This document shows, piece after piece, positions 1 through 64,000 of a stretch of DNA of 64,000 nt. The position numbers and the translations under genes were made by a program. This DNA is from an uncultured Rhizobiaceae group bacterium (lineage in GTDB: Bacteria > Pseudomonadota > Alphaproteobacteria > Rhizobiales > Rhizobiaceae): positions 248,001-312,000 of the forward strand of contig CALLUS010000002.1 of assembly GCA_938010435.1 (NCBI GenBank), read 5' to 3'. Each line of letters opens with the position of its first letter. Position 1 is the first letter of the stretch. The notes under the pieces were generated by a model. The model searched no databases, had not been told where the DNA came from, and saw only the letters and a program-made list of their open reading frames with translations.

Positions 1-197
1 AACAGTGAGAAGATGCCGAGGGCCTCTGTCACCGCAAAGCCGAAGATCAGACGACCGAATTGGCCGTCAGCCGCTGAAGGGTTACGCAGAGCGCCTGATA
101 GATAACTACCGAACATGTTGCCGAGGCCAATGCCTACGCCGCCCATGCCAAGGCATGCGATGCCTGCGCCGATTGCTTTTGCTGCTTCTACTTCCAT
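1..197 (-). CDS. atpE: ATP synthase F0 subunit c, 3' end outside the window
   Basis: The protein forms the proton-carrying c-ring of F0 in the inner membrane. The first 65 residues are visible. They show the glycine-rich first transmembrane helix ([17 protein letters not shown]), the polar loop RNPSA, and the second helix carrying the proton-binding carboxylate, Glu58, in [10 protein letters not shown]. The ATG complements 195-197 and follows an AAGGAA ribosome binding site. The reading frame continues past base 1, so the last part of helix 2 is missing here. It lies directly downstream of atpB, as in the usual alphaproteobacterial atpI-atpB-atpE order. Confidence 0.95.
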
Positions 198-241
198 AAT
201 GTGTTCCTTGTCAGAAGTGAAAGTTTAAAGGTGAATGTCTC

Positions 242-1030
242 TTAGTGAGATGGGTGAATTGCGTCGTTGATATACATGCAGGTCAAAATCGCGAAGACAT
301 AAGCCTGAAGGAAAGCAACTAGAAATTCCAGTCCGGTCAGAGCCACTGCAAAAGCAAGCGGCAAGATCGCACCAATTACGCCTCCGAGACCCAATCCACT
401 CAAACTCACAACAAAGCCAGCGAACACTTTCAAAGTGATGTGGCCCGCAAGAACGTTAGCGAATAGACGTACGGAAAGACTGATTGGGCGTGAGAGGAAA
501 GAAATAACCTCAATCAGCACCACAACGGGAATAAGAACGCCGGGAACGCCCGATGGGACAAATAGCTTTAAAAAGCCAAGTCCGTTCTTATAGAAACCAT
601 AGACGATAACCATGCCAATGACACCAAACGCGAGAGCGGCAGTGACAACGATGTGGCTGGTGATCGTAAAGAAGTAAGGGAACATGCCAAACAGATTGGC
701 AACAAGAATGAATGTGAACAGTGAAAACACGATTGGGAAGAACTTCATGCCTTCCGAACCTGCACTGTCTCGCAACAACCCTGCGACAAACTCATAGAGC
801 ATCTCGGAGATTGACTGCAAACGACTTGGAATAAGCCCACGACCAGACGTCGTGAAAATCAGAAACGCTGCAGAAGCAGCAACAGTCGCCACCATGAACA
901 ACGAAGAGTTGGTGAACGAAATATCATAACCGCCAACATCAAGCTGGAGCAGTTTGGAAATATTAAACTGGCTGATCGGGTCGTTTGCCACCGTGGCCTC
1001 GTCTTCTTCAAAATGACCCGTAAAGGCCAT
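242..1030 (-). CDS. atpB: ATP synthase F0 subunit a
   Basis: This 262-aa inner-membrane protein provides the proton half-channels of F0. It has five to six hydrophobic segments. The family signature around the essential arginine is present as [14 protein letters not shown], with Arg188 as the residue that faces the c-ring carboxylate. The C-terminal helix [25 protein letters not shown] is also typical of subunit a. Length is normal for alphaproteobacteria. It sits between atpI (upstream, 114 bp gap) and atpE (downstream, 44 bp gap) on the same strand, so the three are probably one transcript. An overlapping shorter frame on the same strand is a shadow. Confidence 0.97.
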
Positions 1031-1144
1031 GCGTTTATATTTGTTCGCAACTTATGTTGCAGCGAAGGTCGTTTGGCACAGATTGGGGTCCAGGCTCAAG
1101 GCCATTTTACCAATTTTAAGCCAGATTCAATGTTCTTTTTTCAT

Positions 1145-1573
1145 TTACTCGTCTGAGACCCGATTATCGACCTTCTTTTGTTGATCTTGAACCGTTTTCA
1201 AACTCATTTCAGATTCAGCAACCATTCCGGAAGCACGAAGCACGTTTAAAACAGCGGCTGCAAAGCCAAGCAAAAGGAAGATTATAAGGCCCCATGGCGA
1301 GGTTTCGAAAAACTTGTCGATCGCATAGCCGATTCCGCCACCAACTACAACGCCTGCAATGAATTCTGAACTTAGACGAAAGGCTTGTGCGATGCCTGCT
1401 TTGCTATGAGCTCTTTGGGCGCGCAATTGTTCGTCACGCTGTGCTTCAGCTGCCATACCATCAGGCCCATCAAGGTTAGACTTCAAGCGCTCTAGGCGCT
1501 TGGCAAGGTCTTCATCCTTGGGCTGACCGTTGGTAGATTGGTCATCATTGGATTGGTCAGGCATTTTTGACAC
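1145..1573 (-). CDS. atpI: ATP synthase protein I
   Basis: AtpI is a small membrane protein at the head of F0 operons, thought to help assemble the c-ring or import Mg2+. The 142-aa product has a charged, glutamine- and aspartate-rich N-terminus of about 75 residues. Two transmembrane helices follow: one around EFIAGVVVGGGIGYAID and one around WGLIIFLLLGFAAAVLNVLRA. This is the AtpZ/AtpI arrangement, and the GxGIGYxxD pattern of the first helix is typical of the family. The C-terminal tail is charged. Its position directly upstream of atpB supports the call. Confidence 0.9.
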   Translation of the reverse strand: MSKMPDQSNDDQSTNGQPKDEDLAKRLERLKSNLDGPDGMAAEAQRDEQLRAQRAHSKAGIAQAFRLSSEFIAGVVVGGGIGYAIDKFFETSPWGLIIFLLLGFAAAVLNVLRASGMVAESEMSLKTVQDQQKKVDNRVSDE

Positions 1574-1659
1574 CGATATGAGAAAACCGCGCGCGAAAAG
1601 GCCGCACGCAGTCGCGGTGTATCATGATGATGTGAAAGCCGAAAGGCTGAGTTGTGATT

Positions 1660-2973
1660 CTAGCTCCAGCCACCGCCATAGGTGCGGTAGAAGATGTGAC
1701 GACCGATCTTGGTCATCTTCTTCATGCTGCGGCGCCAGCGCGGCCATACATAGTCGGCATGGTAATGGCTGGAAGAGCCAACACTTCTCAACCAATATTT
1801 GCCGTCGATGGCACCATTGGCAACCTTTGCTGCCACTCTCCAGTGCTTTTTAGACTTAACGGTGTCACGAATTCCATCGCATGCGAATGAGAACTGGCAA
1901 GCATTGCGCTTCCATTTATTCTGATAGACCACGCCGCATACTGAATTTGGATAAGCTGGGTTTTTCACGCGATTGAGAATCACTTGAGCAACAGCTTTTT
2001 GACCTTTTACAGGTTCGCCTCGTGCTTCAAAATACACGCCGACAGCCAAACACTGGCGTTCATTGCGCGAGAAAGCGTGTTTTGGAAGCTTTTTGGCGGC
2101 CCATTTATGGTCACCACGAGCAAGGCGAATTATGCTTCTGTTCTTTTTGCCTTTTATTGATGGGCGAAGTACAGCGGAGAACGCGCTTGCTATGTCGCGC
2201 TCTTGGGGCGCATAGGCAGAAACGGTTGAACCGGTTGTGAAGCTGTCTTCAGCTTTGTTTTGTTTTTTGACCTTCTCAAACACTGTCGCCATCAATCGGG
2301 CTGCTGCGCGGGCTTGTTGAAGCTGACCTTGTTCCAAGCGTAAACGAATCGCACCGTTGAGTGGTGTCTTTTCTACATCAGCAAGGTCTGCAACTTGCGC
2401 CGTTGTCTCTTCAACTGCTGCTGTCGTTGGGCGAAATGTCTGCGCCAGCGCTATAAGATTGGTTGAAACATGTTCTGTTTTTTGAAGACTGGCATTCTGC
2501 GACACGCTGCCGGTAACAACGGTGTCCGCTTTCAACATGGCCCAACTGGCTTGTTGAACATTAAAAGCATCTTCTTTGGCAGCAAAAACGCGGTCGCCCA
2601 TCAAGCTATCGCTAACTTCAATGCTGGTCAAAACCTCAGTGGGTTCTGTTTCACCATAAGAATGTAACAGGTTGGCAGTTTTAACAGCCACGCGATGTGA
2701 AAGCACCGGTTTGCTGACAACATCACTATCGACATTGATATTTGTGGAAAGCCGGGTTTCAATTTTATTGTGGGAGGACCCAACAGGGACGTCCACAAAA
2801 CGAGCCAGCCATCGAGGGCCATCACTGGCATCTGTGCCAGTCATCTCTGCTATGTCTTGAAATGAAACCGCAGTGGTTGTTGCAATAATTGCAGCTACCG
2901 CCAACCCGGTGGTCATGAGTTTATTAGACATAGAAGCCCGAAATTTTCCCGCAGATTTAACGGAAGTACGCAT
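1660..2973 (-). CDS. SleB-type cell wall hydrolase, membrane-anchored
   Basis: The protein is predicted to cleave peptidoglycan. The C-terminal ~130 residues match the Hydrolase_2 (SleB) domain. This has the core RQCLAVGVYFEARGEP containing the likely catalytic Glu, followed by GQKAVAQVILNRV, the Cys-containing segment CGVVYQN and CQFSFACDG. The N-terminus has one hydrophobic segment (about residues 19-36), which would place the enzyme in the periplasm as a signal anchor. A long Thr/Val/Ala-rich linker without recognised domains lies between. The start at 2973 was chosen because GGAG precedes it; a second ATG at 2931 is possible. In alphaproteobacteria such enzymes are associated with wall remodelling. 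The specific role here is unknown. Confidence 0.88.
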   Translation of the reverse strand: MRTSVKSAGKFRASMSNKLMTTGLAVAAIIATTTAVSFQDIAEMTGTDASDGPRWLARFVDVPVGSSHNKIETRLSTNINVDSDVVSKPVLSHRVAVKTANLLHSYGETEPTEVLTSIEVSDSLMGDRVFAAKEDAFNVQQASWAMLKADTVVTGSVSQNASLQKTEHVSTNLIALAQTFRPTTAAVEETTAQVADLADVEKTPLNGAIRLRLEQGQLQQARAAARLMATVFEKVKKQNKAEDSFTTGSTVSAYAPQERDIASAFSAVLRPSIKGKKNRSIIRLARGDHKWAAKKLPKHAFSRNERQCLAVGVYFEARGEPVKGQKAVAQVILNRVKNPAYPNSVCGVVYQNKWKRNACQFSFACDGIRDTVKSKKHWRVAAKVANGAIDGKYWLRSVGSSSHYHADYVWPRWRRSMKKMTKIGRHIFYRTYGGGWS

Positions 2974-3108
2974 TACTTAACTCCACCAATTTGCCGGAGC
3001 AGCAAACTCAAACAGAATTTGCAGTACACCCAGCCTGTTGATGAAAATGATGCGTTAACCTTGATTCTTCGTTAACAGCAGACCGTCAATCGAGAAATTT
3101 TGGCAAAT

Positions 3109-4560
3109 TTATTTCGATGTATTGCGCTTGCGGTTACCATACGGATTGTCCGTCTTACGTAAGAACATGCGCAACGGCACGCCCGGCAACTCAAATGTGT
3201 TGCGCAAATCGTTGAGCAAATAGCGCTCATAAGACGCCGGCAAGCCTTCAGGACGTGTGCATTGAGCAACAAATGTCGGCGGGCGCGATTTGGCTTGGGT
3301 GATATATTTAAACCGAATACGACGACCGGACACAGCAGGCGGCGGGTGATAAGCCTGCACCTCGTCCAACCAACGGTTCAACCGGGATGTGGACACACGC
3401 TTGTTCCACACTTTATCCGTTGCGATAACGGCTTCCATGAGACGATCAAGTCCTTTGCCCGTCTGCCCTGACAAAGTGACTGTTTGAACGCCGCGAATTT
3501 GAGGCAGCAGACGCTCGGTCTTTTCATGGAGGTCTTTGAGAACCTTCTGTTTGTCTTCCACCAAGTCCCATTTGTTGAACGCAATGACAGGAGCCCTGCC
3601 CTCACGCGCAATGAGATCAACAATGTGCAAATCCTGTTTTTCAAACGGGATGGTTGCATCAAAAACGATGATAACGATCTCGGCATATTGAATGGCGCGA
3701 AGGGCATCGGCCACGGAAAGCTTTTCAAGCTTTTCCTGAACCCGCGCTTTGCGGCGCATGCCAGCCGTGTCAAACAGTTTGATAGAACGACCCTGCCATT
3801 CCCAATCAACAGAAATACTATCACGGGTGATCCCCGCTTCCGGACCAGTCAGCATACGATCCTCGCCGAGCATTTGATTGATCATGGTCGACTTGCCAGC
3901 ATTGGGGCGGCCAACGATGCAAATTTTCAACGGACGCGTGTTGTCGTATTCCGGTTCGAGTTCATCATCGTCATCTGCTTCGAATTCTTCAGGATTGAAG
4001 GGCGCGTCGAATTCTTCTTCTTCCACCTGCATGGAAGGCGCGGTGACATTTCCAAATGCGATATCTTCACCAACAGCTTCAACCAAAGCATCACGCAGGT
4101 CGACCATACCTTCACCGTGCTCCGCAGAAATAGGAACAGGTTCGCCAAAGCCCATAGAATATGCTTCGTAATAACCGTCATCGCCTTTGCGGCCTTCGAC
4201 TTTATTCGCGACCAGTATCACCGGCTTGCCAGCACGACGCAGCATAGTTGCAAAACTCTTGTCCAAGGGCGTTACACCTGCGCGGGCATCAATGAGAAAA
4301 AGTGTGACATCAGCTTCCACGATCGCCTGTTCCGTCTGGTCACGCATACGACCTTCAAGCGATGTGTCAGCTGCCTCTTCAAGGCCTGCTGTATCGATAA
4401 CAGTAAACTTGATGTCGCCAATGCGCGCTGCACCCGGGCGACGGTCTCTGGTGACACCGGGTTGATCATCAACCAAGGCCAAGCGCTTGCCAACCAAACG
4501 GTTGAACAACGTTGATTTGCCCACGTTGGGTCGACCCGCAATTGCGACTGTGAATGTCAT
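3109..4560 (-). CDS. der: GTPase Der (EngA), 50S ribosome assembly
   Basis: Der is an essential double GTPase that acts in 50S subunit maturation. The first G domain has Walker [10 protein letters not shown] (residues 9-17), DTAGLEE and NKVE (119-122). The second has GRPNAGKST (217-225), [11 protein letters not shown] and NKWD. The C-terminal KH-like domain ends in a basic tail, [18 protein letters not shown]. The linker between the G domains (about 180-206) is very acidic and longer than in E. coli, which is common in alphaproteobacteria. Total length of 483 aa is normal. The TPR gene lies 42 bp upstream, so the two are probably co-transcribed. Confidence 0.97.
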
Positions 4561-4602
4561 TGTTCAGCCCTTCGGCTTTGCAGCGAAAATCCGCTACTCG
4601 AT

Positions 4603-5280
4603 TTATTGGTTTTCGCGAACAGGACCGCCTTGGGACGAAATCAAACCCAACATCACGGTGACACGCTGCCTCATATTCGATGGTGTTTCAGAATCTTTAG
4701 CCAATTCTTCAAACTGCTCAAACGACTTCTCAAGGTCTCCAGCCTTGAAGTGTGCAAGTCCTAAAGCTTCACGCGCAGACGGCAAATAAGCACTGCCCGG
4801 CCCCATAAGTGGCGAAACCCTGCTGTCAACATCTGCAACCGATCCTGTATCAACCAAGATCATGGCAGCCCGAATACGCGAGATCGAACGAAAGTTTTCA
4901 TCAGCGGCAGTGTCGGCAATTATAGCGTCAAATGTTTCTACAGCTTTTTCAGAATCACCCTTTTTATGGAGTTCAACAGCAAGACGCATTTTGGCGGTCA
5001 CTTGATAGGCTGCAGACCCTTCAGATTCGATCTTGCCGAACGCAGCGATCGCTTCATCAGTCTTCCCATCAGTCGACAGACGCACAGCTTCCATAAAAGC
5101 GTCGCCATTTGCAGCAGCGGTTTGAGCCGATGAATACTCATAATAGCGATAGCCAGCGACACCTATAACGACTGCAACTGCCCCAGCAATTATCAGTTTG
5201 CCGTATTTTGACCAAAAGTTCTGCAATTGCTCATTGCGAAGCTCTTCTTCTACTTCGCGGATAAATGAATCGTCTGACAT
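4603..5280 (-). CDS. Membrane-anchored TPR protein, YfgM-like
   Basis: The 225-aa product starts with a charged segment (EVEEELRNEQLQNFWSKYGK) followed by one transmembrane helix, LIIAGAVAVVIGVAGYRYY. The periplasmic part is made of helical TPR-like repeats. This is the layout of the tetratricopeptide family (TPR_21/YfgM) usually found beside der or bamB in proteobacteria. YfgM in E. coli associates with the SecYEG translocon and PpiD. The same function here is an inference from fold and location. The stop is 42 bp before der, which suggests an operon. Confidence 0.85.
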   Translation of the reverse strand: MSDDSFIREVEEELRNEQLQNFWSKYGKLIIAGAVAVVIGVAGYRYYEYSSAQTAAANGDAFMEAVRLSTDGKTDEAIAAFGKIESEGSAAYQVTAKMRLAVELHKKGDSEKAVETFDAIIADTAADENFRSISRIRAAMILVDTGSVADVDSRVSPLMGPGSAYLPSAREALGLAHFKAGDLEKSFEQFEELAKDSETPSNMRQRVTVMLGLISSQGGPVRENQ

Positions 5281-5419
5281 GGATATGTGTCGCTCTATTG
5301 AAACACTGAACTTGTTGGCGCGTTTCTACATGAAATTTTAAAATAAGTAAGGGGGCAGGATATCAAACAGGGGTGGCGCCAAACAGCTAGCGACCACTTC
5401 ACAGATTGAACGACGCGCC

Positions 5420-5434
5420 CTATTCCCACTCAAT
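5420..5434. other. Left attachment site of the guaA element
   Basis: Read on the minus strand, this 15-bp site is ATTGAGTGGGAATAG, which encodes the Ile-Glu-Trp-Glu-stop ending of GuaA. It matches the guaA stop region at 12768-12782 in 14 of 15 positions; the only difference is the synonymous Glu codon GAA/GAG. It is therefore the displaced original 3' end of guaA, or its equivalent from the element. It marks the left boundary of a 7.35-kb insertion. Confidence 0.88.
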
Positions 5435-5453
5435 AAAAGCGTAAGTGTAAAAC

Positions 5454-5472
5454 ATTGATTTATATGGCATTT
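5454..5472 (+). repeat. 19-bp direct repeat, copy 1
   Basis: The sequence ATTGATTTATATGGCATTT occurs here and again at 10538-10556 in the same orientation, with different flanking bases. Copy 2 lies just upstream of the small tyrosine recombinase gene, the usual position of a recombinase's own target site. The two copies enclose 5.08 kb containing the Wzz-like, Trp-rich, AAA+ and hairpin-array regions. Use as a recombination site is an inference. Confidence 0.75.
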
Positions 5473-5480
5473 ATTTTCAC

Positions 5481-5500
5481 TTTCTAACAAGTTCCTAACT
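5481..5500 (+). repeat. Candidate integrase arm site, left (P' arm)
   Basis: The sequence matches TTTCTAACAAGTTNCTAACT, which also occurs at 12710-12729 (19 of 20 identical, same orientation). In the circularised element the two copies would flank the att core at about 47 and 39 bp. That is the placement expected of integrase arm-type binding sites. Shorter TTTCTAAC units occur at 12647-12654 and 12659-12666 at the other end. Confidence 0.6.
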
Positions 5501-5583
5501 TATCCACTCATTAGCAAGTACGAAGGGAACTATTGAAACTTAATAGTATCAATGTGTTAGTGAAAAGGCGATTGAAAGGTTTC

Positions 5584-6258
5584 TTACGCTTTAGCCAACT
5601 GCTCTTTACGCTTAGTCATAGCATTGCGGACAAGAATGAAGAACACACCAATCATCCCACCTAACACAACTGACAAAGCGAGTATCAACGGCACTTTAGG
5701 TGAGGACTTAACAACAGAAACTGAGCCAAAAGTGATAGCACTCTGCCCATTATCTATCGACTGAATCACTCTTTTGGCGTTCAACATATTTGTTGCGACT
5801 CTTTCTGTGCTCAACAAAGCGTCTGTTAGTTCAGTCTGTATAAGAGCAAGTTCAGTTGTTGCTTCTACAAACATTTCAGTAGTTAGCGCTGTGCTTGCTT
5901 GCTCTATTTGGACTTCGTAGTCACTTTGCTCCAAAGGAGACATTGTTGATAAAGATAACGTTGAACTCTTTTTTTCTTTACTCCAACTATCTCCTAACAA
6001 AGAGATAAAACGCTTAACCGCTTCTGACTCCATACAACCAATATTACTGCCGCAAATCTGTTGAGCACTAACAGAATAGACATTAGGAGTGTATGGAACT
6101 GAAACATCATATTTTGGTTGAGCGACTTGCGAATAACCAAATCCGATCAACGTTGCCAACGCTACGAACGCACTGATTAGCCACTTGCCATCCCATAACG
6201 TTTCAAAAAACTCAAACAAGTCGATTTCATCATCGTAAGTTGGACGAACTTCAGACAT
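5584..6258 (-). CDS. Wzz-like chain-length determinant protein
   Basis: The 224-aa product has the two-helix plan of polysaccharide co-polymerases of the Wzz family, which sit in the inner membrane and set the chain length of O-antigen or other surface polysaccharide. The N-terminal DEIDLFEFFETLWDGKW precedes the first helix (LISAFVALATLIGFGYS), and then comes the family-like AQPKYDVSVPY. The middle is a predicted helical periplasmic domain. The second helix, VPLILALSVVLGGMIGVFFILV, lies near the basic C-terminus. The start at 6258 has a strong GGAGGGG ribosome binding site; a longer frame upstream lacks one. It overlaps the 47-aa gene by one base (TAATG). It is the last gene of a three-gene operon in the element. 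A role in modifying the host surface is inferred. Confidence 0.72.
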   Translation of the reverse strand: MSEVRPTYDDEIDLFEFFETLWDGKWLISAFVALATLIGFGYSQVAQPKYDVSVPYTPNVYSVSAQQICGSNIGCMESEAVKRFISLLGDSWSKEKKSSTLSLSTMSPLEQSDYEVQIEQASTALTTEMFVEATTELALIQTELTDALLSTERVATNMLNAKRVIQSIDNGQSAITFGSVSVVKSSPKVPLILALSVVLGGMIGVFFILVRNAMTKRKEQLAKA

Positions 6259-6401
6259 TACAGCCCCTCCATCATTACTAGTGCTAAAGCGTAGATTGAA
6301 GCGGCACACCCCACCAAAATCAAAGCAATGAAGATTTTGGCTCCCCACGTGTAACGTGTTGATTTGCCTACATTATTGGGGGAGGTGGAGATTTGAGTCA
6401 T
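6258..6401 (-). CDS. 47-aa single-helix membrane peptide
   Basis: This short frame starts at an ATG complementing 6399-6401 and ends in a TAA that shares its last base with the start of the Wzz-like gene (TAATG). That overlap points to translational coupling. The product has a polar N-terminus of about 20 residues with basic K and R residues, then a hydrophobic stretch (AKIFIALILVGCAASIYALA) long enough to span the membrane, and a short tail. No family is recognised. It may be a partner or regulator of the Wzz-like protein, which is inference from position only. Its ribosome binding site is weak. Confidence 0.6.
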   Translation of the reverse strand: MTQISTSPNNVGKSTRYTWGAKIFIALILVGCAASIYALALVMMEGL

Positions 6402-6463
6402 AATAATAGTCCGAAAATCAATTAGTTAGGCATAAATCTATACCTTAAAGCCAACATTGTAAA

Positions 6464-7231
6464 CTAAGGAAAAACACCTTTCACTACATTAGAGATAGCA
6501 TCTACAGCAACCTTCTTCTTCCTACTAACAGCAACAGACACCACCCTTCGCTTGTACGCAACATTCCACTCTTCATCTGTGTTGCGTTGCTCAACCTCTA
6601 TGCCCACTTGCTTCGCCAACGCATAGTTATTCACTTTTGTGCCCTCAGTCTCTGCTTGTTCAATCAAGTCATACAACGCAAATGCTGTTTGAAGACTATC
6701 GATAGCGATTGGCTTTGATAGGCTGTAGCGAGCATTGGAACGGTTTGGATTACGTGTCTGCCTACCCTTCTCAAACTCAATGTGTTTTTTGAAGAGGCGA
6801 TTGAGTGTCTTATCAATGTGTGTTCGTTTCATACCTTTTGAAACACGTATCAACAACTCATCTTCGTCTGCTATCAAACGTTCTGCTGTAGCAACATCCT
6901 CAACCAACTCCACCTTCATTTCTGTCAGTGGTTCAGCAAACAGATACGCACCTTTCGTTTCACTATTGGCAAGTTTCGCATTCCACCACTTAGTAAACGC
7001 TACATACCTATCACCTTCATATCGCACATCACCAAAGTCTTCATACACCTTCAACAACTTCTTTTTCGTTTTAAAACGATTTGCTGAAGGGTTTCCGCAT
7101 AACGCCACATAGTCGTCATTCAGCGTTAGTGCCAACCACCAAAAAAAGTACGGTGATTGCTCTATCTTCCATTTTGTTGGATTCGCATAACTGCCAAACG
7201 TTGGATATTGAGAAATGAAGTAGCGACGCAT
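6464..7231 (-). CDS. Uncharacterised Trp-rich protein of the element
   Basis: The 255-aa product has no function I can name. The N-terminal half carries aromatic motifs: YFFWWLALTLNDDY (about residues 22-35), YEDFGDV, then F-x-KWW and LFAEP. This order resembles uncharacterised proteins I associate with genomic islands of marine proteobacteria, a tentative recollection. The C-terminal half is basic and helical and could bind nucleic acid. The start at 7231 was chosen because AGGT lies upstream and the frame then begins MRRYF; upstream in-frame codons lie in the GATAAC-repeat region. It heads the minus-strand operon with the 47-aa and Wzz-like genes, and is divergent from the 7403 gene. Confidence 0.72.
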   Translation of the reverse strand: MRRYFISQYPTFGSYANPTKWKIEQSPYFFWWLALTLNDDYVALCGNPSANRFKTKKKLLKVYEDFGDVRYEGDRYVAFTKWWNAKLANSETKGAYLFAEPLTEMKVELVEDVATAERLIADEDELLIRVSKGMKRTHIDKTLNRLFKKHIEFEKGRQTRNPNRSNARYSLSKPIAIDSLQTAFALYDLIEQAETEGTKVNNYALAKQVGIEVEQRNTDEEWNVAYKRRVVSVAVSRKKKVAVDAISNVVKGVFP

Positions 7232-7232
7232 T

Positions 7233-7372
7233 GTTATCAACCTAATGTGTTTTGATAAGTGATAACAGAAAGATACCAAAGCGTTATCAATAAACAAACA
7301 AGTTATTTCTCGTTGGAATGATAACAGACGGTTTTGAGAGATACTGATTACATCGTTGAGAACAGCGATAAC
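7233..7372. promoter_or_regulatory. Divergent control region with five GATAAC repeats
   Basis: The space between the divergent operons contains GTTATC or its complement GATAAC at 7233-7238, 7261-7266, 7283-7288, 7320-7325 and 7367-7372, plus a near copy, GATAAG, at 7254-7259. Such clustering in 140 bp suggests binding sites for an element-encoded protein. They could be operators of the two divergent operons or iterons of a replication origin. The AAA+ gene nearby makes both readings possible. No factor is identified. Confidence 0.5.
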
Positions 7373-7402
7373 CACTTAAACAACAGATATGAGGTATCTA
7401 TT

Positions 7403-8251
7403 ATGACTAACGCAAAAGACAATCAGTTGGAAATCAACAAAGCAGTATCAACACTAAAAACTAACCTTAAAAAACTACGCAGTAATGCCACTGAATGGCA
7501 TAACACGCAGTTCAAATCAGCAAACGATAGTTTGTATGCGATGTTTGCTGAACTTTATACATTGTATGAGCAATGTAAAAACAACATTGATGATGATGTC
7601 GAAACGCAAGTACGCAAATACGTTAGCGAAGCGTGTAAGCGTAAAGGCATCAAATTCAAAGCCAAAAAACCAACACTACAAGCACTACTTGTAAAGTACT
7701 TATTCGATGACGGAATTACTGCTGACTGTAAACGTATCAGTTCTTACGTGCGTGTTTTCACACTCTGTACAACATTAGATGAAGTTAACTCTTCAAATAT
7801 CGCCAAATGGATTTCTGAAAGAGGTGGCGTTGAAAATATTCGCCAACAACAAACTAAAAACAGTCTAACGACAAATGAACGTTCTGTTGAAGGGGAAAAA
7901 TTACTCAAATCAGCAGAAGAACAATCTTCGTTTGAAAACGATTTGACGCAAACATATGCGGCAACAAAGACAGACGAAGTAGTTCTATTAGTAGGTATTC
8001 AACAAGCAGATGGTAGCGTTTCAATTCGCCATACTATTTACGGTGAAGAAACCAACAGCAACATCAAAGGAAAAACAGCAATAAGGAATGCGTTAGCGAA
8101 TGTGTACAGCAAACACAAAGAACTTGCTGAAAAAACCGCAAAGCAAAACGAAGCAGAGCAACAGTTGGAAACTGAGGAAGATGCGGCAGAAGAAGCACTA
8201 AACAATAGCAATTCAACAACTGAAAAAGTTGAATTAAAGGAGGCGGCGTAA
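7403..8251 (+). CDS. Hypothetical protein coupled to the AAA+ ATPase
   Basis: The 282-aa product has no recognised family. The N-terminal ~100 residues are helical and polar. The middle (about 200-245) has a compact segment, ADGSVSIRHTIYGEE. The last ~60 residues are a strongly acidic predicted coiled coil rich in E, A and N. The start at 7403 has a GAGG site eight bases upstream; an earlier in-frame ATG at 7334 lies among the GATAAC repeats and is less likely. The stop overlaps the ATG of the AAA+ gene (TAATG), so the two proteins are probably made together and may act as one complex. A replication role is an inference. Confidence 0.7.
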   Translation: MTNAKDNQLEINKAVSTLKTNLKKLRSNATEWHNTQFKSANDSLYAMFAELYTLYEQCKNNIDDDVETQVRKYVSEACKRKGIKFKAKKPTLQALLVKYLFDDGITADCKRISSYVRVFTLCTTLDEVNSSNIAKWISERGGVENIRQQQTKNSLTTNERSVEGEKLLKSAEEQSSFENDLTQTYAATKTDEVVLLVGIQQADGSVSIRHTIYGEETNSNIKGKTAIRNALANVYSKHKELAEKTAKQNEAEQQLETEEDAAEEALNNSNSTTEKVELKEAA

Positions 8252-8940
8252 TGGCAAATTTTCAACCAAAAGCGATTGATGATTTTGTTTACTCAAAACC
8301 TTCAACAAAGAGTTTGATTAAAGAGATACTTACACAGCAGTTAGATTTTCCTTCAAACGGAAAAAACAGTTTGATGCTGTATGGTATTGGCGGCAGTGGT
8401 AAGACAACGTTTGCCAACTTTTTCTTCAAACAATATGAAGCAATGTTTGGTGGAGAGACGCCACTTGTTGAGAGTATTGATGTTGATGGAGATAAGGATA
8501 TTTTCATCACACTTAAGCATCTCAACAAACTTTCGTCACAAGTTGGTTTCTTAAACCATTCAAGCAAGTGGTACTTCCTATTTGATGAGTTTGATGGCTA
8601 CACAGAACGGCAACAGCGAAGACTTAAAAGTTGGCTGAATAGTGAAAACATAGTTTGTATTATGACAACGAACTACATTGATAAGATTGATAAGGGCATC
8701 TTACGCAGATGCCACATCATCAACTTCAATGCGTCTAATAACACAAGTGACTATGTTGAACGCATTCAAACGATGATTGCCAACAACAATCTGCCATCAT
8801 TAGATACACAAACGCTTATTGGCATTGCTGATAGAGGCAAAGGCGATTGGACAAAGATGTGTGTGGAGGTTGTCAGACATTGTAATAGGCAGATGAGTTC
8901 CCCAACCAAACCTACAACGCCCAAACTTCGTATCGTCTAA
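8251..8940 (+). CDS. Clamp-loader-like AAA+ ATPase
   Basis: The 229-aa product has the motifs of a small AAA+ ATPase. Walker A is GIGGSGKTT, Walker B is FLFDEFD, sensor 1 is MTTNYIDKI, and an arginine motif, GILRRC, sits where clamp loaders such as RFC carry their SRC motif. It most resembles small-subunit clamp loaders or replication ATPases of phages and plasmids. It lacks the clamp-loader collar domain because it ends soon after the AAA+ lid. A strong ribosome binding site (AAAGGAGG) precedes the ATG, which overlaps the stop of the upstream gene. A role in copying or maintaining the element is likely but not shown. Confidence 0.78.
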   Translation: MANFQPKAIDDFVYSKPSTKSLIKEILTQQLDFPSNGKNSLMLYGIGGSGKTTFANFFFKQYEAMFGGETPLVESIDVDGDKDIFITLKHLNKLSSQVGFLNHSSKWYFLFDEFDGYTERQQRRLKSWLNSENIVCIMTTNYIDKIDKGILRRCHIINFNASNNTSDYVERIQTMIANNNLPSLDTQTLIGIADRGKGDWTKMCVEVVRHCNRQMSSPTKPTTPKLRIV

Positions 8941-8952
8941 TACACAGAAAAA

Positions 8953-8981
8953 CGGCACTACTCGTTAGTGCTGTTTTTTTT
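8953..8981 (+). terminator. Rho-independent terminator after the AAA+ gene
   Basis: An eight-pair stem, CGGCACTA / TAGTGCTG, with one G-T pair and a five-base loop is followed by a run of eight T. It lies 12 bases after the stop codon of the AAA+ gene, so it ends the plus-strand operon. Confidence 0.85.
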
Positions 8982-9119
8982 GTAACAAGTATTTGAAACC
9001 CACCTCACTATACCTTCATCGAATTCCGTCAATTGATATATGACAACCTACCAAACCGTGCGATTTAGACTCGTTTTGCCGCATTTCAATCAAACCAATC
9101 GTTTCTTTATCTACGCTAT

Positions 9120-9133
9120 TCGTTTTAAAACGA
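9120..9133. repeat. 14-bp palindrome TCGTTTTAAAACGA, copy 2
   Basis: This perfect palindrome directly precedes the stop codon complement of the 131-aa gene. The identical 14-mer occurs at 7066-7079 inside the Trp-rich gene. Two exact copies in 7 kb are unlikely by chance, though the AT-rich core makes it less striking. Function is unknown. Confidence 0.5.
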
Positions 9134-9529
9134 TTAAAATGGCGACTGCGGCTTTATAGGCTTTAGTTCAGTCTGCTTCTGTAAGTAGTCTTTGCGTATG
9201 TCGCTTATATCCTTACTCGTAAATGATTGACTTCCAACAGCACTATTTGGCGTTGCTTGTTGCGTCGTATTGGAGACTGAAGGCTGTGTTGGCTTCACTG
9301 ATGGGAAGGGTTTGGCTTTGGCAATACCTTTGCTTTTCTTTGCTGTCTTTTTCTTTGCCTTGTCTGTTGGCTGAAGACTTTTTCTTACCCTCAAATCAAT
9401 CCTATCACTCATATCTTTAACAGCGTTCGCCATCGTTTTCATATCGTCTAACGTTTGTTCTAAAGGTGCTGTAAATGATTGCTGTTTGACGATATCAATC
9501 AACTTACGCATTTCATCTTTGTAGTCCAT
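9134..9529 (-). CDS. Hypothetical basic, low-complexity protein
   Basis: The 131-aa product has a helical N-terminus of about 45 residues (predicted coiled coil), a short strongly basic stretch (KAKKKTAKKSKGIAKAK), then a Pro/Ser/Thr/Gln-rich segment and a charged C-terminus. No family is recognised. The basic centre could contact DNA. The start at 9529 has AAGGAATAGGG upstream. It lies 103 bp downstream of the 109-aa gene on the same strand. A seven-pair hairpin is located in the gap at 9549-9568. Confidence 0.6.
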   Translation of the reverse strand: MDYKDEMRKLIDIVKQQSFTAPLEQTLDDMKTMANAVKDMSDRIDLRVRKSLQPTDKAKKKTAKKSKGIAKAKPFPSVKPTQPSVSNTTQQATPNSAVGSQSFTSKDISDIRKDYLQKQTELKPIKPQSPF

Positions 9530-9548
9530 TCCCTATTCCTTAAAGTAT

Positions 9549-9568
9549 GGTGGTGTAAAATCACCACC
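9549..9568. other. Perfect hairpin between two small element genes
   Basis: GGTGGTG and CACCACC form a perfect seven-base-pair stem around a six-base loop. No T run follows on either strand, so it is not a simple terminator. It may be an operator or an RNA element between the 109-aa and 131-aa genes. Confidence 0.5.
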
Positions 9569-9632
9569 TCAAATCTGTAAGTACTTCCCTATAAAAATCC
9601 GCACAGCATATTTTTTGTCAGCAGAACCCTTT

Positions 9633-9962
9633 TCACTGCTGTTCAGCCATCTGTGTCATCCATACGTGCTTACTCTGTTGATACATCGCACTATCTAAAC
9701 GTGCTGACAGCACTTCAAAATCAGATGCCAACTTGCGGCTGTCGTTATCAGCCTTTTGCTTCAACGCTTCGCTGTAATGCTTCAACTTACTGCTACACAC
9801 AGCAATAGCACTGACTGATGGTGGCTTTTGGTTATGCTTCAAACAGCGAAAATAACTATCTCCTCTATTCAGCCAATCCCTACAAAACTCTCTCTTCGTA
9901 TCCACCACACCAATCTTGTTCAGTAGCGTATAAGTTTCTTCAAATACCATTTCTGCCGTCAT
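9633..9962 (-). CDS. Small uncharacterised protein of the element
   Basis: The 109-aa product is largely helical. The central motif FCRDWLNRGDSYFRCLKHNQ followed by PSVSAIAVCSSKL resembles small conserved proteins of alphaproteobacteria (DUF6626-like), a tentative match from memory. Such an arrangement could be a helix-turn-helix-like DNA-binding fold, but no canonical motif is clear. The ATG has a good GGAG site six bases upstream. It is divergent from the 54-aa frame at 10004. Confidence 0.65.
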   Translation of the reverse strand: MTAEMVFEETYTLLNKIGVVDTKREFCRDWLNRGDSYFRCLKHNQKPPSVSAIAVCSSKLKHYSEALKQKADNDSRKLASDFEVLSARLDSAMYQQSKHVWMTQMAEQQ

Positions 9963-10003
9963 TTCTGTCTCCGTAGATAAATAAACGTGTAGGCAGAAAC
10001 GCT

Positions 10004-10168
10004 ATGCCTACAACGTATTTAGCAACACATAGGCTTCAAACATTAGGCAATGAAAAGGCTACAAGTGCCCAACTAAATGACATCGAGTTTGCCAACGAAG
10101 GTTGTCGCCAACGGATTTTGTCAGCACACATTAGCGGAACTTACATATTCGCTTTACAAAACAAGTAA
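10004..10168 (+). CDS. Possible 54-aa small protein
   Basis: This short frame begins at an ATG with a weak AGGCAG site and lies inside a small inverted repeat (TAGGCA...TGCCTA, 9991-10011). The product is polar and helical, with no recognised family. Base composition is compatible with coding. A further 25-codon hydrophobic frame (10175-10252) starts just after its stop behind an AGAGGAA site, but is too short to call. Confidence is low without homologues. Confidence 0.35.
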   Translation: MPTTYLATHRLQTLGNEKATSAQLNDIEFANEGCRQRILSAHISGTYIFALQNK

Positions 10169-10537
10169 GAGGAAATGCTTGTAGTTAATACAAGAGCACA
10201 CAGCACATCTGTCGTTGTGTTGTGCGTTGCGTTGGTTCTTACATCTGTATAGGTAGCACAGCCCAACCCCTACCAAACTTCAAACGAAGAAGGCAGATGA
10301 CGACAGCGACTGATGTAGCAACTCAAATGAGACATTAGGTTGTAAGGAGGCTGTGTAGCCTTCTTACGACTGAACACAATCTAAATGAGCCATCAAAAGT
10401 AATAAGAAGAAAACTACGCAGATATGTCGTCAGACATATCAAGTTGTTCAAACGAAGTTTGAACATTCACTTACAAAGAAAATGTAAGGAAGTATGAAGA
10501 ATATTACGTTCTGACGTAAGTCATTGAAAATCAAATG
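10169..10537. other. Non-coding region with an array of five hairpins
   Basis: This ~370-bp region has no convincing gene but contains five successive inverted repeats. 10339-10370 is a 14-pair stem with a GTGT loop and two G-T pairs. 10421-10440 is a perfect eight-pair stem with loop GTCA. 10445-10465 is a perfect nine-pair stem with loop GAA. 10470-10488 is a perfect six-pair stem. 10504-10519 is a perfect six-pair stem with loop TCTG. They lie directly upstream of the small recombinase gene and of repeat copy 2. Possible roles are a structured RNA, a single-strand replication origin, or recombination substrates folded as hairpins. Confidence 0.7.
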
Positions 10538-10556
10538 ATTGATTTATATGGCATTT
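10538..10556 (+). repeat. 19-bp direct repeat, copy 2
   Basis: This is an exact copy of 5454-5472. It begins 91 bases before the ATG chosen for the small tyrosine recombinase and overlaps possible alternative starts (TTG 10539, ATG 10548). The location next to a recombinase gene fits a recombination target site. Confidence 0.75.
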
Positions 10557-10628
10557 TCGGTAGGAAAAATAAAAGTAAGAAAGCACACTTGTACGTACGA
10601 AAACATTACATTTGATGGGATTTGTACG

Positions 10629-11195
10629 ATGAAACAAGCAAAAGTACTGACAGACAAAGAACTCAACAAAGTATTAGACGTCATTTCACTCTACGCACAC
10701 GCAGAACGAAACAGAGCAATGGTGCTACTGACGCACTTGTGTGGATTGAGGGTATGCGAGTTAGCCAATCTACGTGTAAGCGATGTAGTAAATGAAAGTG
10801 GCGAAATACGAGATTTGCTGTATTTGGATGCTACGCAGACAAAAGGAAGCGAAGTTAGACGTGTGTTTATGGGCAAACGAGCAAAGTCAGCACTTAAACG
10901 GTACCTACAAAGCAATACAAGCGTCTTACAGCGTACTTTTCTGTTCAACACGCAAAAGAGTAAGCGATTCAACACAAACGCACTTACGCAACTGATAAAG
11001 CGTTTGTATGAACGAAGCGGCATTAGAGGAGCAAGTAGCCACAGCGGTAGACGCTCATTTATCACAAACTTGGCGAACAAAGGCGTAAATGTGCGTGTGA
11101 TAGCAGAGTTAGCCTCTCACAAGTCCATACAGACAACTCAACGATACATTGAAGCGTCAGAAACGACGTTGGCAAAGGCGGTGGATTTGCTGTGA
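10629..11195 (+). CDS. Small tyrosine recombinase, catalytic domain only
   Basis: The 188-aa product consists only of a tyrosine recombinase catalytic domain. It has the first Arg in CGLRVCELANL, a Lys in TQTKGSE, the box HSGRRSFIT, then ELASHKS and the nucleophile Tyr in TTQRYI. The N-terminal core-binding domain of XerC/D is missing, as in FimB/FimE-type invertases. The frame is open further upstream (TTG 10539 or ATG 10548), but family similarity begins at MKQAKVLTDKEL, so 10629 was chosen; the ribosome binding site is weak for all starts. It probably recombines sites within or next to the element. The 50-aa gene follows with a GTGA overlap. Confidence 0.85.
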   Translation: MKQAKVLTDKELNKVLDVISLYAHAERNRAMVLLTHLCGLRVCELANLRVSDVVNESGEIRDLLYLDATQTKGSEVRRVFMGKRAKSALKRYLQSNTSVLQRTFLFNTQKSKRFNTNALTQLIKRLYERSGIRGASSHSGRRSFITNLANKGVNVRVIAELASHKSIQTTQRYIEASETTLAKAVDLL

Positions 11196-11344
11196 AACGC
11201 TTCAGCACACACAAGTTGGAGAAAAAACTGAAAAGAGCAGAACGGCACAAAGATTGGCTGAAAAAGAATCTGCCAAACACAACGCAACAGCGGAACAATC
11301 AAAAGGAAATACTTAAACTGCTGACAGAAATACGAGTACGTTAG
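11192..11344 (+). CDS. 50-aa basic peptide coupled to the recombinase
   Basis: A GTG start overlaps the TGA of the recombinase gene (GTGA), suggesting translational coupling. The 50-aa product is very basic and helical (KLEKKLKRAERHKDWLKK), and resembles the small directionality factors or accessory DNA-binding peptides of recombinases only in size and charge. The stop codon overlaps the end of the convergent integrase gene by four bases. No family is recognised. Confidence 0.5.
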   Translation: MKRFSTHKLEKKLKRAERHKDWLKKNLPNTTQQRNNQKEILKLLTEIRVR

Positions 11345-12618
11345 TCTTCTGCTATCTCTTTGCCTAATGCGTATATCTTTCCATCTTTACGCACAAAACG
11401 AGCCGTAGCCACTGCTCTCATCTTCTCTTCGTTCAAATGATAATACGTGCTCTCAATCTGCTTCACAGATGTCCCACAATAAAACGCCACATCACTCAAA
11501 CTCACACCACTTAAAACTTGGTTAGTGATGGCTAAATGGCGAAGGCTGTAGGGCACTAACAACTCTCTCTTATCCAAAGCAATGTCTGTTAGTAGCATTA
11601 TCTGTTTCCAATGACGCTGTAAGCGATAACGCTCATACTCTTCTTCGCCATCCAAACTAAAAATCAAACCTTCAGTGTTGCCGCCATATTCTTTCTGTAT
11701 CACTTTCCAACGCTGTAAGTACTCGCCACCTCTACACCAAAACGTGCGTTCTTTACGCACTTTAGTGGTGGCTTTGCGGATATTTACACGCACCAACATC
11801 AACTCATCGCCATTGTCGCTTTCTTTGTGAATGCTGACATCACTCCAACGTAGTTGCCTCTGCTCACCACTCCGCAAACCACTATTCGCCGCAAACAAGC
11901 ACCAATGCCTAACAAGTTCGCGTTCAAATGCGTCTTTGTCAGATAGTCTGTTTTTCACTTTGGCTACATAAGAACGCATTGACGTATAAAACGACTTCCA
12001 TTCGTCGTGTGTAAAAGTCATACGCTGTACTTCTTCGCCACTCTTTGTCGCACTACCCTCTATCTTCAAACTTGGTAAGCGGAAACGTGGGAAAGAAGTG
12101 ATTTGCTCAATGTCGCAAAGATGACGCTGACACGCATTGATTGAAGCCATTTCATTGCGAACGGTTTGTTTTGAAGCACCTTGTTCAGTACGGAAAAGCA
12201 CGTAGTTAGTTTCTTTGCCTTTCCACTCAAACTTCACAAGCGTGTTGATGCCCAAGTTAGCGGCTTTTTCGTTTTCGCCAACGTACTCAATAAAGTGATT
12301 GAGATGAGCACGTATGGTTACCCATCGTCCTTCAACAATCTCTTTGGTGCGTACATCAATCTTTCTGTGTTCCAAATAGATAGCAACAGCATCAGCAATA
12401 GAGACAGAGAATAACTTTCTGCCATCCTTCAACTCATTCTGTAAGTCAAAGTACATTTCTTCTGCTTTGTCGATAGCCTCTGCTCTGCGTTTGGTACGCA
12501 AAGACTTTTCGTAATAACGCTTTTCGTTGCTTACCCACATACGAAACTGCCACACTCCAAACTTGTTCTGTTTGATAGTCGCTTTGCCGCCGTATATGTC
12601 TATCCGTTCAGTGCTCAA
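11341..12618 (-). CDS. int: Tyrosine integrase of the guaA element
   Basis: The 425-aa product has a full integrase architecture: an N-terminal arm-binding part (about 1-60), a SAM-like core-binding domain (about 70-190) and a catalytic domain (about 210-415). Catalytic residues visible are Arg in SGLRSGEQRQL, Lys in the TTKVRKER strand, Arg in YSLRHLAIT (Tyr replaces the first His of the HxxR box) and Tyr in QIESTYYHL. The position of the second His/Trp appears to be in FYCGTS, as in several phage-type integrases. It lies at the guaA-proximal end of the element, reading inward, 150 bp from the att site. It is the obvious enzyme for integration at guaA. Confidence 0.93.
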   Translation of the reverse strand: MSTERIDIYGGKATIKQNKFGVWQFRMWVSNEKRYYEKSLRTKRRAEAIDKAEEMYFDLQNELKDGRKLFSVSIADAVAIYLEHRKIDVRTKEIVEGRWVTIRAHLNHFIEYVGENEKAANLGINTLVKFEWKGKETNYVLFRTEQGASKQTVRNEMASINACQRHLCDIEQITSFPRFRLPSLKIEGSATKSGEEVQRMTFTHDEWKSFYTSMRSYVAKVKNRLSDKDAFERELVRHWCLFAANSGLRSGEQRQLRWSDVSIHKESDNGDELMLVRVNIRKATTKVRKERTFWCRGGEYLQRWKVIQKEYGGNTEGLIFSLDGEEEYERYRLQRHWKQIMLLTDIALDKRELLVPYSLRHLAITNQVLSGVSLSDVAFYCGTSVKQIESTYYHLNEEKMRAVATARFVRKDGKIYALGKEIAED

Positions 12619-12767
12619 AATCTACGCTTTGTAATAGTTGATGTAGTTTCTAACTTTCTTTCTAACACTAAAGAAAAAAGCCAACAGAATCAACCATTGG
12701 CTTTCGTAGTTTCTAACAAGTTACTAACTATAAATATAAATAAAATCAATAACTTAGACTATATGGA
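12619..12767. other. Right end of the element: arm sites upstream of int
   Basis: The 12-mer GTAGTTTCTAAC occurs at 12643-12654 and again at 12706-12717. The core TTTCTAAC recurs at 12659-12666. The copy at 12710-12729 is extended to the 20-bp sequence that matches the left end at 5481-5500. This spacing and repetition near the attachment core are what integrase arm-type sites look like. The integrase promoter must also lie here. Confidence 0.6.
12671..12704 (-). terminator. Terminator for guaA supplied by the element
   Basis: On the minus strand AAAGCCAA and TTGGCTTT form an eight-pair stem with a 12-base loop, followed by a run of six T (TTTTTTC). It lies 64 bases after the guaA stop codon but inside the element. 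After integration the element therefore provides the transcription end for guaA, and shields its own integrase region. Confidence 0.75.
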
Positions 12768-12782
12768 CTACTCCCACTCAAT
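12768..12782. other. Right attachment site within guaA
   Basis: The last four codons and stop of guaA (ATTGAGTGGGAGTAG on the minus strand) match 5420-5434 in 14 of 15 bases. This is the guaA-proximal junction of the element. The gene keeps its normal ending Ile-Glu-Trp-Glu, so the insertion does not truncate GuaA. Confidence 0.88.
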
Positions 12783-14324
12783 TGTCCCGGGGGGTTTGCT
12801 GGTCACATCATAAACCACGCGGTTGATGCCTTGGACTTCGTTGATAATCCGTGTGGCGGCCTTTCCAAGAAACGCCATATCGTAGGGATAGAAGTCAGCG
12901 GTCATGCCGTCAACAGACGTCACAGCACGTAAGGCACAAACGAATTCGTAAGTCCTGCCATCGCCCATAACTCCAACGGTTTGTACGGGAAGCAGCACAG
13001 CAAAGGCTTGCCAAATTTCATCGTATAAACCTGCTTTACGGATTTCATCGAGATAAACGGCATCAGCTTTTTTCAAAATTTCCAATTTATCGCGTGTAAT
13101 CCCGCCAGGGCAACGTATCGCGAGACCCGGCCCGGGGAATGGATGACGACCAATAAAGCTGTCAGGCAGACCGAGTTCACGACCCAACGCGCGAACCTCA
13201 TCTTTAAACAATTCGCGTAATGGTTCGACCAATTGCATATTCATACGATCCGGCAGTCCGCCCACATTATGGTGGGATTTGATCGTAACAGACGGGCCAC
13301 CACTAAATGACACGCTTTCAATGACGTCAGGATAAAGTGTTCCTTGGGCTAAAAACTCAGCGCCGCCAAGTTTTTTGGCTTCGGCCTCAAACACATCAAT
13401 AAACAGCTTACCGATGGTTTTGCGCTTGGTTTCAGGGTCGGCCTCGCCTTCTAGCGCATCTATGAACATGTCAGCCGCGTTCACGTGCACGAGCGGGATA
13501 TTGTAATTGTCGCGGAACATTTGCACCACGTCTTCCGCTTCATTCATGCGCATCAAGCCGTGATCGACTAGAATACAGGTGAGTTGATCACCCACTGCTT
13601 CGTGGATAAGCGCCGCGGCAACCGATGAATCCACACCGCCGGATAGACCACAAATGACACGCTTATCACCAACTTGTTCGCGAATTTTGGCAATGGCACG
13701 GTCTTTGTAAGCCGCCATGGTCCAATCACCTTTGAGGCCACAAATTTTGTGAACGAAATTGGCAAGAATTTTTCCGCCATCGGGCGTGTGAACGACCTCA
13801 GGGTGAAATTGGGTTGTGTAGTATTTTCGATCTTCATTCACTGCGACGGCAAGCGGTGCATTTTCAGATGTGGCGATGACCTCAAAACCATCAGGCAGTT
13901 TGGTGACGCGATCCCCATGGCTCATCCATACCTGATAATCTTTGCCTTGTTCCCAAACATCTTCGAACAATGGACTGTCTTTATGGATGATGATTTCCGC
14001 GCGGCCGAACTCGCGATGATGTCCGCCTTCAACTTGCCCACCCAATTGGTGGGCCGTGACTTGTTGACCATAGCAAATGCCAAACACTGGAATACCAGCA
14101 TCAAAAACAGCTTGCGGCGCCAGTGGCGCATTGTCATCGTGGACAGATGCAGGACTGCCGGAAAGAATGACGCCCTTTGGATTGAGGCGTTTGAAGCCTT
14201 CATCTGCAGATTGGAACGGTACAATTTCGCAATAAACGCCCGTTTCGCGAACACGACGCGCAATCAGCTGGGTCACCTGACTGCCGAAATCAATAATGAG
14301 GATCGTCTGCTCGGGAGCGGCCAT
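12768..14324 (-). CDS. guaA: GMP synthase (glutamine-hydrolysing)
   Basis: GuaA converts XMP to GMP using ATP and glutamine. The N-terminal class I glutamine amidotransferase domain has the nucleophile Cys in GICYGQQ and the His/Glu pair in QFHPEV. The ATP-pyrophosphatase domain has the P-loop [15 protein letters not shown]. The C-terminal dimerisation domain ends GTIEWE. Length of 518 aa is normal. The last bases serve as attachment site for the element at 5420-12782. guaB lies about 3.6 kb upstream on the same strand. Confidence 0.98.
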
Positions 14325-14415
14325 CTTACTCAGTCCAAAAATGCAAAAGAAACTTAAGCCTCACTTACGCAATCAAACGGTGTGCGGCAATACAAAGCAA
14401 AGCCCACTCCCCCGA

Positions 14416-15156
14416 TTATTCAACGATGTTTGGCTTGGTAGAGTTACCTTCAGGAGGCGGGATAGAAACACTTCCAGAACCTTCGTTCGACTTAACAAGT
14501 TTGCCAACAAGGTTGCGATTGAAGCTGGATTCCAACGCGTGACGCAGACTCTCATCTTTGTTCAGCATTCCGGTCAAAGACGCGTGATCAAACGTAAAAC
14601 ATTTGACGGAGTTCGTCACAACCGCAGTTGCAGTTGCGCTCGTTCCTAACATGAAACCAATTTCGCCGATAAAATCATCGTGGCCACATACGCCCACCAT
14701 AGCGCCCGCCTTATCAATGCGTACGGCACCTTCCAACACATAGTGTAATAGGTCGACGGGCTGGCCCTCGGTGGTCAAAACATGACCGGGCTCGTGTTCA
14801 GTAACAACAGCGAGGCGTAGCAAGCGTTTGGCGTGCGCTTTTTGAACGCCCGGAATTGCAGATTCGATAAATCGTTTCTCGTACTCCGAAAATTTGGCAC
14901 GGCGGTTTTCAATTTCAAGAAACAGCAACTGTATCAAATTGACTGAGACAAAAATGACTTCCCAAAATACGGTGACAAAGTCTTTGAGGAAAAAGTAACC
15001 GTAGAACGCACTGACAACGCCGGCGGAGATCGCGATAATACGCAACCATTTCATCGAACGCATCATCATAGATGCAACCAGCAAAATGTAGGACAAATGT
15101 CCGACAAGTTTGCCCGGTGATGCGAATTGCTCGATGAATAAAGTGGTCCAGTCCAT
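14416..15156 (-). CDS. Membrane protein with cyclic nucleotide-binding domain
   Basis: The 246-aa product begins with three hydrophobic segments (about residues 12-30, 36-55 and 60-80). A cNMP-binding domain follows (about 105-215), recognisable by EGQPVDLLHYVLEGAVRI and the phosphate-binding-cassette-like stretch DDFIGEIGFML. The membrane part in front of a cyclic-nucleotide fold is the layout of bacterial Popeye-domain-like proteins. The cassette lacks the classical RxA arginine (it reads GTSATATAV), so binding of cAMP is uncertain. The C-terminal tail is Pro/Ser-rich. It could sense a nucleotide at the membrane; the target is unknown. Confidence 0.75.
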   Translation of the reverse strand: MDWTTLFIEQFASPGKLVGHLSYILLVASMMMRSMKWLRIIAISAGVVSAFYGYFFLKDFVTVFWEVIFVSVNLIQLLFLEIENRRAKFSEYEKRFIESAIPGVQKAHAKRLLRLAVVTEHEPGHVLTTEGQPVDLLHYVLEGAVRIDKAGAMVGVCGHDDFIGEIGFMLGTSATATAVVTNSVKCFTFDHASLTGMLNKDESLRHALESSFNRNLVGKLVKSNEGSGSVSIPPPEGNSTKPNIVE

Positions 15157-15243
15157 AGCCTGTCTTAATTACTGGAACCAGATTTTCCTAGTGCATAAAT
15201 GTGTGCAAACGCACACTTTGTACATGGGTCGGTCACTCAGATC

Positions 15244-15696
15244 TTAATTCAATATCCAAATGGAAAAATTGAGAACAAAAGCAAAAGAAAGCCACGCCAC
15301 ATAAGGAACAAAACATAAGGCCGCAATACGGTCCTGATGCCAACTGGTGGCCATGAAACTCAACGACAAAACGAGAGTAGCGATCAACACCCACATAGCC
15401 CAGAAAACCTGATGAGCCCCAAAGAACACAGGAGACCATGCAAAGTTCAAAAGCATCTGGCTCACCCACAATCCCCAACCGGGCATTGCGCCTTCACTGC
15501 TGAATACACGCCAGCCCGCAATGGCAACAAGCAGATAGAGAATCGGCCAAACAATACCAAACAGATAACCGGGAGGGTTGAAAATTGGCTTATTGAGGCC
15601 TTCAAACCATTCACCGGGAGTGAATGTCATGCCAATCAATGTGCCAACAGCCTGAACCACAACCACAAAAACAATCAATGTAATAAACTTAGCCAT
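15244..15696 (-). CDS. tspO: TspO/MBR family protein
   Basis: The 150-aa integral membrane protein has five hydrophobic helices and the family signatures KPIFNPPGYLFGIVWPILY, NFAWSPVFFGAHQ and PYVAWLSFAFVLNFSIW. TspO binds and may help degrade porphyrins, and in photosynthetic relatives tunes tetrapyrrole-related gene expression and stress responses. It lies downstream of rsmB on the same strand, separated by about 25 bp. Function here is inferred from the family. Confidence 0.93.
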   Translation of the reverse strand: MAKFITLIVFVVVVQAVGTLIGMTFTPGEWFEGLNKPIFNPPGYLFGIVWPILYLLVAIAGWRVFSSEGAMPGWGLWVSQMLLNFAWSPVFFGAHQVFWAMWVLIATLVLSLSFMATSWHQDRIAALCFVPYVAWLSFAFVLNFSIWILN

Positions 15697-15721
15697 GTCG
15701 TCCTCTCAGCAATTATTGATC

Positions 15722-17011
15722 TCAGGCGTTTTTCGCCATCACCGCAAAATAGAAACCGTCAGTGCCTGTCGAAGCGGGCGTCAAAGTGACTGTCTTCATG
15801 TCAGACGACCAAGGTTGCAACTTGTCAAATCCAAATAAATCTTGCCAGACTTCCCCAACGGAAAGCAACTCGAATTCCGGATTATCCGTAATAAATGCTT
15901 GAACTTGGTTTTCGTTCTCTTCTGGCAAAATGCTGCAAGTGATGTAAACCAAGAAACCACCAACCTTTACAAACGGCGCTGCTTCGCTGAGCGCTTCCTC
16001 TTGTTCTATCAGGCGTTGTTCAAGTTGTTCCTTGGTAAGTTTCCATTTGGCATGGGGATGACGGCGCCACGTGCCGGTACCTGTGCATGGGGCATCCACG
16101 ACCACACGATCCATCGCACCCACGAGATCAGACATATCGCTGTCAGGGCTGTGGATTTGGGCATTGCGAATGCCAGCGCGTTTTGTTCGCTCGTAAATGG
16201 GCTTCAAGCGATGCTTGTTGGCATCGTAAGCGTGGATTTGCCCTTTATTTTCCATGGACGCTGCCATAGCGAGGGTTTTGCCCCCTGCTCCAGCACAAAA
16301 ATCAAGAACCTGTTCGCCGGGACGCGCAAAAACGAGATCGGCGACAATCTGACTGCCTTCGTCCTGCACTTCAAACCAACCTTTTTGAAACGCTCCATCA
16401 GCTTGAACATTCGGTTGACGAGTTATTCCTGTGCCAGCAGCAATGCGCAAACCTTGCCGCGCAACTGCTGTCGGTTCAGCGTTGGTATTGGCCAAAGCCT
16501 TGGCAACTTTGTTTTGGTTAGCTTTCAAAGTGTTTACCCGCAGATCAACAGGCGGACGTTTTGTAAAAGCTTGAGCTTCTTCGATCCACTGTTCATCAAA
16601 ATTTGCCTTTAAAAATGGGGCTAGCCATTCCGGCACATCAGCTTGAATATGTTCAGGCGCATCCTCAAGCTTACGACTATTAAATGCAGCCATTTCTTCT
16701 TCGGTCAACGGATCGGGTGCAAACTTATCCCCCTCCAATTCATCATTCAGGCTCTCAGACGTGTAGCCCCAATCACGCAACAAGGTTCCGAACGCCAAAC
16801 GTCGCGTGCTGTCACTGTCCATCAAATATTGCGTTGAAGAGCGTTTGCGCAATGCATCGTAAACAATATTACCTATAGCCGCTCTGTCACCCGAGCCTGC
16901 AAAGCGGTGATCCAACCCCCAGCTTTTCAAAGCTTCAGACACGGGGCGTTTGCGCTTTTCAATATCAGAAAGAACGTCAATTGCAGCCTGAATTCTGCCA
17001 CCAAGTCTCAT
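15722..17011 (-). CDS. RsmB-type 16S rRNA m5C methyltransferase
   Basis: The 429-aa product has an N-terminal NusB-like RNA-binding part (RIQAAIDVLSDIE...) and a C-terminal SAM-dependent Rossmann domain. The methyltransferase motifs are VLDFCAGAGGKTLAMA, then VVVDAPCTGTGTWRRHP with the PC motif Cys, and YITCSILPEENENQV with the second catalytic Cys. This is the NOL1/NOP2/Sun family. RsmB of E. coli modifies C967 of 16S rRNA. The start at 17011 overlaps the stop of the upstream MAPEG gene (ATGA). A longer frame starting at 17047 would run into that gene. Confidence 0.9.
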   Translation of the reverse strand: MRLGGRIQAAIDVLSDIEKRKRPVSEALKSWGLDHRFAGSGDRAAIGNIVYDALRKRSSTQYLMDSDSTRRLAFGTLLRDWGYTSESLNDELEGDKFAPDPLTEEEMAAFNSRKLEDAPEHIQADVPEWLAPFLKANFDEQWIEEAQAFTKRPPVDLRVNTLKANQNKVAKALANTNAEPTAVARQGLRIAAGTGITRQPNVQADGAFQKGWFEVQDEGSQIVADLVFARPGEQVLDFCAGAGGKTLAMAASMENKGQIHAYDANKHRLKPIYERTKRAGIRNAQIHSPDSDMSDLVGAMDRVVVDAPCTGTGTWRRHPHAKWKLTKEQLEQRLIEQEEALSEAAPFVKVGGFLVYITCSILPEENENQVQAFITDNPEFELLSVGEVWQDLFGFDKLQPWSSDMKTVTLTPASTGTDGFYFAVMAKNA

Positions 17012-17436
17012 AAAATTGCCAATCCGGAATAAAAAAACACCAACCACATAGCAGCCAATGCAACAAAATTAATGGTGAAAACACGGCCACGCAAAATGAC
17101 GTTGTCGCCGGTTACTTGAACAAACGTATGCACGATGCGGCCCAACAAAAACACCCACGCCAATGCAATTTGTAACTGTGAAATTGAATTGGTGGCAAAC
17201 AATAGCGCTACCAATGCATAAAACAGCATCGGCACCTGAAACTGATTGTCGAGATTGCGCGCCCAGCGGCGCGACAGTTCCGGCTCGCGCCCTGCATAGG
17301 CAAGATCATCTATAGATAAGCCTTCAACCTTGGTTGCCTGCATCCGTTTCAAAGACACTATTACGAACAACAGGAAGATGAGAGCCAGGTGCCCGAAGAC
17401 CGGAAGTAGAATCCAATTCGCTGCAACGTTACCCAT
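17008..17436 (-). CDS. MAPEG family membrane protein (second copy)
   Basis: The 142-aa product has four hydrophobic helices and the MAPEG family pattern RNLDNQFQVPMLFYALVALLF after a basic loop (RRWARN). MAPEG proteins include glutathione S-transferases and related membrane enzymes; bacterial members are mostly uncharacterised. It lies three bases downstream of another MAPEG gene with similar layout, which suggests tandem duplication. Its stop overlaps the start of the rsmB-like gene. Confidence 0.83.
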   Translation of the reverse strand: MGNVAANWILLPVFGHLALIFLLFVIVSLKRMQATKVEGLSIDDLAYAGREPELSRRWARNLDNQFQVPMLFYALVALLFATNSISQLQIALAWVFLLGRIVHTFVQVTGDNVILRGRVFTINFVALAAMWLVFFYSGLAIL

Positions 17437-17439
17437 AAT

Positions 17440-17901
17440 TTAGGCTTGTGCGAACAACAGTGTAGAAATCACGAATTCCAAAAGCATGATCAGAAAAACC
17501 TGCATACCACGGATAAAGATTTTACGTCGTTTCAAAACGTTTGTGGCCAGCATTTCATTTATATGAAGCACGCGGAACACAATGAACAACCAAGCCAAGA
17601 CAACGGTGATCCAGCTGGAAATGGACGCTGCTATTCCAGCGATTACGATGGCGTAAAACATCACGGGCAATTCGAACTGATTGGCAACGGCTCTTGTGTA
17701 AACACGCAAATCCTCCGGCTCATTGTCCGTCGATTTGTACATATCCGTTGTTACGCGCCCTGCTTTTGCAGCAGCCACCCGCACTTTGGACATTTGCAGG
17801 TAAACGCGAATGGTGAGTGCCATTTGCGCCGCCAAAGCCAGCAGCAAAAGCTTCACTTTTATATCGGGTGCAAACGTCCAGATAAGAGCGAGAGTGTCCA
17901 T
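17440..17901 (-). CDS. MAPEG family membrane protein (first copy)
   Basis: The 153-aa product has four predicted transmembrane helices and the family motif RAVANQFELPVMFYAIVIAGI. It is a diverged paralogue of the next gene and they share the central NQF-x-(V/L)-P-x-(L/M)-FYA segment. It starts 11 bases after the guaB stop codon, so guaB, both MAPEG genes and rsmB are probably one transcript. The substrate is unknown. Confidence 0.83.
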   Translation of the reverse strand: MDTLALIWTFAPDIKVKLLLLALAAQMALTIRVYLQMSKVRVAAAKAGRVTTDMYKSTDNEPEDLRVYTRAVANQFELPVMFYAIVIAGIAASISSWITVVLAWLFIVFRVLHINEMLATNVLKRRKIFIRGMQVFLIMLLEFVISTLLFAQA

Positions 17902-17912
17902 ATTTTTCCTGT

Positions 17913-19412
17913 CTATCGGCCCGAATAATTGGGGCTTTCACGAGTGATTGAAACAGTATGGGCGTGGCTTTCGGCCAGACCGGCTGTGGAGATGCGCACA
18001 AACTTAGCACGGTCTACAAAATTGGGCAGAGTATCAGCGCCCACATATCCCATAGAAGCGCGCAAACCACCAGCCAACTGATGCAGGACTGACCCGACTA
18101 ATCCTTTATAGGGAACCTGACCTTCAATCCCTTCAGGCACCAGTTTCAAAGAGTCCGTGACTTCAGATTGGAAGTAACGGTCAGCGGAACCACGCGCCAT
18201 TGCACCAACTGAGCCCATGCCACGATAAGACTTAAATGAGCGGCCTTGATGCAGGTAAACTTCGCCCGGACTTTCATCTGTACCTGCCAATAAGGAGCCA
18301 ACCATCACAGTGGATGCTCCAGCAGCCAACGCTTTTGAAAGATCCCCAGAATATTTGATGCCGCCGTCAGCGATAATTGGAATGTCGGATTTATTGGCTA
18401 CTTCTACGGCGCCCATAATCGCAGACAACTGCGGAACACCAACACCTGCCACCATACGCGTTGTGCAAATGGAACCTGGTCCAATGCCAATTTTAACCAC
18501 GTCAGCACCAGCATCTATCAATGCTTGGGTGCCAGCTGGTGTTGCGACATTGCCAGCAGCAATACGTGTGTTGTTGGACATTTTCCTAACTTGCGCCACA
18601 GCATCCAAAACCCGTTGCGAATGTCCGTGCGCCGTGTCGATGACGAGAAGATCCACGCCAGCATCAATGAGACGTTCAGCACGCTCGAAACCATCTGGTC
18701 CGACAGTCGTTGCTGCCGCCACGCGCAGACTGCCTGCCTCATCTTTTGTGGCGTTTGGGTTGAGTTGACTGTTCTCCATATCTTTAACGGTGATTAAGCC
18801 AGTGCAATTTCCTTTGGCGTCCACCACCAAAAGCTTTTCAATACGATGCTGATGCAGCAACCGTTTTGCGTCTTCTTGTTTCACACCTTCGCGGACGGTC
18901 ACGAGACCTTCGCGGGTCATCAATTCATAGACTTTTTGACTTGGATCGGACGCAAAGCGCACGTCACGGTTTGTGAGAATGCCAACCAAGCGACCTGTGT
19001 GATGACCACCAGATTTTCCGTTCTCGACAACAGGAATTCCTGAGATTTTATAATCATGCATCAAATTTAATGCGTCTTCCAACGTGGCGTCCGGGCCAAT
19101 CGTCAACGGATTGACCACCATGCCGCTTTCGAACTTCTTTACCTGCCGCACTTCTTCAGCTTGTTGGTCTGGCTCCAAATTGCGGTGAATAACGCCGATA
19201 CCACCGGCCTGCGCCATGGCGATTGCCAAACGGGATTCGGTTACAGTGTCCATTGCAGCTGACATAATAGGAAGGGTGAGTGTGATGTCGCGGGTCAAGC
19301 GGCTGGAAATATCCACTTGATTTGGCATCACTTCAGAGTGGCCGGGCTGCAACAGCACATCATCAAATGTGAGTGCTTGTTCGCCGGTTGCGGTGGAGAT
19401 TATTTCAGCCAT
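17913..19412 (-). CDS. guaB: IMP dehydrogenase
   Basis: GuaB oxidises IMP to XMP with NAD+, the step before GuaA. The 499-aa product has the TIM-barrel start [13 protein letters not shown], two CBS domains (about 95-210), the catalytic loop with Cys in [15 protein letters not shown], and the flap [16 protein letters not shown] containing the catalytic Arg. Length is normal. It heads a minus-strand run with two MAPEG genes and rsmB. A divergent deacetylase gene lies upstream. Confidence 0.98.
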
Positions 19413-19704
19413 TGTGTCAAACTTTCAAAATGGTGCGGAGCGGGAGCCGCAACAACAAAATAGATAGCGTGTTTGACGGTGCCTGCTAACACGCCCTTAG
19501 GTTCGTTGAAAGGCCAATACAGAAATGATCTGAAAAATAATGTTGATAGGTATGCTGACCGCTGAAAATGGGCTGTCTCACGCTCAAATCTCACCCATTA
19601 ACTTTTGGTGAAGACTTCACATGGCATGCCATTGCCAATGCGTTATCGCGCTTCCGGTTGATTCGTTTTGTGTACAGCCGCTCCTTACAAGTTTGGGGGC
19701 TGTC

Positions 19705-21165
19705 ATGGCACGTCATATCTACCTCATTGCGTCAGCAATTTTCGCAATCACCCTTCTTTCTGTAGACATCGCACACGCATGTTTGGGCGTGTCGCGCACA
19801 ATCACAGCGCGCAGCTTCAATGCTAATATGGGCATGGGCGGCAGCGCAGGTCTTGGATTGCGAAACAAAGAAGTCATTTTGACATTCGATGATGGCCCAA
19901 AATCGTCAACCACAAGACGCGTACTGCAGGCACTCTCTGCTGAATGCACTAAAGCGACATTTTTCGTTCTGGGACGAATGGCACGTTCGAACCCGAAACT
20001 GTTGCAACAAATTGCACGATCTGGACATACGATTGGGCAGCATACGCACAATCACCCAAACCTTACACGCCTGTCGATCGCTCAAGCTGAAAATGAAATT
20101 AACCGCGGTATAGCTTCCGTTAATCTTGCACTGGGCAGTCAGCGACGCGCGAGCACACGTTTGTTCCGTTATCCCTATCTTGCGCGCAGCGCTCGCCTTG
20201 ATGCCATGCTAAAACGCAAGGGGTTGTTACCTGTCTCAGCCGGCATTGACAGCAATGACTGGAAGAATGGTTCAGGAGTCGCCATGGTCAATCGCGTGAT
20301 GGCGCAATTAAAACGCAGAGGCCGTGGCGTCATCTTGCTCCATGATATTCAAAACAAAACAGCCAGTGCCCTGCCCTCATTACTGCGTCGTTTGAAACAA
20401 GGTGGTTATCGTGTTGTTCATTTGCGCGGTTCAGGTTCTCCACGCACAAATGTCATTGCATCTCGCAAATCAAAGTCAAAAGCCGTTCGTGTTGCAGCCC
20501 TGCAAACAAAAAAGCGCAAACGCTTTAGTTTGTTCCGTAAACGCGACAATGGCTTGCCCGGTGTTGATACGATCACAACTGGCTCCATCAAAAAGCGCAG
20601 CGTTAAACGCAAGAGCAAACAACGTTTGAAACATAAGAAGTTGGCGAAAAAAGTTCGCAAAGGCTTCTTTGCAAGATTGCGCGAGCGCCGTCTTGAGCGC
20701 GCCCAAGCACTTGCTGCGAAACAATCCGCTAAGAAACGGATCAAGAAATCCAACCGCAAAGTAAAAAAGAAAACACGCGTTGCCAAACGTGTGAAAAAGA
20801 CGAAGAAGAAAAGCTGGTTTGCGAAACGTCGTGAAGCCCGATTGGCTCGTGCCGCTGAACGCAAGGCTGCATTGAAAAAACGCAGTAAGCGCAAACTTTC
20901 AAATCGTTCTAAGCGCAAAACAAAGCGCGTTGCAAAACGCACAACAAAGAGAAAGAGCATTTTCAGCAGATTGTTCAAACGTATCGCGCGCAGGAAGACA
21001 GAAAGCGATCGCAGTTTTGGTCTACGACTCTATGATGACCTGCTCGATCTTGAACAAGAAAACAAAGAGCTTACGCAACTGATGAAAGTGAATGACCTCC
21101 CGTTGGACCAGCGTCCGGAAATTCAGTCCTTACTCAAAACCTTGCGGCCTTTGGCCAACAAATAG
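19705..21165 (+). CDS. Polysaccharide deacetylase with a long basic tail
   Basis: The N-terminal hydrophobic stretch ([19 protein letters not shown]) is a signal peptide. A NodB-homology domain follows (about residues 48-240) with [15 protein letters not shown] (metal-binding Asp), HTHNHPNLT (metal-binding His pair) and the C-terminal GVILLHDI. The last ~240 residues are dominated by Lys and Arg (for example [20 protein letters not shown]), then end in an ordinary acidic helix. Family enzymes remove acetyl groups from peptidoglycan or other N-acetylated glycans. The tail could bind anionic wall polymers or nucleic acid. The start at 19705 (GGGGG upstream) keeps the signal peptide; an earlier in-frame ATG exists at 19621. 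Confidence 0.85.
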
Positions 21166-21863
21166 AGTTCGACCGATCCATCACGACTTGCCGGTGGTTT
21201 GACGTGATGGATCGATTCAAAATTCTTTTTCATGATGTTGAGCAAAGTTTGCTCCGTTCCACCCTGAAATGTTTTTGTAAGAAAGTGCCCGCCGGGCTTC
21301 AACACTTGCAGGGCAAACTCCAACGCAACTTCCACAAGCCCCATTGTGCGCATATGGTCTGTGCGACGATGACCAATAGTGGGAGCAGCCATATCTGACA
21401 TGACCAATTCTGGTGCGCGACCTCCCAATGCGTCCATCAGCATGTCTGGCGCATCGTCGTCTAAGAAATCTTTCATCAGGATTGTGGCGCCCGGCACCGG
21501 GTCCATTTCCAAATAGTCAATTCCGACCACGCGAATATCGTCCACACTAGACCCTGTTTTCGCCACAGCCACCTGACACCAACCGCCGGGCGCTGCGCCA
21601 AGGTCGACGACGATCTGACCTTGTTTCAAGAGATTGAAACGCTCGTCCATCTCCAATAATTTATATGCAGCACGAGAGGCATAGCCTTCCGCCTTGGCCT
21701 TTTGCACATAGGGGTCGTTGAGTTGTCTCTGCAACCAAAGGGTTGACGATATTTTTCGACCCCGCGCCGATTTTACCTTGGTGTGCATATTGCGCAGATT
21801 CGGGCTACGACCTGATCCAGGACCGCCGGGTGTACGTCGGCCACCTGTGGTTTTCTTAGCCAT
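21123..21863 (-). CDS. rlmE: 23S rRNA 2'-O-ribose methyltransferase RlmE (FtsJ)
   Basis: RlmE methylates U2552 of 23S rRNA. The 246-aa product has a basic Gly/Pro-rich N-terminus, then [16 protein letters not shown], the SAM-binding motif [15 protein letters not shown], the catalytic Asp in [17 protein letters not shown] and the Lys in [14 protein letters not shown]. The start at 21863 gives MAKKTTGG and lies four bases after the ppx stop, so the two genes are coupled. Its 3' end overlaps the convergent deacetylase gene by 43 bases. Confidence 0.94.
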
Positions 21864-21867
21864 GTCG

Positions 21868-23469
21868 TTATTGCCCTTGTTGTTTTGGGTTGCGGTTTCT
21901 TGGTCGGTTAAACCGTCGCAACCATGCGTTGTCCGCATTCATCATTTCTGTCAGCAGGCCTTCGCGTAAACCGCGGTCAGCAACGCGCAATCGTTGACAC
22001 GGCCAATAGTTTTGGATCGCCACAAGAATTGCACAACCTGCCAAAACCAGATCGGCCCTGTCATGTCCGATACATGGATTCTGCACGCGTTGTTCAAAGC
22101 TCATATCAACAAGCGCATCGATCATTTCTGTCACCTGTGCAGACACCATCCATGTGCCATCCACTTGACGACGATCGTATTTTGGCAGTTTCAAATGAAT
22201 GCCTGCAAGGGTTGTGACCGTGCCGGAGGTACCTAATAAATGGACTTCGCCATTTTGCGCGGCCTCGGCCAAAGCGTCACGACCTTCAAACGTCTCTAAA
22301 TGCTCACTGACCTCATCGACCATATTTTGGAACACTTCACGGGTAACCATTTTACCGCCACCGTGTTTTTCAGACAAAGTTACCACACCGAAAGGCATTG
22401 ATGTCCATGAAACCATGGCTGGCCCGAGATCATGTCGTTGACGTTTGTTCAAATCGAGCAGTGCCAGTTCTGAAGACCCGCCACCAATATCGAACAAGAC
22501 AACACCACGCGCCTTACGATCAACAAGACTGGAGCAACCGGCCACAGCAAGACGCGCTTCGGTTTCCCGATTTATAATTTCGAGTGACAGTCCCGCTTCG
22601 GCCTCCACTCGCTTGAGAAACTCTTCTCCGTTGGATGCCCGACGACACGCTTCTGTCGCGATCAAACGCACACCCTTGACCTTGCGACCATTGAGTTTGT
22701 CTGCACATGCTTTCAACGCGCCCACGGCTCTGTCCATTGCCGCATCGCTCAATCGGCCTGTGGCTCCCAACCCTTCTCCCAATCGCACGATACGTGAGAA
22801 TGCATCAACAACACGAAAACGGCCCGGTTGTTGTGGTACAGCTACGAGAAGACGGCAATTATTGGTTCCCAAATCCAAAGCGGCATAAGCATCGAGTTGT
22901 CGTCTTTGCGGATGCTGCCCTTGTTTGTTTGAGCCACTTTTGGTTGCACCAGTTTCATTTTGACGACTGTATTTGGGACGTTTTAGTTTAGCATTTGGTG
23001 CTCGTCGATGCCTATGCGCATCAGTTTTTTGTTCAGATTTCAACTGCCCGTCGCTTTTCACAGCTTGCGCATTTGCATCTATATCTTGGGCAGAGCCATT
23101 GCGGTTTTTTCTGCGGTTTCGACGACGGCGTGACCGCTTGCTTTGACTTTGGGGAGCTAGAGATGACTGACCATCAGTATCTTTTGAGTCCGAGTTTTCT
23201 ACCGGCTTTCCACGTACAGCACCTTTGTCCATCGCCGTTTCAGGCGTGGCAGTGCTTACTCCGGTAGAACCGGGATTTTGGGCCTCGGTGTTGTGAACCT
23301 TATCCCGCTTGCGCTTGCGTCTGCGGTTTCTTCGGTTCTTTTTCTGGCTTTGCGTTGGGTTTCCCCCTGTCGCAACACCAGCAATTTCAACATCCGATCC
23401 AGGCCGCTTCTGGGAGGTCTCTCCCTGCGAGTCTTCGGACAACGGATTTTCCGCCTTTTTGCGGCTCAC
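21868..23469 (-). CDS. ppx: Exopolyphosphatase/GppA phosphatase family, basic N-terminus
   Basis: The enzyme removes phosphate from polyphosphate or converts pppGpp to ppGpp. The catalytic part begins near residue 190 with [15 protein letters not shown] and continues with [26 protein letters not shown] and [16 protein letters not shown]. This is the sugar kinase/Hsp70/actin-type phosphatase fold. In front is a ~190-residue low-complexity stretch rich in Arg, Lys, Gln and Ser ([21 protein letters not shown]). This extension is common among Rhizobiales homologues. It may hold polyphosphate or RNA, which is inference. The gene is upstream of rlmE. Confidence 0.9.
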
Positions 23470-23766
23470 TTCTCAATGAAGAAGGAGCCAGCGTCATAGA
23501 CGGCTCTATGTTTCAAGTTACCTCAACTCTAACATTTTCCGGTTGAAGAACAAGCGATCAATTTATGAGTCACTGGGAAACTTTCCTTTCGCCCGAAATT
23601 GATATCTGTTTACGGCTAAATCATCAGCAGTTTAGAAAGTTTCCAAGGCAGGTGAAATCTTACCTTTTTAAAGTTGACTATAATAGTCATATTAAATACC
23701 GATAACCGCGGGCGCTAAAGCTGTGTCATCTTCTAACAAAGGAAACTGATCAACAATCAGTTCAAT
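23470..23766. other. Control region between ppx and the iron-binding protein gene
   Basis: This ~297-bp stretch separates divergent genes. It contains the RirA-type operator at 23675-23689 close to the iron-protein gene. The other 200 bases, including the ppx promoter, show no clear gene or hairpin. Confidence 0.6.
23675..23689. promoter_or_regulatory. IRO box, candidate RirA operator
   Basis: TGACTATAATAGTCA is a perfect palindrome around a central A and fits the rhizobial iron-responsive operator TGA-N9-TCA bound by RirA. It contains a TTGACT -35-like element overlapping its left half. It lies 78 bases before the iron-binding protein gene, and rirA itself follows that gene. Iron repression through RirA is therefore likely. 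Confidence 0.78.
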
Positions 23767-24819
23767 ATGAGTCCTATGCGAAACTCCCTCAAAACGCTTT
23801 TCTGTTCCGCTGCCGTTGCAGCCACTGCTCTCTCACCAACATTGGCAATGGCCGACGGTGAGGTGAATATTTATTCTTACCGTCAAGCAGAGTTGATGAA
23901 GCCGTTGCTTGATGCGTTCACCGCAGAAACAGGCATAAAGGCCAATGTATTATTCGCCAAAAAAGGTCTGGGCCAACGTATAAAGGCAGAAGGGGTAAAT
24001 TCTCCTGCTGATGTTCTTTTGACAGTCGATATTGGCCGGTTAGATGCCGCCAAAGCTTTAGGCATTACACAGCCTGTTTCTAGCGATAAGATCAGCGCCA
24101 ACGTGCCAGCGCAGTTCAGAGACCCTGAAGGCCATTGGTTCGGTCTGACGACGCGTGCGCGCATTATCTACGCCTCCAAGGAGCGCGTCGCACAAGACTC
24201 CATCACTTACGAAGAACTTGCCGATTCAAAATGGAAGGGCAAGCTTTGCACCCGTTCCGGTCAACATGTTTATTCTATTGGTTTGATTGCTTCCATCGTG
24301 ACCCATGCTGGCGAAGCCGGAGCACAAAAATGGCTTGAAGGCGTGAAGGCAAACCTTGCTCGAAAGCCGAGCGGTAATGATCGCGCACAGGTCAAAGGCA
24401 TCTATTCCGGTGAATGTGATATTGCTTTGGGCAACACATATTACATGGGTAAAATGGAAACCAACACGAAAGACCCTGAGCAAAAAGAGTGGGCAAAATC
24501 TGTCAAACTTCTTTTCCCGAATGTCGCGGACCGTGGAACACACGTGAATTTGTCAGGCATGGTGATGGCTAAAAATGCCCCTAATGCCGCAAACGCCAAG
24601 AAATTAATGGAATTTCTATCAAGCGATAATGCGCAACAACTTTATGGGTCGGCTAACTATGAATACCCCGTAAAACCGGGCGTTGCAGCCGATGCGCGCA
24701 CGTCGTCTTGGGGTGTTTTAAAAGCCGACACGCTGCCGCTGGCTGATATTGCAAAAAACCGCAAAACAGCATCAGAACTTGTCGACAAAGTTGGCCTTGA
24801 TGATGGTCCCGCTTCTTAG
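23767..24819 (+). CDS. Periplasmic Fe(3+)-binding protein (FbpA/FutA type)
   Basis: The 350-aa product has a signal peptide (LFCSAAVAATALSPTLAMA) and then the substrate-binding fold typical of ferric iron ABC transporters: GEVNIYSYRQAELMKPLL with an early Tyr, GQHVYSIGLIASIV and GECDIALGNTYYMGKM. The Tyr pair in NTYYM is the usual iron ligand. No permease or ATPase gene lies beside it, so the rest of the transporter must be elsewhere. The IRO box upstream and the convergent rirA gene link it to iron limitation. A terminator at 24839-24870 separates the two. Confidence 0.93.
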   Translation: MSPMRNSLKTLFCSAAVAATALSPTLAMADGEVNIYSYRQAELMKPLLDAFTAETGIKANVLFAKKGLGQRIKAEGVNSPADVLLTVDIGRLDAAKALGITQPVSSDKISANVPAQFRDPEGHWFGLTTRARIIYASKERVAQDSITYEELADSKWKGKLCTRSGQHVYSIGLIASIVTHAGEAGAQKWLEGVKANLARKPSGNDRAQVKGIYSGECDIALGNTYYMGKMETNTKDPEQKEWAKSVKLLFPNVADRGTHVNLSGMVMAKNAPNAANAKKLMEFLSSDNAQQLYGSANYEYPVKPGVAADARTSSWGVLKADTLPLADIAKNRKTASELVDKVGLDDGPAS

Positions 24820-24838
24820 AGAGCAAAGCTAGTCAAAC

Positions 24839-24870
24839 AAAAAGGGCGTTGCTAAAGCGGCGTTCTTTTT
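24839..24870. terminator. Bidirectional terminator between the iron-protein gene and rirA
   Basis: A 14-pair stem with several G-T pairs and the loop TAAA is flanked by a run of A on one side and T on the other. It lies between two convergent genes and can work in both directions. Confidence 0.7.
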
Positions 24871-24887
24871 GCTGAAAACTGATTTGC

Positions 24888-25352
24888 CTAGGCGTTCGCT
24901 TTTAACGGAATATGTTTTGACGCATCCAGTTGTAGCAGTATGTGGAGATTACGCTCGTTATTGGTAAGGTCCGCCAATGTGTAACCATCCAGCACTTTGA
25001 AGAATGCGCCCAAGGCTTCGCCGAGTGCTTGGTTCAAGCCGCAGCTGCTAACCAACGGACACAACGCATCACCGTCTTGGAAACATTCTGCCAATTCAAA
25101 ATTTTCTTCTGTGGCACGAACCACTTCACCCAACACGATTTCATTTGCCGGCTTTGCAAGACGAATACCACCATTGCGTCCGCGCACGCTTTCAACAAGG
25201 CCCGATTTGGTAAGCGTCTGCAGAATTTTCATCAAAAATTGTTCTGATAAATCATAGAAGCCGGCGATTGAGCTCACGCGACTGAGGCCTTCATTGGAGT
25301 CGCAATACATCATCATGCGAATGGCATAATTTGTTTGTTTCGTAAGACGCAT
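24888..25352 (-). CDS. rirA: Iron-responsive regulator RirA (Rrf2 family)
   Basis: RirA represses iron-uptake genes when iron is sufficient and senses it through an Fe-S cluster. The 154-aa product has the Rrf2 winged helix (MRLTKQTNYAIRMMMYC... ILQTLTKSGLVESVRGRNGGIRLAKP). Three cysteines in the expected place, Cys90, Cys98 and Cys104, are arranged as AECFQDGDALCPLVSSCGL. This matches rhizobial RirA rather than IscR or NsrR. An operator of the RirA type lies before the neighbouring iron-binding protein gene. Confidence 0.9.
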   Translation of the reverse strand: MRLTKQTNYAIRMMMYCDSNEGLSRVSSIAGFYDLSEQFLMKILQTLTKSGLVESVRGRNGGIRLAKPANEIVLGEVVRATEENFELAECFQDGDALCPLVSSCGLNQALGEALGAFFKVLDGYTLADLTNNERNLHILLQLDASKHIPLKANA

Positions 25353-25448
25353 ACCGGCCTCAACTCCAATAACTTCTAGAACATGTATTTCACCATTGAA
25401 TTGTCCAACGGCACTTGTTTGTTGTTAAGAGTATAGGAGGCGCTGTCT

Positions 25449-26345
25449 CTAAATTCCAGTAAGTGTGTGAGAAAGGTTCGGCAACGGTTTCACACCAATC
25501 ACGACAAGGCCCGCTTCTACGTTTTCAGGAGCCTTTGTGATGTCATATCTTTGACCAACAAGTTGAAGCGTTTTCAATTCTCCCTCCTCATCGGACACGA
25601 AACCTTTGGCTCGCACAATTTCTGACGCTGCTGCAAGTTCATTCGCCAGTACTTCTACATTTACTGAATTAGTGAGATTGAAGAATTTGGTTTCAAATTG
25701 CGATGTGGAATGGGTTGATCTGTCAGCCAAAAAATTTCCGTCGTGCTCAAATGATTGCAAAGCGACTTCGATAGGCAGAGCACTGTTTCGGGTTTCTATG
25801 ATTGATGCCGAACCAGACTTTTCCTGCAACCAATCATTCAGTGCAGGTTTTGCAGCGTCATCAATCAAATCGACCTTATTCAACAACACGATATTCGCGT
25901 CCTGTAACTGACGTAAAATAGTGTCGGCCATATATTTATCACTGGCGCGTTCCTGAACTGTTTCAGCGTCTGCCAATACTAAAATTCCATCCAGCACATA
26001 ATCCCTAAGCAAAGACACCGAACCTGCAATTGCGCCTGGAAGCGCTACACCACTTGATTCCAAAATGATGTGATCAGGCCGTGGGTTCATTTTGGCCATA
26101 TCCACCAATGCCATCATCAGGTCATTGCCATAACTGCAACACACGCAACCACCTGTGAGGCTGATCACATCCCCATCATCGGCTTCAATAAGGTCTGCAT
26201 CAATCGGCAACTCGCCAAACTCATTGACCAAAATAGCGAGACGGCGACCATTTGCATTGCGCAACAAATGGTTGACCAATGTGGTTTTGCCCGCACCGAG
26301 ATAGCCGCCAATGACGGTGAGAGGCATTGGAATGAGCTGGGTCAT
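25449..26345 (-). CDS. CobW/P47K family GTPase (COG0523)
   Basis: The family contains metal chaperones that hydrolyse GTP to deliver Zn, Co or other metals. The 298-aa product has Walker A GGYLGAGKTTLVN, the metal-binding CxCC motif in LTGGCVCCSYG, Walker B-like HIILESSGVA and the guanine-specificity motif LNKVDLI. The C-terminal CobW_C domain is short. It starts two bases after the amidohydrolase stop and is the last gene of the long minus-strand run. No Zur-type box is seen before it, so a zinc link is not supported. The amidohydrolase next to it could be a metalloenzyme client, which is speculation. Confidence 0.88.
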   Translation of the reverse strand: MTQLIPMPLTVIGGYLGAGKTTLVNHLLRNANGRRLAILVNEFGELPIDADLIEADDGDVISLTGGCVCCSYGNDLMMALVDMAKMNPRPDHIILESSGVALPGAIAGSVSLLRDYVLDGILVLADAETVQERASDKYMADTILRQLQDANIVLLNKVDLIDDAAKPALNDWLQEKSGSASIIETRNSALPIEVALQSFEHDGNFLADRSTHSTSQFETKFFNLTNSVNVEVLANELAAASEIVRAKGFVSDEEGELKTLQLVGQRYDITKAPENVEAGLVVIGVKPLPNLSHTLTGI

Positions 26346-26347
26346 TT

Positions 26348-27985
26348 CTAAAGTTCAGAAGCCGGGAAAACACGGCCATCTTGAACCGTTCCCCACACAC
26401 CAACATCTTTTAAACTCTCACCACCCACTGTTTCGGGATCATCTTCGAGAATTGCAAAATCGGCGCGTTTGCCAGTTTCAATAGATCCCACTTCACCGTC
26501 GAGTTTCAACGTATAAGCAGCGCCCAGCGTGATTGCGTAAAGTGCTTCATCGACTTCGATTTTTTCTGCTTCTCCTTGCGTTCGACCAGAGGCCGTCAAA
26601 CGGTTGACGGCACACCAAGCTGTAAACAACGGCCCAAGCGGCGTGATTGGTGCATCGGAATGAATCGCCATGGGTACATCGTTCTCCAAAGCGGTTGCGC
26701 AAGCGTTCATACGTTCTGCCCGCTCAGGCCCAACAGTCAAATTGTAATGTTCATCCCCCCAATAGAAGTGATGGTTTGCAAAGAGATTAACGCACATACC
26801 CAGCTTATTCATACGGCGAAATTGCGCTGTGTCTGCAAGTTGGCAATGCTGAAGTGTGAAACGGTGGTCACGAGACGGATGCTGGAGCAAGCCTTCTTCC
26901 ATGCAATCCAGCACCAGTTCTGTGGCCTCATCCCCATTGGTATGGGTGTGAATATGGATATTATGTTCAAGGCTGGAATTGATGATCTGTTGCAAATGTT
27001 CTGGTGAAATATACCACAGGCCGTTTTCTGCCCCGTTGAAATATCCAGGCCATCTCATACGTGCAGAGAAACCTTGAATGGAACCATCGACAACCACTTT
27101 AATCATTCCAAGACGCAACCGGTCGGACGTTTTTTTCTTCAACTCCAAAACATGAGCAATGAGTTCTTCCGGCGTGACGCCGTGATGAAACCGCAATGGC
27201 ACAATGCGTGTTGGAAAGTTTTCGCGCGCAGTTACACGGCTCATCATTTCCACAGCTTCGTCGGGCAAACGGGCAGCGAGATCAGTTGCCGTGGTGACAC
27301 CCGAACGAACACACAATTTTGCAAAATCAACCAGCCCTTGCTCATCGCAGGCTAACATGTCGCGATCAAAACCAACGTGGATACCAACTGGCGTCATCAC
27401 ATCGGGGCCTTTCAATTCGCCTGTAGGCAAACCATCTTTTCCAAGCGGAACACCGGGGTTGTTCAAACCCGTTTTCAACAATCCTGCCATTTCCAAAGCT
27501 TTTGAATTCACATTCAAAATATGACCCGACGCGTGCATGACCCCGACAGGACGTGTGGTCGAGACCTTGTCCAAGTCCTCGCGGGTCACACGTTCATTGT
27601 TGAAATATATGGGATCAAGCGACCAGCCCGGAAGCGGTGCGTCAGGGTCTTCCATATTTGCGTCAGCTTCTTTCAAACGATCGAGAACACCTTCAATGCC
27701 ATCAAGCCCTGACCAGACTTTCCCATTAGGGTCCATGCGATCAAAGTACCCCACATAGGTATAGCGCCACAAAGTGCCTTCCATGGCATGGCTGTGGCCT
27801 TCCACCAAACCCGGCATAATGACTTTGTCGGCGAAACGCTCGTCCAATGTGTAATCGCCCCATCCTTTCAATTCGGCAAGACTGCCTGCACCTAAAATTC
27901 TACCATCACGCACAGCCACGTGGGTCGCTTCAGGACGCACGGGATTCATAGTGATAATTTTCTTCGCGCTGTAGATTGTTGTCAT
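26348..27985 (-). CDS. Metal-dependent amidohydrolase (Amidohydro_3 family)
   Basis: The 545-aa product has the amidohydrolase layout: a beta-sandwich start (TIYSAKKIITMNP), the metal-binding HxH in VEGHSHAMEGT, a central TIM barrel with HTHTNGDEAT and LQHCQLAD, a late Asp in IHSDAPITP, and the sandwich end TGKRADFAILEDDPE. This resembles YtcJ-like enzymes acting on formamide-type or cyclic amide substrates. The substrate cannot be told. The start at 27985 has AAGGA upstream; a GTG at 27994 is an alternative. It lies between the hydratase genes and the CobW gene on the same strand. Confidence 0.87.
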   Translation of the reverse strand: MTTIYSAKKIITMNPVRPEATHVAVRDGRILGAGSLAELKGWGDYTLDERFADKVIMPGLVEGHSHAMEGTLWRYTYVGYFDRMDPNGKVWSGLDGIEGVLDRLKEADANMEDPDAPLPGWSLDPIYFNNERVTREDLDKVSTTRPVGVMHASGHILNVNSKALEMAGLLKTGLNNPGVPLGKDGLPTGELKGPDVMTPVGIHVGFDRDMLACDEQGLVDFAKLCVRSGVTTATDLAARLPDEAVEMMSRVTARENFPTRIVPLRFHHGVTPEELIAHVLELKKKTSDRLRLGMIKVVVDGSIQGFSARMRWPGYFNGAENGLWYISPEHLQQIINSSLEHNIHIHTHTNGDEATELVLDCMEEGLLQHPSRDHRFTLQHCQLADTAQFRRMNKLGMCVNLFANHHFYWGDEHYNLTVGPERAERMNACATALENDVPMAIHSDAPITPLGPLFTAWCAVNRLTASGRTQGEAEKIEVDEALYAITLGAAYTLKLDGEVGSIETGKRADFAILEDDPETVGGESLKDVGVWGTVQDGRVFPASEL

Positions 27986-28029
27986 GCCAGTCACATCCTT
28001 ATGGGTCGCTCTAATCTATTCTAAAATTG

Positions 28030-28695
28030 TTAAATCAATTCGTCTGATCGGTCGTCGGTTTCGCCATATCGTTTTAGAGTGGCAGGCCGTGTGCCTTCGT
28101 AAATTTTATCGAGATTAGCGGCTATTTTCGCGTTTTCACGTTCAAACAAGCAGTTGCCCTGCATATCAGACGCCACAATAAACGGCCCCATATTGTTGCA
28201 CTTTAAAACCCACATTGCTTGCGCCAAACCCAGTTCTTCATTCCAGTGTACGGCTTCCACTTTTTCAACACCTCGCCCCAAAAGCGCGCCAGTGCCGTAG
28301 CCCACAGTGGATAAGTAAAGCGCGCCATTGGGCACAAAAAATTTCTTATAATCTTTCGATGTCATACCGCCTTTACCGACAATCAATTTGGCGCCGGTTT
28401 TGGCCATCCATTCAGGCAACCATTTGGCAAATCGAAACGATGCTGTTGCTGTCACTGCGCCGAGATCAAAAGACCCGTCAGGTTTGATTGCAGCCGCAGG
28501 TGAGCAGTGGAAATTTGCAGCACTTTGTGAGGGCAATGCCATGGGAATATTAGCTTTGTCTTCGAGAGCCCGCATGTAAACGCCTTCACGCGCGGTGTAC
28601 ATCAAACCATCGAGGTAAACGATATCGCCCAATCGCAGTTCTGCAAGTGCTTCATCGGTTGGTGTGGTGGATAGTCGTATCTGACGAGGCTTCAT
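28030..28695 (-). CDS. Class I fumarase/tartrate dehydratase, beta subunit
   Basis: This is the C-terminal half of a two-subunit Fe-S hydratase of the class I fumarase / L(+)-tartrate dehydratase family, which adds or removes water from dicarboxylates. The 221-aa product has LRLGDIVYLDGLMYTARE, FHCSPAA, GKGGM and TVGYGTGALLG. The start at 28695 overlaps the alpha subunit stop (ATGA), so the two are translationally coupled. Fumarate, tartrate and mesaconate are all possible substrates; the sequence does not decide. Confidence 0.88.
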   Translation of the reverse strand: MKPRQIRLSTTPTDEALAELRLGDIVYLDGLMYTAREGVYMRALEDKANIPMALPSQSAANFHCSPAAAIKPDGSFDLGAVTATASFRFAKWLPEWMAKTGAKLIVGKGGMTSKDYKKFFVPNGALYLSTVGYGTGALLGRGVEKVEAVHWNEELGLAQAMWVLKCNNMGPFIVASDMQGNCLFERENAKIAANLDKIYEGTRPATLKRYGETDDRSDELI

Positions 28696-29666
28696 TCTGC
28701 AGCCTCCAACATGGGTTCCCACAAAACCGTTTCGCGGCGTTGATAAGGTGTAAACCAATCAGGATCAGTTCGGTATTCTATACGTCCATCCGCATGAAGA
28801 CGCGCGACTGATCTGCGCGACGACAAGCAAAACGCATGGACACTCATTTGCATACCGCCCGTGTGGCAATAGCCAACTTCGATGTTGCAATCGATCACCA
28901 TATTCTTACCCACAAACCCCATGGCACCCATGCCTATGGAATTTCCGAGTTCTTTGAATTCAGCTTCCAGTTCCGCGATGCGCGGGTCAGAATTCATATT
29001 ACCAACCGTGCGCAAACACGCCGCGCGTTTGCCCAATACCATGCAGGTGTCTTTGGAACCTCCAAGGCCGATGCCTATAATCGCCGGCTGACAGGCCAAA
29101 CCACGCTTGCCAAAAGCGACCAGTGAATCCAGATAGAACCGTTTTATACCTTCAATGCCATCGCTTGGGAAAAGCATCCGATAATCGGTTCCAAACAAGC
29201 CACCTTTATGAACAGTTATCAGATCAATCCAATCCGCTTTATCTTCGTCTGGCGCAGCCGGTTCAAAACCATATTCTATTTCCGGTGCGCCGATGCCAAC
29301 ATTGTTGTCGTGATCTGTGCGCCACAACGGATGCACGCGATTGGGACGTAATGGCACCCCATTGGTGGCATTGGCGGTTGCTTGTCGCAGTGCCGTTTCC
29401 AACGCCACGGGGCCACCTTCAATCACCGCATCATTGCCCATTTTTACATACCAACGCGGGCAACCCGTATCGCCGCACATGGCGCGTCGGTCTTCTTTGG
29501 CGGCTTTATAATTGTCGAGCATCGCCTGCAAAACGAAAGACGAAAGATCACCATCTTCCGTACTTGCCGCATGTTTTAATCCCGTCAGATAATCATCGGG
29601 AATTTCAATTGCCGCTTTGTCCATAAGAACTTCAGCAGTAGATTGAATGAGATCAATTGAGATCAT
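28692..29666 (-). CDS. Class I fumarase/tartrate dehydratase, alpha subunit
   Basis: The 324-aa subunit binds the catalytic [4Fe-4S] cluster. Candidate ligand cysteines are in CGDTGCPRWYVK, IGLGGSKDTCMVLG and VGYCHTGGMQMSV. This matches the N-terminal half of class I fumarases. It overlaps the upstream flavoprotein gene by four bases and the beta subunit by three, so it is part of the SDH-like operon. Co-transcription with a second succinate dehydrogenase suggests that the two act in series: a succinate-type acid to a fumarate-type acid to a hydroxy acid. Confidence 0.9.
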   Translation of the reverse strand: MISIDLIQSTAEVLMDKAAIEIPDDYLTGLKHAASTEDGDLSSFVLQAMLDNYKAAKEDRRAMCGDTGCPRWYVKMGNDAVIEGGPVALETALRQATANATNGVPLRPNRVHPLWRTDHDNNVGIGAPEIEYGFEPAAPDEDKADWIDLITVHKGGLFGTDYRMLFPSDGIEGIKRFYLDSLVAFGKRGLACQPAIIGIGLGGSKDTCMVLGKRAACLRTVGNMNSDPRIAELEAEFKELGNSIGMGAMGFVGKNMVIDCNIEVGYCHTGGMQMSVHAFCLSSRRSVARLHADGRIEYRTDPDWFTPYQRRETVLWEPMLEAAE

Positions 29667-31417
29667 TGGGCTGCTCCCACCAATGTTTCAGGTTCACCGT
29701 CTGCCAATAGTGTTTCACCTGGCTTCACAATTGTAAAATCCACTTCTTGTTGAGTGATTTTGACACTATCTCCGTCGCGCTTGGCCAATGTGTAAGTAGA
29801 GGTTTCCATTGCGCCTGCTTCGGGGAAATCTTCGCGGAAGTGTGCACCACGGGAATCCTCCCTCGTCAAAGCAGCTGCTGTGATGGTTTTGGAAATATCT
29901 GTCAGGCTGCGAAGATTAAGCCAATCATGCCACGTGAGGTTGAAGGCGAGGTTGCCGTCGTCAACACCCAACATCATGAGTTCGTCGTCAATAGTATCCA
30001 ACGCCAGTGCCCCACGCCTTAAACCTGTAGCAGTGCGCATCACGCCCACATCTTCCCACATGGCATTCTGAAGTTTTGTTCGCAGGGGTTGTATCAATGT
30101 TGGTTTGTTTGAGAGTGGGCGCATGGCACGGACAATCTCTTCTTCCAGCACAGTTTCATCAGGGTCGCGAAGGGCAGTTATGTTCTGAACATCCTGCCCC
30201 ATAACCTCCCCGGCAACACCACCATAAACGGTTGAGTTCGCAACACCGTTTCCACCAAGACGGTTGGAACCGTGTGCACCACCTGCATCCTCTCCCGCCA
30301 CATAAAATCCTTCCATAGCTGTACGTGTGTTTTCATCAACCACCACACCGCCCATGAAATAATGTGCGGTTGGAACCACTTCCACTTTACCAGCGGCCAG
30401 ATCGAAACCGCTGTCAGCGCAGCGTTTCACCATACCCGGAAACTTGTTACGCACATTTTCTGGTCCTAAATGGCTCATGGAAATATAAACCCCGCCATTG
30501 GGGGAAATATTGTTTTTGCGCATTTCCGCATAGATGCCACGGCTCACCACATCACGGGTCGCACGGTCACCTTTGGGGTCATAGTCAAACATAAACCGAT
30601 GACCGTGGCTGTTGTGCAATTCACCTCCAGCGCCACGCAAACCTTCTTCCAATACAGTGCCCGTCATGCGGGTGTGATCACCAGCCAAAAGACCTGTTGG
30701 ATGAAACTGCACCATTTCCATATCACGCAGCTGCAACCCAGCACGCAATGCCATGGCAAGGCCGTCCATAGTCTTGTCACCAGACGGCGTGTGATATTTG
30801 TACATAGTCGGGCCACCACCCGTTGCCATGAGCACGGTTTTAGCGCGGATAAAGCGAAACCTACCCGTTCGCATGTCGATGAACAAAACGCCTGAGATCG
30901 CTGCACCATCCTTTGTGGGAATCAACCCAATGGCACGATGTTCTTGCAACTTATCAATGGGACGAGACAGCACTTGTTCCATCAATCGGCTGATGATCTC
31001 AATACCTGTCAGGTCACCCTTATGGACAGTACGGTCAAACGTTTGACCGGCAAATGCCTTTTGATGGAGAGAGCCGTCGGAATTGCGGTCAAAGAAACAA
31101 CCGACTTCATTTTCCAACTCGTGAATACGTTCGACCGCCAACTTGCAAAGCTTCCAAGCCATATCTTGGTTGGGGAGCCATTTGCCGCCATTGATTGTGT
31201 CCATGAAATGCCGCTCAACACTGTCTCCGCGACCAAGGGATACGTTGTAGCCACCCTGCACCATTCGCGTACAGCCAGACTTCCCAACCAAGCCTTTCAC
31301 GGCCAACGTGATGCGTGCTTTCGGTGCTGTTTGTTGTGCATGAAGTGCTGCAAACAACCCTGCCCCGCCGGAGCCAAGAATGAGTATATCGGTATCGTGG
31401 CGTTCGACCGTCATCAT
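29663..31417 (-). CDS. Succinate dehydrogenase/fumarate reductase-type flavoprotein
   Basis: The 584-aa product has the FAD-binding GSGGAGLFAALHAQQ start, GKSGCTRMVQGGYN, the active-site region MVQFHPTGL, the motif RATRDVVSRGIY, HYFMGGVVVDENTRT and GLYVAG-like FYVAGEDAGGAHGSNRLGGNG. This is the SdhA/FrdA family. The Arg and His residues for dicarboxylate binding are visible. It is not the typical close SdhA of alphaproteobacteria, whose operon usually has sdhCDAB order; here the order is B, D, C, A and hydratase genes follow. A second, specialised complex for a related dicarboxylate is therefore likely. Confidence 0.9.
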   Translation of the reverse strand: MMTVERHDTDILILGSGGAGLFAALHAQQTAPKARITLAVKGLVGKSGCTRMVQGGYNVSLGRGDSVERHFMDTINGGKWLPNQDMAWKLCKLAVERIHELENEVGCFFDRNSDGSLHQKAFAGQTFDRTVHKGDLTGIEIISRLMEQVLSRPIDKLQEHRAIGLIPTKDGAAISGVLFIDMRTGRFRFIRAKTVLMATGGGPTMYKYHTPSGDKTMDGLAMALRAGLQLRDMEMVQFHPTGLLAGDHTRMTGTVLEEGLRGAGGELHNSHGHRFMFDYDPKGDRATRDVVSRGIYAEMRKNNISPNGGVYISMSHLGPENVRNKFPGMVKRCADSGFDLAAGKVEVVPTAHYFMGGVVVDENTRTAMEGFYVAGEDAGGAHGSNRLGGNGVANSTVYGGVAGEVMGQDVQNITALRDPDETVLEEEIVRAMRPLSNKPTLIQPLRTKLQNAMWEDVGVMRTATGLRRGALALDTIDDELMMLGVDDGNLAFNLTWHDWLNLRSLTDISKTITAAALTREDSRGAHFREDFPEAGAMETSTYTLAKRDGDSVKITQQEVDFTIVKPGETLLADGEPETLVGAAQ

Positions 31418-31758
31418 TGCACCGCGCTTAAGAAGAAACTGCAGGAAATTGCAAATGCGCCAGCAACAGCTGTGACCGCAAATGTTTTTTGCCGGTCAGA
31501 CCAAGGCAACCATTCCAAAGCCATAAGACGCAACCCGCCCAGCATGTGGGCGGCTAATAAGAATACCAATCCAAACTCGGCAATTTTCACCCAGATGTTT
31601 TCCGTAAGCGAGAGGAATCCGTTGAGTCCTGCCGGATCTGTGAGCGCGAGTGCCAAGACGTAAAAATGTACAGGGAGGAAAAGCGCAAGCACCACGCCTG
31701 AAACACGGTGAAGTAGAAACGCAAACCAAAGTGGATGATTGCGGTGCGGTTTGATCAT
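31414..31758 (-). CDS. Succinate dehydrogenase cytochrome b subunit-like (SdhC)
   Basis: The 114-aa membrane anchor has three hydrophobic helices. The SdhC signature HRVSGVVLALFLPVHFY and the probable heme-ligand region AAHMLGGLRLMALEW are present. It starts at 31758 with ATGA overlap of the upstream anchor gene, and its own stop overlaps the start of the flavoprotein gene. A longer frame upstream lies within the neighbouring gene and is not used. Confidence 0.85.
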   Translation of the reverse strand: MIKPHRNHPLWFAFLLHRVSGVVLALFLPVHFYVLALALTDPAGLNGFLSLTENIWVKIAEFGLVFLLAAHMLGGLRLMALEWLPWSDRQKTFAVTAVAGAFAISCSFFLSAVQ

Positions 31759-32099
31759 AGACCTGCTCCCGATAATGTGACGGCATAAACCGCACGCAGA
31801 CCGAGAATCATCAGCGCTAAAAACACGCACCAAGCAACAATGGGCAGAATCCTTTTATTCAATCCCAAAACTTCAAATGCAACGACCCTAACGCCAATGG
31901 CCGCGTGAATGGAAACAGCAGCAACGAAACTTCCATAGAACACCAACCACAAGATACTGCCTTGGGTTCGACTTAAAATCTCTGCTGCATCCAAACCGCC
32001 TTGCACTGCATAAATCATCACCGCCAAATGGCCCAACACGAGCGGAGCCATGACCAGAGCTGTGATCCGCTGAAGCATATAGAGACGCGTGGTCAACAT
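31755..32099 (-). CDS. Succinate dehydrogenase membrane anchor-like (SdhD)
   Basis: The 114-aa product has three hydrophobic helices and His residues in the first and second (MAPLVLGHLAVMIYA, AAVSIHAAIGVRV) that could bind heme or quinone. It follows the iron-sulfur subunit gene with the start one base after its stop (TGATATG). An in-frame ATG at 32120 would add seven residues and overlap that gene. The assignment rests mainly on size, helices and position. Confidence 0.8.
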   Translation of the reverse strand: MLTTRLYMLQRITALVMAPLVLGHLAVMIYAVQGGLDAAEILSRTQGSILWLVFYGSFVAAVSIHAAIGVRVVAFEVLGLNKRILPIVAWCVFLALMILGLRAVYAVTLSGAGL

Positions 32100-32100
32100 A

Positions 32101-32847
32101 TCAGCTGCGCCCCCAGCCAAACCAGTTTCGGCTTGTTTCCTTTTTCAAACCGGCAATGGAGGCACTTGGATTGAGTTCGTTGGGACAGTACGCCGTGCAC
32201 CCTCCTTGGGAATGACAATTATGACATCCGCCAGCTCCTGAGGCCGCTTCCAAGCGCTCTTCGTAAGCACCATCGCGTACATCATTGACCAGAGACCATG
32301 CACGGTTGAGCGCAGCTGGCCCCAAATATTCCGCATTGCCTGAAACGGAATCGCAAGCCGCATAGCAAACCGCGCAATTTATACATTCGATAGCAGCGCT
32401 TGCAGCCATGCGTTCCGGCGCGTCAGGAATAATTGGTTCCATGTCATCATGGCGTGTTTTTGTACTTTCGAATACGCCTTTAGCTTCCACCCATTTATCA
32501 AAAAACGGGTCCATATCCGTCGCTAAATCTTTCACTACGGGAAGGTTGCGCAATGGTCCGATTTCCAAATTGTTGGATTTCAGAACCTTTTTCACATGGG
32601 TGCGGCAGGTCCAGCGTGGTTCGCCATTGACCATCATTGCACATGATCCGCACATGCCTACACGACACGCGAAACGATAGGATAAAGTTGGGTCTGAATT
32701 GGCCTGTATCCACGAAACCACGTCCAATATAGTTTGGTTTTTTTGCGCAGGCACTGCGAATTCTTGAAATGCGTTGGTCTCACTGCGCCAAACCGAGACG
32801 CTCAAATCTTGCGACACATCAAGCCTCCCAACCTGTTTCACATTCAA
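32101..32847 (-). CDS. Succinate dehydrogenase/fumarate reductase iron-sulfur subunit
   Basis: The 248-aa product carries the three clusters of SdhB/FrdB. The [2Fe-2S] motif is CRVGMCGSCAM plus a downstream Cys. The second motif is CINCAVCYAAC and the third is CHNCHSQGGCTAYCP. It passes electrons from the flavoprotein to the quinone site at the membrane anchors. It is the first gene of the B-D-C-A set. A gap of about 113 bp separates it from the upstream CitE-like gene and may hold a promoter, though none is evident. Confidence 0.93.
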   Translation of the reverse strand: MNVKQVGRLDVSQDLSVSVWRSETNAFQEFAVPAQKNQTILDVVSWIQANSDPTLSYRFACRVGMCGSCAMMVNGEPRWTCRTHVKKVLKSNNLEIGPLRNLPVVKDLATDMDPFFDKWVEAKGVFESTKTRHDDMEPIIPDAPERMAASAAIECINCAVCYAACDSVSGNAEYLGPAALNRAWSLVNDVRDGAYEERLEAASGAGGCHNCHSQGGCTAYCPNELNPSASIAGLKKETSRNWFGWGRS

Positions 32848-32960
32848 AGAGCGAAGTGCATCGGATCAACTTTGAAGCATGGTGAGGGGTGAGGCAACCC
32901 AAATCATCTGGCAATTTGCATCGTAACCTGTGGGCAATGAACGCAGGGAGAAATCGGTTA

Positions 32961-33824
32961 TTAAATCATACCCAGCGCTTTGCCACGGACCAACGTCTCT
33001 TTTGCCATATCTGCATGCAATCGTTCCACCATTTTACCATCAATAGAGATCACATTGGCAGCACGGTTTTCAGGCTTTTCAAAAACTTCGACGACGCATC
33101 GTGCTATCTCCAGCTCTTCCACAGAAGGTGCAAAAACAGAATTGCATATATCAATTTGAGAGGGATGGATGAGCGTCTTTCCATCCATCCCAAAACGTTT
33201 GCCTTGCAAGCATTCTTGTTCAAACGTTTCAAGATTTTTGAAGTCGTTAAACACGCCATCTAATATTTGAATTCCTGCCACACGGGCAGCTAAAACGCAT
33301 TGGGTGAGAGCTGACACGAGCGCTTCACGGTTATTGCTCATATCCATGCGGGTTTCTTTAGCTAAGTCATTTGTGCCAATCACAAAACACGAGAGAGGTG
33401 TGTTTGAAGTGGCGTCTGCGATTTGTTGGATGTTCAAAATAGACCGTGCCGTTTCAATCATGACCCAAAGTTCAACGCTGTTGCCTACCATCTTGTCCGA
33501 CAGGTTTTTGATGTCGTTGGCGGAGTTCACCTTTGGCACCAAAATCGCATCTGGTTTCGCCGCAAGCGCGGCAACTAGATCCTCATTGCCCCACGGGGTA
33601 TCCAATCCATTAATGCGAATGACTGCTGTGCTTTCTCCTGCTCCATCGTTTTGAACCGCTGTACATGCGACGGAGCGTGCATTAGCTTTTTGCTCAACAG
33701 ATACAGCATCTTCGAGATCGAAAATGATGACGTCTGCCCGAAGAGTTGCAGCTTTCTCAACAGCCCTTGAGTTGGAGGCCGGTAAATATAATGCACTGCG
33801 CGAAATGTTCGATTGAGTTTTCAT
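32961..33824 (-). CDS. CitE-like HpcH/HpaI family lyase
   Basis: The 287-aa product has the TIM-barrel family features RSALYLPASNSRAVEKAATL, the metal-site Glu/Asp in VIFDLEDAV, AVIRINGLDTPWG, WVMIETARSILN and GMDGKTLIHPSQID. Members cleave beta-hydroxyacyl-CoA thioesters such as citramalyl-CoA, malyl-CoA or beta-methylmalyl-CoA. Next to a class I hydratase it could act on citramalyl-CoA or malyl-CoA. No CoA-ligase or CoA-transferase is directly adjacent; a Pct-like transferase lies about 10 kb away. Confidence 0.87.
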   Translation of the reverse strand: MKTQSNISRSALYLPASNSRAVEKAATLRADVIIFDLEDAVSVEQKANARSVACTAVQNDGAGESTAVIRINGLDTPWGNEDLVAALAAKPDAILVPKVNSANDIKNLSDKMVGNSVELWVMIETARSILNIQQIADATSNTPLSCFVIGTNDLAKETRMDMSNNREALVSALTQCVLAARVAGIQILDGVFNDFKNLETFEQECLQGKRFGMDGKTLIHPSQIDICNSVFAPSVEELEIARCVVEVFEKPENRAANVISIDGKMVERLHADMAKETLVRGKALGMI

Positions 33825-33832
33825 AAATCAAA

Positions 33833-34840
33833 TCAAGCTTGAACGACTGTTTGCTCAATTGCTCCGAAAATGGAAACTCCGGCTTCATCTTTCATTTCTA
33901 TGCGCACCACATCATCAAATGACATAAATGGGGTTTTGGGTGCACCATGTTCCAGCATTTCCACAACACGTTGTTCTGCAAGACATGAATAACCTACTCC
34001 ACCATCTGCAACCGTTTTGCCCGCGCCACCTTCCAATTTATTGGAGATCGTACCCGACCCAACAATGGTGCCCGCAGTTAATACTCGTGTTTTCGCTGCG
34101 TGGGCGATAAGTTGAGGGAAGTTAAATGTCATATCAACACCGGCATTTGGATTGCCAAGGCGGCTGCCATTCAACTCAACATTTAGAGGCAGTGTAAGTT
34201 TCCCATTCTTCCACGCTGTTCCTAAACTGTTAGGCGTGACAGCCACAGGTGAAAATGCGGTGGACGGTTTTGATTGAACAAAGCCGAACCCTTTTGCCAA
34301 TTCAGGCGCGATGAGATTGCGCAATGAAACATCATTGGCCAACATGACCAAGCGAACGGCATTCGCGCAATCTTCAACAGCACTGCCCATGGGAACGTCA
34401 CCGACGATCACGGCAACTTCGCCCTCCATATCGATTCCGTATTCTTCACCGGCACATAAAATTTCATCACGCGGCCCGAGAAACGTGTCAGACCCGCCTT
34501 GATACATCAGTGGGGCAGTCCAAAACGTATCAGGCATTTCAGCCCCACGTGCTTTGCGGACAAGTTCTACGTGGTTCACATAGGCCGAACCATCAAGCCA
34601 CTGATAGGCACGTGGCAAGGGAGCCATGGCGTCATGTTCGCGAAAGCGTTGTGCTGGCTGTGATCCCGATTCCAGCGTCTCAGCCACACGTTCCAATCGC
34701 GCAGCAACATGTTCCCAATCATCAAGAGCAGCTTGAAGGGTTGGTGCGATGTGACCAACTGCAGAGCACATTGTGAGATCTTTGGATACAACAACAAGCA
34801 CACCATCACGGGTGCCATTTTTCAGTGTAGCTAACTTCAT
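33833..34840 (-). CDS. Fumarylacetoacetate hydrolase family protein
   Basis: The 335-aa product has the FAA hydrolase fold with metal ligands in YGIDMEGEVAVIVGDVP, NDVSLRNLIAPELAKGFGFVQSKP, and GSGTISNKLEGG. Family members break C-C bonds or decarboxylate acyl-pyruvates (fumarylacetoacetate, acylpyruvate, oxaloacetate). The start at 34840 has GGGAGAG upstream; the longer frame to 34894 has none. In this operon a product of fumarate or pyruvate would feed the neighbouring hydratase and dehydrogenase. The substrate is open. Confidence 0.87.
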   Translation of the reverse strand: MKLATLKNGTRDGVLVVVSKDLTMCSAVGHIAPTLQAALDDWEHVAARLERVAETLESGSQPAQRFREHDAMAPLPRAYQWLDGSAYVNHVELVRKARGAEMPDTFWTAPLMYQGGSDTFLGPRDEILCAGEEYGIDMEGEVAVIVGDVPMGSAVEDCANAVRLVMLANDVSLRNLIAPELAKGFGFVQSKPSTAFSPVAVTPNSLGTAWKNGKLTLPLNVELNGSRLGNPNAGVDMTFNFPQLIAHAAKTRVLTAGTIVGSGTISNKLEGGAGKTVADGGVGYSCLAEQRVVEMLEHGAPKTPFMSFDDVVRIEMKDEAGVSIFGAIEQTVVQA

Positions 34841-34920
34841 AAGTTTTCTCTCCCGCACTATTGAACGGAAGTGTGGTTCAGCGGCGCGATACAATCAAGC
34901 CGCTGAACACAGATTGGTGT

Positions 34921-36360
34921 CTATAGACCGCCCATCATCATATATTTGATTTCAGTGAACTCATCGACGCCGTGGCTGGAACCTTCACGGCCCGTTCCAC
35001 TTTCTTTGACGCCACCAAATGGTGCCACTTCCGTGGAAAGAATGCCGCTGTTGATGCAAACCATTCCATATTCAAGTGCTTCGGCAATGCGCCATACACG
35101 GCCGATATCGCGAGAATAGAAATAGGATGCCAAACCATAATCGGTGGCATTGGCAAGTTCGACAACTTCTTCGTCGGTTTTAAAGCGGAAGAGCGGAGCA
35201 ACAGGGCCAAATATTTCTTCACTGCTCATCCTCATATCCGGTATTACGCCGGTCAAGACAGTCGGCTCGAAGAATCGACCACCGAGATCATGTTTACCAC
35301 CACCCAGAGTGATTTCCGCGCCTTTGCCGACAGCATCTTCAATGAGTTTTTCAACTTTCTCAACAGCAGCATCGGAGATGAGCGGACCAATTACGACTCC
35401 ATCATCTATGCCATTGCCGACAGACATTTTGGCAACTTCTTTTGTCAATTTTTCAGCGAATTCGTCATACACACCCTCTTGAACATAAATGCGGTTCGCG
35501 CAAACGCATGTTTGACCGGCATTGCGGTATTTAGAGGCGAGAGCGCCCTGAACTGCCGCATCAATGTCAGCATCATCAAACACGATGAAAGGAGCGTTAC
35601 CACCCAATTCCAAACCCATGCGTTTGACCGTGTCCGAGCACTGTTTCATGAGCAATTTCCCCACCGGAGTTGACCCTGTGAATGTCATTGCGCGCACATC
35701 TTTGCTGTCACACATAACGCCGCCAATAGCTTTCGCATCTCCGGAAATAATGTTGAGGACACCGTCTGGAAGACCCGCTTCTTGTGCCAGCGCTGCAATG
35801 GCGAACGCTGTAAGAGGCGTTTCCATTGCCGGTTTCACGACAGCGGTACAACCGGCAGCAAATGCAGGTGCAACTTTGCGTGTGATCATGGCTGCAGGGA
35901 AGTTCCAAGGCGTAATAGCTGCCACCACGCCAATGGGTTCACGCATTACAACAATACGTCCGTCCTTGAATGGACTTGGGATTGTTTCACCGTTAATGCG
36001 TTTGGCTTCTTCAGCATAGAACTCAATGAATGACGCCGCGTAGATAATCTCGCCACGGGCTTCTGCCAATGGCTTACCTTGTTCTTTGGTCATGATCTCC
36101 GCCAATGCATCGGCATTATCAACCATCAATTCGAACCAGCGGCGCAAAATGGCAGAACGTTCTTTTGCAAGCATTTTTGCCCATGGCTTGAACGCAGCCT
36201 TTGCAGCATCAATGGCCGTTTGAGTTTCTTTGGCTCCAAAATTTGGAACTTTAGCAACCTCTTCACCTGTAGCGGGGTTCAACACAGCAACGTCACCATT
36301 GCCAACCCATTTGCCGTTTATGAGGCATTGGTTTTTATGAAAATCGATTGTTTTTCCCAT
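34921..36360 (-). CDS. gabD: NAD(P)-dependent succinate-semialdehyde-type dehydrogenase
   Basis: The 479-aa aldehyde dehydrogenase has the GabD features: ITPWNFPAAMITRK, FTGSTPVGKLL, the catalytic Glu in LELGGNAPFIVF, the nucleophile Cys in NAGQTCVCANRIYV and EEIFGPVAPLF. The CVCANR context is typical of succinate- or glutarate-semialdehyde dehydrogenases. The product would be succinate, substrate of the complex encoded downstream. It lies 33 bp after the alpha/beta hydrolase gene on the same strand. Other short semialdehydes cannot be excluded. Confidence 0.88.
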   Translation of the reverse strand: MGKTIDFHKNQCLINGKWVGNGDVAVLNPATGEEVAKVPNFGAKETQTAIDAAKAAFKPWAKMLAKERSAILRRWFELMVDNADALAEIMTKEQGKPLAEARGEIIYAASFIEFYAEEAKRINGETIPSPFKDGRIVVMREPIGVVAAITPWNFPAAMITRKVAPAFAAGCTAVVKPAMETPLTAFAIAALAQEAGLPDGVLNIISGDAKAIGGVMCDSKDVRAMTFTGSTPVGKLLMKQCSDTVKRMGLELGGNAPFIVFDDADIDAAVQGALASKYRNAGQTCVCANRIYVQEGVYDEFAEKLTKEVAKMSVGNGIDDGVVIGPLISDAAVEKVEKLIEDAVGKGAEITLGGGKHDLGGRFFEPTVLTGVIPDMRMSSEEIFGPVAPLFRFKTDEEVVELANATDYGLASYFYSRDIGRVWRIAEALEYGMVCINSGILSTEVAPFGGVKESGTGREGSSHGVDEFTEIKYMMMGGL

Positions 36361-36392
36361 AGTAATCTTCCTGTTTGGTCGAGCAAATTGCT

Positions 36393-37283
36393 CTAATTAT
36401 TTTCAAGCCAATCGGCGATGACTGCTACCTGCTCGTCATTGCGCAATGTTGGTGTGTGTCCCGTGTTTTCAATTTCCACCAGAGTTGTTTCCGGACCGCA
36501 AGTCAGCATTTTTTGAGCTGTCTCCGAACTCAAAAAACTGCTTTCCGCGCCGCGCAGCACGAGAACAGGACAGGATATTTTTTCCCAAATATCCCACATA
36601 TCCACATTGAAATAAGAGATAGAGTCGCGAAATGCATCCCCCACACGACTGTCTGTTTTCATTTTGAACGTTCCGTGATTGGTGCGGCAGCTTGAATATT
36701 TCGCCATATGCGCCCAGTCTTCATCAGACATGGGGCCAAATTCCGCATAAATCTTCCGTTGATATTCCTCCACATCTTTCAATGTTTCGAATTCGTCAGA
36801 ACGTCCAATATATTCTGCGATACTCATCAATGCATCGCGGGACACCTCCGGTCCAATGTCATTCACTACCAATCGGCGGATCGGCGATTGGCTGACCGAC
36901 GCTAACACCATGCCAATAATTCCACCCATTGAAGTGCCAACCCAATTCACCTCGGTTACGCCAAGACGCGCAATCAGCGAATTCATGTCAGCATTGTATT
37001 GGAGGTAATTATAACCTTCCGACGAGGTCAAATGATCACTCTCGCCTCTTCCAACAACATCGGGGCATACGATTCGATATCTATCGCACAGTTTTGAAGC
37101 AAAATAATCGAAATCACGGGCGTTACGCGTCAATCCATGGACACACAACAGAGTTTCCTGATGCTTGAATTGTTCGGCATCGCCCCACTCCAGATAATTG
37201 AGGCGGTGAAAACCGTGAAACCCCAAACCAAGGTGATAGTGACGTGAATAAGCCTTTGACGGCCTTTTAATTCTGTGAGGCAT
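36393..37283 (-). CDS. Alpha/beta hydrolase next to phaR
   Basis: The 296-aa product has the hydrolase fold with oxyanion motif CVHGLTRNARDFD, the nucleophile elbow GTSMGGIIG, the acid near VLVLRGAESSFLS and the final His in ENTGHTPTL. It starts 12 bases after the phaR stop, so the two are co-transcribed. That suggests a role in PHA turnover, for example as an oligomer hydrolase or thioesterase, but the sequence alone gives no substrate. Confidence 0.8.
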   Translation of the reverse strand: MPHRIKRPSKAYSRHYHLGLGFHGFHRLNYLEWGDAEQFKHQETLLCVHGLTRNARDFDYFASKLCDRYRIVCPDVVGRGESDHLTSSEGYNYLQYNADMNSLIARLGVTEVNWVGTSMGGIIGMVLASVSQSPIRRLVVNDIGPEVSRDALMSIAEYIGRSDEFETLKDVEEYQRKIYAEFGPMSDEDWAHMAKYSSCRTNHGTFKMKTDSRVGDAFRDSISYFNVDMWDIWEKISCPVLVLRGAESSFLSSETAQKMLTCGPETTLVEIENTGHTPTLRNDEQVAVIADWLENN

Positions 37284-37294
37284 TCAAGATCGCT

Positions 37295-37936
37295 CTATTT
37301 CAGGGATTTAAGACGTTCTTGAAGAGCGTCGATTTGAGATTGAATTTCTGAAAGCTCACCAGATTTCTCTGGTTTGCTTTCCTGCTCTTTGGTGGGCGTT
37401 TCTTTATCTTGCTGTGGCGATAATGCGCCAAACATTTCCCACGACTTTCGAAACATTTCCATATTTTGACGCGCAAGGTTCTGGCTGAATTGCATCATCG
37501 CTTGGGTGTTGCGGCCAACCACATTCTCCATAGCATCTGTCATACGGCTCTTTTCAGCAACGAATAATTTCATAGATTCAGTCAGATAATCTGGCACCAT
37601 CTGTCCGTATGTGTCGCCATACATGCCAATAAGTTGTTTTTGAACTTCTAGTGGAAAATGGAAATTCGAAGGCTTGGTTTCTTGTTCAAAAATGATCTGA
37701 TTCAGAATACTACGTGTAATGTCCTCACCCGTCTTTTTGTCTTCTATGACAAATGGAGTGTCTGACCGGACCAGTTCAACAATGTCATCGAGCACGATGT
37801 AGGAACTCGTCGATGTGTTGTACAAACGCCGGTTCGGGTATTTCTTGATCAGTATAGGGGAAATGCCGCTCTGCGATGGCGCACTTTCATGATTTTCTGG
37901 CGATTTCTTTGGTGTTTCGGACATTTGTTTTTTCAA
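37295..37936 (-). CDS. phaR: Polyhydroxyalkanoate synthesis repressor PhaR
   Basis: PhaR represses phasin and its own gene, and lets go when it binds PHA. The 213-aa product has the PHB/PHA DNA-binding domain (ILIKKYPNRRLYNTSTSSYIVLDDI) and the PHB accumulation region (IIFEQE, MVPDYLTESMKLF). The C-terminus is a charged coiled coil. TGC-N3-GCA palindromes at 37943-37953 and 38000-38016 lie directly upstream, which fits autoregulation. The first ATG was used; a second at MSETPKK is possible. Confidence 0.95.
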   Translation of the reverse strand: MKKQMSETPKKSPENHESAPSQSGISPILIKKYPNRRLYNTSTSSYIVLDDIVELVRSDTPFVIEDKKTGEDITRSILNQIIFEQETKPSNFHFPLEVQKQLIGMYGDTYGQMVPDYLTESMKLFVAEKSRMTDAMENVVGRNTQAMMQFSQNLARQNMEMFRKSWEMFGALSPQQDKETPTKEQESKPEKSGELSEIQSQIDALQERLKSLK

Positions 37937-37942
37937 ATCGTG

Positions 37943-38016
37943 TTGCAGTGCAATAATATTGTCTTATCAGTGCCAATTATGTGGGGCCAGAATACACTTT
38001 TGCTGCAGTGCAGCAA
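37943..38016. promoter_or_regulatory. Two PhaR-type operators before phaR
   Basis: TTGCAGTGCAA (37943-37953) and TTGCTGCAGTGCAGCAA (38000-38016) are perfect palindromes around AGT. The second contains CTGC-AGT-GCAG, the form described for PhaR binding sites in Paracoccus (CTGC-N3-GCAG). Both lie between phaR and the phasin terminator. Confidence 0.7.
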
Positions 38017-38028
38017 CAATGGGGTCAA

Positions 38029-38065
38029 ACAAAAACGCCGACCCCAATGGGATCGGCGTTTTTGT
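38029..38065 (-). terminator. Strong terminator after the phasin gene
   Basis: A 13-pair stem (ACAAAAACGCCGA and its complement) with an inner CCC/GGG stem is flanked by A and T runs. It ends the phasin transcript and separates it from the phaR promoter. Confidence 0.85.
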
Positions 38066-38114
38066 GGGTTCATAAACAATCGGCAGGGAGGAGATATATC
38101 GATTGTTTGAAAAT

Positions 38115-38498
38115 TTACATGCTTACAGAAAAGCTTTTGGAGAATGCGAGACGGCTGGCTTCACCAGTTTCGCGCATGACTTTTCCGGAAAGCTCAGCAA
38201 CATTTTTGCTTTGCTCAGTGTAACGCTCAGCTGCACTTGCAACATTGGACGTTGCAACTTTGTAAAATTCAGCAACATCGTTGGTTTTGTTCAAAGCTTT
38301 AACGCCATCAAAAGAAGCTGCAACGTTTGAAACATAGTTTTCATACATGCGTTTAGCCATTGCTTCGCCGCCTTTGAAAACAGCTGCATTAAACTCAATC
38401 ATGCTCTCGACAACTTTTTCCGAGTTAGCGATGTGGTTTGTTACAAATTCTTGCGACTTTTCAAAAGTCTCACTACCGTCCATAGTTTTCTTGGTCAT
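38115..38498 (-). CDS. phaP: Phasin
   Basis: Phasins coat PHA granules. The 127-aa product is almost entirely amphipathic helix, with no Cys and the Phasin_2-like pattern (MIEFNAAVFKGGEAMAKRMYENYVSNVA, EFYKVATSNVASAAERYTEQSKNVAELS). The start at 38498 gives MTKKTMDG; an in-frame ATG five codons upstream is possible. Candidate PhaR operators lie upstream at 38579 and 38598. A strong terminator follows. Confidence 0.9.
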   Translation of the reverse strand: MTKKTMDGSETFEKSQEFVTNHIANSEKVVESMIEFNAAVFKGGEAMAKRMYENYVSNVAASFDGVKALNKTNDVAEFYKVATSNVASAAERYTEQSKNVAELSGKVMRETGEASRLAFSKSFSVSM

Positions 38499-38513
38499 TT
38501 TGTGATCCTTCAC

Positions 38514-38849
38514 ATAAGTTCAGAAACGCTTGGGGAGGATTTTTACGTTTCGACAAGCCATATATATACCATTTTTTGTGCATTGCAACATTTTTTGTGC
38601 GCCGCACCATATTCTTCATTCTGAACAACCCTTATTTTCATTCTGAGCGGCCAAACACTAGCATTTGGCGGTGGTCTGCGTATTCCGCATAGCAGAATTG
38701 TGCTTATGAACTTGTAGAATGAAACCATGCGTGTTTCCCTTTAGTCGTTAGGAGGTTCGGGATTGTCACTTGAATAAAACCGAACTGCATTTTTCTGTCT
38801 TTGTATTTAGTGGGGCTAAGTCGCCATCACCCAGCCAATAGGAACGCAA
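38514..38849. promoter_or_regulatory. Divergent promoter region with PhaR-type sites
   Basis: This ~335-bp region separates the phasin gene from the TPP-enzyme gene. TGC-ATT-GCA (38579-38587) and TGC-GCC-GCA (38598-38606), each preceded by TTTTTTG, form a pair of PhaR-type palindromes about 80 bases before the phasin start. Nothing else in the region looks like a gene. The plus-strand promoter for the downstream operon must lie here as well. Confidence 0.62.
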
Positions 38850-40511
38850 GTGTCTTCATCGAACAGAATGAGAGCGGCTCAACTTCTCGTAAAATGCCTT
38901 GAGCATGAAGGGGTCGAATATATTTTCGGAATTCCTGGTGAAGAAAACATCGCAGTGATGGACGCACTTCTCGACAGTAAGATCAAATTCATCATCACAA
39001 GACACGAACAGGCTGCTGCATTTATGGCGGATGTTTATGGCAGGCTCACCGGATGTGCTGGCGTCTGTATGTCCACCTTGGGTCCCGGGGCAACGAACCT
39101 CGTGACCGGCGTCGCCGATGCCAACATGGACCGCGCACCCGTTGTGGCTATTGCTGGACAAGGCGCAACGACACGCATGCACAAAGAGAGCCACCAAATT
39201 CTTGATCTGGTCAATTTGTTTCTGCCTATTACAAAATATTCTACACAGATCCGAGAACCAGAAATTGTTCCAGAGATCGTCCGCAAAGCGTTCAAGTTTG
39301 CACAAGCCGAAAAGCCCGGCGCAGCATTCATAGATTTCCCTGAAAATATTGCCGACATGGAAATTGAAGATATGGAGCCATTGCGGGTTCAATCTGCAGT
39401 GACGCCCGTGGCACCCGCTGGGAAAGCGCGCCAAGTTGCGGAAATGATCAGCAAAGCCAAGAACCCGATTATTATCGCGGGCAATGGTATTATCCGCCAC
39501 GGCGCTTCTGATGCATTGGTGGAATTTGCAGAAAGTATCAACGCACCAGTGGCAACAACATTCATGGCGAAAGGCGTGATTTCCTCCTCCCATCCATTGA
39601 GCCTCGGTACAGTCGGTCTCAAGGCCCATGATTTGGTTGCTTTCGGCATCGATGAAGCCGATCTCGTGATTTGCGTGGGTTACGACATGGTCGAATATGA
39701 TCCGGCTTATTGGAACCCGAAACACGATAAACACATCATTCATATTGATGGTTCACCTGCGGAAGTTGATACTCACTATATTGTAGATGCCGGCGTTATC
39801 GGAGATCTCACAGATTCCATGAAACGAATTGGCGCACGTTGTGAACGCGAGACCCGTCCGGCGATGAAGGATCTACGGCAGAGAATTGTCAAAGAATTGA
39901 ATGCTCATACAAATGACACCGGCTACCCGGTAAAACCGCAAAAAATCATCTCCGATTTACGCCAAGTCATGGATCCGGAAGACATCGTTATTTCAGATGT
40001 GGGCGCTCACAAAATGTGGATGGCGCGGATGTTCCAGGCAGAGCGTCCCAACACATGCATCATCTCGAACGGATTCGCTTCCATGGGTATTGCCTTGCCA
40101 GGCGCAATTGCCGCCAAATTAGTGCACCCAGATCGAAACATTTTAGCGGTCTGTGGCGACAGTGGCTTCATGATGAACAATCAAGAGATCGAAACCGCAG
40201 TGCGGCTCGGGTTGAACATCACGGTTATCATTTTCAATGACAACAAATACGGCCTCATCGAATGGCACCAGCTGCGTGAATATGGACGCAAGAGCCATAT
40301 TGATGTGACCAACCCAGATTTCGTAAAATTTGCTGAAAGCTTTGGTGCCAATGGCTACAAAGTTGATAAAGCCGAAGACCTGAAATCAATTCTAGAAACC
40401 GCGATGAATGATGGTGGTGTTTCTATCATCGATTGTCCCGTCGACTATTCTGAAAACATGAAACTTACCGAGCGCCTGAAAAGTATGAAATCGCTCGAAG
40501 AAGAGGTTTAA
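38850..40511 (+). CDS. Acetolactate synthase-like TPP enzyme (catabolic type)
   Basis: The 553-aa product has the three domains of the IlvB/AlsS family. The catalytic Glu is in FIITRHEQAAAFMADVYGR, the oxyanion region is STLGPGATNLVTG, and the TPP-Mg motif is VCGDSGFMMNNQEIETAVRLGLN with NDNKYGLIEWHQ. No regulatory small subunit is nearby, so it resembles catabolic, FAD-independent enzymes. It starts with GTG (AGGAA upstream) and is three bases from an Fe-ADH gene and upstream of phaE-phaC. What it makes in this operon (acetolactate or another acyloin) is not clear. Confidence 0.85.
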   Translation: MSSSNRMRAAQLLVKCLEHEGVEYIFGIPGEENIAVMDALLDSKIKFIITRHEQAAAFMADVYGRLTGCAGVCMSTLGPGATNLVTGVADANMDRAPVVAIAGQGATTRMHKESHQILDLVNLFLPITKYSTQIREPEIVPEIVRKAFKFAQAEKPGAAFIDFPENIADMEIEDMEPLRVQSAVTPVAPAGKARQVAEMISKAKNPIIIAGNGIIRHGASDALVEFAESINAPVATTFMAKGVISSSHPLSLGTVGLKAHDLVAFGIDEADLVICVGYDMVEYDPAYWNPKHDKHIIHIDGSPAEVDTHYIVDAGVIGDLTDSMKRIGARCERETRPAMKDLRQRIVKELNAHTNDTGYPVKPQKIISDLRQVMDPEDIVISDVGAHKMWMARMFQAERPNTCIISNGFASMGIALPGAIAAKLVHPDRNILAVCGDSGFMMNNQEIETAVRLGLNITVIIFNDNKYGLIEWHQLREYGRKSHIDVTNPDFVKFAESFGANGYKVDKAEDLKSILETAMNDGGVSIIDCPVDYSENMKLTERLKSMKSLEEEV

Positions 40512-40514
40512 ACC

Positions 40515-41669
40515 ATGCACGCATTTCAATTCCAAACCACGAAATCCATGCTTTGCGAAGTTGGGGGCACCGCTAAAATTGGCGAGTTAATGGCCCAAAT
40601 GGGTTGCAAGAAAATTGCTTTTGTCACTGACAAAATCATCCTCGAACTAGGTCTCGCACAAGCGGCATTGGATAGCCTGAAAACTGCTGGCGTGAATGTA
40701 CACATCATTGATGATGTGGTTGCCGATCCGCCCGAAGCAATGATCTTGACTGCTGTTGAAGAAGCGAAGACCCAAGGCGTAGACGGTGTCGTTTCCGTTG
40801 GTGGTGGTTCTTCTTTGGACACCGCTAAGTTGATTGCCGTTTTGGTGGGGTCAGACCAACCTATTTCAGAAATGTACGGTGTCGGTCTGGTGCGCGATGA
40901 TCGCCTTCCATTGGTCCTTGCACCCACGACGGCAGGAACAGGCTCGGAAGTCACACCAATTTCGATTGTGACCACCGGCACGAATGAAAAGAAAGGCGTT
41001 GTCTCACCACAACTCATACCCGATTGGGCAATTCTGGATGCCGAACTCACTGTTGGACTTCCAGCACATGTGACGGCCGCGACCGGCATCGACGCCATGG
41101 TACATGCCATTGAAGCATACACATCCAAGTTCAAGAAAAATATCGTTTCAGATACACTGGCACGCCAAGCGTTAGAACTGTTAGGACAGAACATTCACAT
41201 CGCATGCACGAACGGTGAAGATCGCAATGCCCGTTCAAACATGTTGCTCGGTTCAATGCTTGCAGGCATGGCCTTTGCCAATGCACCGGTTGCCGCAGTA
41301 CATGCACTCGCATATCCATTGGGCGGACATTTCCATGTTCCTCACGGCCTCTCCAATGCATTGGTTTTGCCCTATGTCCTAGATTTTAATATGAGTGAAT
41401 CCGCCGACACTTATGCGGAAATTGCACCGTTGATTTTCCCAGAGCTTGCAGGGAAATCAGTCAAAGATATTTGCAACGGCATGGTTGCGGGTTTCAAAGC
41501 GATGGGACCGGAACTTGGTATGCAAAGCAAACTGTCTGAAGTTGGTGTCAACCACAATCATCTGCCGATGCTTGCAGAAGATGCCATGAAACAAACACGC
41601 CTTTTGGTGAATAATCCACGCAAAATGACCTATGAAGCCGCTTTAGAGATTTACACCCAAGCGCTTTAA
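40515..41669 (+). CDS. Iron-containing (group III) alcohol dehydrogenase
   Basis: The 384-aa product has the family signatures SVGGGSSLDTAKLIAVL, PTTAGTGSEVTPISIVT, and the metal ligands in GIDAMVHAIEAYTSK (Asp and His) and AVHALAYPLGGHFHVPHGLSNALVLPYV (two His). It would interconvert a short alcohol and aldehyde or a hydroxy acid and semialdehyde with NAD(H). Its position between an acetolactate-synthase-like gene and the PHA synthase genes suggests carbon or redox balancing for PHA storage; the substrate is unknown. Confidence 0.9.
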   Translation: MHAFQFQTTKSMLCEVGGTAKIGELMAQMGCKKIAFVTDKIILELGLAQAALDSLKTAGVNVHIIDDVVADPPEAMILTAVEEAKTQGVDGVVSVGGGSSLDTAKLIAVLVGSDQPISEMYGVGLVRDDRLPLVLAPTTAGTGSEVTPISIVTTGTNEKKGVVSPQLIPDWAILDAELTVGLPAHVTAATGIDAMVHAIEAYTSKFKKNIVSDTLARQALELLGQNIHIACTNGEDRNARSNMLLGSMLAGMAFANAPVAAVHALAYPLGGHFHVPHGLSNALVLPYVLDFNMSESADTYAEIAPLIFPELAGKSVKDICNGMVAGFKAMGPELGMQSKLSEVGVNHNHLPMLAEDAMKQTRLLVNNPRKMTYEAALEIYTQAL

Positions 41670-41693
41670 AACGGTACTGAAGGGGAATACGAT

Positions 41694-42488
41694 ATGACAA
41701 AATCTGATAAGAGTTTTGAACATATGATGGACATTTGGCAGGAAGGCCAAGACGCATTTATGAAAGCTCAAAAGGAAGTTGCCGAGAGTTTCCAGAACAC
41801 CATCACTCCGTTATTCGATCAAACCTCCGAGTCCGCAAATGCGTCTTATAAAGCTTGGCAGGAGTTTATAAAGACTTGGGCACCAGATTGGGACGCAAGT
41901 GCTATGACGGACGGCCCGTCCGCAGCCATGTTCACCCAAGGGCGCGACGCATTCATGACGATGTTGGACCCTTCCAACTGGACAAAATATGCACCAGAAC
42001 AATTGCGTGAGATATTACAATCGGTCGCCCAAGGGCCGCAATTTGCAGATCTTGCAACACCTCACATTGATGCAGCGAATACGTGGCGCGAGGCTTTAGA
42101 CTATCAAAATGCTGCCGCAGACTTGTCTAAAATTTTGCTAGAAAGCTGGACGCGCACTTATCAACGTTTCAACAAAACCCATTCGCTTGAAGATTTGCAA
42201 TCTGGTGACGTTCAAGACGCTTTGGATGTTTGGTTAAAATCCGCCAATCATGAACTACTGGAAACGCAAAGATCCGCCGAATTCATGGACGCGCAAAAAC
42301 GCATGTTGCGGGCATCTGTTGAAATCAAAGCGCGTCAACGCGACATGGCTGAAGCATGGAGTGAGGCTTACCAAATACCAACAAGAACTGAAGTCGACGA
42401 TTTGACAAAGATTGTTCATGAACTGCGCCGCGAGTTGCGTCAGGTCAAACGCGAACTCTCTTCTACGAAAGCGAAGTCCAAAAAATGA
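41694..42488 (+). CDS. phaE: Class III PHA synthase subunit PhaE
   Basis: PhaE is the non-catalytic partner of the class III PHA synthase. The 264-aa product is helical. It matches the C-terminal family region RSAEFMDAQKRMLRASVEIKARQRDMAEAWSEAY followed by the coiled coil DDLTKIVHELRRELRQVKRE. Its stop overlaps the start of phaC by four bases, so the subunits are made together. Confidence 0.88.
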   Translation: MTKSDKSFEHMMDIWQEGQDAFMKAQKEVAESFQNTITPLFDQTSESANASYKAWQEFIKTWAPDWDASAMTDGPSAAMFTQGRDAFMTMLDPSNWTKYAPEQLREILQSVAQGPQFADLATPHIDAANTWREALDYQNAAADLSKILLESWTRTYQRFNKTHSLEDLQSGDVQDALDVWLKSANHELLETQRSAEFMDAQKRMLRASVEIKARQRDMAEAWSEAYQIPTRTEVDDLTKIVHELRRELRQVKRELSSTKAKSKK

Positions 42489-43651
42489 TGCCTATCCGCC
42501 GCAACTCTGATGGAGAGCCATTGGACGAAGCTGAAGCTGCGCTTCAAGCGTGGAGTTTGGCATGGAGCCAGATGATTGAAATCGGGGCAAAGGCGATCAA
42601 GTCAAATTCGTTTTTGGTGGAAACCAAACAAACCGATGTGGAGATTGCCACAACCCCTTTTGAGACGGTGTTACAAATTGATAAAGTACGTGTACTGCAT
42701 TACCAACCACTCACGCAGAAAAAAGCCAATATTCCTCCAGTTCTGATCTGTTACGGGCTTTTTGGTCGCCAAACTATGATTGATCTACAAGAAGACAGAT
42801 CTCTTGTTCGTAACTTATTGAATGAAGGCATTGACGTTTATGTGGTGGATTGGGGCAACCCAACCCGTGCAGATCAATATCTGACGTTTGACGATTATAT
42901 TGATCTCTATCTTGGTTCTTGTGTCGAGCATGTTGTGGAAGTCAATGGCGGCAAACCAATCACTTTGTTCGGCATTTGTGAGGGCGGGACATTCGCAGCT
43001 GCACTTGCTGCATTACGTCCTGAATTATTCACGGGTCTCGCACTGGCAATCACACCAATTGATTTTCACGGGGAACAGGATGAATTTTGGCGTGGAGAAG
43101 GTTTCTTAAACAGCTGGATCGGAAACCTAGACAAAGATGATGTGGACCTGTTGATCGACACCTATGGAATGTTACCCGGCGCGATGACTGGTGCTGTGTT
43201 CTCATCTCTCACACCCATTGCCAGCATGACAAAATACAATGTGGGTCTCGCCGCAATGAATGGCAATGAACCAGCAATGCTAAACTTTCTACGTATGGAA
43301 AAATGGATTGCTGACCGTCCTGACCATCCCGGTGAAGCTGGCCGCCAATGGTTGAACGAGCTGTATCGTGAAAACCGCCTCGCCAATGGAGTATTCAAAG
43401 TATTAGGTGAAACCGTTGACCTTTCCAAAATCCAATGTCCAGTTCTTAACATTTACGCAGAACAAGATCACATTATTCCGGTGAGTTGTTCCAAAGCTTT
43501 AGGCAAGTTTGTGGAACCAAAACTCTACGAAGAGATCGGGTTCCCCGGCGGACATGTGGGTGTATTCGTCAGCCGCAAAGCGCAAGGTGTCGTCGCGGGT
43601 GGGATCACAAATTGGCTCAAACGCACACAAGCCCAAAAGACCAAATCATAA
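42485..43651 (+). CDS. phaC: Class III PHA synthase catalytic subunit
   Basis: The 388-aa product polymerises 3-hydroxyacyl-CoA. The lipase-like box is FGICEGGTF with nucleophile Cys165. The catalytic Asp is in AEQDHIIPV and the His in FPGGHVGVFV. DVYVVDWGNPTRADQ is typical of PhaC. Length fits class III enzymes (about 355-390 aa), and the overlap with phaE confirms it. Confidence 0.95.
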   Translation: MMPIRRNSDGEPLDEAEAALQAWSLAWSQMIEIGAKAIKSNSFLVETKQTDVEIATTPFETVLQIDKVRVLHYQPLTQKKANIPPVLICYGLFGRQTMIDLQEDRSLVRNLLNEGIDVYVVDWGNPTRADQYLTFDDYIDLYLGSCVEHVVEVNGGKPITLFGICEGGTFAAALAALRPELFTGLALAITPIDFHGEQDEFWRGEGFLNSWIGNLDKDDVDLLIDTYGMLPGAMTGAVFSSLTPIASMTKYNVGLAAMNGNEPAMLNFLRMEKWIADRPDHPGEAGRQWLNELYRENRLANGVFKVLGETVDLSKIQCPVLNIYAEQDHIIPVSCSKALGKFVEPKLYEEIGFPGGHVGVFVSRKAQGVVAGGITNWLKRTQAQKTKS

Positions 43652-43697
43652 GTTTGTTAAAAGCGGTTACACGTCAGCCGACTTTAGTGAGGAAAGC

Positions 43698-45635
43698 ATG
43701 GTAGACAAGGTTGTTTCACTGGAAGATGCGATTGCCACGATTGATGACAATGATACCGTTTGCGTGTCCGGTTTTGTTGGAATTGGAACACCCGAATGCT
43801 TGCTCAAAGGCCTCGAAAACCGTTTTTTGAAAGACAATTCGCCGAAAGATATTTCGCTCTTGTTCGCTGCGGCACCGGGTGATGGTAAAGATCAAGGCCT
43901 CAACCGTTTGGCACATCCCGGTCTTGTGAAGCGTGCGATTGGTGGGCATTGGTCCCTCGTACCAAAGCTTGGTGCAATGGCTGTGCGGGAAGAGATTGAA
44001 GCTTACAATTTACCGCTCGGGTGTATCTCACAATTGTATCGCGATATTGCCGGTGGAAAGCCGGGCATGTTCTCAAAAGTTGGGTTGCACACATTTGTTG
44101 ATCCCCGCCAATCAGGCGGTGCGATTAACAAAAAATCGACGGAAGAGCTTGTCGAGGTTCAAGAATTGTTGGGCGAGGAATGGTTATTCTATCGCTCCAT
44201 CCCTGTGGATGTTGCCCTCATTCGCGGAACGACTGCAGACAGCCATGGCAATATCACCATGGAACGTGAAGCGCTGACCCTTGATATGTTGTCCATTGCA
44301 ATGGCGGCTAAAAACAGCGGCGGATTGGTGATTGCACAAGTGGAACGCATTGCAGCACACGGATCTCTTTCCCCTAAAGAAGTTATGGTTCCCGGCAACT
44401 TGGTGGACTGTGTTGTGGTAGCTGAAAATGCAGATCATCGTCAGACATATCAAACCCATTATCATCATGGATTTGCAGGGCGGATGCGCGGTATCGTGGA
44501 TCAAAATGCGCCGATGGAAATGAGCGAGCGCAAAGTGATTGCGCGTCGTGCCGCACTGGAATTGCCAATCAATGGTGTTGTGAATTTGGGCATCGGTATG
44601 CCGGAAGGTGTGGGCGCCGTTGCCAATGAAGAGAACATTATTGATCACATCACATTGACCACAGAGGCAGGTGTGCTGGGTGGAATACCTCAGTCTGGTC
44701 TCGATTTCGGTGCGGCTATCAATGCCAATGCGATCATTCAAACCAATCAAATGTTTGATTTTTACGATGGTGGAGGGTTGGACTTAGCATGCCTTGGAAT
44801 GGCAGAAGCCGATGCCAAAGGAAATGTGAATGTCAGTCGTTTCAAAGATCGTTTTGCAGGGGCCGGAGGGTTCATCAACATATCACAAAACGCACGCAAA
44901 GTTCTCTTCGTTGGAACCTTCACAGCCGGCGGATTGAAAGTCGACATTAATGGGGGCAAACTCACTATTGTTCAGGAAGGCCGCAACAAAAAGTTTATTG
45001 AGGAAGTTGAACAAATTACCTTCAACGGTGGTTATGCGGCAGAACAAGACAAACAAGCGCTGTATATAACCGAGCGCTGTGTGTTCGCCACATCGAAAGA
45101 TGGTTTGGAACTGATTGAGATTGCACCGGGTGTTGATCTTGAAAAAGATATTTTGGCACAAATGGCGTTTGAACCTGTGATCAAAAATTTGAAGTTCATG
45201 GATACAGCTTTATTCAAACCTAAATCTATGAAGCTGCGCAAACAGCTTTTGAACATGACAATGGCGGACCGTCTTTATTACGATGCAACGCAAAACATTC
45301 TATTCGCCAATTTGAGTGGATTGGATATTGAAGATGGTAAGGATCTAAAGTCATTCGACCGTTCCTTCAAAGCTTTTGTCAAAGAGATCGGTTGTAAGGT
45401 CAATCTGATTTCAAACTATGATGGAATTTCAATTGCACCACGTATGTCCAGTCGCTTCGCAGACCTGTTGAGTGAATTGGAGCGGGACTATTATCTCACC
45501 GCGACACGTTACACCAACAGCGCTTTCTTGCGCCAGAAACTCGGGCAAGATTTGAAAAACCGTTCAATCTCGCCGCATATTTTTGAAACAGTTGAAGAAG
45601 CGGCTGAGTATATTCGCAACAGCGCTTCTCAATAG
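43698..45635 (+). CDS. Pct-like acyl-CoA:acetate/3-ketoacid CoA-transferase
   Basis: The family moves CoA between short acids (propionate, acetate, lactate, 3-hydroxybutyrate). The 645-aa product has two CoA-transferase domains: CVSGFVGIGTPECLLKGLE in the first and GVVNLGIGMPEGVGAVANEE in the second. The catalytic Glu is in TTEAGVLGGIPQSG. The last ~120 residues extend beyond the usual ~520-aa enzyme and have no recognised domain. The start at 43698 has GAGGAAAGC upstream; the open frame extends into phaC but has no site there. Placement downstream of phaC suggests supply or recovery of hydroxyacyl-CoA. Confidence 0.87.
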   Translation: MVDKVVSLEDAIATIDDNDTVCVSGFVGIGTPECLLKGLENRFLKDNSPKDISLLFAAAPGDGKDQGLNRLAHPGLVKRAIGGHWSLVPKLGAMAVREEIEAYNLPLGCISQLYRDIAGGKPGMFSKVGLHTFVDPRQSGGAINKKSTEELVEVQELLGEEWLFYRSIPVDVALIRGTTADSHGNITMEREALTLDMLSIAMAAKNSGGLVIAQVERIAAHGSLSPKEVMVPGNLVDCVVVAENADHRQTYQTHYHHGFAGRMRGIVDQNAPMEMSERKVIARRAALELPINGVVNLGIGMPEGVGAVANEENIIDHITLTTEAGVLGGIPQSGLDFGAAINANAIIQTNQMFDFYDGGGLDLACLGMAEADAKGNVNVSRFKDRFAGAGGFINISQNARKVLFVGTFTAGGLKVDINGGKLTIVQEGRNKKFIEEVEQITFNGGYAAEQDKQALYITERCVFATSKDGLELIEIAPGVDLEKDILAQMAFEPVIKNLKFMDTALFKPKSMKLRKQLLNMTMADRLYYDATQNILFANLSGLDIEDGKDLKSFDRSFKAFVKEIGCKVNLISNYDGISIAPRMSSRFADLLSELERDYYLTATRYTNSAFLRQKLGQDLKNRSISPHIFETVEEAAEYIRNSASQ

Positions 45636-45644
45636 GTCAACCAT

Positions 45645-47105
45645 TTACGTCCCGCAAAATGTGTAACGCACTTGCTCTCCTGCTGATGGCGCGCTCATTA
45701 AATCTGTATTTTTCGGCTGATCGTCAAACGGTTTTGAAAACACTTGCAACAAGCGTTCCATGGTAGCAAAATCACCCAGCAATCCATCTTTGATACTTTG
45801 TTCTATCAGGTGTGTTCTTGGAATGAATGCCGGGTTGTGGGCGTTCATGAGTTTCACGCGTTCATCCGCATCCAGCTCTTCCCGTTGAAGCCGTTCTTTC
45901 CACTCCACTAACCATGGATCGATGTCTGTTCGATTTTGAAACTGTTGACCAATATTCCTTTGGTTTTCAGATGATAATGCGCGGAACGTGAGTGTAAAAT
46001 CCGCCCCATCGTTGGTCATGGCTTTGAGCAAACCATTCACAAGAACCTCGTCCTCACCTTCCATATTCACCAAACCGAGCTTGCTGCGGAATACATTAAG
46101 CCAAGCCTCGTGATAGAGACTTGGAAAACTATCAATCACCGATTGAGCGACAGCGACAGCCTCTTCTTGAGTGTCTCCCAACAGAGACAAAATCGCTTGC
46201 GCAAACTGCACAAGGTTCCAGTGGGCAATTTTGGGTTGATTGGAAAATGCATAACGCCCGGTTTGATCAATGGAGCTAAACACTCTGTCGGGATGAAAAT
46301 CATCCATAAATGCACACGGTCCGTAGTCAATTGTTTCACCCGCTATGGAAACATTATCCGTGTTCATGACACCATGAATGAACCCAACGCCCATCCAGCG
46401 GGCCACAAGATAAGCCTGCGCGTTAACCACAGATTGCAACAAATTTTTGTAAGGGTGATCTGAATTTTTACAGTCCGGATACAATCGGTCAATCGCGTAA
46501 TCAGCCAGTAGTTTGAGGCCATCTGCATCACGCCGGGCCGCAAAATATTGAAACGTCCCAACGCGCAAATGGCTTTTGGCAACACGGGTTAAAATAGCAC
46601 CGGGTAATATTTCTTCACGTACAATATCTTCGCCTGTTGTGACCGCAGCAAGCGCACGGGTGGTCGGAATATCCAACGCAGCCATAGCTTCACTAACGAT
46701 ATATTCTCGCATGACCGGACCGAGCCAAGCGCGACCATCGCCCATGCGTGAAAATGGCGTCGGACCAGACCCTTTTAGTTGAATATCCCGGCGTCCCAAT
46801 TTTGGTGACACGACTTCACCAAGCAAAACAGCACGACCATCACCAAGTTGAGGGACCCAATTGCCAAATTGTTGTCCGGCATAAGCCATGGCCAGAGGCT
46901 CAGACCCTTCTGGCAACTCATTGCCTGCTAGAATTGCAATTCCATCATCAGACTTCAATTGTGCAACATCAAAACCCAACTTAACAGCAAGTGCCTCATT
47001 CAACTTAATCAGCCTTGGGTCGGACACAGCTGTGGGAGGAAGTTTTACGTGAAAACGCTCAGGCAATCGCGCATAAGTGTTGTCAAATTTTGCAATATTG
47101 ATCAC
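45645..47105 (-). CDS. selO: Protein adenylyltransferase SelO (YdiU)
   Basis: SelO is a pseudokinase that attaches AMP to Ser, Thr or Tyr of target proteins in oxidative-stress responses. The 486-aa product has GQQFGNWVPQLGDGRAVLLGE, LKGSGPTPFSRMGDGRAWLGP, AKSHLRVGTFQYF and GFIHGVMNTDNVSIAGETIDYGPC. A Cys close to the C-terminus (TFCGT) stands at the place of selenocysteine in animal homologues. It starts with GTG and overlaps the paaK stop (GTGA), so it is translated from the paaK message. Confidence 0.94.
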   Translation of the reverse strand: MINIAKFDNTYARLPERFHVKLPPTAVSDPRLIKLNEALAVKLGFDVAQLKSDDGIAILAGNELPEGSEPLAMAYAGQQFGNWVPQLGDGRAVLLGEVVSPKLGRRDIQLKGSGPTPFSRMGDGRAWLGPVMREYIVSEAMAALDIPTTRALAAVTTGEDIVREEILPGAILTRVAKSHLRVGTFQYFAARRDADGLKLLADYAIDRLYPDCKNSDHPYKNLLQSVVNAQAYLVARWMGVGFIHGVMNTDNVSIAGETIDYGPCAFMDDFHPDRVFSSIDQTGRYAFSNQPKIAHWNLVQFAQAILSLLGDTQEEAVAVAQSVIDSFPSLYHEAWLNVFRSKLGLVNMEGEDEVLVNGLLKAMTNDGADFTLTFRALSSENQRNIGQQFQNRTDIDPWLVEWKERLQREELDADERVKLMNAHNPAFIPRTHLIEQSIKDGLLGDFATMERLLQVFSKPFDDQPKNTDLMSAPSAGEQVRYTFCGT

Positions 47106-48415
47106 GAAGTCTTCGATCTGTTGTCTACCACACGAACCGCTTTACCCTGACTGCGCGCAACGCCACCTTCTGACGCCACCACAATTTTTGCCGTTACGCC
47201 CACCACGTCTTTGATACCGCTGGCTAACATTGAAGCAGCTGCATTCTGTGCGTCTTCGAACGAAGCTTCTTTCGTGCATTCCACATGAACAGTCATTTGG
47301 TCCATACGTCCGCTCTTGGTCAGTTCGATCTGGAAATGTGGCGCGAGGCCATCTACCTTCATCAACTGCTCTTCTATCTGTGTAGGGAACACATTCACAC
47401 TTCGCAGAATGATCATATCATCTGAACGACCTGTGATCTTTTCCATGCGTCGCATAGAACGTGCCGTTCCTGGTAAAAGGCGTGACAGGTCGCGTGTGCG
47501 ATAACGGATGATTGGGCAAGCTTCTTTAGTCAAAGACGTGAATACCAGTTCTCCCAACTCACCATCCGCCACTGGCTCACCCGTTTCAGGATCAATGATT
47601 TCAGGATAGAAATGGTCTTCCCATATTGTGGGGCCGTCTTTCGTTTCCACACATTCATTCGCCACGCCCGGGCCAATAATTTCAGACAAACCATAGATAT
47701 CAACCGCGTGCATATCGAAAGCCTGTTCAACTTCTTCGCGCATGGCATTGGTCCAAGGTTCCGCGCCGAATACACCTACCTGTAGAGAGGTTTCGCGCGG
47801 ATCAATGCCCTGTTCTCGGCATTCATCGAGAATAGACAATAAATAGGAAGGCGTTACCATAATCGTCGACGGTTTAAAATCATTGATCAAGGTAACTTGC
47901 CGCGCTGTCATACCACCTGAGACAGGCACAACAGTGCAGCCCAGTTTCTCGGCGCCGTAATGGGCGCCCAAACCACCCGTGAACAATCCATATCCATAAG
48001 CCACATGCACGATATCGCCGGGGCGTGTACCGGAAGCACGCAAAGACCGCGCCATCACGGTCGCCCACATATCCACGTCGTTTGCAGTGTAACCCACAAC
48101 AGTTGGCTTCCCAGTGGTGCCGGAAGAAGCATGGATACGGGAGACTTGCTCACGCGGTGTAGCAAACATTCCAAATGGATAATTGTCTCGTAAGTCGCTT
48201 TTCACCGTGAACGGAAATTTGGATAAATCAGACAGTTGTTTGAAATCATCAGGATGAACACCTGCATCATCAAACGACTTTTTGTAATGGGAAACGTTTT
48301 CGTAAGCGTGCCGCAATGACCATGCCATACGTTCTGTCTGCAACGCAGCGATTTCGTCACGTGAAGCAATCTCGATTGCATCAAGGCTAGATTTTTCAGG
48401 CGTCAAATCGAGCAT
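47102..48415 (-). CDS. paaK: Phenylacetate-CoA ligase
   Basis: PaaK activates phenylacetate to phenylacetyl-CoA, the first step of the pathway. The 437-aa product has the adenylate-forming signatures HASSGTTGKPTVVGYT, VDIYGLSEIIGPGVANEC and TSLTKEACPIIRYRTRDL, with the C-terminal Lys-containing GGVARSQGKAVRV. It is divergent from paaZ with the dyad at 48484-48521 in between. Confidence 0.96.
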   Translation of the reverse strand: MLDLTPEKSSLDAIEIASRDEIAALQTERMAWSLRHAYENVSHYKKSFDDAGVHPDDFKQLSDLSKFPFTVKSDLRDNYPFGMFATPREQVSRIHASSGTTGKPTVVGYTANDVDMWATVMARSLRASGTRPGDIVHVAYGYGLFTGGLGAHYGAEKLGCTVVPVSGGMTARQVTLINDFKPSTIMVTPSYLLSILDECREQGIDPRETSLQVGVFGAEPWTNAMREEVEQAFDMHAVDIYGLSEIIGPGVANECVETKDGPTIWEDHFYPEIIDPETGEPVADGELGELVFTSLTKEACPIIRYRTRDLSRLLPGTARSMRRMEKITGRSDDMIILRSVNVFPTQIEEQLMKVDGLAPHFQIELTKSGRMDQMTVHVECTKEASFEDAQNAAASMLASGIKDVVGVTAKIVVASEGGVARSQGKAVRVVDNRSKTS

Positions 48416-48483
48416 GGCAATATTCTCTCAGCAAAACTTATTACGCTCACTATCCACAAAATTTCAGTTTGCGAAAGTCATTG

Positions 48484-48521
48484 TGTTACAAAATTTTATT
48501 TTTTGCGAACTTCATGTAACA
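48484..48521. promoter_or_regulatory. TGTTAC-N26-GTAACA dyad before paaZ/paaK
   Basis: TGTTAC (48484-48489) and GTAACA (48516-48521) are inverted halves separated by 26 bases. The same arrangement with identical spacing lies before paaA (51442-51479). Since paaX is in the locus, these are candidate PaaX operators; the sequence differs from the E. coli site. Confidence 0.65.
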
Positions 48522-48572
48522 TAATGAATTGGAGTTTCTTGGTTTACTTAATCAAGTCCTTGGGAGAATTTT

Positions 48573-50603
48573 ATGTCTGTTCATGATGTTGCCAGCTTTG
48601 CCGCAGGAAAATGGGTGCACCCCACCAATGATGCGGCCAGGTCAATTGAAAGTGCGGTCACGGGCGAAGTTATCGCTCGTGCCGGCAGTAATGCTTTGGA
48701 TTATCAGGCGATGCTTGATTATGCAAAAATGGTGGGCGGCCCTGCCCTTCGCGATATGACATTTCACGATCGTGCACGCATGTTGAAAGCCGTTGCGACC
48801 CATCTCAACAACAATCGCAGTGCTCTTTATGAACTGGCATATACGACAGGTGCCACTCTATCGGATTCCAAGATTGATATCGATGGGGGCATTGGTACGA
48901 TGTTCGTTTATGCCTCCAAAGGGCGTCGTGAACTGCCTGACAGCACTACCTATCTCGATGGCGATTTGGAGCAATTGTCACGCAACGGCACATTTGTCGG
49001 ACAGCACATTTGCACTCCGAAGCTCGGCGTTGGTGTTCAAATCAACGCATTTAATTTTCCTGTTTGGGGCATGTTGGAAAAACTTGCACCTACTTTGTTA
49101 GCGGGTGTTCCGTCGATTGTAAAACCAGCCACAGCGACTTGCCATATGACAGAAGCCTGCGTGCGATTGATGCTCGACAGCGGGTTGCTGCCTGAGGGGG
49201 CTTTGCAACTTATCACTGGTGGTATTGGCGATTTATTGGAACGCCTAACTGCGCAAGACGTGGTGAACTTCACCGGATCGGCGCAAACTGCTCTCCTCTT
49301 AAAATCTAATCAGCATTTGTTGAAGCATGCTGTTTCTTTCATCGCAGAACAAGACAGTTTGAACAGTTCAGTTCTCGGCCCAGATGTCAGCATTGATACG
49401 CCTGAGTTTAAATTGTTCATCGATGAAGTTGTGCGTGAAATGACCACTAAAGCAGGTCAAAAATGCACGGCCATCCGCAGAATTATGGCCCCTGAACATT
49501 TGGTTCAACCAGCTATTGATGCGATCGAAGCACGTTTGGATGCCATTCGCATTGGCGACCCAGCTGACAAAGACACACAAATGGGGCCACTGGTTTCCCA
49601 GTCGCAGCGGGATGATGTAATGACGATTGCCGCCCAACTGGAAGATGAAAGCCGTGCCATTGGTGCTAACAATGGTTTGACCGTGCACGGAGCAGATTCT
49701 ACTGCGGGCGCATTTTTGGCACCTATGATTTATCACTGCGCCGATCCGGACAACGCTCAACACATCCATCAGTTGGAAGCGTTCGGACCCATTTCAACCA
49801 TTATGCCCTATCGTGATCTCGACCACGCTTGTAATTTGTTGAACCGTGGAGGCGGCAGCCTTGTGGCATCTGTCATCACTCACGATCCGCAAGTGGCACG
49901 GCAGGTAGCTGTCGGATCAGCCGCTTGGCACGGACGTATTTATGTCAATGACCGTGTTTCCATGAATGAGAGCACGGTTCACGGTTCACCACTTCCACAC
50001 ATGTTGCATGGTGGTCCGGGCCGTGCGGGTGGCGGTGAGGAGTTGGGGGGCATTCGCGGCGTGATGCACTACATGCAGCGGACAGCCGTTCAGGGATCAC
50101 CCGATATGATTTCCGCGATTGGCGAAACATGGGTGCCGAACAGTGCGCAGACCTCAGTGGAGGCGCACCCGTTCACAAAAACCTTCCACGAGTTGAAACT
50201 TGGGGAGACGTTGGTCACAGACAGTCGCGAAATTTCGATTGAAGATATCGAAACGTTCGCTCATTTTACAGGTGATACATTCTACGCACACATGGACGAA
50301 GAAGCAGCGAAAGCAATTCCATTCTTTCCCGGTCGTGTGGCTCATGGGTATTTGCTACTTTCGTTTGCTGCGGGATTGTTTGTACAGCCTGACCCCGGCC
50401 CCGTCCTGGCCAATACGGGTCTATCCGACCTCAATTTTCAAAAACCCGTTTCAGCAGGAGACAGCATCCGCGTTCATTTGACGGTGAAACGGAAAACACC
50501 GCGCAATGAAGACTATGGCGAAGTGCGTTGGAATGTGGAGTTGACCAACCAAGATAATGAGACGGTGGCAACCCTTATCTTGCACACGATAAACGCGTTT
50601 TAG
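48573..50603 (+). CDS. paaZ: PaaZ bifunctional oxepin-CoA hydrolase/dehydrogenase
   Basis: PaaZ opens the oxepin-CoA ring and oxidises the aldehyde. The N-terminal aldehyde dehydrogenase domain (about 1-520) has NAFNFPVWGMLEKLAPTLLAG, VVNFTGSAQTALLL, the Cys of AGQKCTAIRRIM and LEAFGPISTIMPY. The C-terminal MaoC-like hydratase domain (about 535-676) has FAHFTGDTFYAHMDEEAAK and FPGRVAHGYLLLSFAAGLF with the catalytic Asp/His. Both activities are thus kept. paaX follows two bases after its stop. Confidence 0.96.
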   Translation: MSVHDVASFAAGKWVHPTNDAARSIESAVTGEVIARAGSNALDYQAMLDYAKMVGGPALRDMTFHDRARMLKAVATHLNNNRSALYELAYTTGATLSDSKIDIDGGIGTMFVYASKGRRELPDSTTYLDGDLEQLSRNGTFVGQHICTPKLGVGVQINAFNFPVWGMLEKLAPTLLAGVPSIVKPATATCHMTEACVRLMLDSGLLPEGALQLITGGIGDLLERLTAQDVVNFTGSAQTALLLKSNQHLLKHAVSFIAEQDSLNSSVLGPDVSIDTPEFKLFIDEVVREMTTKAGQKCTAIRRIMAPEHLVQPAIDAIEARLDAIRIGDPADKDTQMGPLVSQSQRDDVMTIAAQLEDESRAIGANNGLTVHGADSTAGAFLAPMIYHCADPDNAQHIHQLEAFGPISTIMPYRDLDHACNLLNRGGGSLVASVITHDPQVARQVAVGSAAWHGRIYVNDRVSMNESTVHGSPLPHMLHGGPGRAGGGEELGGIRGVMHYMQRTAVQGSPDMISAIGETWVPNSAQTSVEAHPFTKTFHELKLGETLVTDSREISIEDIETFAHFTGDTFYAHMDEEAAKAIPFFPGRVAHGYLLLSFAAGLFVQPDPGPVLANTGLSDLNFQKPVSAGDSIRVHLTVKRKTPRNEDYGEVRWNVELTNQDNETVATLILHTINAF

Positions 50604-50605
50604 AA

Positions 50606-51439
50606 ATGCCCGTTTCATTTGAAACAGTTTTGGAACAAGCGCAGACACGAAGAAAACTTCGTGTCTGGTCCTTGATCATGACATTCTTCGGGGATGCTGT
50701 TGTGCCACGCGGTGGCGCAATATCCGCACGGACCATACAATTGGTGATGCAACGGTTTCATATTACGCCAGGTGCTGTGAGAACTGCCTTTTCACGATTG
50801 ACGAATGATGGTTGGGTGATCCGCGAAAAATACGGACGCAACAGTTTTTATCGTCTTTCAGAAACAGGATATGATCCTTTTGCAGCTGCAAATGACCGTA
50901 TTTATGCGGTGCCTTCTAAGGCTCAAAGCAGCAACCGGTTGGTGATCGCCATTGCGCCAAATACGCTGATGGACAGCAAAACAACCAAAATACAATCTGC
51001 GCCACCGAGTGTTCAACTGTTCAACCCAAATGACCTAAATATTGATAAACGGCGATCGCAAGGTTGGTTCATTCTCGATGCTGAACCACGATTCATACCC
51101 GATTGGGTACATACAGAACTCGTGCCCCAAGACCTCACCGATGCGTTTGAGGAACTGACGCGACAATTTAAAAATGTGAGTGTTGGGACACAAATTGATG
51201 CTCTGGCTTTGCGCACATTACTCATTCATGAATGGCGGCGTTTTTTGTTGCGAACGCCGATCATTCCACGCGGAGTACTGCCTGACGATTCACCCATTCG
51301 ACAATGTCGGATGCAGGTTATGGAAACATACAAGAGCTGTTTAGATCTGTCCGAGGAATGGCTCACCCTTAATGGACAAGGGCCAGATGGCGCTCTTCCT
51401 GCCCCATTGAAACTCAATGAACGATTTTTAGAAAGATAA
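50606..51439 (+). CDS. paaX: Phenylacetic acid degradation repressor PaaX
   Basis: PaaX represses paa operons and releases DNA when phenylacetyl-CoA is present. The 277-aa product has the GntR-like winged helix (RVWSLIMTFFGDAVVPRGGAIS...GAVRTAFSRLTNDGWVIREKYGRNSFYRLSETG) and the PaaX C-terminal domains (WFILDAEPRF, LLIHEWRRFLLRTPIIPRGVLP). It sits between paaZ and paaABCDE, with a dyad directly downstream of it. Confidence 0.94.
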   Translation: MPVSFETVLEQAQTRRKLRVWSLIMTFFGDAVVPRGGAISARTIQLVMQRFHITPGAVRTAFSRLTNDGWVIREKYGRNSFYRLSETGYDPFAAANDRIYAVPSKAQSSNRLVIAIAPNTLMDSKTTKIQSAPPSVQLFNPNDLNIDKRRSQGWFILDAEPRFIPDWVHTELVPQDLTDAFEELTRQFKNVSVGTQIDALALRTLLIHEWRRFLLRTPIIPRGVLPDDSPIRQCRMQVMETYKSCLDLSEEWLTLNGQGPDGALPAPLKLNERFLER

Positions 51440-51441
51440 TG

Positions 51442-51479
51442 TGTTACAAAATTTGCAATTTTTTGAAAATTCTGTAACA
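51442..51479. promoter_or_regulatory. TGTTAC-N26-GTAACA dyad before paaA
   Basis: TGTTAC (51442-51447) and GTAACA (51474-51479) frame a spacer of 26 bases, exactly as before paaZ. It starts three bases after the paaX stop and ends 24 bases before the paaA start, so it controls the epoxidase operon. Confidence 0.65.
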
Positions 51480-51503
51480 TAAAATGCAACAGGAGGTTTG
51501 GTT

Positions 51504-52511
51504 ATGTATTCTCAAGGTCTCATAGGTGCAGACGATAAGCCCGTCGAAGACGAAGCTTTCATCGCTGCTTTTCAAGCACGAATTGATGCTGAAGAAAAAA
51601 TTGAACCGAATGACCCTATGCCCGAAGCATATCGCAAAACGCTTGTGCGCCAGATTGGCCAACATGCACATTCTGAAATTGTTGGCATGTTGCCCGAAGG
51701 AAACTGGATTACACGAGCACCGACCTTAAGACGTAAACTGGCTCTTCTTGCAAAAGTTCAGGATGAAGGCGGCCACGGGCTGTATCTTTATTCCGCAGCC
51801 GAAACTCTTGGTGTTTCTCGAGAACAAATGACCGAAGAGTTGTTGAGTGGGCGGGCGAAATATTCATCTATTTTCAACTACCCAACACCCACATGGGCGG
51901 ACATTGGCGCCATTGGCTGGCTGGTTGACGGCGCCGCTATTATGAACCAAGTGCCGCTTTGCCGTTGCTCATTCGGGCCCTATGCACGGGCTATGGTGCG
52001 TGTGTGTCGTGAAGAAAGTTTTCATCAACGCCAAGGCTACGAGTTGATGATGGCGCTTGCTGAAGGTTCTGACGAACAAAAGGCGATGGCCCAAGACGCG
52101 CTGAACAGATGGTGGTGGCCATCGCTCATGATGTTCGGGCCCCATGACAGCGATTCTACAAACAGCGATCAATCCATGGAATGGAAGATCAAGAGATTTA
52201 CCAATGATGAGCTGCGTCAAAAATTTGTCGATGCCACAGTGATACAAGCAGAAAAAATAGGCCTGACTATTCCGGACCCGGATCTGAAATGGAATCCTGA
52301 GAAGAACGATGGTGCTGGCGGATATGATTTCGGCCCAATTGATTGGAATGAATTTTGGCGCGTTGTTAAAGGTGGCGGGCCAATGAATCGCGACCGTATT
52401 TCTGCCCGCAAAAAGGCTTGGGATGAAGGCGTATGGGTTCGTGAAGCCGCAAACGCGTTTGCTCAAAAGCAGCACCAACGCACAGAAGCTTCAAAGGTGG
52501 CAGCAGAATAA
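51504..52511 (+). CDS. paaA: Phenylacetyl-CoA epoxidase subunit PaaA
   Basis: PaaA is the catalytic di-iron subunit of the multicomponent 1,2-epoxidase. The 335-aa product has the carboxylate/His ligands in [20 protein letters not shown] and [18 protein letters not shown], and [12 protein letters not shown]. The start at 51504 has a strong AGGAGG site. The stop overlaps the paaB start (TAATG). Confidence 0.96.
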
Positions 52512-52798
52512 TGTCTATTGAAACAACCCCTCTGTGGGAGGTTTTTATCCGCTCACGCAACGGACTGAACCACAAACATGTGGGTAGTCTCCACGCCGCT
52601 GACAGCAATTTAGCTGTTCAGTCTGCGCGCGATGTTTACACCCGTCGCGAAGAAGGCAACTCTATTTGGGTTGTGCGCTCGGATCAAATCGTTGCATCTG
52701 ATCCGGATCGCTCGGGAGAAAATTTTGAACCCGCGGCTGATAAAATTTATCGCCATCCGAGTTTCTATGACATTCCTGACGATGTGGGACACATGTGA
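52511..52798 (+). CDS. paaB: Phenylacetyl-CoA epoxidase subunit PaaB
   Basis: PaaB is a small bridging subunit of the epoxidase. The 95-aa product has PLWEVFIRSRNGLNHKHVGSLHAAD, ARDVYTRREEGNSIWVVRS and ends in PSFYDIPDDVGHM, as in the family. It overlaps paaA upstream and paaC downstream. Confidence 0.95.
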   Translation: MSIETTPLWEVFIRSRNGLNHKHVGSLHAADSNLAVQSARDVYTRREEGNSIWVVRSDQIVASDPDRSGENFEPAADKIYRHPSFYDIPDDVGHM

Positions 52799-53556
52799 TG
52801 AGCGCCAAAACACCGTTCATCAACGTTCTCATTTCTCTTGGCGATGATCATCTTATTCTAGGACATCGATTGTCCGAATGGTGCGGGCATGCGCCTATGC
52901 TGGAAGAAGATTTGTCAATGCCCAATATGGCGCTCGATCTTTTGGGACAAGCACGCAATCTTTACGGATATGCTGTCGAACTTGAAGCCGAAGGGCGCAC
53001 CGAAGACGACATTGCTTTCTTACGGACGGATCGAGAGTACAAAAACATTCTGATGGTCGAGCGCCCAAATGGCGACTTTGCACACACAATGTTACGCCAG
53101 TTTTATTTCGCCGTTTACATGCAACTATTTTGGGACGACGTGTTGGCCAATGGTGATGCACGTTTGAAAGAGTTTGCTGCAAAAGCAACCAAGGAACTAG
53201 CGTATCACATTCGCCATTGCGGGGAATGGCTTGTGCGTTTGGGGGATGGCACCGAAGAAAGCGCTGAACGTATGAAAGCGGCGGTGGATGCTTTGCACCC
53301 TTATACAAATGAGCTTTTCGACATCACTCCAGATTTCAATACCTGTATCGAGGATGAGCTTGTTCCCAACCCTGAAACATTGCGAAAAGATTGGAACACA
53401 GCCATTCAGCAAATCTTTCGACAAGCATTTCTTGTGGTTCCCAATGTTCAATTTCCGCAAACCGGCGGGCGCACAGGCCATCACACAGAAGCTTTTGGTC
53501 ACTTGCTGTCAGAGCTTCAATATATGCAACGCGCCTATCCGGGGCTCACATGGTAG
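52795..53556 (+). CDS. paaC: Phenylacetyl-CoA epoxidase subunit PaaC
   Basis: PaaC is the structural partner of PaaA with a ferritin-like fold. The 253-aa product has LGDDHLILGHRLSEWCGHAP, ALDLLGQARNLYGYA, KELAYHIRHCGEWLVRLGDGTEES and GGRTGHHTEAFGHLLSELQYMQR. The start overlaps paaB (ATGATG) and its stop overlaps paaD. Confidence 0.95.
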   Translation: MMSAKTPFINVLISLGDDHLILGHRLSEWCGHAPMLEEDLSMPNMALDLLGQARNLYGYAVELEAEGRTEDDIAFLRTDREYKNILMVERPNGDFAHTMLRQFYFAVYMQLFWDDVLANGDARLKEFAAKATKELAYHIRHCGEWLVRLGDGTEESAERMKAAVDALHPYTNELFDITPDFNTCIEDELVPNPETLRKDWNTAIQQIFRQAFLVVPNVQFPQTGGRTGHHTEAFGHLLSELQYMQRAYPGLTW

Positions 53557-54050
53557 CACGTGCGGCAGTTGATTTTGAGGAATCGCGTGCATGGACAATC
53601 GCCGCTGCTGTGCCTGACCCAGAGGTTCCGTGTGTCACCGTTGCTGATCTCGGAATCTTACGCAGTGTTCATATAGAAAAAAATACGGTTATCGCAAAGC
53701 TGACACCCACATATTCAGGCTGCCCTGCTGTATTGGCCATTGAATTGGCGGTGGAAACAGCACTTCTAGAAGCTGGATTTGATGCGCGGGTTGAACGGGT
53801 TTTGTCACCTGCTTGGACAACCGATTGGATAACTAAAGATGGCCGCGAAAAATTGCGGGAGTATGGAATAGCTCCTCCTGTAAATGGTAGTGCCTCCAAA
53901 CTTTCTCTTTTCGGTAAAGTTGACGTGACTTGCCCGCGCTGCGCATCCACAAACACTGAGAAATTGTCAGAGTTCGGATCAACAGCCTGCAAAGCCCATT
54001 ACCGCTGCTTATCGTGCAGTGAACCATTCGACTATTTTAAGTGTATCTGA
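53550..54050 (+). CDS. paaD: PaaD, epoxidase maturation protein (MIP18-like)
   Basis: PaaD is needed for assembly of iron centres of the epoxidase. The 166-aa product has the MIP18/DUF59 fold (DPEVPCVTVADLGILRSV, KLTPTYSGCPAVLAIE) and a C-terminal zinc-ribbon-like tail, CPRCASTNTEKLSEFGSTAC, then CLSCSEPF. The start at 53550 overlaps the paaC end; the longer open frame lies inside paaC and is not used. Confidence 0.93.
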   Translation: MVARAAVDFEESRAWTIAAAVPDPEVPCVTVADLGILRSVHIEKNTVIAKLTPTYSGCPAVLAIELAVETALLEAGFDARVERVLSPAWTTDWITKDGREKLREYGIAPPVNGSASKLSLFGKVDVTCPRCASTNTEKLSEFGSTACKAHYRCLSCSEPFDYFKCI

Positions 54051-54054
54051 ACTC

Positions 54055-55125
54055 ATGAGCCGCAACACATTCCACGATTTAAAAATTTCAAATATCCGTC
54101 CTTTGACTAAACAATCGGTTTGCATTTCGTTTGATGTGTCCGAGGACCTAAAACCCGCATTTCAATTTACACCCGGTCAATATCTCACTTTACGCGCCAA
54201 TATTGATGGCGAGGACATCAGACGCTCTTATTCCATTTGTTCTTCTTCAAATCATGGAGCGTTAGAAGTCGGCGTCAAACATGTGCCAGACGGATTATTT
54301 TCCAGCCATGCAATGAAACTGATTACGGGAGCGACCCTCTCTGTTATGCCACCACAAGGCTGCTTCACCGCTGAATTGGGTGGCAAGAACCACTATCTAT
54401 TGGTTGCTGCGGGATCAGGCATCACACCTTGTCTTTCCATTGCGACATCCGTTTTAGAAGCCGAAAGTGAAAGTCAGATCACGCTGATTTACGGAAATAG
54501 ATCAAGCTCGAGCATGATGTTTAAAGCCGAACTCAATGCGTTGAAAGACCGCTATACTGAACGACTTCAAGTGTTCCATGTTTTAAGCCGCGAACAGCAA
54601 GACATCGAACTAACTAATGGACGCATAGAAGGCGATAAGGTCAGTGCTTTTTTCGAAGCAGGATTGATTACAAAACAAACCATTGATGCCGCATATATTT
54701 GCGGTCCTGAAGAGATGATCAAAGAGGTATCCAGCGCACTTACCGGTCTTGGAATGCCAGCTTCCAACATACATTTCGAATTGTTCACGACCGCGAAAAG
54801 TGGGAAAAAACCAACCAAGGCTTTTGAAAGCCCTATAGAAGACACAACGGAGGTTTCAATCACATTGGATGGAACCACACAGATATTTGGACTCGATCAT
54901 GAAAACGAAACCGTTTTAGCGGCTGCCCAGCGCGCAGGGTTGGATCTTCCCTTTTCATGTGAAGGCGGGATGTGCTGCACATGTCGATGCAAAATCGTCA
55001 GCGGTGGTGCAAAAATGGATGTGAACTATTCGCTTCAAGATTGGGAGATCGAAGCAGGTTACACACTCGCCTGCCAAACCCGCCCAACCGGGAAAAGTCT
55101 TACACTCGACTTTGACGATGCCTAG
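54055..55125 (+). CDS. paaE: PaaE, epoxidase reductase
   Basis: PaaE carries electrons from NADPH to the PaaA di-iron site. The 356-aa product has the FAD-binding RRSYSICSSSNHG, the NAD(P) region VAAGSGITPCLSI and YICGPEEMIKEV, and the C-terminal [2Fe-2S] ferredoxin domain SCEGGMCCTCRCKIVSGG plus CQTRP. It starts four bases after the paaD stop. It overlaps the convergent hemC end by four bases. Confidence 0.94.
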   Translation: MSRNTFHDLKISNIRPLTKQSVCISFDVSEDLKPAFQFTPGQYLTLRANIDGEDIRRSYSICSSSNHGALEVGVKHVPDGLFSSHAMKLITGATLSVMPPQGCFTAELGGKNHYLLVAAGSGITPCLSIATSVLEAESESQITLIYGNRSSSSMMFKAELNALKDRYTERLQVFHVLSREQQDIELTNGRIEGDKVSAFFEAGLITKQTIDAAYICGPEEMIKEVSSALTGLGMPASNIHFELFTTAKSGKKPTKAFESPIEDTTEVSITLDGTTQIFGLDHENETVLAAAQRAGLDLPFSCEGGMCCTCRCKIVSGGAKMDVNYSLQDWEIEAGYTLACQTRPTGKSLTLDFDDA

Positions 55126-56096
55126 AGCTTTGTATCAGCTATAATTTTGGACGCACCTTTTTCCATGAGCGCGAGACCGACGGAACGGCCCAACTCGCGT
55201 GGATAAGCGGCAGTTGCTTCTTGCTCATGGCGAATAATTGTATTGCCATCCAGTGACATAACAGCAGACTGCATTAACATTTTTCCATCAGAAATCGTCG
55301 CGTGTGCCGCTATGGGAGAGTTACAATGACCATCCAATACCCAGAGAATTTCGCGTTCTGCTTCCGCACAAGCACGGGCATCAGCATCGTCAATTTTTGT
55401 CAGCAATGCACGCGTTTCCCAATCGGTTGACGAACATTCAACCGCCACAATACCTTGCCCAACAGCGGGCAACATTTCCGATGTGGGGAAACGATAGGAA
55501 ATCCGATCTGACACTCCAACGCGCGCCATTCCCGATGTTGCCAACATAATGGCATCAGCAGGTTCCGTTTCTCCGCCATCAATCAACTTTTGGGGAATTC
55601 CATTGTCGAGTTTATGAATGCGCGTGTCAGCTGCACCCCTAAAATGTACAATTTCGATCAAAGGAAAAACTGCTTTGATCAAAGCCGCACGCCGCACAGA
55701 ATTTGTACCCAGACGAAAGCCTTTTCCCTGAACTTTCTTCAGCTCTTCCAATTCCAAACCCGGCCGTAAAACTATAGAATCTGTTGGATCATCGCGTTTC
55801 AGATACGCCCCAATCACCAGATCGGGTGTTTCTTCATTCCCAGGCATATCTTTGAGGGAATGCATGGCACATTGAGTTTTACCAGTGACCACATCCGCGC
55901 GAATTTCTGCAACGAATGCGCCACCTTTACCACCATGACGATCAAGCCTGCTCACTTGGTCGCGGTCACCCGTGGGTTCATTTTCTGCAATGCCGTAGTC
56001 AAGATTTTGGTCGACCGCACGCAGCAAATCGATCACATGATTTGTTTGTGCAAGGGCCATTTTGCTTTTGCGCGTTGCTATCAGAAAAGTCTTCAC
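55122..56096 (-). CDS. hemC: Hydroxymethylbilane synthase (divergent)
   Basis: HemC joins four porphobilinogen units into hydroxymethylbilane in tetrapyrrole synthesis. The 324-aa product has LIATRKSKMALAQTNHV, the catalytic Asp83 in MHSLKDMPG, RLGTNSVRRAALI and the dipyrromethane-carrying Cys258 in LDGHCNSPIAAHA. The last segment differs from the usual GGCxxPI, and the N-terminal TR-x-S-x-x-A is modified too. It lies between the paa operon and zur, not in a heme cluster. It may be a second copy or simply a divergent single copy. Confidence 0.87.
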   Translation of the reverse strand: MKTFLIATRKSKMALAQTNHVIDLLRAVDQNLDYGIAENEPTGDRDQVSRLDRHGGKGGAFVAEIRADVVTGKTQCAMHSLKDMPGNEETPDLVIGAYLKRDDPTDSIVLRPGLELEELKKVQGKGFRLGTNSVRRAALIKAVFPLIEIVHFRGAADTRIHKLDNGIPQKLIDGGETEPADAIMLATSGMARVGVSDRISYRFPTSEMLPAVGQGIVAVECSSTDWETRALLTKIDDADARACAEAEREILWVLDGHCNSPIAAHATISDGKMLMQSAVMSLDGNTIIRHEQEATAAYPRELGRSVGLALMEKGASKIIADTKL

Positions 56097-56130
56097 TCGT
56101 GTCTCCGCAGAGTCGCTGTACTAATAATTT

Positions 56131-56526
56131 TTATACCGCATAGCATTGCCGACATTCACCACGAAGTTCAATCGTTGTTTTCTTCAACACAAACCCATTT
56201 TCTTTCACATGAGACTCAAGACTTTTGGAAACATCTGCTGCGGCAAATTCTGCGACGGTGCCGCACGTATCGCAAATAGCGAAGACTGCTGCTCCGGAAT
56301 GTTCGCAGGTTCCATGTTGGCAAGCGACAAAGGCGCTCATGCTTTCAAGTCGATGTACAAGTTTTAACTCGGTCAACTTTTCGAGAGCGCGATAAACTTG
56401 AAGAGGCGCACGAAATCCCTTTTCGCGCAGCGCATCTAAAATGGCGTAGGCGGTCATAGGTCCGTTTTCTTGTGTCAAACATGTATGAACCATCGATTGG
56501 TTCTTCGTGAGCTTACTTTCGATCAT
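56131..56526 (-). CDS. zur: Zinc uptake regulator Zur (Fur family)
   Basis: Zur represses zinc uptake when zinc is sufficient. The 131-aa product has the winged helix (MTAYAILDALREKGFRAPLQVYRALEKLTELKLVHRLES), the metal site HGTCEHSG, ICDTCGT, and a C-terminal CRQCYAV that gives the structural zinc CxxC pair. It overlaps znuB (ATGA) and so is the last gene of znuC-znuB-zur. The operator at 58190-58207 supports the assignment. Confidence 0.93.
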   Translation of the reverse strand: MIESKLTKNQSMVHTCLTQENGPMTAYAILDALREKGFRAPLQVYRALEKLTELKLVHRLESMSAFVACQHGTCEHSGAAVFAICDTCGTVAEFAAADVSKSLESHVKENGFVLKKTTIELRGECRQCYAV

Positions 56527-57332
56527 GATGCGCTCCTTTGACGCTTTAAACTCGCACTGACGAGATGCGCCAAGATAAAAAAGACAAATGCAGCAACCAC
56601 AATAGATGGGCCACTGGGTGTGTCCAAATATAGGGATGATGAGAGCCCTAAAACAACACTAACAAATCCTGCGGCAGATGCGAGCACGGCCATCAATTCA
56701 GGGCTTGTGCTGAATGGGCGAACTGCAATCGCAGGGATGATCAACAAAGCAGTGATCAGCAATACGCCAACCAATTGCATAGATATGGCAATCACCAATG
56801 ACACGAGCAACATAAAAATGAGATCGAGTATTTGGCGATTCCCCCCCTCAGCATCAGACAATTCCGCACTGACAGTGGCCGCAAAAATAGGCTTCCATAT
56901 CCACAATAAAACGCACAGCAAACCCATGCCACCAAGATATATAAGCGAAATATCTTCAATAGACACCGACAAAATATCGCCAAATAAAACCGCGTTTATG
57001 TCCACACGCAACCACGTCATGAAACCTATTGCGACCAATCCCAAGGCTAAAGCAGAGTGCGATAACAACCCCAGCAAAGCGTCGGTCGGCAAAGATCTGT
57101 TGCGCTGCATCAACAGCAGGCATATCGAAACTATTGCACAGATTGTAAACACGGAAAGGGTAATATTGACTTGAAACAGATAAGCTAATGTCACCCCTAG
57201 CAAACCTGAATGGGCAAGTGTGTCACCAAAATATGACATTCTCTTCCAGACGATAAGACATCCAAATGGACCTGCAACAAGCGCTACTCCGACACCTGCA
57301 ACCAATGCTCTTACAAAAAAATCATCCAACAT
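56523..57332 (-). CDS. znuB: Zinc ABC transporter permease ZnuB
   Basis: The 269-aa inner-membrane protein has seven to nine helices of the ABC-3 family (FFVRALVAGVGVALVAGPFGCLIVWKRMSYFGDTLAHSGLLGV, MQLVGVLLITALLIIPAIAVR). This forms the channel for Zn2+. The start at 57332 has GGAAGGTGA upstream and overlaps znuC by 11 bases; the longer frame upstream lies within znuC and is not used. Confidence 0.94.
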   Translation of the reverse strand: MLDDFFVRALVAGVGVALVAGPFGCLIVWKRMSYFGDTLAHSGLLGVTLAYLFQVNITLSVFTICAIVSICLLLMQRNRSLPTDALLGLLSHSALALGLVAIGFMTWLRVDINAVLFGDILSVSIEDISLIYLGGMGLLCVLLWIWKPIFAATVSAELSDAEGGNRQILDLIFMLLVSLVIAISMQLVGVLLITALLIIPAIAVRPFSTSPELMAVLASAAGFVSVVLGLSSSLYLDTPSGPSIVVAAFVFFILAHLVSASLKRQRSAS

Positions 57333-58140
57333 AAGAATCACCTTCCTGCTCGTGGTGGTGGCCATCATCGGGATGACAATGTTCTGTGATTGAGCCATCG
57401 GCGTGTTGCACTGTCCCATCCGGCAAGTGAACATGATCGTGTTGGTGTTGATAGACGGCAAATGTGGAGGCTGCCCGTTCGCCGAACAAATCTTTGTATA
57501 CAGGGTTCTGCACAACTGACATTGGCGTTCCATGACAGCACATATGACCGTTGAGACAAATGACACGATCTGTTGCCGCCATAACCATGTGAAGGTCATG
57601 TGATATCAACAAAACACCGCATTCCAATTCGTCACGCAATTGGGAGATAAGTTGGTACAAAGCAGCCTCACCGTTAAAGTCCACGCCTTGTGCAGGTTCA
57701 TCCAAAACCAAGAGGTCCGGTTTGAGGGCCAACGCCCGTGCCAGCAGAACACGTTGAAATTCGCCACCCGACAGGTTTTGAACTTGTTCATTCTTGAGGT
57801 GGCTTACTCCTGTTCTTTCAAGCGCCGACTCAATCTCATCTGCGTTCATCTTGTGAGTGAGTGTAATCAGCCGTTTGACAGTGAGCGGCATTGTCCAATC
57901 AATCGCAAGGTTTTGCGGCACGTATCCAACGCGCAACCCGGAGGTTTGCCATGCCTTCCCCTCTGTCGGTTGCAATATACCCAATGCCATTTTCGCGCTG
58001 GTTGATTTTCCCGAACCGTTGGGGCCAATCAAAGTGACAATCTCACCTTTGGCAACAGAAAATGTCACCCCACGCACAAGCCAGTCGCCGGTTATTTTCA
58101 AACCTGCAGTTTCCAGTCGGATAAGTTCTTTTGTTTTCAT
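57322..58140 (-). CDS. znuC: Zinc ABC transporter ATPase ZnuC
   Basis: The 272-aa ATPase has Walker A GPNGSGKST, signature LSGGEFQRVLLARAL, Walker B LLVLDEPAQGVD and the switch His in LLISHDLHMV. The C-terminal 40 residues are rich in His (HQHDHVHLPDG, HCHPDDGHHHEQ), a feature of zinc systems. It is the first gene after the Zur box. Confidence 0.95.
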   Translation of the reverse strand: MKTKELIRLETAGLKITGDWLVRGVTFSVAKGEIVTLIGPNGSGKSTSAKMALGILQPTEGKAWQTSGLRVGYVPQNLAIDWTMPLTVKRLITLTHKMNADEIESALERTGVSHLKNEQVQNLSGGEFQRVLLARALALKPDLLVLDEPAQGVDFNGEAALYQLISQLRDELECGVLLISHDLHMVMAATDRVICLNGHMCCHGTPMSVVQNPVYKDLFGERAASTFAVYQHQHDHVHLPDGTVQHADGSITEHCHPDDGHHHEQEGDSYVG

Positions 58141-58189
58141 TTTATCTTTTAGGGATTGTCAGAAAGGGGAAATCATATTAGCAATATAT

Positions 58190-58207
58190 GTAATGTAATA
58201 ACATAAC
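58190..58207. promoter_or_regulatory. Zur box between znuC and znuA
   Basis: GTAATGTAATAACATAAC matches the alphaproteobacterial Zur operator (GTAATGTAATAACATTAC) in 17 of 18 bases. It lies between divergent znuC and znuA starts and can control both arms, including zur itself. Confidence 0.85.
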
Positions 58208-58221
58208 ATACGAGATACACA

Positions 58222-59160
58222 ATGATCAAACGCGTTTTTAGCTGTACAGTAATTGCAGCCGCAGCATTCACACAAATTGCTGAGGCTGCTCCAAAAATTG
58301 TTGTCTCCATAAAACCTGTTCATTCAATTGTATCTGCATTAACGAAGAATGTGGTAACGCCGGAACTCCTGATGAAGGGCATTCAGTCCCCTCATTCTGC
58401 AACGCTAAAACCGGGTCAAGCTGAAACACTACAGAACGCTGACATTGTAGTATGGGTTGGGCCCGGATTGGAACAATTCCTCATACAACCTATCACCACT
58501 GTCGCCACCAAAGCACGCGTGATTGAATTGTCTTCATTGCTCGAAGGGGAAGAGAAAGGCCATGATCATGACTCTGAACATGGCCATAAGGATGAACACA
58601 AAGACGACCATGGTGATGACCACGGGGATGGCCACGAAGATCATGGAAATATACACATTTGGTTGGACCCACAATCGGTGCTGGAATTGGTCACACCTGT
58701 CACTCAACAATTGATTGAGGCAGACCCTGACAATGCAGCGGTCTATGAAGAAAATTCAGCACGTTTGAAGAAAGAGTTGATCACTTTGGACAGCACCCTT
58801 TCAACAAAACTCGAAGGTATTAAGAACAAACCGTTTTTGACCTATCACGACGCCTATAGCCCATTTGTCGAACACTATGGATTGAGCAATACCGCTTCAA
58901 TTGCCGTCGATGATCACAGAAAACCAAGTGCTGCGCATTTGAAGAAGCTTCAGTCCATAACATTGAAACAGAACATCACATGCTTGTTTACTGAACCGCA
59001 ATTCAACACCGCTTGGCTCAAGTCGGTATGGCCAGAATCGGCGTTAAAATATGCAGAACTCGACCCGCTTGGCAGCTCAATCGACGCGGGGCCTGATCAA
59101 TACGGTCAATTGATGCACAACCTTGCCGACAGTCTTTCGAACTGCCTTACATCGAAATAA
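58222..59160 (+). CDS. znuA: Zinc-binding periplasmic protein ZnuA
   Basis: The 312-aa product has a signal peptide (MIKRVFSCTVIAAAAFTQIAEA) and the cluster A-I solute-binding fold. Zinc ligands are expected in SPHSATLKPGQAE, HIWLDPQ, and FLTYHDAYSPFVEHYG. A charged His/Asp loop (about residues 112-140: HDHDSEHGHKDEHKDDHGDD) is characteristic of ZnuA. It ends seven bases before the convergent xylA. Confidence 0.95.
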   Translation: MIKRVFSCTVIAAAAFTQIAEAAPKIVVSIKPVHSIVSALTKNVVTPELLMKGIQSPHSATLKPGQAETLQNADIVVWVGPGLEQFLIQPITTVATKARVIELSSLLEGEEKGHDHDSEHGHKDEHKDDHGDDHGDGHEDHGNIHIWLDPQSVLELVTPVTQQLIEADPDNAAVYEENSARLKKELITLDSTLSTKLEGIKNKPFLTYHDAYSPFVEHYGLSNTASIAVDDHRKPSAAHLKKLQSITLKQNITCLFTEPQFNTAWLKSVWPESALKYAELDPLGSSIDAGPDQYGQLMHNLADSLSNCLTSK

Positions 59161-59166
59161 ATTGGC

Positions 59167-60489
59167 TCAGACATATCTATTGACGATGTTTTCCAACATC
59201 TCTTGACGCCCGGACTTGGGCGACGGGTTCATATCCATGCTCTCGACCCAAGTCGCAATGTCTTCAAGAGACTGCTTGCCTGCAAGCATGTTCTTTGCAC
59301 CTTGTTGTTCCCAACCGGCATAACGCTCGTTCAGAGACGCTGACAATGCACCATCCTCAAGCATCGCAGCAGCTGCTTTGAACCCTCGTGCACAACAATC
59401 CATGCCACCAATATGAGCCATGAGAAGATCATCAGGTTGTAAAGATTGGCGGCGTAATTTTGCATCAAAATTGGTACCACCTGTTTTAAAACCGCCGCCA
59501 CTTAGAACTTCATAATAGGCCAACGCCATTTCAGGCACGTTGTTGGGGAATTGATCTGTATCCCACCCGGATTGATAATCGTTTCTGTTCATATCAATTG
59601 ACCCAAAAATGCCAAGCGCGTTGGCCATAGCCAATTCATGTTCGAAAGAATGACCAGCCAAAATCGCATGCCCTTGCTCGATGTTCACCTGAACTTCTGT
59701 TTCAAGGCCATGGCGTTTCAAGAATCCATAAACGGTGGCCACATCATAATCATACTGATGTTTCATTGGCTCTTGCGGCTTGGGTTCGATCAGTATGGCA
59801 CCTTCAAAACCAATTTTATGTTTGTACTCGACGACTAGATTGAGGAAACGACCCATTTGCGCATCTTCACGCTGCAGATCAGTATTGAGCAAAGTCTCAT
59901 ATCCCTCACGCCCTCCCCACAAAACATAGTTTTCACCACCCAGTTTATGAGTTGCGTCCATGCAAGTTTTCACCGTGGCTGCACCAAAGGCGAAAACCTC
60001 GGGATCAGGATTGGTCGCGGCGCCCGACATATAGCGGTGATGTGAAAAAAGGTTTGCGGTTCCCCACAGTAGCTTCATGCCCGTGTCAGACATTTTACCC
60101 TGAAAATAGTCTACGATCTCATCGAGATTACGGGTATTCTCGGCGAAGTTTGAGCCTTCCGGGCGAACATCTGCATCGTGGAAACAAAAGTACGGCACAC
60201 CAAGAGCGGTGAACATTTCAAACGCCACATCAGCTTTCAGTTTTGCTGCTTCCATGGTGTCACCCATTTTATCAGCAAACCATGGGCGTTCAAATGTTTG
60301 TCCACCGAACGGGTCGCCACCAGGCCAGGCGAAGTTGTGCCAATAGCAAACGGCGAAACGCAGATGATCTTTCATGCGTTTACCCATTACAATCTCATCT
60401 GGATTGTAATGCCGAAAAGCGAGCGGGTTTGTGCTTTCAATACCTTCAAATGGGATTTTCGTGACTTCGCCAAAGAAACCTGTGGTCAT
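59167..60489 (-). CDS. xylA: Xylose isomerase
   Basis: XylA converts D-xylose to D-xylulose using two divalent metals. The 440-aa product has [19 protein letters not shown] with the catalytic His, [28 protein letters not shown], and the metal ligands in [17 protein letters not shown] and [20 protein letters not shown]. Length is that of class II enzymes. It overlaps xylB by four bases. Confidence 0.97.
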
Positions 60490-61937
60490 TTCATCGCTCC
60501 TGATAGTGCGGGATAAAGCGCTCGATAGCGCTGATAAGAATTTTCATAATCGTCGGCCAAAGAAAGGTCCGGCTCAAAAACTGTTTTAATTTTAGGTGGC
60601 AAACAAACCTCTTCCGGATCTGCACCCTCCGTTGCCATCAATCCTAAACGTGCAGCGCCAAATGCAGCGCCAAAATCTCCATCTTCAGGAAGTTCAATGG
60701 CAACACCCAAAATATTGGACATTGTTTGTAACCAGTATGCAGAATTACTCCCCCCGCCAACCGCCATTACCTTGTTCAAAGATGTGCCAGCGGATTTGAG
60801 CGCTTCCATGGAATCCCGCAGTGCAAAACACACTCCTTCGAGGATCGCTGCAGTCATGGCATTCTGATCGTGTGCATGGTCCAACCCGACAAATGCGCCA
60901 CGTATAACTGCATCATTGTGCGGCGTTCTCTCTCCAGAAAGATAAGGCAGGAAAATCGGACCTGCTGGTATAATGGTGTTTTGGTTTAGCTTTTTGGTGA
61001 GGTGGGCCGGATCATTTCCGGTGACACCAGCCCACCAGTTGAGAGAATCCGTTGCTGACAAGAATACGCCCATTTGGTGCCAGGTATCTGGCACAGCATG
61101 GCAAAAGGTATGGACAGCACTTTGTGGGTTCGGCAGATAACGTCCGTTGGCAGCAAATAAAACACCTGATGTGCCAAGGGAGGCAAACGCTAAACCTTCT
61201 TGAACTGTTCCAAGGCCAATTGCCGAGGCCGCATTGTCACCTGCCCCACCTGCGACTACCACATTCTTCATGCCCCAACGGTTGGCCAATTCAGGGCGCA
61301 GAGTACCGGACACTTCGGCACCTTCCACAAGGCGCGGCATGTTTTCTACACTCAAATCAGTCGCCGCCAACAATTCTGCGGACCACTCACGTTTTTCCAC
61401 ATTGAGCCAACTGGTGCCTGAAGCATCTGACATTTCAGAAACGCATTCACCCGTCAGCCAAAGCCGCAAATAGTCTTTCGGTAAAAGCACTTTGGCCGTT
61501 CGCGAGAACAACTCTGGTTCGTTGTCTCTTACCCAAGCAAGCTTAGGTGCGGTGAAACCAGGAAAAACAATGTTGCCGGATAAAGACCTGAAAAGGGGAT
61601 TAGTATCGAGAACAGTCGCCTGCTCATGACTACGTGTATCGTTCCAAAGAATACAAGGACGCAAAACCTCATGGGAAGAATTCAGCAAAGTCGCGCCGTG
61701 CATTTGACCTGAAAGACCAATACCGCGGACAGCGGCTAAACCAGTACCGAACTGTCGCTTCAATTCATCAAGTGACGCTTCAGTCGCGGTGATCCAACTG
61801 TTTGGATCTTGCTCTGACCAACCGGAGTGAGGCCGCGAAACGGTTAAGGGCGCATTGGCCGATCCAACAATTTTTTGATCTGCATCAATCAAAATTGCCT
61901 TTACGCCAGAAGTTCCAATGTCTAGGCCGAGATACAT
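60486..61937 (-). CDS. xylB: Xylulokinase
   Basis: XylB phosphorylates D-xylulose, giving entry to the pentose phosphate pathway. The 483-aa FGGY-family kinase has [28 protein letters not shown] with the catalytic region, [37 protein letters not shown] and [13 protein letters not shown]. It is the first gene of the xylB-xylA pair. No xylose ABC transporter or repressor is seen within the window. Confidence 0.97.
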
Positions 61938-62147
61938 ACTTACTATTTAATTCAACGGTTGAAAAAAATAATCATAGTCCAATAATTTCAGATATGAACC
62001 CCCTACCCCAAGATTTTTTGCGCAACCATTTTCAATCAAAATCGAGACCTTCAAACATTCACTTCGATTCAGCTCACGACAGTTGTGATGCCGAGTTCCC
62101 CTTTATTTTGCTTGTGTCCTAAGCTGAACCGACGCAAAAATGCCCCC

Positions 62148-63389
62148 ATGACAATGGCTGAAATAAAACAGACTGAACCGCCCGCAAAATCGAGAATGGA
62201 CCGCACAACATTGTTCTTGGCTATTGGGCAAACAGTTTTTTGGGCATCCACATTCTACATTCTTCCTGCGCTCATGCTGGACATTCAAAACAATATGTTT
62301 TGGTCCAAAGCAGAAGTTTCAGCGGCAATGTCCGGCGCGATTTTAATATCAGCGCTTTGTGCCCGACCTGCGGGCCACATCATCGACCAAGGGTATGGCA
62401 AACAATTGATGAGCATTGGCGGGATCTGCGCAGGCATACTTTTACTTTTATGTTCGCAAATCAGCTCCATCTGGCAATTCTATGTTTGTTGGATTGGTTT
62501 GGGATTTTGCATGGCCGCCACTTTGTATGAACCATGCTTTTCCATTGTTACGCGCCACCACGGTTTGACTGCAAGACGCGCAATTACACACATCACTCTA
62601 ATTGCAGGCTTTGCCGGAACGATTGCATTTCCGATTGCCACTTGGTTGTCAGCACAATTTGACTGGCGTTCTGCGCTACTGTTTTTTGGAACGTCCGTTC
62701 TGCTTGTGGCGGTGCCACTTTCCTATTTCGCAATCACAAAGCTTCAAACAACGCGGCCTTTTTTTAACTCTGAACTGATCAACCCCAACTCTGGTACTGG
62801 AGTTCGAAACAAAACATTCTGGCTTATCACTGGTGCGTTCACATTAGGCAGTATCAACCACACGATGATCATATCGCACTTGCTTCCGATGTTGAATGAA
62901 CGCGGTATTTCAAGCCAATTTGCTGTTATTGCCGCCATGTTGGTGGGACCCATGCAGGTGGTGGGTCGATTGCTTCTTATGAAGAGTGAGAAACATATAT
63001 CGACACGTGCCAGTGCACTCATCTGTTTTTGTGGGTTGACTCTCTCATCCGCCATTTTGTGGATGGCAGGTATCAATCTCGCATTCATCTATGTTGCAGC
63101 CTGTTTACATGGGGCCACATGGGGGTTGGTGAGCATAACCCGCCCGACGCTCATACGTGAATTGTTGGGAGCAAACGATTTTGGTGCAACCTCCGGTTCC
63201 GTTGCAGCCTTTGCCATTTTTGGAATAGCACTTGCACCAAGTTTGGGGGCATGGTTGTGGGCTCTGGGCGGCTATCAACTCATGCTGGGTGTGGGCACAT
63301 TTTTGACGTGCACAGGCGGACTGCTTATTTGGCTATTGAAGCCAGCATCCGTTGCCCAAAACAACGAAGCCCGAAACGCCGATAAGTGA
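62148..63389 (+). CDS. MFS transporter
   Basis: The 413-aa product has about 12 hydrophobic helices in the major facilitator plan, with the loop between helices 2 and 3 reading CARPAGHIIDQGYGKQLM (the GxxxDxxGxR-like motif). The substrate cannot be inferred. The start is uncertain: ATG at 62148 or 62154 gives a short polar N-terminus; an in-frame start at 62085 is also open, and none has a good ribosome binding site. It is divergent from xylB. Confidence 0.82.
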   Translation: MTMAEIKQTEPPAKSRMDRTTLFLAIGQTVFWASTFYILPALMLDIQNNMFWSKAEVSAAMSGAILISALCARPAGHIIDQGYGKQLMSIGGICAGILLLLCSQISSIWQFYVCWIGLGFCMAATLYEPCFSIVTRHHGLTARRAITHITLIAGFAGTIAFPIATWLSAQFDWRSALLFFGTSVLLVAVPLSYFAITKLQTTRPFFNSELINPNSGTGVRNKTFWLITGAFTLGSINHTMIISHLLPMLNERGISSQFAVIAAMLVGPMQVVGRLLLMKSEKHISTRASALICFCGLTLSSAILWMAGINLAFIYVAACLHGATWGLVSITRPTLIRELLGANDFGATSGSVAAFAIFGIALAPSLGAWLWALGGYQLMLGVGTFLTCTGGLLIWLLKPASVAQNNEARNADK

Positions 63390-63393
63390 CTAT

Positions 63394-64000
63394 TTATCCG
63401 CCGAGGAAAAGTTCACCTACTTTTGGATTAGCCAGCAGATCATCGCCCTTATCGGCAATGGCCACCTCACCATTCACCAAGACATAACCGATGTCAGCAA
63501 ACTCAAGGCCTTTTTTGGCGTTCTGTTCGACCATGATGATCGTCTTACCTTCAGTGTGTTGAAGGTCATGTAGAATTTCAAAAACCATATCGATAAAGCG
63601 AGGTTCCAAACCAATGGATGGTTCGTCCACTAAAAGAACTTCAGGGTCCATGACCAGCGCACGCGAAATTTCCAGCAAACGACGCTCACCGCCCGACAAC
63701 ACCTTTGCCAGATGTTTACGTCGCGCAGCCAAGCGCGGGTATTTATCAAAAACCTGTTCAGCTGCCCGTTTCGCCTCGGCAGGTTGGTCTTTCAAGAAGC
63801 CGCCCATCCAGAGATTTTCTTCAACCGTCATGCCCGGAAAAACTGATTTGTCCTGCAAGATATAGGCGATGCCAGCATCGCTCAGCTTTTGGTTTGGAGA
63901 TAGTTTAGTCACGTCTTTTTTGTCAGGCCCGTCACCAATCTTAATGGAACCCGAAAAGATATTGTTGAAACCAAAGATTGCATGAAGGACCGTGGACTTA
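63394..64000 (-). CDS. LivF-type branched-chain amino acid ABC ATPase, 5' end outside
   Basis: The last ~202 residues of an ABC ATPase are visible, starting at the end of Walker A (KSTVLHAIFGF). It has the Q-loop ILQDKSVFPGMTVEENLWMGG, the signature LSGGERRLLEISRAL, Walker B VLLVDEPSIGLEP and the switch region IIMVEQNAKKGLEFAD. These are the features of LivF (urea/branched-chain amino acid transporters). The gene runs off the window at base 64000, and the stop is at 63394-63396. It nearly abuts the convergent MFS gene. Confidence 0.9.
   Translation of the reverse strand, partial: KSTVLHAIFGFNNIFSGSIKIGDGPDKKDVTKLSPNQKLSDAGIAYILQDKSVFPGMTVEENLWMGGFLKDQPAEAKRAAEQVFDKYPRLAARRKHLAKVLSGGERRLLEISRALVMDPEVLLVDEPSIGLEPRFIDMVFEILHDLQHTEGKTIIMVEQNAKKGLEFADIGYVLVNGEVAIADKGDDLLANPKVGELFLGG

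Follow-up and report, generated by a model that had tools for sequence, protein, structure and literature searches.

A compact, probably plasmid-like integrative element at the 3′ end of guaA in an uncultured Rhizobiaceae group bacterium

Integrative elements described at guaA and elsewhere

Genomic islands are known to insert at the 3′ end of guaA, and the accessible text of one review (PMC5704250) lists three integrative and mobilizable elements (IMEs) there, namely ATE-1, the Brucella suis IncP island and GISul2, and describes RCR-initiator-like relaxases for IMEs. The PICMI marine satellites are defined, in the text available, by int, alpA and a primase, and typically adjoin fis (PMC10803314). 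For the strand-biased circularizing integrative elements (SE), the accessible part of their report describes a left-end operon, intA-tfp-intB-srap, and no empty site left behind (PMC10214605). Tycheposons and VEIMEs are named in the available text as marine integrative elements (PMC11389934).

The window analysed here is a stretch of 64,000 nucleotides (64 kb), and the element was found to occupy positions 5420-12782 (7363 bp) at the 3′ end of guaA, with the features of a site-specific integrative element: each end has a copy of a direct repeat, and a tyrosine integrase gene adjoins the target guaA. An earlier note on this DNA had named guaA 3′ ends as recurrent island sites, which the review bears out, and had suggested that this could be a new type of satellite or plasmid-like integrative element. 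The suggestion of novelty stands only in that the open-access literature searched for guaA with integrative elements or satellites gave no description of the element family; the guaA site itself was already known. No mention of DUF6626, the family hallmark, was found in the same literature.

Element ends, target site and recombinases

The host gene guaA (GMP synthase; 12768..14324, minus strand; PF00117 and PF00958) was found to contain the attL core CTACTCCCACTCAAT as its last bases (12768..12782, plus strand), which form the present guaA 3′ end, and the attR core CTATTCCCACTCAAT at 5420..5434 (plus strand) repeats the guaA stop region on the host side. The two cores differ by 1 mismatch in 15 positions (14/15 bp identical), as had been noted before. 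When both strands of the 64-kb window were scanned, just two places were found with ≤1 mismatch to the guaA core. Copies resembling attR were found in the relatives at L055:2878 and L056:11273, and L107:5010 is a candidate. Just inside each end, a 20-bp repeat TTTCTAACAAGTT[C/A]CTAACT was present on the plus strand (5481..5500 at the left and 12710..12729 at the right, 19/20 identical), and these repeats may represent arm-type sites of the integrase. The interior was AT-richer, with GC of 0.36-0.45 vs about 0.46-0.53 in the flanking windows.

The guaA loci of congeners were searched for the insert, the comparison covering 13 of the 14 loci (all but G008). None of the 13 contained the element, and none matched its proteins (eight queries, E 1e-3). 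The genes guaA and YfgM were found together in 10 of the 13 loci and not in the other three. The flank of G013 was not colinear because an ABC-transporter operon comes after guaA, and its guaA end was read and contained no element. A gene set fixed at guaA in all relatives and a coincidental repeat, the two outcomes named in the earlier note as contrary to an insertion, were not encountered.

The tyrosine integrase was found at the guaA end, as the earlier note had described (11341..12618, minus strand; Phage_integrase, PF00589, E 2.7e-7), with an identity of 96% in L055, 43% in L056 and 40% in L107, all three at guaA. The second of the two tyrosine recombinases reported (Pfam E 2.1e-31) was a minimal Xer-like protein of 188 aa with the catalytic domain only (10629..11195, plus strand), covered by the XerA, XerD and XerC profiles by their C-terminal parts only. 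Because the alignment with the relatives begins at 10629, its start is probably there and not at 10539. Its catalytic R, K, HxxR, H and Y residues were invariant in 8/8 aligned sequences, from which L112 was left out because of in-frame stops in its genes. The two recombinase genes face each other, no third recombinase-like gene was seen, and a short hairpin series (10414..10560, plus strand), visible on reading the sequence and to some extent also when it is folded, lies upstream of the small recombinase.

A 24-bp repeat, D1, was found at 5449..5472 (copy 1, plus strand) and 10533-10556, followed by a weaker copy at 10600-10623. The L055 element contained copies at equivalent places with 1-5 half-site mismatches, L056 contained one copy with 3 mismatches just inside its far end, and no copy with <4 mismatches was found in L107, L106, L111, L115, L057 or L112. 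That the small recombinase acts on D1 (5449, 10533, 10600) was considered and, with no such copy in these six loci, not adopted; the repeats are perhaps a recombinase or accessory site.

Relatives, exchangeable modules and cargo

A close relative of the element (L055) was found at guaA in Marinomonas transparens, a member of the Gammaproteobacteria. Five element proteins were 94-97% identical between the two (96% for the integrase, 97% for the small recombinase and 94-95% for the other three), whereas guaA was 54% identical, which implies on sequence comparison that the element moved between bacterial classes; the window host guaA was most like those of Shinella, Sinorhizobium and Aminobacter in the plasmid collection. 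For the five proteins, dN was 0.014-0.035, dS 0.12-0.29 and dN/dS 0.06-0.16, implying that the element genes are under purifying selection. Two more distant elements of 4.3 and about 7.2 kb were found at guaA, and further relatives were found at tRNA-Met and tRNA-Cys. The element contains neither a recognised replication initiator nor any transfer gene, and the relative L111 does show interrupted integrase and partner genes, as would suit decay of some larger island or prophage into an immobile remnant. The intact ends and catalytic residues, the dN/dS far under 1 in the comparison with Marinomonas, the transfer between classes and the gene order kept across several genomes nevertheless make a remnant very improbable. 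The reading of a discrete, mobile, plasmid-like integrative element is well supported by the site, the core genes, the 94-97% identity in Marinomonas and the congener guaA loci without the element; that part of the earlier proposal held, and its satellite option is without direct support.

Between the window and L055, conserved blocks (window 5421-5584, 6468-7380, 8989-10022 and 10479 onward) were separated by three clean swaps. L055 has an AT3-SGNH acyltransferase in place of Wzz, another ORF where the window has the RFC-like AAA+ pair, and a HUH-type Rep gene at the position of the structured-RNA candidate (about 300 nt).

The RFC/clamp-loader-like AAA+ ATPase (8251..8940, plus strand), already recognised in the earlier note, was found to contain conserved Walker A, Walker B and sensor-1 residues (AAA+ E 2.2e-7), and its profile aligned best to RFC subunits (E 7e-19). 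It matched the phrog_168 clamp loader at E 1e-21 and Synechococcus phage clamp loaders at 23% identity. The RFC profile match stops at the AAA+ domains, and, as judged by length (229 aa vs about 315-360 aa in full RFC small-subunit chains), the protein is without the C-terminal collar domain. The helical partner protein (7403..8251, plus strand) has a stop overlapping the AAA+ start (TAATG), and its homologues were found beside AAA+ in L106, L111 (stop-interrupted, the downstream ORF alone being used in the alignment), L115 and L057. Divergent from this operon is a conserved protein (6464..7231, minus strand) with homologues in L055, L111, L106, L115 and L057 and no match in the Pfam scan. Three Bradyrhizobium plasmids gave a match of 28% over 59%; a replication or regulatory role of the protein is possible. 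The AlphaFold models of the partner (pLDDT 78) and of the 6464 protein (pLDDT 70) gave no match at E 0.001 in a PDB fold search. Another conserved element protein (9134..9529, minus strand) had homologues in L055, L056 and L106, and more distant ones in L107, L115 and L111.

The DUF6626 protein (9633..9962, minus strand; PF20331 E 4.6e-28) was found divergent from a HUH-motif ORF in 12/25 loci, compared with 6/373 for other ORFs, in a count that left out L112 (in-frame stops) and did not include the weak hits G1070, G1018 and G1021. The motif was set on four of these 12 loci (L055, L056, L109 and L110), the pairing was present in 7/10 loci obtained afterwards, and the 12 loci include L158 and L159, both from one genome. 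The E, HxH and YxxK residues were invariant in the 4/4 ORFs aligned. The putative HUH identity rests on the motif and one weak Pfam hit (REP_ORF2-G2P in the L055 ORF, E 3e-4, below Pfam's cut-off); the HUH-motif ORFs had no PDB or NCBIfam support, and those of L056 and L121 no Pfam support. The HUH and RFC-like modules as strict alternatives fitted the first ten loci, L121 among them, and were broken by L158, which has both HUH and AAA+ modules, and by L163, with a HUH-profile match alongside the partner gene.

No HUH-type Rep (HxH, YxxK) was found in the window element. An IME mobilised by conjugation, through an oriT that escaped recognition and with the HUH protein of the relatives serving as a non-canonical relaxase, would find precedent in the guaA 3′-end IMEs and RCR-initiator-like relaxases given in the review text (PMC5704250), but no known relaxase family and no HUH-motif protein turned up among the ORFs scanned in the window element, and this reading is quite unlikely.

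The region 9963-10628 contained no long ORF, yet was not featureless. The candidate structured RNA or structured replication origin (10094..10394, plus strand) occupies the slot of the HUH-type gene in L055, and its identity was 92% in L106 and 68% in L107. In a model built on three sequences (window, L106, L107), two of them 92% alike, 96% of cells were paired and 8 pairs showed compensatory change (0/500 shuffles), while further pair types, one measure of covariation out of five, were unexceptional (69/500 shuffles). The covariance model recovers only those three sequences. No match was found in Rfam for 5000-13400 even at E 1, no promoter or terminator around the RNA in a consensus scan, and no match in IMG/VR for two DNA patterns of the RNA; a third pattern matched 28 IMG/VR stretches, none with an element protein or the RNA. 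A 44-nt match in G423 was treated as chance, as no element protein was present on that stretch, and L115 was not counted as a fourth RNA, its first block aligning and the covariance model missing it at E 5. The structured RNA in the HUH slot is an unproven candidate from three sequences. L107 was found to contain the RNA candidate without AAA+ and without the 6464 protein, so replication cannot depend on these two genes alone.

The left-end cargo was a short Wzz-like chain-length protein of 224 aa, as the earlier note had named it (5584..6258, minus strand; Wzz domain, PF02706, E 1.5e-11), with a WzzB NCBIfam match at E 7.6e-15, far below the NCBIfam cut-off. The stop of a 47-aa ORF with one apparent membrane helix (6258..6401, minus strand) adjoins the Wzz start. 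The effect of a third Wzz is uncertain because the host already carries two other, long Wzz-domain ORFs. AT3 acyltransferases were found in L055, in the Wzz place, and in L107, and restriction-type genes in L120, L121, L106 and, by ORF inspection, L115. Matches to a defence-system library were confined to AAA+ fragments and a single recombinase fragment, all of them weak, and nothing was found on Wzz with prophage or seroconversion in the open-access literature.

When the nine element ORFs were scanned (all against Pfam and PHROGs with a limit of E 1, eight of them against NCBIfam with a limit of E 0.01), capsid, terminase, relaxase and T4SS families were not above chance, in line with the earlier claim of no capsid or conjugation genes; one 'virion structural protein' (E 0.084) and one holin (E 0.2) were matched among the PHROGs at chance level. 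In IMG/VR, no match was found with AAA+ and integrase as single proteins or with the integrase profile, and the small recombinase matched 24 loci, four of which (L119-L122) contained further family markers or an integrase. More distant members of the family were thus present among IMG/VR contigs. By names given on inspection, L122 contained terminase- and portal-like ORFs, and the L121 element lies seemingly inside a prophage capsid-like gene. A phage satellite induced and packaged by a helper phage, like PICMI, would suit the small size, the absence of structural genes, the terminal position of the integrase, a cargo of surface-glycan or restriction genes fit for phage competition, and these IMG/VR loci. 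It is nevertheless unlikely, as no AlpA and no DUF3987/DUF5906 primase of the PICMI kind was found in the element (a sub-threshold DUF5906 fragment on AAA+, E 0.069), the whole element had no blastn match among 50,697 phage records, and close integrase and AAA+ relatives were absent from the IMG/VR scans, although such absence is compatible with packaging.

Proposed life cycle and comparison with known systems

It is likely that the locus represents a compact plasmid-like integrative element with an integrase at guaA, a swappable replication module, surface-glycan cargo and no recognised transfer genes. The integrase would recombine the guaA 3′-end copy of the circle with the guaA gene of the chromosome, and the gene would stay intact; integration there is supported by the element ends and the guaA loci without element. 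The predicted excised circle would probably replicate briefly via the swappable module, which in many relatives may be a HUH-type rolling-circle initiator divergent from DUF6626; in the window, it may be the structured RNA or origin region alongside the RFC-like AAA+ pair, a pair that may load or recruit the host replisome. The further proposal that in this branch of the family the RNA (~300 nt), transcribed divergently from DUF6626, took over the function of the HUH initiator and as primer or scaffold, with the RFC-like ATPase and no nicking enzyme, starts circle replication, the two systems being exchanged as cassettes, is rather doubtful. The small Xer-like recombinase would probably resolve multimers or serve module exchange, the surface-glycan genes of the left-end slot (Wzz, or AT3 acyltransferases in two relatives) would change the envelope of the host and might keep phages out, and the element, without recognisable transfer genes, would have to ride another vehicle.

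If this is true, a small family of mobile elements crosses bacterial classes with no transfer machinery to be seen. Envelope and restriction genes would be its cargo, and in one and the same slot a protein that initiates replication would be exchanged for an RNA or origin module. Two questions would become testable, by which route islands without transfer genes spread and whether the task of a HUH initiator can be taken over by an RNA.

Tycheposons and VEIMEs, known here by name alone from the available text (PMC11389934), share the character of marine integrative elements. The PICMI satellites resemble the element in their very small size, integrase and absence of capsid genes, with Marinomonas as the marine relative here, and differ, as far as the accessible text describes them (PMC10803314), in that the element lies at guaA and alpA and a primase were not found in it. 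With the SE, in the portion of the report available (PMC10214605), the element shares more than one tyrosine recombinase; its recombinases face each other, one with the catalytic domain only, guaA loci without the element exist, and no intA-tfp-intB-srap operon was found in its ORF list or Pfam scan. GISul2, the Brucella suis IncP island and ATE-1 share with it a tyrosine integrase and insertion at the guaA 3′ end, two of them with replication genes, and differ in that the accessible review text (PMC5704250) lists them with RepA/RepC or antitoxin genes and treats them as mobilizable. Compared by description, the present element gave no relaxase or RepA/RepC match and was found to contain instead the RFC-like ATPase, DUF6626 and the RNA candidate.

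Insertion at guaA in the window and its relatives

The guaA gene (12768-14324, minus strand) of the window (genome G000, contig C2, 248001-312000) was found to be followed, directly beyond its stop, by an element of 7363 bp (5420-12782) with a GC content below that of its flanks, as the earlier note had proposed. The element was bounded by CTATTCCCACTCAAT and by the end of guaA itself, CTACTCCCACTCAAT; no other site in the 64 kb searched came so close to the guaA sequence (at most one mismatch), which confirmed the suggested repeat of the guaA stop region. Just inside each element end lay one copy of a further, 20-bp repeat.

The comparison of guaA with and without the insert covered 13 of the 14 congeners, and none of eight element proteins was present at these loci (0/13). 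The guaA gene was seen together with YfgM in 10 of the 13 loci, the others being L033, L040 (which ends inside guaA) and L044. The nearest relative (G013, guaA 97%) contained an ABC-transporter operon between guaA and YfgM, so its flank is not colinear with the window; its guaA end was uninterrupted. By inspection, this stretch (L032:2868-10569) contained an oligopeptide-type ABC-transporter operon and a hydrolase-like ORF, and the element sits where the nearest relative has this operon. Among 43 guaA loci of 32 genomes, 30 of them with only about 1.5 kb of flank, the integrase (11341-12618, minus strand) or other element proteins tried were found only in the window's own genome.

Related elements and transfer between classes

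The small recombinase (10629-11195, plus strand), used as query against genome contigs, gave 11 loci, of which L055, L056 and L057 contained further element genes. In Marinomonas transparens (L055) guaA was found to carry an element of 7.6 kb bounded by matching cores (2878 and 10499), and in a Pseudomonadota genome (L056) one of 4.3 kb with cores at 7024 and 11273 and an integrase of 43% identity. On the host side of the far core (L056:11273-11340) the sequence looked like the inner end of an element of this kind, as though a remnant or an earlier element adjoined, and guaA may accumulate insertions. The Rhodocyclales MAG locus L057 contained homologues of the 6464 protein (6464-7231, minus strand), the 7403 partner (7403-8251, plus strand) and the AAA+ protein (8251-8940, plus strand).

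With the non-coding stretch as DNA query against 385 genomes, matches were found in the window genome, G429, G250 and G423, the last over 44 nt only. The element of G250 (L107), about 7.2 kb, was again at guaA, and its candidate left core (5010) had two mismatches; the integrase of G429 (L106) adjoined tRNA-Met. In a class-level search at E 0.001, 10 of 385 genomes matched the AAA+ protein, and other element genes were found, besides the window's own, in G429 and G196 (L115). G639 (L111), reached via DUF6626, contained an integrase in two pieces adjoining tRNA-Cys. IMG/VR gave 24 loci by the small-recombinase profile. The element of L121 (2300-14900) contained DUF6641, DUF6626, an HUH-motif ORF, an EcoO109I-like endonuclease and, on reading of translations, a methylase-like ORF; from the translations inspected, it seems to interrupt a prophage capsid-like gene, both halves of which seem readable on either side.

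DUF6641 was a second small family recurrently linked with such elements (L107:5231-5662, L111:13406-13849, L115:5641-6072, L057:4464-4907) and was not found in the window element. By size and order, a three-ORF block (about 570-610, 420-440 and 310 aa) recurred in larger relatives (L119:12848-16849, L120:9701-13758, L109:12875-16868), and the L119 copies had no match in Pfam or PHROG. In the host's family, 13 of 297 genomes contained DUF6626-type genes (purpose-built profile), and in the phylum 8 of 398 (Pfam model, 7 over the cut-off), the window genome counted in both; the Pfam model found none in 14 control genomes. Such a sparse distribution is what a mobile family should show.

The window and L055 proteins were 94% (6464), 95% (9134; 9134-9529, minus strand), 95% (DUF6626; 9633-9962, minus strand), 97% (small recombinase) and 96% (integrase) identical, with dS 0.12-0.29 and dN 0.014-0.035 for these five genes, which are under purifying selection. 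The guaA genes were 54% identical with saturated dS. Marinomonas is a gammaproteobacterium, and the window host guaA was closest, among the best 12 of 418 plasmid-collection rows, to Shinella, Sinorhizobium, Aminobacter and Methylobacterium, which are Alphaproteobacteria. The element therefore crossed between the classes well after its two hosts had separated.

Exchanged modules, the HUH slot and the RNA candidate

The window and L055 shared blastn blocks at 5421-5584 (84%), 6468-7380 (93%), 8989-10022 (90%) and from 10479 onward into guaA (87%), separated by three exchanged blocks. The window contained the Wzz-like gene (5584-6258, minus strand), the 7403-AAA+ pair and non-coding 10023-10478, whereas L055 contained an AT3-SGNH acyltransferase, a 162-aa ORF with no Pfam hit and a 155-aa ORF with HUH features, respectively. 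An AT3 acyltransferase was also present in L107 (SGNH part below Pfam's cut-off), and a surface-glycan gene in three of the four guaA elements, L056 being the one without. Restriction-type genes had helicase and methylase domains in L120 and endonuclease domains in L121 and L106; in L115 they were recognised by inspection.

The ORF divergent from DUF6626 in L055, L056, L109 and L110 contained invariant E, HxH and YxxK(E). The L055 ORF matched Pfam REP_ORF2-G2P at 3e-4, below the cut-off; those of L056 and L121 (longer) had no Pfam match, those of L109 and L110 nothing in NCBIfam, and the four-sequence profile no PDB chain at E 1. The motif was present in the divergent neighbour at 12 of 25 DUF6626 loci (7 of the 10 fetched after the motif was set), compared with 6 of the 373 other ORFs (120 aa or longer) at those loci. 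Among the 13 loci without the strict motif, the window, L106 and L107 contained the RNA candidate (about 10094-10394, plus strand) and L115 its first block; L163 had an HUH profile hit, the L119 contig ends at this place, and L108, L111, L113, L114, L120, L156 and L164 contained neither. A first impression of HUH and AAA+ as mutually exclusive modules was ruled out by L158, which holds both.

Window 10010-10392 shared 92% identity with L106 and about 68% with L107; since the proteins beside it are only 33-48% identical to those of L106, the sequences suggest that the RNA module was itself exchanged. The three-sequence consensus contained 85 pairs (96% of cells paired), eight with compensatory change, four of these in one seven-pair helix; the structure was derived from the same three sequences, which favours it. 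None of 500 shuffles reached the paired fraction, compensatory pairs or covariation score, slid alignments gave 0-4 compensatory pairs, and the number of further pair types was matched by 69 of 500 shuffles. No variation was seen in the long closing stem, which therefore lacks covariation support. The fold of 9990-10545 alone gave z -4.54 and the opposite strand -4.52, so the strand cannot be told from folding energy; eight pairs that are G-U throughout the three sequences favour an RNA from the plus strand, the direction of the L055 HUH gene. A covariance model of the 3′ half recovered only its three source sequences at E 0.001 when run on 22 loci, on 10 others and on 385 genomes, and Rfam gave no match. 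A Nitrospirae-labelled MAG contig (L059:9885-10105) contained a fused fragment in which part of the RNA candidate (83% identical to window 10308-10421) ran straight into the C-terminal portion of the small recombinase. Several short near-perfect hairpins lie in a row upstream of the window's small recombinase (10414-10560).

Gene content and known guaA islands

Relaxase, T4SS, capsid and terminase families were not above chance level among the element ORFs scanned, which bears out the noted lack of capsid or conjugation genes. The AAA+ protein was RFC-like, too short for the collar domain and 23% identical to phage clamp loaders at the protein level; the 6464 protein was 28% identical to three Bradyrhizobium plasmid loci. 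The predicted models of the 7403 partner (pLDDT 78) and the 6464 protein (pLDDT 70) matched no known fold. The small recombinase kept all catalytic residues. Its matches to the catalytic part of Xer profiles and to a tyrosine-type DNA invertase family (E 1e-13) were all below curated cut-offs. Of the proposed new satellite or plasmid-like integrative element, the plasmid-like integrative element is well supported. Whole-element blastn found nothing in the phage or plasmid collections. The element would be replicated by the RNA/RFC-like module and resolved by the small recombinase, and may have an envelope effect.

Islands at guaA are already known, as listed in a review of integrative and mobilizable elements (PMC5704250), and the element is therefore ordinary in principle. 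Its composition is unusual, the point of interest being an HUH-type gene swapped for a structured non-coding module.
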